Shown: positions 1-35,271 of the stretch, one piece after another
Layout of the letters: each line of letters begins with the position of its first letter
How positions within the stretch are numbered: position 1 is the first letter of the stretch
Source: Armatimonadota bacterium
Lineage (GTDB): Bacteria; Armatimonadota; UBA5829; DSUL01
DNA: 35,271 nt
Assembly: GCA_019136435.1 (NCBI GenBank)
Contig: JAGVUD010000190.1
Coordinates: 1-35,271, forward strand
Direction: 5' to 3'
Made by a program: the position numbers and the translations under genes
The notes under the pieces: generated by a model
Databases searched by the model: none
Seen by the model: only the letters and a program-made list of their open reading frames with translations
What the model was told of the DNA's origin: nothing

Positions 1-2
1 TC

Positions 3-158
3 GAAAAAGGCGCGAAGAGCGCGGTGCTGCTTCCGGGTGAGGCGAAAACGACGCGATGGCAGCTCGCGGAGGCAAAGCGACAGGCGGGAATCGGGCCGGG
101 GGAGACGGTGACCGCCTATGTTTTCCGCGCGGTCACGTTCGGCGAGGGGGCGCGTTAG
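3..158 (+). CDS. C-terminal fragment of an unidentified protein
   Basis: The only open + strand frame at the window edge gives the last 51 residues of a protein that begins outside the window, ending ...YVFRAVTFGEGAR and TAG at 156-158. The third-codon GC bias and the absence of stops support coding. I do not recognise the family. The TAG overlaps the TAA of lipA on the opposite strand (155-157), so the two genes converge with overlapping stop codons and no room for a terminator. Confidence 0.55.
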   Translation, partial: EKGAKSAVLLPGEAKTTRWQLAEAKRQAGIGPGETVTAYVFRAVTFGEGAR

Positions 159-1027
159 CCGGAGAGTGCCTGTGCGGCGTGGTAGGAGCTGCGCACCAGC
201 GGGCCGCTCTCAACGTGCCGGAAGCCCATCTCCAGCGCCCTTTCTTTGAACCAGCCGAACTCGTCCGGCGTCACCCATCGCTCGATCGGCAGGTGGTTTG
301 CGGAAGGCCGCATATACTGCCCGATGGTGAGAAAGCTCACTCCGGCGGCGCGCAGGTCTCGGAGTGTCTCGATCACTTCGCCGTCGCTCTCTCCCAGCCC
401 GGCCATGATCCCGCTCTTCGTGGGGATGGAGGGGGCCATCTCAGATGCGGCTCGCAGCACCTGTAGAGAACGATCATACCTGGCCTGAATACGCACCGGC
501 TCTGTCAGGCGCCGAACTGTCTCCACGTTGTGGTTGAAGACGTCCGGCCCGGCCGCGAGCACAGCGGCCACGGCCTCCCGGCTCCCCTCAAAGTCGGGGG
601 TGAGCACTTCGATGGTGGCGGTGGGCATCGTCTGGCGGAGCGCACGGATGCACTCCGCGAAATGGGCCGCCCCTCCGTCCGCGAGATCGTCGCGGGTGAC
701 GGATGTGATGACGACGTGCCGGAGCTTCATTTCCCTGGCGGCTTCGGCGAGGCGGGCCGGTTCGTCCGGGTCAAGCGGCCGCGGCCTGCCCGTGCTGATT
801 GCGCAGAACTTGCACGAGCGCGTGCAGATGTCGCCCATGATCATAAACGTCGCGGTGCCGCTCTTCCAGCATTCTCCCAGGTTAGGGCAGCGCGCGGACT
901 CGCAGACGGTGTGCAGAGACCCGAGCGTGTGCTTCATGCTGTCGTAGATGTCGAACGAGATTGCGCGGGCTCTCATCCACGGTGGCCGCTCGCCGGGAGC
1001 GATGGCGGGTTTCTCGCCGTCGCTCAA
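155..1027 (-). CDS. lipA: Lipoyl synthase (radical SAM)
   Basis: LipA inserts two sulfurs into protein-bound octanoyl groups to make the lipoyl cofactor of 2-oxoacid dehydrogenases such as PDH E2. The 290-residue product is full length. It has the auxiliary-cluster cysteines C42, C47 and C53 (CESARCPNLGEC), the radical-SAM CX3CX2C at C68, C72 and C75 (CTRSCKFC), and a C-terminal RSSY (279-282) carrying the conserved serine. The start is TTG at 1027, overlapping the pdhB stop in TTGA, with GAGGGG eight bases upstream, so translational coupling is likely. It is the last gene of pdhA-pdhB-lipA, which matches its role in maturing the PDH complex. Neither E2/E3 nor lipB is in the window. Confidence 0.97.
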   Translation of the reverse strand: MSDGEKPAIAPGERPPWMRARAISFDIYDSMKHTLGSLHTVCESARCPNLGECWKSGTATFMIMGDICTRSCKFCAISTGRPRPLDPDEPARLAEAAREMKLRHVVITSVTRDDLADGGAAHFAECIRALRQTMPTATIEVLTPDFEGSREAVAAVLAAGPDVFNHNVETVRRLTEPVRIQARYDRSLQVLRAASEMAPSIPTKSGIMAGLGESDGEVIETLRDLRAAGVSFLTIGQYMRPSANHLPIERWVTPDEFGWFKERALEMGFRHVESGPLVRSSYHAAQALSG

Positions 1028-2010
1028 TCCCGGTGCCCCTCGGTCACGCGCAGGCAGGCCTGATAGACGTCCTCTTCACCCGGCACGGCCATCTTCTCGA
1101 GGTTCTTCGCGTAGGGCATCGGAACGTCCACGCCCGAGACGCGCAGGATCGGGGCGTCCAGGTCGTCAAAGGCTTCGGTCTGAATCTGCGCGATCACTTC
1201 GGCGGCCATTCCGCACATCGGCCAGTCCTCTTCGCACACGACGGCCCGGTGGGTCTTGCGGACGCTCTCGACAACAGTGTCAATATCGAGCGGCCTCAGC
1301 GTGCGAAGGTCAACGACTTCTGCCGATATGCCCCGCTCCGCGAGCCGCTCGGCCGCCTTGAGGGCGAACAGCGTCATGCGCGAGTAGGTGATGATGGTGA
1401 CGTCCGCGCCCTCGCGCTTCACGTCCGCCACCCCGAGCGGAACGGCGTAGTCCTCGGCGGGCACTTCGCCTTTGGAGAGATAGATCAGCTCGTGCTCCAG
1501 AAAGATGACCGGGTCCGGGTCGCGGATGGCCGACTTCAGCAGCCCCTTCGCGTCGGCGGGGGTTGCGGGCAGGACGACTTTCAGTCCGGGAACGTGCACG
1601 AACCAGGATTCGAAGTTCTGCGAATGCTGCGCCCCGAGTTGAAGTCCCACGCCCGTCGGCGCGCGCATCACCATCGGCACGTTGTACTGCCCGCCCGACA
1701 TGTAGTAGTACTTCGCGGCGTGGTTGACGATCTGGTCGAGCGCGAGCAGCGAGAAGTTGACGGTCATCATCTCCACGACCGGCTTGAGCCCGGCCATCGC
1801 GGCCCCCACTCCCGCGCCGGCGATGGCCTCCTCCGAGATCGGAGTGTCAATCACGCGGCGCGCCCCGAACTCGGCGAGCAGCCCCTCGCTCACTTTGTAC
1901 GCGCCCTGATATTCGGCGACTTCCTCGCCGATCAGAAACACGTCCGGGTCGGCCCGCATCTCCTCGCGCAGGGCCTGGTTCAGAGCTTCTCTGTAGGTCA
2001 GAATGGGCAT
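1024..2010 (-). CDS. pdhB: Pyruvate dehydrogenase E1 component, beta subunit
   Basis: This is the beta subunit of the heterotetrameric (alpha2beta2) E1 of a 2-oxoacid dehydrogenase complex, most likely pyruvate dehydrogenase. The 328 residues show the transketolase-type pyrimidine-binding domain (about 1-180, with GEEVAEYQGAYKVS and DTPISEEAIAG) followed by the C-terminal transketolase domain (about 195-320, with VVDLRTLRPLD). It starts at ATG 2010, nine bases after the pdhA stop, with CGGAGA just upstream, and its stop overlaps the lipA start. Acetoin or branched-chain E1-beta are related alternatives; linkage to lipA and the close similarity to PDH E1-beta favour pyruvate. Confidence 0.93.
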   Translation of the reverse strand: MPILTYREALNQALREEMRADPDVFLIGEEVAEYQGAYKVSEGLLAEFGARRVIDTPISEEAIAGAGVGAAMAGLKPVVEMMTVNFSLLALDQIVNHAAKYYYMSGGQYNVPMVMRAPTGVGLQLGAQHSQNFESWFVHVPGLKVVLPATPADAKGLLKSAIRDPDPVIFLEHELIYLSKGEVPAEDYAVPLGVADVKREGADVTIITYSRMTLFALKAAERLAERGISAEVVDLRTLRPLDIDTVVESVRKTHRAVVCEEDWPMCGMAAEVIAQIQTEAFDDLDAPILRVSGVDVPMPYAKNLEKMAVPGEEDVYQACLRVTEGHRD

Positions 2011-2018
2011 GGTCTCCG

Positions 2019-3029
2019 TTACTCCCCGGATGCGTAGACGTGGTCGTAGAGCGCATCGGCCTGAGGGAAGGGCGACTCCTCCGCGAACTTCACCGACTCG
2101 TCCACTACGGCGTCAATCTCCGCCGAGATGCCTCGAATCTCTTCGTCCGTTATGAGGCCCGCGCCCAGAAGCTGTTTCTCGTAAATGCTGATCGGGTCGC
2201 GGACGCGCCACTCCTCGACTTCGTCCTTGGTGCGGTAGGTGGCCGGGTCGGCCATCGAGTGTCCGCGATAGCGGTAGGTCTTCGCTTCGATGAACCAGGG
2301 CCCCCGCCCGGCGCGGCATTCGGCCACCACGTCATCCGAGAGCGCGCGTATCGCGAGCAGGTCCATGCCGTCCACATGGGCGCTCTCCATGCCATACCCG
2401 CTTACGCGGCGGTTGAGGTCGGGCACGGCGGATGCGCGTGTGACCTGCGTCCCCATGCCGTAAAGGTTGTTCTCGCAGACGAAGATGACCGGCAGCTTCC
2501 AGAGCGCCGCCATATTGAGCGCCTCGTGAAAGGCCCCTTCGTTTACCGCTCCGTCGCCGAAGAAGCAGACGCAGACCTGATCGCCGCCCCTGTACCTGAT
2601 CGCCAGCCCCACTCCCGTGGCAATCGGCAGCCCGCCGCCCACGATTCCGTCGCCCCCCATGAAGTTGCGCTCGCGGTCGAACAGATGCATGGAGCCGCCC
2701 TTGCCGCGGCTGATGCCCGTCTCCCGGCCGAAAAGCTCCGCCATGATCGCCTTCGGATCGCTGCCCACAGCCAGAATCTGGCCGTGCTCGCGGTAGGTGC
2801 CCATCACGTAATCATCAGGCCGCAGCGCCGAGATGATGCCGACCGCAACAGCTTCCTGGCCGATATACAGGTGGCAGAAGCCCCCGATGGACGCCTGCAT
2901 GTACTGCTTTCCCGCCATCTCCTCGAACCGGCGGATCAGCACCATTTTGCGGTACATCTCGAGGTGTCCTTCGCGAGGGATGGTTCGCAGCCCCTCCGAT
3001 TTCCTCGCCTCAGAGCGTGTTGTCGCCAT
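2019..3029 (-). CDS. pdhA: Pyruvate dehydrogenase E1 component, alpha subunit
   Basis: This is the thiamine-diphosphate-binding alpha subunit of E1, which decarboxylates pyruvate and passes the acetyl group to lipoyl-E2. The TPP motif begins at GDG (about 158-160) and ends at ENN (186-188); the conserved IGQEA, GKGGSMH and YRYRGHS segments are present. I place the start at ATG 3029 (336 residues) because AGAGGA lies six bases upstream; an in-frame TTG at 3047 would add six residues but has no better ribosome site. A 104-bp gap separates it from nuoI. An AT-richer stretch in that gap (near 3045-3080) could hold a promoter, but I see no good -35/-10 pair. Confidence 0.93.
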   Translation of the reverse strand: MATTRSEARKSEGLRTIPREGHLEMYRKMVLIRRFEEMAGKQYMQASIGGFCHLYIGQEAVAVGIISALRPDDYVMGTYREHGQILAVGSDPKAIMAELFGRETGISRGKGGSMHLFDRERNFMGGDGIVGGGLPIATGVGLAIRYRGGDQVCVCFFGDGAVNEGAFHEALNMAALWKLPVIFVCENNLYGMGTQVTRASAVPDLNRRVSGYGMESAHVDGMDLLAIRALSDDVVAECRAGRGPWFIEAKTYRYRGHSMADPATYRTKDEVEEWRVRDPISIYEKQLLGAGLITDEEIRGISAEIDAVVDESVKFAEESPFPQADALYDHVYASGE

Positions 3030-3133
3030 GTCCGTTCCTCTGCTCAAGCATAGTCATAGAAATCGTTTCCCGTTCCCCCAAACAGCTTCAAAGGCAAGAA
3101 CGCGCGCCGACGCCGTAAAGACTCCCGGAGGTG

Positions 3134-3589
3134 CTATTCCAGGCGCTTCTTTACCCGCGCGACCTCGCCCGGAGCGTCAACGAGCAGCCGCTCCTTGCCG
3201 TATATGAAGCTGGAGCGTTCGAAGTCGGCCAGTTCGAAGTCGGGCCCGAGCACGATGGCGCCGGTGGGGCATGCGTCCTCGCAGTAGCCGCAGAATATGC
3301 AGCGCAGCATGTTGATCTCGTACACGGCCGCGTAGCGTTCGCCCGGAGACTTGCGGTCGTCGTCGGTGTTGTCGGCTGCGATGACCTCGATGCAGCGCGC
3401 AGGGCAGGCCCCCGCGCACAGCGAGCAGCCGATGCAGCGCTCCAGCCCGTCCTCGTGACGCAGCAGCTTGTGCCGCCACCGCGCGCGAGCGGACACCGGC
3501 CGCTTTACCTCCGGATAATTGACCGTGGTCGGCTTCCGGAAGACCTGCTTCAGCGTTATTCCGAGACCTTTTACAAACTCAACAAACAA
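3134..3589 (-). CDS. nuoI: NADH-quinone oxidoreductase subunit I
   Basis: NuoI carries the two [4Fe-4S] clusters N6a and N6b that pass electrons from NuoG to NuoB in complex I. The 151-residue product has both motifs: C52, C55, C58, C62 (CIGCSLCAGACP) and C97, C100, C103, C107 (CIFCGYCEDACP). The N-terminus (KGLGITLKQVFRKPTTVNYP) is typical of the family. The start is TTG at 3589, three bases after the TAG of the preceding nuoG segment, with AGGG upstream. In many bacteria nuoH lies between nuoG and nuoI; here it is missing and nuoI follows directly. Confidence 0.94.
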   Translation of the reverse strand: MFVEFVKGLGITLKQVFRKPTTVNYPEVKRPVSARARWRHKLLRHEDGLERCIGCSLCAGACPARCIEVIAADNTDDDRKSPGERYAAVYEINMLRCIFCGYCEDACPTGAIVLGPDFELADFERSSFIYGKERLLVDAPGEVARVKKRLE

Positions 3590-3592
3590 TCG

Positions 3593-4729
3593 CTAGCCCT
3601 GTCTCTGCTCCGCCAGCGCCCGCGGATGAATTCCGTTGACGCCCAGACGGCCCCATTCAACACCGGCGTAGCCGTCTGCCTCCCGCGTCACCTGTTCGAA
3701 GATCTCCTCAACGGATGCCGGCAGCCACGGATTCCCGAGCGCCTGTGCCAGGTCCGCCGCTATCTGCCAGACCGGCTTCGCGCGCCCGCGCGGGCGGATG
3801 GCCCGGAAGACCCGCTGAATTCGCCCGTCCGTGTTGCTGAAGGTGCCGCCCGTTTCCAGAACCGTCAGGCACGGCAGCGCCACATCCGGACTCACGGGCA
3901 GGCTATCCGCCGCCCAGCCCATATACACAATCGCTTCCAGTCTGCCGAGCGCGTCCTTCACAAGGTCCGCATCCAGATCCAGAAGCGGTTCGGCTCCGGC
4001 CAGGAAGAGCGCCTTGATCCTGCCGTCCCTCGCCGCCTGCAGCATCTGCGCGCCTGAAAGTCCGCCATCCGGCGCGGGCAGGATGCCCAGATCGAGCGCG
4101 CCTCTGCTGTTGCAGGAGGGCAGCACCGCGACCAGGCGCGCCTGCTCGCCGAGCGAGCGCGCGAGGGCGCCGAGCGCCGCAATCAGCGAGGCGTCTTCGG
4201 TCTCGGCAAGGCGGGAGCCAAGAACCACCACAGACGGCGAGGGCTCATCGCGCTCTGCAATCTGCTTCGCAAGCGCCTCGACAGCCGCCGCCGCCTTGCC
4301 CGGCTCGTAACGGACCTTCGCGGCGGCGTATCCGTCCAACTCAACATCAGAGCCATGCACGCTGATCAGCGCCGCCCCGTCCTGCCGGACGGCCTTCTTA
4401 ACGCGAAGCTCCGTTACGGGCTGCTCGCGGCTCAGATCCACGCCGATTGTGATGATCCGGGCGGCGGCGTCAATGTCCACCAGGGTTCCGGCCGCAAAGC
4501 CTGCCTCGCGGCCGGCGCGGGCGATGTCGGCCAGGGCCGCATCGCGCTTCCGGGCGCTGTGGTCGAGGTTCTTCTCGCCCAGCGCTTCGCGCGCGAGCTT
4601 CGCAATCGCGTACAGGTTTTCGTTCGTCATCGCCGGGGACGCCATAATGCCCAGCGTTCCCGCTTTCGAGTGCTCCGAGAGCGTCGCCGCCGCCCGCACG
4701 AGCGCCTGCTGCCAGGTGGCGTTCGTCAA
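3593..4729 (-). CDS. nuoG: NuoG C-terminal half (molybdopterin-oxidoreductase-like), beyond an in-frame amber codon
   Basis: This 378-codon frame matches the molybdopterin-oxidoreductase-like half of NuoG, with the typical IMASPAMTNENLYAIAKLAR, GVDLSREQP and LPCLTVLETGGTFSNTDGR segments. It is in the same frame as the upstream NuoG segment, separated only by TAG (4733-4735) and one GAG codon. The only start near the junction is TTG at 4729, but the GGAG before it abuts the codon with no spacer, and the next ATG lies 28 codons inside conserved sequence. Reading through the TAG gives a continuous protein of about 665 residues, close to the roughly 690-residue NuoG seen in alphaproteobacteria. 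It may be a nonsense mutation, a readthrough product, a real split gene or a sequence error. Confidence 0.85.
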   Translation of the reverse strand: MTNATWQQALVRAAATLSEHSKAGTLGIMASPAMTNENLYAIAKLAREALGEKNLDHSARKRDAALADIARAGREAGFAAGTLVDIDAAARIITIGVDLSREQPVTELRVKKAVRQDGAALISVHGSDVELDGYAAAKVRYEPGKAAAAVEALAKQIAERDEPSPSVVVLGSRLAETEDASLIAALGALARSLGEQARLVAVLPSCNSRGALDLGILPAPDGGLSGAQMLQAARDGRIKALFLAGAEPLLDLDADLVKDALGRLEAIVYMGWAADSLPVSPDVALPCLTVLETGGTFSNTDGRIQRVFRAIRPRGRAKPVWQIAADLAQALGNPWLPASVEEIFEQVTREADGYAGVEWGRLGVNGIHPRALAEQRQG

Positions 4730-4732
4730 CTC

Positions 4733-5590
4733 CTAGCCGCTCTTCAGCTTAGGTTCCAGCAGGCGGCGTTCGTTCACGAAGCCGAATCCGAACCGACCCG
4801 CGTCGCACAGCCAGCCGTCGTCCGTGTGCCTGTTCTCGCGCGACCAGTACCGGACAACCTCGCTTCCGTCCCGCGTGTCCACGCGGATGTTGCACCCTGC
4901 CGCGCACCCCGTGCAGACTCCGGGCGAGTGCGCGACCTCCCACGTCCGGCCGAAGAAGCGGGTCGGAGCGCCCGTCAGAGCGCCGACGGGGCACAGTTCA
5001 ATCGTGTTGCCCGCGAACTGACTGTCGAACGGCTGGTCCGGATGCACGCCGATCTCCTGCCCGTTGCCGCGCTCGAACACGCCGAGCTGCTCGTGGCCGG
5101 AAATCTCCTGGCAGAACCGCACGCAGCGGAAGCACATAATGCAGCGTTCGCGGTCGAGCAGGATGTTGGGCCCGATCTGGAGCGGCTTCTCCCATCGTCT
5201 CTTGGCGAACGTGTAGCGGCTCTGGCCCGGCCCGAACTTGTAGGTGTAGTCCTGAAGCGGGCATTCCCCGCCCTTGTCGCAGATGGGGCAGTCGAGCGGG
5301 TGGTGCACCAGCAGGAACTCGAGCATCCCGCGGCGCGCCTTCTCGACCCGGGCGTTGTTCGTGTGGACGACCATGCCCTCTTTGACCGGGGTGGTGCAGC
5401 TCGCGACCAGCTTCGGCATCCCCTCGATTTCAACCAGGCACATCCGGCAGGCGCCGACCGGCGCGAGCTTCGGATGGTAGCAGTAGACCGGTATCAGAAT
5501 GCCCGCCTGCGCCGCCGCCTCCACCAGAAGCGTGCCCGGCTCCACCTGCACCGTCCTGCCGTCAATTGTCAGAGTCACCAGATCAGCCAT
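4733..5590 (-). CDS. nuoG: NuoG N-terminal half (Fe-S cluster domains), ending at an in-frame amber codon
   Basis: This is the iron-sulfur part of the complex I subunit NuoG. In order: a [2Fe-2S] ferredoxin domain (C37, C48, C51, C65); the His/Cys motif of the next cluster (H97, C101, C104, C110); a further cluster motif (C150, C153, C156, with C200); and a molybdopterin-oxidoreductase-type site (C226, C229, C233, C262), the extra N7 cluster found in only some bacteria. The start is ATG at 5590. The frame ends at TAG after LLEPKLKSG, exactly where normal NuoG continues into ...ATWEEAL-like sequence; the same frame resumes as ELTNATWQQAL. TAG is a normal stop in many other genes of the window, so codon reassignment is unlikely. 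Confidence 0.9.
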   Translation of the reverse strand: MADLVTLTIDGRTVQVEPGTLLVEAAAQAGILIPVYCYHPKLAPVGACRMCLVEIEGMPKLVASCTTPVKEGMVVHTNNARVEKARRGMLEFLLVHHPLDCPICDKGGECPLQDYTYKFGPGQSRYTFAKRRWEKPLQIGPNILLDRERCIMCFRCVRFCQEISGHEQLGVFERGNGQEIGVHPDQPFDSQFAGNTIELCPVGALTGAPTRFFGRTWEVAHSPGVCTGCAAGCNIRVDTRDGSEVVRYWSRENRHTDDGWLCDAGRFGFGFVNERRLLEPKLKSG

Positions 5591-5624
5591 ACTCAGAACC
5601 GTCTCAGCCGTGTGCCGCCGCCTG

Positions 5625-7406
5625 TCACCTGTCCACGTCTCCCAGAACGATGTCTATGCTTCCGATGGTTGCGACGGCATCGGCGACCAGTCCTCCCTGA
5701 AGCATTACGGGAAGCGCCTGGAGGTTGGCGAACGAGGGAGTCCGCGCGCGCATCCGGTAGGGTTTCGGCGAGCCGTCGCCGGCAATGTAGAACGACAGCA
5801 GCCCGCGCCCGGTTTCGGTCGGAACGTGAGCCTCTCCGTGCGGGGCCGTGAACCCGATCGTCGAGATCAGAAAATGGTGAATGAGACTCTCCATGCTGTT
5901 GTCGAGTTCATTCTTGGGAGGCGGGATCATTTTGCGGTCGTTCGTCTGAACGGGCCCGGGCTCCAGCCGGTTCATCGCCTGCCGTATGATCTTGTGGCTC
6001 TGGCGCAACTCCTCGATGCGGCACAGATACCGGTCGTAGACATCGCCGTGCGTTCCGGCGGGGATCTCGAACTCGTACGTCTCGTATCCGCAGTATGGCT
6101 CGGCCTTGCGGATGTCCCAGGCGAGGCCGCTTCCGCGCAGCGACGCGCCGCTGACGCCGTACGCAAGCGCGTCATCAAGTGCCAGCCTGCCGACTCCGCG
6201 CGTGCGCTCGAGCCAGATCGGGTTTTTGGTCAGCAGGGTCTCGTACTCGCCCACGCGGCTGGGGAATACGCGCATGAACTGCTCGAGCGCGGGCATGAAC
6301 TCGTCCGGAACATCCTCGCGAAGCCCGCCCGGGCAGATGAAGCTCGTCATCATCCGCACGCCGGAGATCATCTCGAACATGTCCAGAATCTGGTCGCGTT
6401 CGCGGAAGCAGTAGAAGAACGGGCTCATCGCGCCCATATCGAGCGCGTGCGTTCCCAGCCACACGAGATGCGACTGGATGCGCGTCAGCTCGGCGAGTAT
6501 CACGCGCAGCACCGTCGCGCGCGGCGGCGCCTCCACGCCAACCAGCTTCTCGACCGACAGCGAATACGCCAGGTTGTTTCCGAGCGGAGAGAGATAGTCC
6601 ATCCGGTCGGTGAGCGTGAGCGCCTGCTGAAAACTGAGCGTCTCGGCGGTCTTTTCGATTCCCGTGTGAAGGTAGCCGATATCGGGAAGCGTCCGGGTTA
6701 TGTTCTCGCCGTCGAGCTCGATGAGGAGGCGCAGCACTCCGTGTGTGCTGGGGTGCTGCGGGCCCATGTTCAGGATCATGCGCCCGTCCGCGTCCGGCTG
6801 ACCGTCTGGCCCGGCGGCGGGCTCGATAAGCTGCGTGTACGATCCCGGCGTGGTCTCGAGCGCCTGCCACCCCGCGAATGCGTCCTGCCCGGGAGCGGGC
6901 GGAAGCGTCTGCGGCTCGACGTCGCCGAAGTTGCCCGAGAACTGCACCTGCTCGCCGTTGATGGGATAGTCCTTGCGCAGGGGATGTCCGCGCCAGTGCT
7001 CCGGCATCAGAATGCGCCGCGGGTCGGGATGGCCGTTGAAGCTGATCCCGAACATGTCCAGAAGCTCGCGCTCGTGCCAGTTCGCGCCCGCGTAGATGTC
7101 CGATATCGAGTCCACCGCGGGCGCGCTCTCGTCGAGCTTCACTTTGTAGTGAAGATGCCGCTTCTGCCCGGTTGAGTAAACGGTGTAGGTCAGGTCGAAG
7201 CGCGGCGATTCGAAGAGATAGTCAATGCCGCCGATGTCCGCGAAGAAGTCGAAGCTCTGCGAGCGCGCCCACTGCGTGAACTCGCGTACGCGCGGGCCGC
7301 TGACGACGATGGAGCCCTCGCCGGACGGGCGGTCGGAGAGACTGATGTCTTCCCCGAAGCGCTCCCGCGCCTGCTCGAAAAGCCGTCTGGTGTCTTCTAG
7401 ATGCAC
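5625..7406 (-). CDS. nuoCD: NADH-quinone oxidoreductase subunit C/D fusion
   Basis: This single 593-residue protein combines NuoC (about 1-160, with the hallmark ANWHERELLDMFGISFNGHP and LRKDYP) and NuoD (about 205-593, beginning near ILNMGPQHPSTHGVLR). A Pro/Gly/Ala-rich linker at about 165-205 joins them. NuoD forms part of the quinone-binding site next to NuoB; NuoC is a peripheral-arm subunit. The C-terminus (GDVDR) is that of a complete NuoD. C/D fusions occur in several lineages, including Escherichia. The start is GTG at 7406, 19 bases after the nuoB stop, with only a weak ribosome site. nuoG starts 34 bases downstream; nuoE and nuoF, usual at this point, are absent. Confidence 0.95.
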   Translation of the reverse strand: MHLEDTRRLFEQARERFGEDISLSDRPSGEGSIVVSGPRVREFTQWARSQSFDFFADIGGIDYLFESPRFDLTYTVYSTGQKRHLHYKVKLDESAPAVDSISDIYAGANWHERELLDMFGISFNGHPDPRRILMPEHWRGHPLRKDYPINGEQVQFSGNFGDVEPQTLPPAPGQDAFAGWQALETTPGSYTQLIEPAAGPDGQPDADGRMILNMGPQHPSTHGVLRLLIELDGENITRTLPDIGYLHTGIEKTAETLSFQQALTLTDRMDYLSPLGNNLAYSLSVEKLVGVEAPPRATVLRVILAELTRIQSHLVWLGTHALDMGAMSPFFYCFRERDQILDMFEMISGVRMMTSFICPGGLREDVPDEFMPALEQFMRVFPSRVGEYETLLTKNPIWLERTRGVGRLALDDALAYGVSGASLRGSGLAWDIRKAEPYCGYETYEFEIPAGTHGDVYDRYLCRIEELRQSHKIIRQAMNRLEPGPVQTNDRKMIPPPKNELDNSMESLIHHFLISTIGFTAPHGEAHVPTETGRGLLSFYIAGDGSPKPYRMRARTPSFANLQALPVMLQGGLVADAVATIGSIDIVLGDVDR

Positions 7407-7425
7407 TTTGCGCCTGCGTTGCCCG

Positions 7426-7956
7426 CTATTTCTTCCACGGCGAGACCACTTTCTCTCTTGGCGCGGGGGTCAGGACTCTGCCGCCGGGCACCGCCTCGCC
7501 CGCGCGGATCTTCTCCTGAAGCCGCGTTATCGCGTAGAGCAGGGCGTCGGGGTTCGGAGGGCAGCCGGGAATGTAGACGTCCACGGGCACCACCTTGTCC
7601 ACGCCCTGAACGATCGCGTAGTTATTGAACACGCCGCCGCACGACGAGCAGGCGCCCATCGCGATGACCCATCGCGGCTCGGCCATCTGCTCGTAAAGCC
7701 GCCGTATCACCGGTGCCATCTTCATCGAGACGCGGCCGGAGACGATCATGAGGTCGGCCTGGCGGGGGGACGGCCGGAAGACCTCGGCCCCGAATCGCGA
7801 GATATCGAACCGTCCGGCGACGGTGGACATCATCTCGATGGCGCAGCAGGCGAGGCCGAACGAAAACGGCCACAGGGATGAGCTCTGCGCCCATTTAGCC
7901 AGCTTGTCCACTGTCGAGAAGACGATGCCCGGGACGGCATCCTGAGATCCGCTCAT
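7426..7956 (-). CDS. nuoB: NADH-quinone oxidoreductase subunit B
   Basis: NuoB holds cluster N2, the last Fe-S cluster before quinone. The 176 residues contain the tandem C37-C38 ([10 protein letters not shown]), C103 (MGACSSCGG) and C132 (IPGCPPNP), which are the four N2 ligands. It is the first gene of the - strand nuo run, starting at ATG 7956 with AAGGAA about ten bases upstream. No nuoA precedes it; the upstream side is the 308-bp divergent spacer shared with hicB. The nuo promoter must lie there, but I cannot assign a convincing -35/-10 on this strand. Confidence 0.96.
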
Positions 7957-8136
7957 AGATGATCAGTTCCTTCGCGCGGGCGCCGCGTCAGACACGCAGG
8001 CGCGCGCCACACAAGGCAAAAGCGCCTCCGGCCCTGCCCGCGCAGGGCGCGAGACGCTCGTGTCAGCCGCTTCGACCCTGCGCAAGTGTGGCAGAATTCG
8101 CCTCTCGCTGTCAACAAGCGGACACGGGGGCGCGCA

Positions 8137-8193
8137 GGGGACGAAAGTCCACGGAGAATGGTTTCGTGCGTGATACATATCACGCTCGAAACC
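8137..8193. repeat. Half-copy-like palindromic repeat with a GTGA-N6-TCAC core
   Basis: A GGGGACGAAAGTCC stem and GGAGAA (8137-8158) are followed by a 34-bp inverted repeat at 8160-8193. Its inner arms are GCGTGATA and TATCACGC around CA, its outer arms GGTTTCG and CGAAACC, with one T/T mismatch between them. The order of parts matches the right arm of the repeat at 33706-33857, but the matching left arm is not evident upstream; a weak left-arm-like GTGAGATTCTGTCAC lies just downstream at about 8196-8211. The core also resembles a CRP/FNR-family operator half-site pair, which could be coincidence of the palindrome. Confidence 0.6.
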
Positions 8194-8246
8194 GGCGTGA
8201 GATTCTGTCACATCCTCCCGGGCGAGGGCCGCGCCGGGCTCTTTGC

Positions 8247-8255
8247 TGGTAGAAT
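8247..8255 (+). promoter_or_regulatory. Extended -10 promoter for hicBA
   Basis: TGGTAGAAT is a TGn extended -10 hexamer. It ends nine bases before the hicB ATG at 8265, so the transcript would be leaderless or nearly so. No -35 match is visible, as is common for extended -10 promoters, and no clear Shine-Dalgarno lies before the ATG, which fits leaderless initiation. Confidence 0.45.
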
Positions 8256-8264
8256 CGTTGTGTC

Positions 8265-8471
8265 ATGGACATCAAGGTGCATCTTCAGATGGGTGAGAGC
8301 GGCAAGATCGTCGCTTCCGCGCCGGTGCTTCCCGGCTGCTGGTCTCAGGGCAGCACCCGCGAGGAAGCCCTGGCGAACATCCGCGAGGCGATTCGGGCGT
8401 GGCTCGAAACAGAGCAGGCCAAGGCGGCAAGTGCTCCCGCCTCAGCCGAGGTCGCGACGGTTTCGGTCTAG
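8265..8471 (+). CDS. hicB: HicB-family antitoxin (minimal, no DNA-binding domain)
   Basis: This 68-residue protein has the partial RNase H-like fold of HicB/UPF0150 antitoxins: a beta strand start (MDIKVHLQ), the conserved SAPVLPGCWSQGSTREEAL segment and an amphipathic helix (NIREAIRAWLE). HicB binds and neutralises the HicA mRNA interferase. The C-terminus after about residue 50 is a short Ala/Ser tail without the helix-turn-helix or ribbon-helix-helix that many HicB proteins use for autoregulation. It lies seven bases upstream of hicA, so the order is antitoxin first, opposite to Escherichia hicAB. The gene may also be a stand-alone HicB-like protein, but the hicA partner makes a toxin-antitoxin pair the best reading. 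Confidence 0.85.
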   Translation: MDIKVHLQMGESGKIVASAPVLPGCWSQGSTREEALANIREAIRAWLETEQAKAASAPASAEVATVSV

Positions 8472-8478
8472 CGCTTTC

Positions 8479-8703
8479 GTGCCGCCGCTACCTGTCATAA
8501 GCGGTCGAGAAGCGCGCAGAGCCTTTGAGCAGGCCGGATGGGTGCTGGCGCGCCGTCGGGGCAGCCATATGGTGATGTCAAAGGCGGGCGTTGCGGTGAA
8601 CCTGACAGTCCCTGATCACAGGGAGCTTGACGCGGGGCTACTGCGAGGGCTCATCCGCGACTCAGGGCTTTCCGTGGATGAGTTCCTGGCGCTGCTGGGC
8701 TAG
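8479..8703 (+). CDS. hicA: HicA-family mRNA interferase toxin
   Basis: The 74-residue product has the compact double-stranded-RNA-binding-like fold of HicA: SGREARRAFEQAGWVLARRR, the catalytic histidine H30 in RGSH, a second strand pair (VNLTVPDHRELDAG) and a closing helix (LLRGLIRDSGLSVDEFLALL). HicA cleaves mRNA when not bound by HicB. I place the start at GTG 8479, because PPLPVISGRE is a normal HicA N-terminus and the gene then follows hicB by seven bases. The frame stays open much further upstream, but that part is out-of-frame hicB and repeat sequence. The stop is TAG at 8701-8703. Confidence 0.85.
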   Translation: MPPLPVISGREARRAFEQAGWVLARRRGSHMVMSKAGVAVNLTVPDHRELDAGLLRGLIRDSGLSVDEFLALLG

Positions 8704-8742
8704 AGCGGTCAGCCTGGAGCGTGCGGTTCACGCCGGGTCCGG

Positions 8743-9825
8743 CTACGACAACTCGTCGTAGACCTTCGCCAGCTTGTCGGAGTAGTGATACCAGGTGTTG
8801 TTGAGAGCAGTCTCGCGCGCGGCCTGGCCCATCGTCTCCCGCAGCCCCGGGTTGTCGCGAAAGAGCAGAATCCGCTCCTTGATCGCCTCCACGTCGCGGG
8901 TGGGCACCACGAACCCGTTCACGCCTTCCTCCACGACATCCCTCGCCCCCGTGTTGTCCGAAATCACCACCGGCACCCCGCAAGCCATAGCCTCGGTCAC
9001 GACCATCCCGAACCCGTCCTCCACCGAAGGGAACACGAACAGCGTGCCCTGGCGGTACAGCTCGGCCAGCTCCGGCCGCGAGTCCACATGCCCCACGATC
9101 TTCAGTCCCGGCAGGCCCTCATACTGCTTCAGCATCCCGACCGCGTCGTTCAGCACCACCCCGAGCAGCCAGAGTTCCGCGTCCTTGAGCGCCATTTCCT
9201 TCCACGCCTGCAGCAGATACTGCGGGCCCTTCCGCAGGCACACCATGCCGCAGTAGACGACCCGGAACACGCCGTCGCGCTTCGGCCCCGGAGTGAACGC
9301 TTCGGTATCCACGCCGTAGTTGATGACGCGCACTTTCGATTCGGGCACGCCGTGTTTCACGAGGCTCTGCTTCGCGAACTCGCTGCAGACGACGACCCGG
9401 TCCGCCATCTCGATTTCGCGGATGGCTTTCCGGATCTCGAACGGGGCGGCGCTGCGGCCCTTGAAGCCGTACTTTCGCTGCTCCGCGCCGACGAGCGCGC
9501 TCATCTCGAGCGGGTGCGTGTTCGGGCGCTCGAGCACCAGCCGCGCTCCCGTCTTCGCCGCCCGCCTGAACGAGAACAGCGTCTGGTTCGTCCATCCGTG
9601 AAAGATGCCGCCCGGTGTCAGAAACCTGCGCGCGGCCAGGTCGTGTCCGTTGTCCACCAGCAGCATATCGAGCGAGAAGCGCGCGCGGAAGCGGTAGGGA
9701 ATGCGCGTTCGCATCGCAGCCATTCTGGTTTCGGGAACGATGCGGATCAGCTCCGGCGGCACCTGGCACTCGGCCGCTGACGGCACGTACACCTTTCCGA
9801 GACGCCCCTGCCTGTGTGCCGCCAT
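8743..9825 (-). CDS. GT-B fold glycosyltransferase (GT4-like)
   Basis: A 360-residue retaining glycosyltransferase of the GT4 type, probably cytoplasmic and acting in surface polysaccharide assembly. The C-terminal Rossmann domain has the donor-binding segment EDGFGMVVTEAMACGVPVV (E-x7-E motif), preceded by VINYGVDTEAFTPGP and VVYCGMVCLRKGPQYLLQAW. ATG 9825 is the first standard start. In-frame sequence upstream is coding-like: it reads (I)PQVQHSIARPFATWGCGY... back to a TAA at 9916-9918, with no ATG, GTG or TTG. The real start may therefore be a rare ATT (9900) or ATA (9909), or an indel may hide it. The upstream acetyltransferase ends at 9902, so the genes would overlap or abut. Confidence 0.88.
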   Translation of the reverse strand: MAAHRQGRLGKVYVPSAAECQVPPELIRIVPETRMAAMRTRIPYRFRARFSLDMLLVDNGHDLAARRFLTPGGIFHGWTNQTLFSFRRAAKTGARLVLERPNTHPLEMSALVGAEQRKYGFKGRSAAPFEIRKAIREIEMADRVVVCSEFAKQSLVKHGVPESKVRVINYGVDTEAFTPGPKRDGVFRVVYCGMVCLRKGPQYLLQAWKEMALKDAELWLLGVVLNDAVGMLKQYEGLPGLKIVGHVDSRPELAELYRQGTLFVFPSVEDGFGMVVTEAMACGVPVVISDNTGARDVVEEGVNGFVVPTRDVEAIKERILLFRDNPGLRETMGQAARETALNNTWYHYSDKLAKVYDELS

Positions 9826-9901
9826 GCAGCCCTGATACGCAATGTACCCGCACCCCCACGTCGCGAACGGGCGGGCTATCGAGTGCTGAACCTGTGGAAT
9901 A

Positions 9902-10415
9902 CTATCTATTGCGAATTACCTTTGCCGGAATGCCGCCCACGACAACCCCCGGCGGAACGTCCTTCGTCACGACTGCTCCCGCCGCGACAACCGAGCCGTC
10001 GCCGATCGTGACTCCGGGAGTGATGACGGCGAAGTTGCAGATCCAGACGTCCTTGCCGATGATGCGTGTGCGCGATGATGGTGCAGAACTGCGACAGCAG
10101 CGTATGGTCGCCGATTTCGATACGCGCGCCGCCAGTGCGCACGTTGCAGAACTCCCCGATGCCCGTGCGCTTGCCGATAATCAGCGCGGCGTTGTTCTCC
10201 TTGGGCTCCCGCGTCTCGTTGGTGATCCAGACCATGCTGTGCTGCAGAATCGCCGAGCCTTCGCCCATTTCGAACGCACACCAGGGGTCCCACTTGATGT
10301 CCGCCGAGTAGTGGATGCTCGGGAACCGCCGGCGTATTTCCCACGCGGCGATATCGTTCTTTATGACATGCTTGGCGCGTCCCCAGACATCGAGCGCATA
10401 GCTGCCCCAGTTCAT
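9902..10415 (-). pseudogene. Hexapeptide-repeat acetyltransferase, frameshifted
   Basis: Residues 1-133 in the first frame (start ATG 10415) carry left-handed beta-helix hexapeptides such as [26 protein letters not shown], ending at CTIIAHTH. The C-terminal half continues in a different frame: [37 protein letters not shown] and [11 protein letters not shown], ending at TAG 9902-9904. This is the classical WbbJ/LacA-type C-terminus, so a gain of one or loss of two bases near 10060-10080 breaks the gene. Such enzymes O- or N-acetylate sugars. It sits between two glycosyltransferases; its ATG overlaps the GT2 stop (ATGA). A sequencing error is as likely as true inactivation. Confidence 0.82.
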
Positions 10416-11365
10416 GCCTTCTTATACTCCCTGCAGGCGCGCGGAGTTGCAAGCAGATGCGCAAGCTCCCGCTCGCTCCAGCGGCCCGGCGCCGGGTTCG
10501 GCCGGGTTCCCGCGAGCTTTCTTGCTTCCTTTGCGGCCTGCGCCAGCGTCCGGTCGCCGCGTACCGCCGCTTTGGCTATCATCAGCAGCATCCAGAGCCT
10601 GTGCTCCCGGAGCATGTGCCGGTCGTGGATGTTTTTGATCAGGAACGCTATCCGGTTGCGCCACACGATAGCCTGCCGCCGTTCGGCCTGCGACGTGCTG
10701 TTGACGGTCTGGTGCGGATGCCGGTGCCAGGCGATGGCCCGCGGCTCGTTGACGCACCGCCAGCCGCGCATCCACGCGCGCCAGCACAGGTCTATGTCTT
10801 CCCAGAAATACGGCGCATAAAGCGCATCGAATCCCCCGAGCGCATCGAAGCGCTCCTTCTTCACGACCATGGCGCCCCCGACGGCAAACGCGATGTCGGT
10901 CCGGTCTGCCTGGAACAGCTCTGGCTGCCCGCCTCCCGGGAACTCGGTGTGAAACAGCCCGCGCCGGAAAGGCAGCGCGGTCACGCCGGCATTGCCCGAG
11001 CCTTCCGACGTCTTCAGGTGGAAGCCCGCGGCGAACACGTCCTCCGGCGCGCATGCCTCACAAGCTGCTGTCAGGCACTCGGGCGCGAGTTCCATGTCCG
11101 TCATGCAGACGGCGACGAGATCGGCTCGCGCGGCGCGAACGCCGCCGTTGACAGCCGCGCCGAAGCCACCGTTAGCAGCCCTGGGGATGACCTCAACGTC
11201 CGGCGCCGCTTCGCGCGCGGCTTCGGCGCTGCCGTCCGTGCTTGCGTCGTCAACGACGATGATCTGCGAGGCGCCCGCCAGACGCGCCGACTGCGCGACG
11301 GAGGGCAGGAACTGCCGCAGCAGCTCCGACCCGTTGTAGGCCGGCACGACAACGGCAAGCGTCAT
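10412..11365 (-). CDS. GT2-family (GT-A fold) glycosyltransferase
   Basis: A 317-residue inverting glycosyltransferase. The N-terminus VVVPAYNGSELLRQFL and IIVVDDASTDGS are the nucleotide-sugar binding strands, CMTDMELAP is at the DxD position, and GGFDALYAPYFWEDIDLCWRA contains the ED acceptor motif typical of rhamnosyl/GlcNAc-transferase-like GT2 proteins. It starts at ATG 11365. It is the first of three overlapping or abutting polysaccharide genes (GT2, acetyltransferase, GT4). The donor and acceptor cannot be read from the sequence. No transmembrane segment is evident. Confidence 0.92.
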   Translation of the reverse strand: MTLAVVVPAYNGSELLRQFLPSVAQSARLAGASQIIVVDDASTDGSAEAAREAAPDVEVIPRAANGGFGAAVNGGVRAARADLVAVCMTDMELAPECLTAACEACAPEDVFAAGFHLKTSEGSGNAGVTALPFRRGLFHTEFPGGGQPELFQADRTDIAFAVGGAMVVKKERFDALGGFDALYAPYFWEDIDLCWRAWMRGWRCVNEPRAIAWHRHPHQTVNSTSQAERRQAIVWRNRIAFLIKNIHDRHMLREHRLWMLLMIAKAAVRGDRTLAQAAKEARKLAGTRPNPAPGRWSERELAHLLATPRACREYKKA

Positions 11366-11435
11366 CCAGTCCGTGCTTTCGCCGAATGTCCCCCGCGCAC
11401 AATCGCCATGCCGTGCCTCATCGCCTGCCCGCCGC

Positions 11436-12353
11436 CTACGGGGCAGACGCCAGTTTCACCGCGTCCGCCGTGAGCGGCTTGCCCTGTCCCTCGTTCTTGC
11501 CGGAGACGATGACCCGCGTCCCGGGCTTCGCGAAGGCGGGCAGCGCCTTCGACAGAACCGTCTTCGCCCGCGCCGGGCTCAGTTTCGCCGGCTTCTGCCC
11601 GAACGTCAGCACCTGGTCGGCAAGCAGGTTCATGCGGGTTTTGTCGGCTGCAACAGTGTCAATCACGCCCGCGAGGGCAATCTCGCCAGCCTTGAGCGCG
11701 GGCCAGGCAATGCCGGACCCCTGCGAGGGCTGCGCCCGGGCGCCCGCCGGGGCGCCCGCCGATGGCGCGCCCGGATTGTAGCCCGGAAAACTGAGCGAGC
11801 TGATCATCATCCTGACAGCGTCATCCACCTGCGACTCACGCGTCTTGGGGCCCATCGCCGCAACTCCGACGGCGTATTTCGAATTGCCCGGCAGAGGGCT
11901 GATGGCGCCCGCCTGCACTCCGTCGCCGCTGCCGATTGCCTGCTTGATCCATGCCTCCTGGGCCATCGCGACGGCTGCTTTCGGAATGGTGAACGTGAAG
12001 CCGTTGAACACGATCCCCTGCCCTGAGTTCGCCTGCCAGCGCCGTACCGCTGCCTGAGGGGCCTGCATGCTCATCATCGCCAGCGTCTGTTCCAGCATTA
12101 CCGCCGGGGGGACCCCATCCTTCTCCGACGCCACGAACACCGCGTACACCATCCCGCCTCCGGTGAAGGCCTCCGCGAACATGTCCTGGCCGGGCGGAAT
12201 GGCGACGGTCTGTTTGTCGCTGGCGGATGGGAGGTGGAGCGCGAACCCGTAGCGCGGATACTGAAGCTGGGTCACCTTCCCCGTGCCCGGAGTCTGCGCG
12301 AACGCCATGCCCGCCGCGCACAGAATTACAACTATGGTTGTGAAAAGTCTCAT
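11436..12353 (-). CDS. Secreted protein of unknown function
   Basis: The 305-residue product has a clear signal peptide (MRLFTTIVVILCAAGMAFAQ, cleavage near residue 19). I do not recognise the family. Residues about 25-190 are a beta-rich region (YGFALHLPS, YAVFVASEK, GFTFTIPKAAVAMAQEAW) that resembles small stress-response or DUF1795-like periplasmic folds only vaguely. A Pro/Ala/Gly linker (about 193-215) leads to a C-terminal region (AGVIDTVAADKTRMNLLADQ, RVIVSGKN) with the pattern of a small beta-barrel. A GGAG six bases before ATG 12353 supports the start. It lies 24 bases after the ThuA-like gene and is probably co-transcribed with it. Confidence 0.75.
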   Translation of the reverse strand: MRLFTTIVVILCAAGMAFAQTPGTGKVTQLQYPRYGFALHLPSASDKQTVAIPPGQDMFAEAFTGGGMVYAVFVASEKDGVPPAVMLEQTLAMMSMQAPQAAVRRWQANSGQGIVFNGFTFTIPKAAVAMAQEAWIKQAIGSGDGVQAGAISPLPGNSKYAVGVAAMGPKTRESQVDDAVRMMISSLSFPGYNPGAPSAGAPAGARAQPSQGSGIAWPALKAGEIALAGVIDTVAADKTRMNLLADQVLTFGQKPAKLSPARAKTVLSKALPAFAKPGTRVIVSGKNEGQGKPLTADAVKLASAP

Positions 12354-12377
12354 ATCAATCTCCGTCAGATCGGGCCG

Positions 12378-13007
12378 TCAGACTCCGGGTTTGCCCGCCC
12401 AGAGCGTCCCCCGCTTCAGAAGCAGCCCGAAGTTCTCGTCCTGGCAGGCCGCCGGGTCGTGCCCGAGCGCAAGGTAGAAGACGCGGCCCTTGCCCCACTG
12501 CTTTGTCCACGCCACCGGCCGCGCGATCCCCTGCCAGAGGGCCGTCGCAAGCACGTCTACGCGCGGGTCGTAGTCGGTGATGTACTGCTCGTCCGTCACC
12601 GTGAACTCGTCCAGCCCGTCTGTTATCTCGTGCTCCCGGTCGAGCACGCTGACCATGTAGCTGCGATAGTGCGGGTGCGTCACGAACTGACCGCCCACCA
12701 GCGCCCGGTACTCCTCCGAGTCCTTGAACGAGTCCGCGCCCGAGTGTATCGGCACGAACCCCTTGCCGCTGGCGACGAACCCGCACAGCCCGTCGCGCTG
12801 GGCGGCAGTCAGGGACCCGATCGTATAGTACAACACGACCGCGTCGAATGCCCCCTCGCCGAGTTTCGTGAAGACATCGAGATCGTCTTCGACATGCGTA
12901 ACGTCGAAGTCGCCCGCCGCGTCGAGATGCTTCTTGATTTCGACGCCGCAGCCCTTGTGATCGTGAATTTCGCCGCCTGTGAACAATAAGACCCTGGTTT
13001 TCGCCAT
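12378..13007 (-). CDS. ThuA-like (glutamine-amidotransferase-fold) protein
   Basis: A 209-residue protein with the ThuA domain: VLLFTGGEIHDHKG at the N-terminus, FDAVVLYYT, a GLCGFVASGKGFVPIHSG turn in place of the class I amidotransferase nucleophile elbow, HEITDGLDEF and GKGRVFYLALGHD near the end. ThuA was named for trehalose utilisation and the domain is common in sugar-catabolic loci, but the reaction of most members is unknown. It lacks a signal peptide, so it is cytoplasmic. ATG 13007 has GAGG four bases upstream. It is divergent from the secreted glycoside-hydrolase-like cluster at 13193, so a shared control region is likely. Confidence 0.88.
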   Translation of the reverse strand: MAKTRVLLFTGGEIHDHKGCGVEIKKHLDAAGDFDVTHVEDDLDVFTKLGEGAFDAVVLYYTIGSLTAAQRDGLCGFVASGKGFVPIHSGADSFKDSEEYRALVGGQFVTHPHYRSYMVSVLDREHEITDGLDEFTVTDEQYITDYDPRVDVLATALWQGIARPVAWTKQWGKGRVFYLALGHDPAACQDENFGLLLKRGTLWAGKPGV

Positions 13008-13047
13008 TTACCTCACTCCAATTTCTGTTGTGGCCACATGGGACTTG

Positions 13048-13062
13048 CCGGGCGGCGCCCGG
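13048..13062. other. GC hairpin in the divergent thuA-like / hydrolase spacer
   Basis: CCGGGC, GGC, GCCCGG form a perfect 6-bp stem in the 185-bp spacer 13008-13192. On the + strand it is followed by TTTTCC, like a short terminator, yet no + transcript is known to enter it. It may be a regulatory or early-termination hairpin in the leader of the 13193 gene, or chance in GC-rich DNA. Confidence 0.25.
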
Positions 13063-13192
13063 TTTTCCTGCCTCAGACGCGCATGTCGAATCAAAGAGCC
13101 TGCCTCCCGAGCGCTTCCGCAGGAGCATGAGGCCGCGGTCGGGAAGAATGAGGGGAGGCTTCACCGCGAAGCCGGGGAGGAACACCGTTTCG

Positions 13193-16126
13193 ATGGATCT
13201 CAACGCGCTCGTTCTGATGCTGACCCTGACAGTCCTTTGCGCTGTGTGCTGCGCGGCGGCGCCCGAGAATTTGTACACAGCCGATCTGGTCGCCTATCCT
13301 GGCGCATGGGCGTTCGACATCCCACGCGAGTCCATCATTCTCGTGAGCGACGATCAGCTCGAAGCGCTTTCCGACCCCGACCGAAAGCTGGACCTCAGCC
13401 TCACGTTCGACAAGCGCGAAGAGAGCCTGCGGCAGGTCTGCGAACGCGCGAAGGCCCGCGGGTGCCGCACGCTCATCGTTGCGTTCGACCATTTCTTCAA
13501 GCAGTACCGCCCCGGGCAGGACGCCCCGCGCCGCCTCACTCCCGACATGCCCGAATACGTGCGGCTCATCGCAAAGATCAGCAAGTTCGCGCAAGAATAC
13601 GGTCTGGGCCTGGAACTCAGCCTGCTCTCGCCACTCGAGATCGGGCCGGCCTACGCGAAAGCGACCGGCGAATCAGGCGTCTGGATGCACTATCGCAAGG
13701 GCCTGCGCGACCCGAAATCGGGAGCGTTCAGCGTGCAGGTGTGGCGGCAGAAGCGCTGGGTGAACAACAAGGGGCCGCTCGATATCAAAGACGCGGGCGT
13801 GCGGGTGTTCGCGTTCAGCGAGCAGCCCATCTGGGGCACGCCCTACCGCGCCGTGGACCCCGCGAGCATCGTCGAAATCACGAAGGACGCGCGCGTGGAG
13901 GCGTGGCCGTCGGAGCTGAAAACCGGAGAGTACCTGGCGCAGCGAATCCGCGTCTACGGCAAGGGCGATTCGGCGGGCGCGCGCAACCGGGTGCTTGTGG
14001 TGCAAAGCTACGAGACGCCCGAGATGGACTACTTCAGCCCGAAGGCCCTCCCTTACCTCAAGAAGCTCGTGGACGGCTACGCCGATGCCGGCGTGACGCT
14101 GAACGCGCTCTACTCCGACGAGATGCATATCCAGCAGGACTGGGGCTATCACAACCACCACGACAACGGTGAGTTCGCGCTTCGTTACGTCAGCCCGCAC
14201 CTGGCGGCCGAATACGCGCGGCGCTTCGGCGCGGAGTACTCCGATTTCGCGAAGTATCTGATCTACTTCTGCTCGGGGCAGGAGGATACGGCCAACGATC
14301 TCTCCGCCAGGACCGCCGTGCAGCACGTGTTCGGCACGTCTCCCGCCGATATCCACCGCACCATGCTCTTCCGGGCGCGCTACTATAGCCTGCTTCAGGA
14401 TGGGGTTGTGGATCTGTTCGTTCAGGCGAAGCGCCACGCCGAGGAGCGCTTCGGGCACAGGCTGGAGGCGAGGGCGCACGCGACCTGGGCCGAGAGCCCG
14501 ACCTGCGACCGGTGGGACAGCGGGCAGGTGAATGAGAACACGCGGCGCTATGAGTACACCGGCGACTTCCTCTGGTCCAACACGGTTCACCAGTCCGCGG
14601 CCGCCTGCTCGGACTACTTCCGCTGGGGCGACTTTCTGACGGGCAACGGCAACGACCACGCGGAGGGCGGCTGGCTCGATCGCAACTATCTTGGCCTGAC
14701 GCTTGCCTGCTCGACGGGCATTCTTAACGAGGTGCCCTTCTCGTACGGGGCGCACTGGGGGATGCCGGGCGAGATTGCCCGCAGGCGCAACTGGCTGACG
14801 GCGGCCTTCGGAACGAGCGGGAGCATGTACGGTCTCGTGCAGGGGATGGAGCACCGCGACGTTGACGTGCTGGTGCTCTATCCGCTCGACCTGGTTTCGG
14901 TTGACGAGCGCTTCGGAAGCTGGATGACTCAGTACGGCTACGCGAACCTGATTACTCCGGCGAAGCTGCTGGAGATGGGAAAGGTGGAAGGTGGGGCTAT
15001 CAGAATCGCCGGGCGGTCGTTTGGCACGCTGGTGGCTCAGTTCGAACCGTTTCCTTCGCGAAAGCTCATCAGTATGATGCGCGAGTTTGCCGAGGGGGGC
15101 GGGCGCGTCGTCTGGAGCGGGCCACCGCCGCTTCTCTGCGCCGAAGGCGACGACATACAGGGCGAGTGGCGCGATCTGTTCGGCTGCGAGCACAACTACG
15201 CGCAGGACTGGGGGATGCGCGTCCCCGGGCGGCAGGTGACGTTCGAGGGCGATCTCGCGGGAGTTGCGCCGATGACCGTTCTCACAAGCTTCGTCGTGGA
15301 CCGGTTCTACCCGGTGACGCCTCGCGAGGGCGCCGGGGTCGCGGCGCGTTCGGGGCAGCATGTGCTGGGCGTCACGCGCTCTGTTGGAAAGGGCACAGCG
15401 GCGTTCCTCGGCTGCCGCCTGCGCGACGACCAGTCCGCGAGTCTGGGCTATGACGTGGACACGCTGTCGCGGGTGCTGGCCGCGCTCGGGGCGTATCCGC
15501 CTTCGGGCAAGCCGGGAGCCAACGACAACACCGAGTTCGTGTCGCGCTTCGGAGATTACCTCGCCTGCCGCTTCCCGAACGGCGCGATCACGATTGCGAA
15601 CCATCTCCGGGCGCTGGAAGAAGGCTGGGAGGGCGGCTTCGCGCGCGACGCAAAGCGGGACGCGGAATACCTGGCCGCGCACCCGCTGCCGTCCGAAGGG
15701 ATTCACCTGAAGGATTTCCGCGTCAACGGGCACACGGTGACCTTCGACGGGCTGCACGCGCTGGCGTTCCGGCTGGATGATGCCGGAGACATGGCGGCGT
15801 TCGCGGGGACGCAGTTCTCGTCGGTGACGATTGACGGGCGCGAGTGGAAGTTCGCGGACGGGCCGCTTTCGCATCTTGTGTACGGCCCGGTAACGGAGGA
15901 TCGCCGGGTTGCGGGTGGGGCGGTTCTGCAGGTGCGCTTCGACGGGGCGCCTGCTGTGCGCATCCCGGCGAAGGGGCTGCCCGAAAAGGTGAAAGTGTTC
16001 GCGGAGGGCGCAACTCCGGGGAGCCGGGGCGCGGAGGCGCCGTGCCGCCGCGAAGCGGACACTCTGGTTGTCGAGCGCAAGGATGGCGTCACGCCGGGAA
16101 GATGGCTGTACGTCGTTCCGGATTGA
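13193..16126 (+). CDS. Large exported glycoside-hydrolase-like protein
   Basis: A 977-residue protein with an N-terminal signal peptide (MDLNALVLMLTLTVLCAVCC, then AAAPENLY). Residues about 35-580 look like a TIM-barrel hydrolase: LIVAFDHFFKQYRPG, GLGLELSLLSPLEIGP and NALYSDEMHIQQDWGYHNHH, where D309/E310 could be catalytic. About 610-770 resembles the amidotransferase-like domain that follows the barrel in GH42-type enzymes (DVDVLVLYPLDLVS, EFAEGGGRVVWSGPPPL). The C-terminal 180 residues are beta-rich. I cannot name the GH family or substrate. The start is ATG 13193, with GGGGAGGAA upstream and the signal peptide as support; the frame is open further upstream. It is first of a four-gene + run. 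Confidence 0.82.
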   Translation: MDLNALVLMLTLTVLCAVCCAAAPENLYTADLVAYPGAWAFDIPRESIILVSDDQLEALSDPDRKLDLSLTFDKREESLRQVCERAKARGCRTLIVAFDHFFKQYRPGQDAPRRLTPDMPEYVRLIAKISKFAQEYGLGLELSLLSPLEIGPAYAKATGESGVWMHYRKGLRDPKSGAFSVQVWRQKRWVNNKGPLDIKDAGVRVFAFSEQPIWGTPYRAVDPASIVEITKDARVEAWPSELKTGEYLAQRIRVYGKGDSAGARNRVLVVQSYETPEMDYFSPKALPYLKKLVDGYADAGVTLNALYSDEMHIQQDWGYHNHHDNGEFALRYVSPHLAAEYARRFGAEYSDFAKYLIYFCSGQEDTANDLSARTAVQHVFGTSPADIHRTMLFRARYYSLLQDGVVDLFVQAKRHAEERFGHRLEARAHATWAESPTCDRWDSGQVNENTRRYEYTGDFLWSNTVHQSAAACSDYFRWGDFLTGNGNDHAEGGWLDRNYLGLTLACSTGILNEVPFSYGAHWGMPGEIARRRNWLTAAFGTSGSMYGLVQGMEHRDVDVLVLYPLDLVSVDERFGSWMTQYGYANLITPAKLLEMGKVEGGAIRIAGRSFGTLVAQFEPFPSRKLISMMREFAEGGGRVVWSGPPPLLCAEGDDIQGEWRDLFGCEHNYAQDWGMRVPGRQVTFEGDLAGVAPMTVLTSFVVDRFYPVTPREGAGVAARSGQHVLGVTRSVGKGTAAFLGCRLRDDQSASLGYDVDTLSRVLAALGAYPPSGKPGANDNTEFVSRFGDYLACRFPNGAITIANHLRALEEGWEGGFARDAKRDAEYLAAHPLPSEGIHLKDFRVNGHTVTFDGLHALAFRLDDAGDMAAFAGTQFSSVTIDGREWKFADGPLSHLVYGPVTEDRRVAGGAVLQVRFDGAPAVRIPAKGLPEKVKVFAEGATPGSRGAEAPCRREADTLVVERKDGVTPGRWLYVVPD

Positions 16127-16130
16127 GCCT

Positions 16131-17243
16131 ATGAAACCGGTATGGACTGCACTTGCCCTGATGGTCGCCTGCATGGCTGGTTCTGGCGCCTGTGCCCGGC
16201 CCGAACTGATCTTCTCACTTGATCAGGGGTTCGGGAACGGCATCGTCGTCCACGACGACCAGGTTGCGCTCACACGCATCATCGCTGCCCTGAAGCCGCT
16301 TCAGTCGCGCTACGAGGTTCGGGTGCTCCTGAACCCGATGGTGAAGGACAGGGCGAAGCTTCTTCGCGTCCTGGACACGCTCGCGGCGCGGCAGATGCCA
16401 TTCGTGCTCGACGCGTGGTCGTCGGATGCCCAGACGCTCGGAAGCTGCTCCGATCAGAACGCGCCCCACGACCCGCGGCACGGCCTCACGGCTTCGATCG
16501 AGGACCTCCTGGCTCTGAAGAAGCGTTACGGCCGCTGGTTCTCGGGTATTCGGTTCACGGAGGTCTTCGCGCAGGATTTCACCGTACGCGCTGTGAGGAG
16601 CACGAACCCGGAGTGGGGCCGCCCGTGCTGGAAGATGCCCGAAGATTCGTTCTTCAGCGAGAGCATCGCGGAAGATCTTCTGCGCTTCGCGCGCCAACAC
16701 GGGCTCACGGTCGAATGGTCGGACTGGCACTGGTCGCGCCTGCACCCCTGGGACGAGCCGCAGAAGAAGCACGAGGACGTCCTCAGGCGCCTGCTGCGGC
16801 GATACCCGGGTGTAGTCACGGTCGCCTACGCCAACAACGAGCCCAACGAAGACTCCGTGAGGCGACTGCCGGACTGGGAACAGACGGTCAAGCCCTTTGC
16901 CGACGACGGAGCCGCGGGGTTTGGCCTGTCCTGCCAGAGCTGGCTGCGCCGGGTCGAGACCGAAACTCCCGCCGAGGATATGATCGCCTGGACCCTGAGC
17001 GCGCTTGACCGCGGGGCGGCCCTGGTGCAGTACGAGCCTGTCTGGTACTTCTTCCGGCTTCCCAGGGGTACATTCGAGGTCGAAGGGTATTCTGCACGTC
17101 CCGCCTGGGTAGATCGGGGACTGCCGGAGTCCGCGTTCGTCCGGCTGCGGGAGGCACTTCTCGGGCAATCGGCCAACGTCAGACAGACGCCGCCCGTATC
17201 TGACGATGGGGGCCCGGCAGAACTGGGCAGGGAGGGACCGTAG
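16131..17243 (+). CDS. Exported TIM-barrel-like protein, probable carbohydrate-active
   Basis: A 370-residue protein starting at ATG 16131, four bases after the previous stop, with a signal peptide (MKPVWTALALMVACMAGSG, cleavage near ACA-RP). Features fit a (beta/alpha)8 glycosidase-like fold: LIFSLDQGFGNGIVVHDDQ, MPFVLDAWSSDAQ, FSGIRFTEVFAQDF (an E and D in a strand end), GLTVEWSDWHWSRLHPWD and VVTVAYANNEPNED. I cannot place it in a family. Tight coupling with the 13193 gene suggests they act on the same substrate. The last 20 residues are low-complexity. The stop is TAG at 17241. Confidence 0.75.
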   Translation: MKPVWTALALMVACMAGSGACARPELIFSLDQGFGNGIVVHDDQVALTRIIAALKPLQSRYEVRVLLNPMVKDRAKLLRVLDTLAARQMPFVLDAWSSDAQTLGSCSDQNAPHDPRHGLTASIEDLLALKKRYGRWFSGIRFTEVFAQDFTVRAVRSTNPEWGRPCWKMPEDSFFSESIAEDLLRFARQHGLTVEWSDWHWSRLHPWDEPQKKHEDVLRRLLRRYPGVVTVAYANNEPNEDSVRRLPDWEQTVKPFADDGAAGFGLSCQSWLRRVETETPAEDMIAWTLSALDRGAALVQYEPVWYFFRLPRGTFEVEGYSARPAWVDRGLPESAFVRLREALLGQSANVRQTPPVSDDGGPAELGREGP

Positions 17244-17244
17244 A

Positions 17245-17580
17245 ATGCAGCACAATCACACAGGCATCCTGCTGCACTGGGCGGCGCGCATCCTCGGCGG
17301 TGGGCTGCTCGCGCTGTATCTGGCGTTGATGCTCGGCGAGGGCGCGCCGCCGGTGCGGGCACAGACCGCCGCGATGTATACCGCGCTCCTGGGGATCGCG
17401 CTCGCGTGGCACTACGAGGCGGCGGGCGGCATCGTGACGCTGGCCGGGGCCGCCTGGTTCTACGCGATGGAACACGCGAGCACGGGGAGGTGGCCCGGCG
17501 GGTGGGTGTTTCCGCTGTTCTGGGTCGCCGGGGCGCTGTTCCTGCTCTCAGCCCTCACGCGCCGGTCTTTCGGGAGGTAG
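17245..17580 (+). CDS. Small integral membrane protein
   Basis: A 111-residue protein starting at ATG 17245, one base after the previous stop, with GGGAGG upstream. Four hydrophobic segments are visible at about 14-32, 41-56, 58-72 and 84-103 (ILLHWAARILGGGLLALYLA, TALLGIALAWHYEAAGGIVT, LAGAAWFYAME, VFPLFWVAGALFLLSAL). The N-terminus is short and the C-terminus ends in TRRSFGR, a positive-inside signal. I do not recognise a functional family; similar four-helix proteins of unknown role are common. It lies inside the secreted-enzyme cluster. Confidence 0.75.
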   Translation: MQHNHTGILLHWAARILGGGLLALYLALMLGEGAPPVRAQTAAMYTALLGIALAWHYEAAGGIVTLAGAAWFYAMEHASTGRWPGGWVFPLFWVAGALFLLSALTRRSFGR

Positions 17581-17647
17581 CGGCGGCTGCAGCGGCGAAC
17601 TCTTCCGCGCGGCTGCCAGACAGCCCGACAGGAGACTTCACCCGGCC

Positions 17648-19396
17648 ATGCTCAAACTGCTTCCGATCGCAATCATCCTTGTGACACTTGCATCATCAGC
17701 GCAGGCGGCTCAGGCCGTGGGCGAGCTGCGCTTCAAAGATGAGTTCATCAAAGGCCTTGTCCGGGCCATCCCCGGCATTCTGGCCAGCCAGGACGCGAAC
17801 ACAGGGCGTTTCGGCAAGGGCATCTGGATCGTCAATGATCAGCAGGTTATGTTCCCGCTCGCGGCTGCCTGGTCCATCGAGTCGGCGGACAACCCGTACT
17901 ACCACGACGCCGCCGTGCTGAAGGCCGTCATGGATGCCGGCGACGCGCTCATCGAGGACGCGGACAAAGATGGCCGCTGGGAGTTTCGCAAGAAGGACGG
18001 CTCGACCTGGGGCAAAATCGCGCAGCCGTGGACCTACTCGCGATGGATTCGCGCTTACAGCCTCATCAAAGACGCTATGCCCCCGGACAGGCGCGAGCGC
18101 TGGGAGAAGGCGCTCGTTCACGGCTACACCTGGATATCGAAGAACGAGCTGAAAAAGGTTCACAACATCCCATCGCATCACGCCATGGGCCTGTATGTCG
18201 CCGGAATGGCGCTCGACCGCCCCGAGTGGAAAGAGCAGGCCCGCGCGTTTATGGCGAAGGTCGTGGCCGAGCAGGACCCGGGCGGCTTCTGGTCCGAGCA
18301 TTTCGGTCCTGTTGTGTCATACAACTTCGTTTACAGCGACGCGCTCGGCGTTTACTACGCTCTTTCGAAGGACGAAGCGGTTCTGGACGCCCTGCGGAGG
18401 GCGTCCCGCTTCCATGCGATGTTCACCTACCCGGACGGCGCTCAGGTCGAGACCGTGGATGAGCGCAACCCCTACCACAAGAGCATCCGCACGGGCACCG
18501 TCGGGTTCTCGTGGACGCCGGAAGGTCGCGGACTGGTTCGGCAGCAGCTTGAGCTTCAGAAGAAGGCCGGTTCGCGAACGCCCACCGATGATCTGGCGAA
18601 CTTCCTTCTCTACGGGCAGGAGGGTCCGGCCGAGGCCACGGCGGCGGGGGAAACGGACCGGCGCTCCCATCTCGAGGACGGCAGCGGCAAGCCCACCGCA
18701 ATGGTTCGCCGGAAGGGCCCGTGGTTCGTCTGCATGTCGGCTTATTGCTGCCCGGTGTACGCAAACCGCTGGATACAGGACCGGCAGAACCTTGTTAGCA
18801 TCTACCACGACAGCTGCGGAGTGATCATCGGCGGCGGAAACACCAAGCTGCAGCCGCTGTGGAGCAACTTCACGGTAGGCGATCCGTCGCTTCTGAGCCA
18901 CAAACAGGGCGATGAGAGCCCGAAGTTCACCCCGCCGCCGGGCATCATTCACGTGCCATCGAGCGCTGCTCTCGCGCGGTCCGGCCCGCCCGTCATGGAC
19001 CTGAAATACGGCGCGCAAGCCTGCCGGGTTGCGGCGATTCCCGTTGACGATGGGAGCCTCACGCTCACTCTTTCGGCGCCTGCTTTTGGGGCAGAGCAAG
19101 TGGAGGGGCATGTGACGCTGCTGGTGCGGCCGGATGCGCCGCTGGAGAGCGGTTCCGGCCAGAAAGACCTGAAAGAGCCCCTCACGCTCTCCGGCGCGGA
19201 AGCCGGCGGATGGATCGGGCAGGGGAACTGGCGCCTGACGGTGCCGGAGGACGCCCGCGTTCAGTGGCCGGTTCTTCCGCACAACCCCTACCGCAAGGAC
19301 GGACGCGCCGAGATGAGCGAGGGGAGGGTGGTTGTCTCGGCGCAGGTTGCGCCCGAAACGCCGCACCGCGTGTTTACGCTCAGCATCGCGGACTGA
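17648..19396 (+). CDS. Exported polysaccharide-lyase-like (heparinase/alginate-lyase fold) protein
   Basis: A 582-residue protein with a signal peptide (MLKLLPIAIILVTLASSAQA, then AQAVGE). Residues about 25-330 form an alpha/alpha-toroid pattern with NIPSHHAMGLYVAGMAL (N173, H177, H178) and VVSYNFVYSDALGVYYAL (Y225, Y229), similar to the Asn/His/Tyr catalytic setup of alginate and heparin lyases. From about 345 to the end, beta strands (AMVRRKGPWFVCMSAYCC, LVSIYHDSCGVIIGGGNTK, GHVTLLVRPD) match the beta-sandwich C-domain. This suggests a uronate-containing polymer as substrate, but that is inference from fold-like patterns. It is the last gene of the + cluster, 67 bases after the membrane protein. 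Confidence 0.75.
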   Translation: MLKLLPIAIILVTLASSAQAAQAVGELRFKDEFIKGLVRAIPGILASQDANTGRFGKGIWIVNDQQVMFPLAAAWSIESADNPYYHDAAVLKAVMDAGDALIEDADKDGRWEFRKKDGSTWGKIAQPWTYSRWIRAYSLIKDAMPPDRRERWEKALVHGYTWISKNELKKVHNIPSHHAMGLYVAGMALDRPEWKEQARAFMAKVVAEQDPGGFWSEHFGPVVSYNFVYSDALGVYYALSKDEAVLDALRRASRFHAMFTYPDGAQVETVDERNPYHKSIRTGTVGFSWTPEGRGLVRQQLELQKKAGSRTPTDDLANFLLYGQEGPAEATAAGETDRRSHLEDGSGKPTAMVRRKGPWFVCMSAYCCPVYANRWIQDRQNLVSIYHDSCGVIIGGGNTKLQPLWSNFTVGDPSLLSHKQGDESPKFTPPPGIIHVPSSAALARSGPPVMDLKYGAQACRVAAIPVDDGSLTLTLSAPAFGAEQVEGHVTLLVRPDAPLESGSGQKDLKEPLTLSGAEAGGWIGQGNWRLTVPEDARVQWPVLPHNPYRKDGRAEMSEGRVVVSAQVAPETPHRVFTLSIAD

Positions 19397-19405
19397 CCGG
19401 GCGGT

Positions 19406-20581
19406 TCAGGGGCGGGAGTCGGGGCAGGCTGTCACGGGGACCTGGCCGGACTCGGGCGCAAGGTTGAGCCGCTTCTCCATGATCACCGTCGTGCCGCCGG
19501 GCCCGGATGCCAGCATAACCCGGTCGCAGACAGCGAGCATCAGCGTGTAGCCGAGCCCCATGGTTGACTTGGTCGTGTAGCCGCTCTGGAAGGCCACCCT
19601 CGGGATGGCGAAGGTGTCAATGCCTTCCCCGTGGTCCACGACGGCGAGCCAGATGCTGCCGCTGTCTCGTCCGCCGTATAGCTCTCCGCCCGATGCATGC
19701 TTGAGCGCGTTGGTGGTGGCTTCTCCGATGGCGATCTCGAAGTCGCGCGCCGCCTCCTCGCTGAGCCCTTGCGAGCGCGACCATTCGCGCGCCAGCCGCC
19801 GCACCTCGCGCAGCTCTTCGGCCTGCGCGAAAGCAAGATGAAGCGTCGGGGCGTGGATGAAGTCCCGGGCCTCCTCCGGCTCCACGATCTGGAACTTGCC
19901 CTCCGACACCGCCAGGATAGTCTCACGATAGAATGCGCGCTTGTCGCGCTCCGTGGCCAGGGCTGCCTCGCGGCGCTCGGTTTCCGCCCGTTTGCGATCC
20001 CGTATGTCACGCGCGGACGCGAACGCGGTGGGGACTCCTTGGATATCGTTAACGTGAATGCTGACCTCCACCGGGATCTCCGTGCCGTCCTTCGCGAGCA
20101 GCACCGTCTCGAAGACGGCCTGGCGCCTGTCGAGAAGCGCCCGTGAGTTCTCGCGGAGTCTTCGGCGCAGGGTGGGCTTCACGAGGTCGAGCGGGCTCAT
20201 CTGGAGCAGTTCGGTGAGGGAGTAGCCGGACACGCGCTGTGCCCCCGTGTTTGCGTCCAGCAGCAGGCCCGGTTCGCCGTTCGGGCCGAGCGGGTAGAGA
20301 TAGACGGCATCGTTGACCCCGTCAAACAGCAACTGCATGCGCGCCTTTGCGCGCCACACGTTCGCCACCGCATCGCGCACCAGCAGATACAGCATCGCTG
20401 CGGTGACCGCCACGAACAGGAGCCCCTTGAGGATGGAAGGCAAGGCGAAGGAGCGGGCGGCGGGCGGCCCGCCGGTGATCAGACTCGTCAGAATAACGTC
20501 GGAAAGCAAAATCCAGCACGCGGCGGCCAGCGCGTAAATCAGCGCAATGCGCAGGGCCGGGTTCCGCCCGTCAGGCTGCAT
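19406..20581 (-). CDS. Membrane PAS sensor with RsbW-like HATPase domain
   Basis: A 391-residue protein starting at ATG 20581, chosen because AGGAG lies six bases upstream; an in-frame GTG at 20653 would add 24 residues. There are two transmembrane helices (about 11-34 and 47-68), a PAS domain (about 80-195, with LLFDGVNDAVYLYP and VLLAKDGTEIPVEVSIH), and a C-terminal GHKL ATPase with an N-box (FEIAIGEATTNALKHA), DHGEGID and STMGLGYTLML. I see no phospho-acceptor H-box, so it resembles RsbW/SpoIIAB-type kinases or anti-sigma regulators rather than a two-component kinase. No response regulator, sigma factor or antagonist is adjacent. It is convergent with the lyase-like gene, nine bases apart. 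Confidence 0.85.
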   Translation of the reverse strand: MQPDGRNPALRIALIYALAAACWILLSDVILTSLITGGPPAARSFALPSILKGLLFVAVTAAMLYLLVRDAVANVWRAKARMQLLFDGVNDAVYLYPLGPNGEPGLLLDANTGAQRVSGYSLTELLQMSPLDLVKPTLRRRLRENSRALLDRRQAVFETVLLAKDGTEIPVEVSIHVNDIQGVPTAFASARDIRDRKRAETERREAALATERDKRAFYRETILAVSEGKFQIVEPEEARDFIHAPTLHLAFAQAEELREVRRLAREWSRSQGLSEEAARDFEIAIGEATTNALKHASGGELYGGRDSGSIWLAVVDHGEGIDTFAIPRVAFQSGYTTKSTMGLGYTLMLAVCDRVMLASGPGGTTVIMEKRLNLAPESGQVPVTACPDSRP

Positions 20582-20757
20582 TTTTGGCTCCTGGAGTGTC
20601 CCGGAAAACAATTTCGCCTCGTGTCGTACAGAAGCTTCGGCGTCTGCAAACACGCTTCTATAGTCCTTTTTGGCGCGCGTTCGGTTCCCTCCTGCCCGAA
20701 ATCGCTCCGCGCTCGTGCGTTTCGGCAGCCGGGCGGGAATCCATTTGCCGGGTCGGG

Positions 20758-20763
20758 TAGAAT
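20758..20763 (+). promoter_or_regulatory. Possible -10 element for the cyclase gene
   Basis: TAGAAT ends nine bases before the ATG at 20773, the same spacing and hexamer as in front of hicB, so near-leaderless transcription is possible. No -35 and no TG extension are visible, and there is no strong Shine-Dalgarno. The rest of the 191-bp divergent spacer 20582-20772 shows nothing else I can support, beyond the ribosome site of the sensor gene. Confidence 0.3.
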
Positions 20764-20772
20764 AGGCTCAAT

Positions 20773-21396
20773 ATGGACACGATCATAGACATCACCATGC
20801 CGCTTCACAGTGACATGCTGCTCTACCCCGGCTCGCCGCCGTTCTCCGTCGAGCAGTATCGGAGCATATCCTCAGGAGACACATCCAACAACTCCCGCTT
20901 CTCGATGGGAACGCACGTGGGGACGCATGTGGACGCTCCGGGGCATTATGTGGACGGTGGACCCGGCATTGACATGGTTGATCCCGCTATCCTGATCGGG
21001 CCCTGCCGCGTGTTTGACCTCGCCGGCAAGCAGATCAGCGCGGCGGTGCTCCGCGGTCTCGATATGGCGGGCGTCACCCGCGCTCTGTTCCGGACGCCGA
21101 GTTCGGACGATCTGGCAGACCCGGAGTTCAATCCGGATTTCGCGCATGTGACGGGGGACGGCGCGGAGTATCTGGCGGAGATGGGGGTGAAGCTGGTCGG
21201 TGTTGACTATCTCTCGCTCGACCGCTACAAAGCCCCCGGGCACCCGGCGCATCACACGCTTTTGGGCGCGGGCGTGGCCGTCATCGAAGGAGTCGTCCTC
21301 TCGGGCGTCGAACCGGGAGATTACGAGTTGATCTGCTGCCCCCTCAAGATTGCCGGGGCTGAAGCAGCGCCGGCGAGAGTTTTTCTCAGGCGGTAA
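20773..21396 (+). CDS. Cyclase-family metal hydrolase (kynurenine formamidase-like)
   Basis: A 207-residue cyclase/KynB-family protein. The metal site H-x3-H-x-D-x3-H is clear: H48, H52, D54 and H58 in [39 protein letters not shown], and the closing [16 protein letters not shown] are also family signatures. Members hydrolyse N-formylkynurenine, cyclic amides or act in isatin and related hydrolysis, so the name should stay generic. No kynurenine genes are near. It sits 56 bases before tkt on the same strand and might share its transcript, though no metabolic link is obvious. Confidence 0.88.
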
Positions 21397-21452
21397 GCGC
21401 GCGACGCTCCGCCTCCGCCCCACATTTACGAAAACGGAGATACCCAACTGCA

Positions 21453-23471
21453 GTGAGTGAAGAGCAAACAGTGAACCGCAACCTGGAACAGACCGCCGTC
21501 GATACGATCAAGATGCTTTCGGTGGACGCCATCGAGAAGGCGAAGTCGGGGCATCCGGGCCTGCCGACCGGCGCGATGGACTATGCTTATGTCGTTTGGA
21601 CGAAGTTCCTGAGGTTCAACCCGAAGGACCCCGCCTGGCCGAACAGAGACCGCTTCGTGCTCTCGGCGGGTCATGGGTGCATGCTGCTCTACTCGCTGCT
21701 GCATCTCACCGGGTACGGCGTGTCGCTCGAAGACCTGAAGGAGTTCCGCCAGGCGGGATCGCTTACGCCGGGACACCCCGAATTCGGGCACACGCCCGGA
21801 GTCGAGGCCACCACGGGCCCGCTGGGTCAGGGCTTCGCGAACGGTATCGGCATTGCGCTGGCGTCGAAGATGATGGCCGCGCGCTTCAACAGGCCGGGCT
21901 TCGACCTGTTCGACTACACGGTGTACGCCCTTGTCAGCGACGGCGATCTGATGGAAGGCATCTCGCACGAGGCTGCGTCGTTCGCCGGGCATCTCGGCCT
22001 CGGCAACATCGTCTATCTCTTCGACGACAACAGAATCAGCATAGGCGGGAGCACGGACATCACCTGCACGGATGACGCGGCGAGGCGCTTCGAGGCGTAC
22101 GGGTGGCACGTTCAGAGCATAGACGGCCACGACCGGGCAGCCGCCGAGAAGGCTATCGCCTCCGCCCGGGCTGTGACGGATCGCCCGAGCATCATCGTCT
22201 GCCGCACGCACATCGCGAAGGACGCCCCGACGAAGCACGACACCCCCGGGGCTCACGGCGAGCCGCTGGGCGCGGAAGAGACTGCCGCCATGAAGAAGGC
22301 GCTCGGCTGGCCGGCTGAGCCGGCGTTCTTCGTGCCGGATGGAGTCTATGACCTGTTCCGGGCGCGGCCGAAGAGCCTCGAGGCGGAGCACGTGGCGTGG
22401 AACGAGCTGCTGTCCCGCTACCGCCAGGCGCACCCCGAACTCGCCGCCGAGCTCGACGCGATGCTCGAAGGACGCGCTCCGGCGGACCTGGCCGACCGCC
22501 TGCTCGAGACCGCGGGCGCGCTCGACGCGGACGCCACCCGCGGATACGGCGGCAAGATCATGCAGACCGTCGCGGACCTGATGCCCGGACTCGTGGGCGG
22601 ATCGGCGGACCTGGAGCCCTCCACCAAAACGCTGCTCAAGGATACGACGTCGGTCGCGACAGGCGACTTCGCCGGGCGCAACATCCATTTCGGAATCCGC
22701 GAGCACGGGATGGGCGGCGTGGTGAACGGGCTGGCGTACTCCGGGTTCTTCATCCCGTACGGCGCCACGTTCATGGTGTTCTCCGACTACATGCGCGGCT
22801 CGGTGCGCGTGTCGGCGCTCTCGGGGCTGCGGAGCATCTGGATCTGGACCCACGACAGCATCTTTCTGGGCGAGGACGGCCCGACGCACGAGCCGATCGA
22901 GCACCTTGCGTCGCTGCGCGCCATGCCCAACCTGAGCGTCATCCGCCCCGCCGACGCGGCCGAGACCGCCATGGCGTGGGCCGCCGCCATCCAGAACACG
23001 GATCGTCCGACGGCGCTGCTGCTCTCGCGCCAGAAGGCTCCTTCGCTCGATCTGGACGACCCTGCCATGGCGAAGGGCGCGCTCAAGGGCGCATACGTGG
23101 TGCAGGACGCTCCCGGCGGGCAGTCGGACGTCATCGTCATTGCCACGGGCACCGAAGTGCGGTTTGCTCAGGATGCCCTCAAGATGCTGGACGGCGTGAA
23201 AGCCCGTCTGGTGAGCATGCCGAGCTGGGACCTGTTCGAGCGGCAGCCGAAGGAGTACAGGGACAGCGTCCTTCCGCCCGGCATCACGAAGCGGGTGGTT
23301 GTGGAGGCCGCTTCGCCGTTTGGGTGGGAGCGCTACGCCGGAGCGGACGGGCTGATGATCTGCATTGACCGCTTCGGGGCGTCCGCGCCGATGAAGGACC
23401 TTCAGAAGCAGTTCGGATTTCTGCCCGAGCAGATAGCCGGGCGGATCGGCGAATATGTGAGAGGGGCCTGA
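21453..23471 (+). CDS. tkt: Transketolase
   Basis: This 672-residue, full-length transketolase moves two-carbon ketol units between sugar phosphates in the pentose phosphate pathway with thiamine diphosphate. N-terminal TPP-binding region: [19 protein letters not shown] and [15 protein letters not shown], then [19 protein letters not shown] (about 162-180), where the usual GDG reads SDG. The central pyrimidine domain has [15 protein letters not shown] and [17 protein letters not shown]; a C-terminal domain follows ([19 protein letters not shown]). The start is GTG 21453, with GGAGA about 12 bases upstream. It begins a tkt-tal-zwf-opcA run that covers both branches of the pathway. Confidence 0.97.
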
Positions 23472-23548
23472 CCGGGGCGGGGGTGGGGAGCGTTCGCGGA
23501 AGTGAAAGCTGGAGTACGCCGGCGATGCCGGCTTGCGGGAGAGAGTCT

Positions 23549-24814
23549 ATGTCAACGTCCATATCCGATCTGCATTGCGAAGAGAAACTGGCGAGCGTCG
23601 CCGCCGAAATCGCGCTTGACGGCTTCAAGGGGCCGGGAACGAGCGAGTTCCCGGACAGCCCGGGTCTCGAGTACCTGGTGAAGGCGGGCAGCCAGCCCTG
23701 GTTCGATACAGGAAACAAGGCCGAGGCGCAGCCCCTGTGGGCAAGGCAGATGCGCGGGCTCACGACGAACAACACCCTCGTGAATCAGGTTGTGCAGACG
23801 GGCGTCGTGGATAGCGTTATCGAGACGGCGGGACGCAGGTTGAAGGAGGCCTATCCCGGCATGTCCGAGCGCGACCTGGTCATCGAGACCGGCTTCATTC
23901 TGAATGCGCGCATCGCGCTCGAACTGGTGGAGATATTCGGCGCGACCGTGAGCGTTGAGCTGCACCCGGACCTCGCCGACGACTGGCGGATGAGCCTTGA
24001 GTTCGGCAAGCGCTACTTCGCCATCTGCCCGGAGCGCTTCCTTGTGAAAGTCCCGATGACGCCGGACGGTTTCATCGGCGTGCGCAAGCTCTCGGACGCC
24101 GGGGTGCCGGTCAACTTCACGCTGGGCTTCAGCGCCCGGCAGAACTACTTCGCCGCTCTGTTCTCGCGCCCGGCGTACGTCAACGTGTTCCTCGGGCGCC
24201 TGGGTGTCGTCGTGAAGGACAACAAACTCGGGAGCGGGGAGAACGTCGGCGAGCGCGTCTGTCTGGTGTCGCAGGAGGAGGTCGAGAAGCTTCGGGCGGA
24301 GGGCGCGGCGCCATCGCAGCAGATTGCCGCATCCATCCGCACGGGGAGGCAGGTGAAGGAACTGGCGGGCGTGGATGTTCTGACGATCCCCCCGAAGGCC
24401 GCCAAAGAGTATCTGGACGCCAACCCCGACCCCGCGGACGTGCGGCGGCTCAGCTCGGCCGATTTCCCGGTGGAGTTGACAGCGAACGTCTCGGGCAAGG
24501 GGCGCGTGGAGACGTTCTGGGAAGTTTCGGACGCCTTCCGGAGCTTCGCGCGGGCGGCCGCCGGAAAGGTGTCGTCGTTCGACACGGGCGAGAAAATCCT
24601 CAGCTTCGCCGCCGATTGCGGCGTCAACGATTTCTTCCGGCAGTGGAGCGCCGGGGAGCAGGCCGAGATCCAGAAGGGCGGCAAGATCCCCGACCTGCAC
24701 CGCTGGTGCGACGTTGCTGCGGCGGACGATATGATGACCCAGGCCGCGCTGCAGTCCTTCGCGGTTGATCAGGGCGAGCTGGACGACAGGATCGCCCGCC
24801 TGATGGCTGGCTGA
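23549..24814 (+). CDS. tal: Transaldolase
   Basis: Transaldolase transfers dihydroxyacetone units between sedoheptulose-7-phosphate and glyceraldehyde-3-phosphate. The Schiff-base lysine is K167 in ERFLVKVPMTPDGF; VNFTLGFSARQ and MRGLTTNNTLVNQVV are further family segments. At 421 residues it is longer than the 316-residue Escherichia form and the roughly 370-residue actinobacterial and cyanobacterial forms; extra length is in the C-terminal part (about 290-421). I use ATG 23549, with GGGAGAGA five bases upstream; the frame is open upstream to 23483 but that segment lacks protein-like composition. It follows tkt by 77 bases and precedes zwf by 17. Confidence 0.94.
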   Translation: MSTSISDLHCEEKLASVAAEIALDGFKGPGTSEFPDSPGLEYLVKAGSQPWFDTGNKAEAQPLWARQMRGLTTNNTLVNQVVQTGVVDSVIETAGRRLKEAYPGMSERDLVIETGFILNARIALELVEIFGATVSVELHPDLADDWRMSLEFGKRYFAICPERFLVKVPMTPDGFIGVRKLSDAGVPVNFTLGFSARQNYFAALFSRPAYVNVFLGRLGVVVKDNKLGSGENVGERVCLVSQEEVEKLRAEGAAPSQQIAASIRTGRQVKELAGVDVLTIPPKAAKEYLDANPDPADVRRLSSADFPVELTANVSGKGRVETFWEVSDAFRSFARAAAGKVSSFDTGEKILSFAADCGVNDFFRQWSAGEQAEIQKGGKIPDLHRWCDVAAADDMMTQAALQSFAVDQGELDDRIARLMAG

Positions 24815-24831
24815 GACCGGGGAACACGAAT

Positions 24832-26367
24832 GTGCTGAACCTGGCGGAGAACCCGTTTCGCGAAGGCCTTACGGTGGAGCGCGCGGCCGAGCCGTGCGCG
24901 GTCGTCATCTTCGGCGCGACTGGCGATCTGACGCGGCGCAAGCTGATTCCCGCTCTGTTCAGCCTGTATCTTCAGGGGCTCAGCCCGGCGAAGTTCGCCA
25001 TCATCGGCTTCGCCCGGCGGCCGTGGAGCGACGATTACTTCCGCGAGCACATGCGTTCAGCGGTGCTGGAGCATTCCTCAGCGTCCGCGTCGAACCTGGG
25101 CGCGTGGGAGACGTTCGCGCGCTCGCTTTCGTACGTTCAGTCATCGTTCGGCGACGCGGACGGGTATCTGCGGCTCAAGGAACGGATTGCGGAGTTCTCC
25201 GCCGCGAACGGCGTGCCCCGGAACGCTGTCTTCTACCTTGCGACGCCCCCGTCCGAGTACGCCGCGGTCATCGGCAATCTCGGCGCGTCGGGCCTCGCGG
25301 ACGAAGACGGCGGATGGCGGCGGATCATCATCGAGAAACCGGTCGGCACCGACCGGGCCTCCGCGCGCGAACTGAACTCGCACGTCCGGGGTGTCTTCCC
25401 CGAGTCGCGCGTCTATCGCATTGACCACTTTCTGGGCAAGGAGACGGTCCAGAACATCCTCGTGTTCCGCTTCGCGAACAGCATCTTCGAGCCGCTGTGG
25501 AATACGAAGTACGTGGACCATGTCCAGATCACCGTGGCCGAGTCGGTGGGAGTCGAAGGTCGCGGGGCGTTCTTCGACCGTGCGGGCATCGTGCGCGATC
25601 TGATGCAGAATCATCAGCTCCAACTGCTCACGCTCACAGCAATGGAGCCGCCTTCGTCGGTGGACGCCGATGCGGTGCGCGCGGAGAAGGTGAAGGTGCT
25701 GCAGGCGGTGAGGCCGCTTTCGGGTGAGGATCTCGTCAAGAGCGTGGTGCGCGGGCAGTATGCGGCGGGGTCGTCGCAGGGCGCGCACGTTCCGGGCTAT
25801 CTCGACGAGCCGGATGTCGCCCCGGATTCTGGCACCGAGACGTTCGCGGCGGCGCGGCTGATGGTGGACAACTGGCGCTGGGCGGGGGTGCCGTTCTACC
25901 TGCGCGTGGGCAAGCGGCTGCCAAAGAAAGTCACCGAGATCTGCCTTCAGTTCAAGGCAGTGCCCGGAATTCTCTTCGGGGCCGGACACAGGCGGGAAAT
26001 GACCCCGAACCTGCTCGTGATGCGGATACAGCCGGACGAGGGCATCTCGCTGCGGTTCACCTGCAAGGAGCCCGGGCCGTCCATGAGCCTGCAGCAGGTG
26101 CGCATGGAGTTCCACTACGGGGCTTCTTTCGGCGCCCCGTCTCCGGAGGCCTACGAACGGCTGCTGCTGGACGCAGCCATCGGCGAGCAGTCGCTCTTTG
26201 CCCGCGAGGACGAAGTGGACGCGGCATGGCGCATCGTTGACCCCATGCTCGCGCACTGGGCCGAGCACGGACGGGAAGGGCTGAGCAGTTACAGGGCGGG
26301 CGCCTGGGGCCCGGCCGAGTCGCTCGATCTGCTGCGCCGCGACGGGCGGCGGTGGCGGAGGGTATAG
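24832..26367 (+). CDS. zwf: Glucose-6-phosphate 1-dehydrogenase
   Basis: Zwf oxidises glucose-6-phosphate to 6-phosphogluconolactone, making NADPH. The 511 residues include the coenzyme site VIFGATGDLTRRKL (about 26-38), IIEKPVG (166-172) and the substrate signature RIDHFLGKE (196-204), with RDLMQNHQLQ supplying the catalytic histidine. Length is normal. The start is GTG 24832; an ATG overlapping it by two bases is out of frame. The stop TAG is followed immediately by the opcA ATG (TAGATG), so the two are almost certainly coupled. Confidence 0.97.
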   Translation: MLNLAENPFREGLTVERAAEPCAVVIFGATGDLTRRKLIPALFSLYLQGLSPAKFAIIGFARRPWSDDYFREHMRSAVLEHSSASASNLGAWETFARSLSYVQSSFGDADGYLRLKERIAEFSAANGVPRNAVFYLATPPSEYAAVIGNLGASGLADEDGGWRRIIIEKPVGTDRASARELNSHVRGVFPESRVYRIDHFLGKETVQNILVFRFANSIFEPLWNTKYVDHVQITVAESVGVEGRGAFFDRAGIVRDLMQNHQLQLLTLTAMEPPSSVDADAVRAEKVKVLQAVRPLSGEDLVKSVVRGQYAAGSSQGAHVPGYLDEPDVAPDSGTETFAAARLMVDNWRWAGVPFYLRVGKRLPKKVTEICLQFKAVPGILFGAGHRREMTPNLLVMRIQPDEGISLRFTCKEPGPSMSLQQVRMEFHYGASFGAPSPEAYERLLLDAAIGEQSLFAREDEVDAAWRIVDPMLAHWAEHGREGLSSYRAGAWGPAESLDLLRRDGRRWRRV

Positions 26368-27456
26368 ATGCCGGAAAGCGTCGAAACCGGGTCGTATCCC
26401 GTACAGCTTGCCGATATCGAAGGCCAGCTCTCCAGGCTGTGGGGCCAGTCCGTGAGGTCGGGGGGATCATCGTCGGCGCGCACTGTTGTGCTGACGCTCG
26501 TCGCGCTCTGCCGGGACAGCGCCTCCGCGTCCGCGGTATCGAAGTCGGTCGCGGCGGTCGCCGCCGACCACCCGTCGCGCGCCATTATCGTCACGAGCCA
26601 GCCCGGCGAGCCGGATATCTCGGCCTCGGTCTCGGTGTCCTGCCAGCTTCTGGGCCATCTCGACAGGCGTCTGTGCAGCGAGCAGATTCATATCGAGGCG
26701 CGCGGGATGGATTTCGAGCGCATCGGGAGCTTCGTCCAACCGCTGGTGCTGCCGGATGTGCCGCTGGTGCTGTGGCTGGCCGGATCGGGGGCGCCGGCGG
26801 ACCCGGCTTTCGACCGCCTGGCGCAGGTCTGCGACAGGGTTTTGCTGGACATGCGAACCGCCCGCGAAGCGGCCGCGGTTTTCGACTGGGTGCTGGGCGC
26901 ATCGCAGCCGGGGGGCCCGGCGGTGGTGGACCTCGCGTGGGTTGCCCTCGCGCCGCACAGGCTGGCGTTCGCTCAGCTTTTCGATCCCGAGCCGTCGCGC
27001 GCCTTTGTCCCGCGCATAGACTCCGTCACCATCCGGTCGAACCGCCCGGGCGATGGCGCCCGTGTGAGCGCGGAGGCGCTGCTCATCGGCGGGTGGATCG
27101 TCAACCGTCTGGGATGGGGCGGCTTCAGCTTCGCGCGCGAAGACAGCGCCGGGGTGCACCTGACGGCTCTCGGGGGCAGGCAGCTTCATCTGCTGTTCGA
27201 TGCCGCTTCGCCCCTGTCGGGCGTCGCGCTGGGGGCCGGGGCCGAGGCGTCGTTCGAGGCGAACTTCGACGAGGAGCGTCAGGAGGCGCTGCTCACGAGC
27301 CGTGTTGGCGCGCAGACGAGTGAGACCGCCGCGCGCCTGACCCTCCACACGGCGGACCAGGTGCTGTGCGGCGCTCTCGAGTTTTCGGAGATCGATCCGC
27401 TGTACGCCCGGGCGCTTGCCTCCGCGTCGGCGATTCTGGCGCAGATTCAGACCTGA
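26368..27456 (+). CDS. opcA: Glucose-6-phosphate dehydrogenase assembly protein OpcA
   Basis: OpcA is an allosteric effector that promotes assembly and activity of G6PDH, best known from cyanobacteria and found in actinobacteria and some other phyla. The 362-residue product shows RTVVLTLVALCRDS, DHPSRAIIVTSQPGEPDIS, QIHIEARG and LPDVPLVLWLAG, all typical of the family. It starts at ATG 26368 directly after the zwf stop. It is the last gene of the pentose phosphate operon and converges with the epimerase gene (18-bp gap, no terminator visible). Confidence 0.94.
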   Translation: MPESVETGSYPVQLADIEGQLSRLWGQSVRSGGSSSARTVVLTLVALCRDSASASAVSKSVAAVAADHPSRAIIVTSQPGEPDISASVSVSCQLLGHLDRRLCSEQIHIEARGMDFERIGSFVQPLVLPDVPLVLWLAGSGAPADPAFDRLAQVCDRVLLDMRTAREAAAVFDWVLGASQPGGPAVVDLAWVALAPHRLAFAQLFDPEPSRAFVPRIDSVTIRSNRPGDGARVSAEALLIGGWIVNRLGWGGFSFAREDSAGVHLTALGGRQLHLLFDAASPLSGVALGAGAEASFEANFDEERQEALLTSRVGAQTSETAARLTLHTADQVLCGALEFSEIDPLYARALASASAILAQIQT

Positions 27457-27474
27457 GCGGGCGGCCGGAAACCG

Positions 27475-28512
27475 TCAGAGCTTGACGCTGAGAACTTCTC
27501 CCGTGCGCTTGTAGTTCTGCTCGATTCCAGTCGGCTTGCCGAGAACGTCCGCGTCCAGATCCAGGAAGTCGAACGCCCCCGTCCCGCAGGCGATGTGCGC
27601 CGCCGCCCCGATGCCCACGGGGCTCTCGAGCATGCAGCCGATCATCAGCTTCTTGCCCTCGGCGCGGCAGAGCGCGATGATATCGAGCGCGCCCGTGAAC
27701 CCCGACTTCATCAGCTTGATATTGACGCCATCAACCGCGCCCGCTTTGAGCAGCTTCATCACCGATGCCGGGTCCACCGCCGCTTCGTCGGCGATGACAG
27801 GCTCCTCGATGTTCTCCTTCACATAGCGCAGTCCTTCGATGTCGTCGCGGTTGACAGGCTGCTCCACAAGCTCCGGCACGATGCCGAGATCGTTCATCTT
27901 CCGGACAAACTGGACGGCCTCGTCGGCGGCGAATCCCTGGTTGGCGTCAATGCGCAACTTCGCCTTCGGCGCGCCCAGATGAATCTGCCGCACACGCTCC
28001 AGATCCTCGTCCCTGTCCTTGCCGCCCACCTTTATCTTCAGCGACGAGTACGTGCCCGCCGCTTCCTTCGCAAGCTCGTGCGCCTGCTCGGGGGGCAGAA
28101 TCGGGATGGTCAGGTCGGAAACGACGGAGTCCTTCACACCGCCGAAGAACGTCGCCATCGGGATGCCGTGCTTTTTGCAGAAGAGGTCCACCATGGCGAT
28201 CTCGAGCGCGGCGCAGGTGGTCGAGCTCTTCGGCAGGGCACGCCGCGCCTCGCGGCAGAACCCCAGCCAGTTGTCCACCGGCCAGTCCCTGAGATGCTCG
28301 GACATCGCGCCGATGTCGCTCGTCACGCTCTCGCGGGTTTCGCCGGTAACGTACTGCACGGGAGTCCCGTCGCCGCGTCCCTCCAGCCCGTCGCCGGAGC
28401 GGATGGTGACAATCAGCGCGTGACCCACTTCGGTGCGCCCCTTTGCCGTTTCGAACGGTACCTTTTGCGGGATATCGCGGTTTGCGACAGTGATGCTGCT
28501 GACTTTTGACAT
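27475..28512 (-). CDS. Enolase-superfamily dipeptide epimerase (L-Ala-D/L-Glu epimerase-like)
   Basis: A 345-residue member of the muconate-lactonizing enzyme subgroup. Catalytic and metal residues are visible: K159 and K161 (LKIKVGG), D189 (RIDANQG), E217 (VEQPV), D242 (IADEA), K266 (NIKLMKSG), and the D320/D322 pair in FLDLDADVLG, which in dipeptide epimerases binds the dipeptide N-terminus. Such enzymes interconvert L-Ala-D-Glu and L-Ala-L-Glu from murein peptides, though dipeptide specificity varies. ATG 28512 has AGGAG nine bases upstream. It follows the sugar-active gene by 34 bases on the same strand, so it probably belongs to the cysS-vanW operon. Confidence 0.9.
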   Translation of the reverse strand: MSKVSSITVANRDIPQKVPFETAKGRTEVGHALIVTIRSGDGLEGRGDGTPVQYVTGETRESVTSDIGAMSEHLRDWPVDNWLGFCREARRALPKSSTTCAALEIAMVDLFCKKHGIPMATFFGGVKDSVVSDLTIPILPPEQAHELAKEAAGTYSSLKIKVGGKDRDEDLERVRQIHLGAPKAKLRIDANQGFAADEAVQFVRKMNDLGIVPELVEQPVNRDDIEGLRYVKENIEEPVIADEAAVDPASVMKLLKAGAVDGVNIKLMKSGFTGALDIIALCRAEGKKLMIGCMLESPVGIGAAAHIACGTGAFDFLDLDADVLGKPTGIEQNYKRTGEVLSVKL

Positions 28513-28546
28513 TGGCTGAGACTCCTGTGATCGTATGTGCGGTGCT

Positions 28547-29980
28547 CTATGTGGTTAGTTTGGCCTCGACGGCGGTTTCTCCCTGCGGAAGTTGCAGCAG
28601 GAGGCACAATCCGGCGGATACGGGGGCCGCGGCCAGGACACCGGCCGATGCGCCCGCAGCTCTTTCGGAACCCGTCAGGCCGTCCCTCCACAGCATGACG
28701 CCGGCGAGCGGCGCGGACTCCTCGCAGAACAGAACCGCGCGGACGGTGATGTCCGCCCCCGATTCCTCAAAAACAACGTCCCTTACCTGCACCCGCGGCG
28801 CGGGCGTTCGAGGGTACGGGTCGTTCGCGTTCCCGCCCGGCGTTCGGGCGGTGTAGTCGAAGAACTCGACCGGCAGTGCCCCGCCCGACCGCAGGAACGC
28901 CATCTGAACGTCCGTGCTCTGGAACAGGACGGCGGCGTCGCCGCGCGCGCGGCGGTTGTACTCGTCTCCGGCGCCCGGAACGGGGCCCTGCCGCCAGTCA
29001 ATGTCCCCGCAGCAGAAGACGCCCCGGGGGGTGTGAGGGTGGCTGGCGCGGTAATGCTGCCACACTTCGCGGTAACCGGCCTGCCGGACATTCACGCGCT
29101 CATCGCTGCTTGCCGCGAGCTTCGCATACTCCGCGAACATCCCCTCGAGCATGAAATCTTTGTCGTGCCCCTCGGTCTGGTAGTGCCGCGCTTCTTCGTT
29201 GATGTCAATCACGACCGTGCGGTTGAACGCGCTCTGCGCGAATGTCTCGCGGATGAGCGCCACCGAGTAGCGCAGCGCGTCCGCTTCGGTGTCGAATCCA
29301 CCCGCATCCCTGCGGTTCGCGTCGGCCGGGTCGAGCGAGAACGTCGCCGGGAACCCTCCCGCCACGCACGCGCAGATGTCCCGCGTCAGCCATTCCAGCA
29401 TCAGGAACTCGTTCGGCTCATCGGGACGCGCGGGCGCCTTGACGTTCCAGAGCGCGGGATAGTACGGGTTGAACGGGCATCCCAGCCAGGTGCTTTCGTC
29501 AATCCCCTTCTGGTGCCAGCAGCTTCCGGCCAGGTTTCGGGTCCACGCGAAGCTCTCCTTCGGCAGCCTCAGGATAGCCTGCAGGTCGCTTTCGTAGAAC
29601 TTCAGGCTCCACAGCCCGTCGGGGGTGAACCCCGCGTCGGCCGAGCGCGCGGCGATCCAGCGGAGGACGGCCTCGGTGTCCTGCTTGTCCACCTCCGGCG
29701 GCGAGGTCGTAAGCTCCATTGTAACGAGCAGGCTGTCGCCCTCCGCCTTCCATCGCAGCAAATCCGGCAGCAGCCCCTCGCGGTTGAGATACTCCTGATC
29801 GTTGATGACCCACGAAACCGGCTGTCCGTGAGACGAGGCGATGCGCTTGATGCGCTCAACAGCGTCGCGAAGGTCGTTCGTGTGCTCGTAGAGGTGGCCC
29901 GAGCGCGGGTGTCCCGCGTAGGTGAAACGTGAGACCGGGCAGGTGTAGGTGAGAAAGACGTCGCGGGTTGCGCTGCTCAC
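28547..29980 (-). CDS. Probable carbohydrate-active (beta/alpha)-barrel protein
   Basis: A 477-residue protein starting at GTG 29980, which overlaps the lipoprotein stop in GTGA. The N-terminus VFLTYTCPVSRFTYAG is followed by HTNDLRDAVERIKRIASSHG and PVSWVINDQEYLNREGLLPD, a pattern like polysaccharide deacetylase or GH57-type barrels, where a His/Asp-rich strand end binds metal or substrate. No signal peptide is visible from this start, so it may be cytoplasmic. A C-terminal beta region (about 375-477, VRDVVFEESGADITVRAVLF) may be an accessory domain. I cannot assign a family; DUF3863-type proteins are a possible match. The frame is open further upstream, but that is lipoprotein sequence in another frame. 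Confidence 0.72.
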   Translation of the reverse strand: MSSATRDVFLTYTCPVSRFTYAGHPRSGHLYEHTNDLRDAVERIKRIASSHGQPVSWVINDQEYLNREGLLPDLLRWKAEGDSLLVTMELTTSPPEVDKQDTEAVLRWIAARSADAGFTPDGLWSLKFYESDLQAILRLPKESFAWTRNLAGSCWHQKGIDESTWLGCPFNPYYPALWNVKAPARPDEPNEFLMLEWLTRDICACVAGGFPATFSLDPADANRRDAGGFDTEADALRYSVALIRETFAQSAFNRTVVIDINEEARHYQTEGHDKDFMLEGMFAEYAKLAASSDERVNVRQAGYREVWQHYRASHPHTPRGVFCCGDIDWRQGPVPGAGDEYNRRARGDAAVLFQSTDVQMAFLRSGGALPVEFFDYTARTPGGNANDPYPRTPAPRVQVRDVVFEESGADITVRAVLFCEESAPLAGVMLWRDGLTGSERAAGASAGVLAAAPVSAGLCLLLQLPQGETAVEAKLTT

Positions 29981-30639
29981 TGCGTGAAGCGCAGGGCGTT
30001 GACGATCTGCTCGGCTTGCGCCAACTCGGTTGGAGGGTCGGTTGAGACCACGCTTGTGACCTCGTAGTAGCCGCCCCTGGACGTAATCCGGATCACCCGC
30101 AGCCGTTTGGGCGTTCCCTGAAGCTGGTTGGTGTACGCGCTGAACAGGGCTGTGCCCGTATTCAGCAGCGCCGTGCCCTCTTCCGCCGGCGCCCCGGCGA
30201 ACGTGATCTGCCGAGCCCGGATTTCCGCCCCGCCCAGCTCCTGCCACCCGGCGGTGACGCCCTGAGAGGCCGTCGGCACGCCCATGACCCGGGCGCCCTC
30301 GTCCGGCGCCGCTTCTGTCTGCGCCTGCGAAGGCGGGGCCGCTCCCGGGGTCCAGGTCACCTTCACGAACGGGGGATACTCCTCCAGAGTCTGTCCCTGT
30401 TCCATCGGGCCCGGCTTGTGGAACAGCACGATGCGCACGACCCCGGTCTTCGCATCCTCGGTGATGGCTGTGTCGCTCAGCTTCCAGTCGGCCGGGTAGC
30501 TCGTGGTCATCCTGTATTTTGCGCTCGTCCACGTGGCCGTAGCGGATGGCGGGTTGCCGGTGGTCTCTTTATCGCCGCCGCATCCGCCAGCGGCCATCGC
30601 GATTGCTGCCGCAACAACTATCAAAGCGTATCGTTTCAT
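29977..30639 (-). CDS. Predicted lipoprotein of unknown function
   Basis: A 220-residue protein with a lipoprotein signal (MKRYALIVVAAAIAMAAGGC, lipid on C20). After a short linker, the mature part (YRMTTSYPADWKLSDTA, VVRIVLFHKPGP, FVKVTWTPG, GGAEIRARQITFAGA, GGYYEVTSVVS) resembles the PsbP/DUF1795-like fold of secreted lipoproteins that cluster with stress or photosynthetic proteins; the similarity is only by pattern. ATG 30639 overlaps the vanW stop (ATGA) and its own stop overlaps the next gene, so all are translationally coupled. Confidence 0.8.
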   Translation of the reverse strand: MKRYALIVVAAAIAMAAGGCGGDKETTGNPPSATATWTSAKYRMTTSYPADWKLSDTAITEDAKTGVVRIVLFHKPGPMEQGQTLEEYPPFVKVTWTPGAAPPSQAQTEAAPDEGARVMGVPTASQGVTAGWQELGGAEIRARQITFAGAPAEEGTALLNTGTALFSAYTNQLQGTPKRLRVIRITSRGGYYEVTSVVSTDPPTELAQAEQIVNALRFTQ

Positions 30640-32129
30640 TGGTTTGAACCCTGTTTGCCTGCGCCGTTCGCCGCCGCCCCGTTCTTCGCGGGGGCTGCCG
30701 CTGGCGCGGAAGCGGTCTTTGCGTCCGGTGCGGCTGCCTGCGCGGGCGGCGTGGGGGCCGGCTTCGGCGTCGGGCCCACCTGCACCACCACCGGGTGCGG
30801 CCGGTACACATCGCTCGAAACCTTCTCCACGCGCTCCTTGCCGTTCTCGCTGAAGACGCGCTGAACGCTGACGGCGTAACCTGCCACGCCCCTTTCGGAA
30901 ACCAGTCTCCGTCCCGGCCGCAGCGACGGGTTGACTTCCGTTACCGTCCCGTAGGGAATCCGCCGCCCGAGCTTGCGCACGATGCGGATGTCCTTCTTAT
31001 CCGACGCAGCACCGTAGATCGTCGTGGTCATCTGGCCGCCGGAAGCGCCCGCGCGAATGAAGATAGCATGCTTCAGCGGGTTCTGGAATTTCAGGTCGAG
31101 CTGACCGTACGAAACCGTCGCATCCAGACCGATGGGAACATACACCACCGCCATCGAGTGCTTCGATCTCTGCCGTATGTCAAGACCCGCAAGCAGCGCG
31201 GCGTTGTAGAGCGTGCTCGAAACCTGGCAGATGCCCCCGCCCGTGCCCGGCTCCATCTTGCCGTTCACGAAGATGATGGCGTCCCTGTAACCCGCTGCCT
31301 TTACGCGGGGCCCCACGCGCCCGTTGTAAGAGAATGTCTCGCCCGCTTTGACGATGGCGCCGTCCACCGCCTTCGCGGCAAGGCGGACGTTCGTGGAGCG
31401 GTCGCGCTGCCCCGGGTTGTAGCGTGTGGTGTAGGCCGCCAGGACGCTGTCTATCGGCGCGAGGTCCTCGAGGGTGACGGACGGCCTGGCTTCCTTCAGG
31501 ATGACGGGCAGTTCCACGGACGTCGCCGGGGCGGTCACCTGAAAGGCCTCCGCGCGCGCCAGCGACGCCGGTACGTCAATGGCAATGCCGGACTGCCCGC
31601 GGTATTTGAAGAGCTTGCCGCCGTCCGCCACGATGCTGGCGTCCTTCGGCTTCAGTTCGTAACGCTCGGCGGCGGTGTTCAGGAGCACCCATCGCAGGGC
31701 GCCCTTGTTGTAGTTGGCGAAGAGCGGCAGGTTCACGCCGCTCGACCGCGCCCGCCACCTGTCGGCGTACCGCTCCCCGATCCAGCCCTTTCGGCCCACC
31801 AGGTACGCATCCGACACCCCGCGCCGGATGTCGTAACCCAGCCCGACATGCTTCGCGGGCAGGTTCATGGGCTTGCCGCTCTTGCCGGGGTTCAGGCGCA
31901 CGACGGTGGATTCGGGGATTCTCTTTGAGAGCACGGAGGCCGCCGCTCCTGGAGCGTGTCCGCCGAGCGGAACTCCCGCCACCGAAACGCCGCCGGCGAT
32001 CTTGCCGCCGCTGTCGAAGCGCCGGTCGGCCCCGTAGATGAGCCCCGCGCAGGCGAGCGCGGCCGCGGCCAGAGCGTAGGAGCGCGATCTGCCTCCGGCG
32101 CGGGTCTTTCGGGTCCTGCGCCTACTCAC
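30636..32129 (-). CDS. VanW-family membrane-anchored protein
   Basis: A 497-residue protein. An Arg-rich N-terminus is followed by one transmembrane helix (about 17-33, SYALAAAALACAGLIYGA), so most of it is outside the membrane. Residues about 40-225 hold a VanW-associated peptidoglycan-binding-like region. The VanW domain (about 230-380) has AGETFSYNGRVGPR, the hallmark GTGGGICQVSSTLYNA (295-310) and RSKHSMAVVYVPIGLDATV. A region like G5 (about 395-440) and a Pro/Ala-rich tail (about 450-497) finish it. VanW was named from a vancomycin operon; its role is unknown, probably in cell wall handling. I use GTG 32129, which overlaps the end of cysS by 8 bp; the frame is open upstream inside cysS. 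Confidence 0.9.
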   Translation of the reverse strand: MSRRRTRKTRAGGRSRSYALAAAALACAGLIYGADRRFDSGGKIAGGVSVAGVPLGGHAPGAAASVLSKRIPESTVVRLNPGKSGKPMNLPAKHVGLGYDIRRGVSDAYLVGRKGWIGERYADRWRARSSGVNLPLFANYNKGALRWVLLNTAAERYELKPKDASIVADGGKLFKYRGQSGIAIDVPASLARAEAFQVTAPATSVELPVILKEARPSVTLEDLAPIDSVLAAYTTRYNPGQRDRSTNVRLAAKAVDGAIVKAGETFSYNGRVGPRVKAAGYRDAIIFVNGKMEPGTGGGICQVSSTLYNAALLAGLDIRQRSKHSMAVVYVPIGLDATVSYGQLDLKFQNPLKHAIFIRAGASGGQMTTTIYGAASDKKDIRIVRKLGRRIPYGTVTEVNPSLRPGRRLVSERGVAGYAVSVQRVFSENGKERVEKVSSDVYRPHPVVVQVGPTPKPAPTPPAQAAAPDAKTASAPAAAPAKNGAAANGAGKQGSNQ

Positions 32130-33564
32130 GTCTGCGCCAGACCGTCTCGCCGGGACGGTCCTCCAACTCGATTCCCGCCCCGCCAAGGCTGTCCCGCAGA
32201 TCGTCGGCGAGCTGATACTGCTTCGCGGATCTCAGGTTGGCCCGGGTGCGGATGATAATGTCCATCAGGCTCGACGTCAGATCGCCGGTTTCGCCCGCTT
32301 CCTCGCGCAGAATGCCGAGCACGTCCCCGGCCGTCTCCCGGAGAGCCTGCTGCGCCCGTTGCAGATCCCCGAGCGCGGGCGCAGCGTCGGAGGCGAGCGC
32401 CGAGTTGATGTCGCGGCAGAAGTCGAAGATCGCGGCGATTGCGGCGGAGGTGTTGAAGTCGTCGTCCATCGCGACGGTGAAGCGCTCCCGCGCTGCCGCT
32501 GCCGCTTCCGCCAGCCCGGCCGCTTCGCCGCCGCCGCGCGCGATTGTCTCGTTCAGGCTTCGCCAGGTGTTCGTCAGCCTCTTCAGGCCGGTCTCGGCGG
32601 CGTCGAGCGCCTCGTCAGTGACATCGAGTACGCTGCGGTAGTGCGTGGATAGTATGAAGAGCCGGATCGCCTCCGGGCTCCACTTCGTGAGCGCTTCCTT
32701 CAGGAAGATGGCGTTGCCGAGGGACTTGCCCATCTTCTTGCCGGCGACGGTGAGCGTGTTGACGTGCAGCCAGTACCGCGCGAACTGCGCGCCGCTTGCC
32801 GCCTCGCTCTGCGCGATCTCATCCTCGTTGTGAGGAAAAACGTTCTCGAGCCCGCCGCCGTGAATATCGAACGTCTCGCCCAGATAGCGCTTTGCCATCG
32901 CCGAGCATTCGAGATGCCAGCCGGGGTAGCCCCATCCCCATGGCGACGGCCACTGCAGAATGTGTTCGGGCGAGGCCTTCCGCCAGAGCAGGAAGTCCGC
33001 CGGGTGCCGCTTGTCCGGGTCCACCTCCACGCGCGCGCCGGCCTCGAGTTCGTCGAGCCTCCGGCCGGAGAGCTTGCCGTATTCCGGGAACTTCGTCACG
33101 TCGAAGTAGACCGAACCGTCCGCCTCGTACGCCGCGCCTTTCGCCAGAAGCTGCTTGATGATCTCGATCTGCTCGGGGATGTGCCCGCTCGCGCGGGGCG
33201 CGATGCTGGGGCGGCACACCTTGAGCGCATCCATGTCCTGGAAGAAGCTGGCCGTGTAGGTCTCGACCACTTCCATCGGGTCGAGACGCTCGGCCGCCGC
33301 TCGCTTTGCGACCTTATCTTCGCCCGCGTCCGCGTCGTCCGTCAGGTGCCCGACGTCCGTGATGTTCATCACATGCTTGACGCGGTAGCCGGAGAAGCGC
33401 AGGTATCGCACGACGGCATCCATCGCAACATACAGCTTTGCATGCCCGATATGAGCGTGATCGTAAACCGTGGGACCGCAGCAGTAAACGCCGGCAAACC
33501 CGGCGGTCAGAGGTACGAAGTCTTCCTTTGTGCGGGTGAGGGTGTTATAGACCCTGAGGGACAA
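32122..33564 (-). CDS. cysS: Cysteinyl-tRNA synthetase
   Basis: CysRS charges tRNA-Cys. I place the start at TTG 33564 (480 residues) because GGAG lies seven bases upstream and the protein then begins MSLRVYNTLTRTKEDFVPL, the canonical N-terminus; ATG 33591 would add nine residues but has no ribosome site. Zinc ligands C29, C220, H245 and E249 are present, along with HIGH (38-41) and KMGKS (277-281), where the usual KMSKS has Gly for Ser. The C-terminal DALR-like domain and tail are complete. It is the first gene of an operon with vanW, a lipoprotein, a barrel protein and an epimerase. An extended -10 lies at 33650-33658. Confidence 0.95.
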   Translation of the reverse strand: MSLRVYNTLTRTKEDFVPLTAGFAGVYCCGPTVYDHAHIGHAKLYVAMDAVVRYLRFSGYRVKHVMNITDVGHLTDDADAGEDKVAKRAAAERLDPMEVVETYTASFFQDMDALKVCRPSIAPRASGHIPEQIEIIKQLLAKGAAYEADGSVYFDVTKFPEYGKLSGRRLDELEAGARVEVDPDKRHPADFLLWRKASPEHILQWPSPWGWGYPGWHLECSAMAKRYLGETFDIHGGGLENVFPHNEDEIAQSEAASGAQFARYWLHVNTLTVAGKKMGKSLGNAIFLKEALTKWSPEAIRLFILSTHYRSVLDVTDEALDAAETGLKRLTNTWRSLNETIARGGGEAAGLAEAAAAARERFTVAMDDDFNTSAAIAAIFDFCRDINSALASDAAPALGDLQRAQQALRETAGDVLGILREEAGETGDLTSSLMDIIIRTRANLRSAKQYQLADDLRDSLGGAGIELEDRPGETVWRRRE

Positions 33565-33649
33565 GTGTTTGCTCCAGCGTTCGTCAGACATGGCCCGTCG
33601 GAGCAGGCGCGCATCTGCCTCCGAGAGGGCTCGCCCGCCCTGCCTGAAC

Positions 33650-33658
33650 AGTATATCA
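33650..33658 (-). promoter_or_regulatory. Extended -10 promoter for the cysS operon
   Basis: On the - strand this reads TGATATACT, a TGn extended -10 with TATACT. The expected start is near 33643, giving a leader of about 80 bases to the TTG start of cysS. No -35 is visible. The leader holds a 35-codon frame (33507-33614) with a GGAGG three bases before its ATG and Cys at codons 4, 9 and 18. Confidence 0.5.
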
Positions 33659-33705
33659 TGCGCGCCTCGCTGCTGGACTGCGGACATTGGTCGGCCGGTT
33701 GATCG

Positions 33706-33857
33706 GCCGTGAGATGGCTCACGGCTGTGAAGTTCTCCGGGGACATCTGTCCCCTGTGCGGCGTGCCGGCGAAGTGCCGCGAGAACCGAACGGTGAGGGG
33801 TGGAAGCGGGACGAATGTCCGCAGAGAATGCCGGGTGCGTGAGCCATCTCACGCACC
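33706..33857. repeat. Palindromic repeat element, full copy
   Basis: A 152-bp element with inverted arms. The left arm is a hairpin GCCGTGAG-ATGG-CTCACGGC (33706-33725), followed by TTCTCCGGGGACATCTGTCC (33733 onward), itself containing GGGGACA-TC-TGTCCCC. The right arm is the inverse: GCGGGACGAATGTCCGC and GAGAATG (33807-33830), then a 10-bp hairpin GGTGCGTGAG-CCAT-CTCACGCACC split as 33834-33843, 33844-33847, 33848-33857. The 14-bp core of the outer hairpins matches exactly in inverted orientation, and the 21-bp inner parts differ at four positions. The centre is not conserved between copies. No ORF lies inside. It resembles a non-autonomous palindromic repeat. Confidence 0.75.
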
Positions 33858-33888
33858 ATCAACCAACAACCCATCATCCATCAGGCTG

Positions 33889-33897
33889 TGGTATAAT
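33889..33897 (+). promoter_or_regulatory. Extended -10 promoter for the SUMF1 lipoprotein gene
   Basis: TGGTATAAT is a consensus TATAAT with TGn extension. It lies 32 bases after the repeat element. The expected start near 33904 gives a leader of about 64 bases before GTG 33968. No convincing -35 is visible. Confidence 0.6.
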
Positions 33898-33967
33898 AAA
33901 GCCGCCTGATGTCACGAGCGCGCATTTCGCAAGAGACCAGGAAGACGGACAAACGGAGGAAGCTACA

Positions 33968-34822
33968 GTGAAAACAGTCCGGTTGGCTGCCGCAATGGTG
34001 GCGGGTTTGGTGGTCATAGGCGTCTGCATAACCGGTTGCGGTCTCGACGAGCAGGCTACTGCGCCGGAGAGTACGCCGGCCGAGGTTCGAGATGAGACTG
34101 CGCCAGCGCCGACGCGGGTGGAAGCACGCATCAACCCGAAGGACGGCGCGGAGATGGTCTGGGTACCGGCGGGTGAGTTCCTGATGGGCAGCACGGACGA
34201 GGAGGGGTATCGGGACGAGCGCCCGCAGCGGAAGGTCTATCTGGACGGGTACTGGATGTACAGGACCGAGGTGACCGTCGCGCAGTATCGCAAGTTCTGT
34301 GAGGCGACCAACCGGGAGATGCCGGAGGCGCCAGACTGGGGTTGGAAGGAAGACCATCCGGTGGTCCTGGTCACCTGGCAGGATGCGGCGGACTATGCGC
34401 AGTGGGCAGGTGTGTCCCTGCCGACGGAAGCGCAGTGGGAGAAGGCGGCCCGGGGTACGGACGGCCGGGTGTTTCCGTGGGGCAACGAGTGGGATGGCGC
34501 CAGATGCGCCAACAGCGTGTCGTGGAGCCTCAAAGGCACGAAGCCGGTTGGAAGCTATCCGTCTGGCGCCAGCCCGTACGGATGTCTTGACATGTTGGGC
34601 AACGTGTGGGAGTGGTGCGCGGACTGGTATGACGAAGCCTACTACGGCAACGAGGCGCCTTCCAGGAACCCGCCCGGGCCAGCGGAGGGCGGCGCTCGGG
34701 TGTTGCGCGGTGGCTCGTGGTACAACGGCAACGACGGCATCTTCCGATGCGCCTGCCGGTACGACTACTACCCGGACCTCCGCCTCAGCGACCGCGGGTT
34801 CCGTTGCTCCAGGACTCCGTAG
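33968..34822 (+). CDS. SUMF1/FGE-domain lipoprotein
   Basis: A 284-residue lipoprotein: signal peptide with lipobox ITGC (C24), a Thr/Pro/Ala-rich linker (about 26-55), and a formylglycine-generating-enzyme-like domain (about 58-284) with MVWVPAGEFLMGSTDEEG, RTEVTVAQYRKFCEAT, LPTEAQWEKAARGTDGR, GNVWEWCADWYD, VLRGGSW and DRGFRCSRTP. By eye, the two catalytic cysteines of FGE, which lie between GGSW and RCAxR, are replaced (the segment reads YNGNDGIF), so oxidation of sulfatase cysteines is unlikely; the fold is often reused for ligand binding or protein-protein contact. I use GTG 33968, with GGAGGA seven bases upstream and the signal peptide as support. It stands alone between repeats. Confidence 0.88.
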   Translation: MKTVRLAAAMVAGLVVIGVCITGCGLDEQATAPESTPAEVRDETAPAPTRVEARINPKDGAEMVWVPAGEFLMGSTDEEGYRDERPQRKVYLDGYWMYRTEVTVAQYRKFCEATNREMPEAPDWGWKEDHPVVLVTWQDAADYAQWAGVSLPTEAQWEKAARGTDGRVFPWGNEWDGARCANSVSWSLKGTKPVGSYPSGASPYGCLDMLGNVWEWCADWYDEAYYGNEAPSRNPPGPAEGGARVLRGGSWYNGNDGIFRCACRYDYYPDLRLSDRGFRCSRTP

Positions 34823-34933
34823 CGGCTTGCGGCTTTGCTGCTTTACCCCTTGCCCCGCGCGAAGCGCGTCCGGCTGATTGGCTGGCCGTGCGCGGGTGGA
34901 CGTCCGTGTGGTGAGACGTGGACGCGTGGGAGA

Positions 34934-35076
34934 GGGATTCCTCCTCGCGGACTCGTCTGAATGACATGGGTGGTTGGCGGACTCGTCTGAATGACATGGG
35001 CGGTTGGCGGACTCGCCGGAATGACATGGGCGGTTGGCGCCCAATACATGTCATTACGACCGGAGGGAGAAATCCC
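34934..35076. repeat. Inverted repeat enclosing the tandem array (dispersed GTCATT-type element)
   Basis: The left arm runs from GGGATTCCTCC (34934) to AATGACATG (about 34968); the right arm runs from CATGTCATTACG (35047) to GAGAAATCCC (35076). They pair as GGGATT/AATCCC, CTCC/GGAG, CGT/ACG and AATGACATG/CATGTCATT, with mismatches between. This form (ATGACA ... GGGATT) is like the short dispersed repeats seen in many bacterial genomes, which translate as spurious SERSEES-type or DESARRNP-type peptides. Confidence 0.6.
34951..35040 (+). repeat. Three 30-bp tandem repeats
   Basis: Three exact-length units at 34951-34980, 34981-35010 and 35011-35040. Unit 1 begins ACTCGTCTGAATGACATGGG and ends TGGTTGGCGG. 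Unit 2 differs by one base (C for T in the second part), unit 3 by three more (ACTCGCCGGA at the start, final C for G). They follow the left arm of the inverted repeat. The unit has no matching spacers, so this is not a CRISPR array. Confidence 0.8.
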
Positions 35077-35151
35077 TTTTCCGGTCCGTGGGCGCTGAAT
35101 AGCGTTCAGCGTGACGCGCTGCTGGCCGTGCGAGGGTGGATGTCTTGCTCG

Positions 35152-35271
35152 GCCGTGAGATGGCTCACGGCTGCCGGATTCTCCGGGGACATCTGTCCCG
35201 TGTCTTCGAGGTCCTGCAGCGGTTCTGGACGAACGTCCCCGGAGAAAGCCCCGGGGCGTGAACCATTTCAC
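35152..35271. repeat. Palindromic repeat element, second copy (reaches window end)
   Basis: It has the same order of parts as the copy at 33706-33857: hairpin GCCGTGAG-ATGG-CTCACGGC (35152-35171), TTCTCCGGGGACATCTGTCC (35179-35198), a different short centre, then TGGACGAACGTCCCCGGAGA (35226-35245) and GTGAACCATTTCAC (35258-35271). The left arm is identical to the other copy over the hairpin and inner block; the right arm is more diverged. The window ends within or at the last arm, so the outer end may be cut. Confidence 0.75.

Follow-up and report, generated by a model that had tools for sequence, protein, structure and literature searches.

An in-frame amber codon interrupting nuoG in an Armatimonadota MAG is very probably an isolated nonsense lesion

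Introduction

The gene described here belongs to the family of the 75-kDa subunit of complex I (NuoG, NDUFS1 or Nqo3; TIGR01973). It has the domain order and length of that family once an in-frame TAG is read through, and it lies in the shared neighbourhood nuoB-nuoCD-nuoG-nuoI; the TAG itself is a difference, found in no other member examined. A divided form of the same subunit is known from Euglena gracilis, whose complex I contains a split NDUFS1A/NDUFS1B, both nuclear-encoded subunits (PMC10884005). The break in the Euglena protein falls inside the Rossmann-like subdomain II and is accompanied by extra stabilising elements (PMC10884005).

We analysed a 35,271-nucleotide stretch of DNA (hereafter the window), one whole contig of a 3.43 Mb metagenome-assembled genome (MAG) in 548 contigs that is 80.7% complete. 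An earlier note on this DNA had drawn attention to the interrupted nuoG and offered a recent nonsense mutation, a sequence error, programmed readthrough, a suppressor system or a true two-subunit split as explanations. In an effort to weigh these options we compared the locus with its homologues, with the signals around the stop and with other interrupted genes of the same MAG.

Results

The minus strand of the window carries nuoB, nuoCD, nuoG and nuoI (Table 1); next come genes for pyruvate dehydrogenase and lipoyl synthase, which were named from their translations. The nuoG frame is not continuous but is broken by a TAG at 4735-4733 (minus strand context AAG AGC GGC TAG GAG TTG ACG AAC). The earlier note had placed this codon correctly, giving no strand, and had predicted that reading through it would yield a seamless NuoG of about 665 residues. 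This holds: the read-through product is otherwise seamless, has 665 residues and scores 534.5 bits (E 4e-160) against TIGR01973, above the curated cut-off of 470.05 bits. The halves taken alone reach 407 bits (N-terminal) and 110 bits (C-terminal), each below the 470-bit cut-off. The same note had put the split exactly between the Fe-S and molybdopterin-type parts, which is nearly right; the break lies 13 residues past the Molybdop_Fe4S4 match (223-273) and already within the Pfam Molybdopterin match (276-616), by 10 residues.

Table 1 Coordinates of the interrupted nuoG, its operon neighbours and other mid-gene stops in the same MAG (G000; C, contig). Features given without a contig are in the window.
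Feature	Location	Strand	Remarks
nuoB	7426..7956	-	Same operon as nuoG; name from translation
nuoCD	5625..7406	-	Same operon as nuoG; name from translation
NuoG N-terminal part (2Fe-2S and 4Fe-4S domains)	4733..5590	-	285 codons (285 aa), ATG start
In-frame TAG in nuoG	4733..4735	-	Stop absent from all homologues covering the site
NuoG C-terminal part (molybdopterin-oxidoreductase-like)	3593..4729	-	378 codons, first possible start TTG
nuoI	3134..3589	-	TTG start 3 bases after the nuoG stop, same frame
CehA/McbA-family metallohydrolase, in-frame TAG	L161 (G000:C96) 7742-7744	-	NCBIfam match spans the TAG
LCP (LytR-CpsA-Psr) family gene, TAG	L178 (G000:C450) 478-480	-	TAG four residues before the domain
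AAA ATPase frame, TAG just before the ATP-binding part	L159 (G000:C19) 2294-2296	+	From the survey; may be a gene start
Large conserved protein, in-frame TGA	L210 (G000:C109) 1027-1029	-	Relatives 59-69% identical, intact

A search of the MAG for a second, intact copy of NuoG found none. The MAG also encodes intact nuoF- and nuoH-like genes away from this locus (G000:C541 18402-20516, minus strand). A second nuoH-like gene is located at G000:C97 560-1558 (plus strand).

The homologue set comprised 109 nuoG loci from several phyla (Armatimonadota, Eremiobacterota, Actinomycetota and others), of which 108 cover the site; the one left out ends at its own contig end. None of these 108 has a stop within about 30 residues of the site, and none has a two-gene nuoG layout; among the loci examined, this assembly alone shows it. 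Three relatives from the same family, G001, G003 and G002, carry an unbroken nuoG that is 63, 63 and 58% identical, respectively (tblastn), within the same gene order as the nuo region studied here. Another genome of the same genus was not among the relatives listed by the search. The residue aligned to the TAG is Gly in 60 of the 108 homologues, Asp in 16 and Arg in 10, with others in the remainder. The earlier note had proposed such an alignment, expecting CAG, GAG or AAG at this codon in relatives if the stop were an error or a private mutation. All relatives are indeed intact at the site, but mostly with Gly rather than a residue encoded by one of these three codons. Because the aligned residue varies among homologues, the site is best read as a tolerant position near the domain border. 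Turning a Gly codon into TAG takes two substitutions; a single change would therefore require a different residue to have been present already in this lineage.

In an effort to detect decay downstream of the stop, relative-rate counts were made of residues unique to one of three lineages. In the N-terminal half the MAG studied here has 18 such residues, G001 has 18 and G002 has 28; the corresponding counts for the C-terminal half are 52, 43 and 65. The C-terminal half evolves faster in all three lineages and not specially in that of the interrupted gene. These counts show no decay of the C-terminal half and no clear relaxed selection. Since the C-terminal half lacks extra divergence, the sequence comparison indicates a stop that is recent, or harmless, or false.

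The signals for a restart are modest. The first possible start, a TTG, follows the TAG by 3 bases, and the sole good match to the anti-Shine-Dalgarno sequence touches it; pairing at a usable distance is weak (-2.7 kcal/mol), in agreement with the earlier note, which had judged this restart poor. Later possible starts in the C-terminal half are a GTG at codon 10 and an ATG at codon 28. Within this operon, nuoI, nuoG and nuoCD have starts with similarly weak pairing (-3.0 to -3.1). Moreover, the junction of the C-terminal nuoG part with nuoI stays in one frame and reads TAG CGA TTG (window 3589-3595, minus strand), the same TAG-NNN-TTG layout as at the stop within nuoG. At that junction nuoI is a genuine gene, and its relatives have GTG where it has TTG. 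Given these similarly weak operon starts and the shared layout at nuoI, reinitiation at the TTG is possible, and this organism could conceivably use a coupled TTG start. A downstream hairpin aiding readthrough was considered and rejected, as the RNA structure there is not unusual (z +1.16).

TAG is an ordinary stop codon in this organism, as had been claimed before. It ends 13 of the 28 predicted genes of the window, the two NuoG TAGs included, as well as 203 of the 534 coding-like frames surveyed across 808 kb of the MAG; genes such as purQ and proB (named from translations) begin directly after some of these codons. The residues aligned to in-frame TAGs are Gly in nuoG, Ser in the hydrolase and Asn, Asp or Lys in the LCP gene, with no fixed residue among them. 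Amber reassignment was rejected on both grounds, and the earlier view that it is unlikely is upheld. An amber suppressor tRNA, for which the earlier note had proposed a search, was not found: none of the 32 tRNAs recovered with RF00005 has a CUA anticodon, in a MAG that is incomplete and from which many isoacceptors were not recovered. The best match to PylS in this incomplete genome reaches 28 bits against a cut-off of 178 bits, and pyrrolysine was rejected as no match lies above the cut-off. A selenocysteine-like use is not applicable, the codon being TAG and not TGA. Counted from the first Cys of the last Fe-S motif, the site is about 60 residues further on, and it does not correspond to the Mo-ligand position of formate dehydrogenases.

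A codon-bias survey for in-frame stop pairs covered 808 kb, about a quarter of the genome, and returned 25 pairs, most of which by inspection are neighbouring genes with their own starts. About five are mid-gene stops, that of nuoG included (about four TAG, one TGA and no TAA, a classification made partly by inspection). The CehA/McbA hydrolase has an unbroken closest relative (78% identity) that carries Ser at the TAG site, and the LCP gene lacks about 24 residues compared with its relatives. The AAA ATPase frame is the weakest mid-gene case and may be a gene start, because an ATG follows two codons after its TAG. An OB-fold/PqqD pair (L145) was rejected as a mid-gene stop, having turned out to be two genes. 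Separately, an acyltransferase-like gene in the window (9906-10415, minus strand) contains a clean frameshift near 10060, with ...TIIAHTHH in one frame and the continuation in another.

The spectrum of random nonsense changes expected from codon usage is 0.6 TAG, about 0.2 TGA and about 0.2 TAA, under which at least four TAG among five stops has a probability of 0.34. The observed 4:1:0 mix agrees with this expectation; it fits random nonsense changes and gives no sign of a TAG-specific cause. If all five stops in about 205,000 codons were errors, roughly 3 in 10,000 bases would be wrong. Such a rate is plausible for a thinly covered MAG, and an ordinary load of damaged genes fits as well.

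Discussion

The TAG is very probably an isolated, unprogrammed nonsense lesion in a nuoG that is otherwise an ordinary single gene; its source would be a sequence error or a private mutation. We infer this cause from the stop in the assembly, the intact relatives, the undecayed 3' half and the similar lesions elsewhere in the MAG. The two corresponding options of the earlier note, a nonsense mutation or a sequence error, are the ones that gain support, from the unbroken relatives as well as from the other isolated stops and the frameshift. We lean slightly towards a base error in this fragmentary metagenome assembly; the alternative would be a recent private nonsense mutation or a strain variant. 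A wrong base would mean that the cell makes full-length NuoG as usual. With a genuine TAG, translation would end behind the Fe-S part, little or none of the molybdopterin-like part would be produced, and complex I would be impaired unless slight natural readthrough or reinitiation rescued it. The complex I gene content mildly favours an error or a very recent event, in that a functional complex I would need the interrupted nuoG: intact genes match NuoF and NuoH, and the search turned up no other copy of NuoG. As a counterpoint, a tolerant site near a domain border is where a real split is also expected.

Such a split would entail two NuoG subunits, the second made by termination-reinitiation at the TTG, with both assembling into complex I. 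The position of the break at the domain border, the continued conservation of the C-terminal half, the nuoI start at a TTG 3 bases after a TAG in the same operon and the weak Shine-Dalgarno pairing of other nuo starts would all suit it, and Euglena complex I, with its split NDUFS1, provides a precedent (PMC10884005). We nonetheless consider it unlikely, as no split occurs in any of the 108 relatives, the strong Shine-Dalgarno match touches the TTG and leaves weak pairing at a usable distance, the junction has no added sequence, and the same MAG contains other lesions of this type. This option of the earlier note found no positive support.

Nor did programmed readthrough or a suppressor system, by which the TAG would be decoded in part of the passages, through a suppressor tRNA or leaky near-cognate decoding, to give full-length NuoG. 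Conservation of both halves in one frame and the several mid-gene stops of this MAG that are TAG would be compatible with such decoding. Against it stand the failure to find a CUA tRNA among the 32 in the incomplete MAG or a PylS above the cut-off, the unremarkable downstream structure and the differing residues aligned to the TAGs of different genes; many ordinary genes end in TAG, and the excess of TAG is predicted by codon usage. We regard it as improbable, slightly more so than a split. In-frame TAGs in several genes could also be taken to mean that the codon has been reassigned to sense in this lineage. The stop counts in the window and in the wider MAG, with other genes starting right after TAG, and the lack of a common residue at the TAG sites already largely refute this, and we give it almost no credence.

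It is unlikely that a working complex I here contains a NuoG very recently divided by an amber codon into two coupled subunits, or one kept intact through low-level readthrough. Were the TAG real and both halves present in the cell, the locus would offer a bacterial parallel to the divided NDUFS1 of Euglena, observed at the very start of the process. A literature search for a split bacterial NuoG returned nothing useful.

Set beside the known systems, the locus resembles the Euglena split in that the same subunit is divided roughly between its Fe-S and molybdopterin-enzyme-like parts. It differs in consisting of one operon and one stop codon, with no added sequence and no split relative; the Euglena precedent makes a split mechanistically possible, but nothing in the nuoG data requires one. 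With amber recoding by pyrrolysine or a suppressor tRNA it shares an in-frame TAG flanked on either side by conserved sequence. It departs from those systems in that no PylS above the cut-off and no CUA tRNA were found, no residue is fixed at the TAG sites and TAG is an ordinary stop. Draft MAGs likewise contain base errors and genes interrupted by nonsense codons, as isolated, clean lesions scattered over unrelated conserved genes with intact relatives; compared with these, nothing distinctive was found here. The nuoG stop most likely reflects a sequence error or a private mutation, not a novel mode of gene division or decoding. It serves as a caution that in a MAG an amber codon which cleanly interrupts a frame can mimic recoding or gene fission; this one sits among several comparable lesions of a fragmentary assembly and is shared by no relative.
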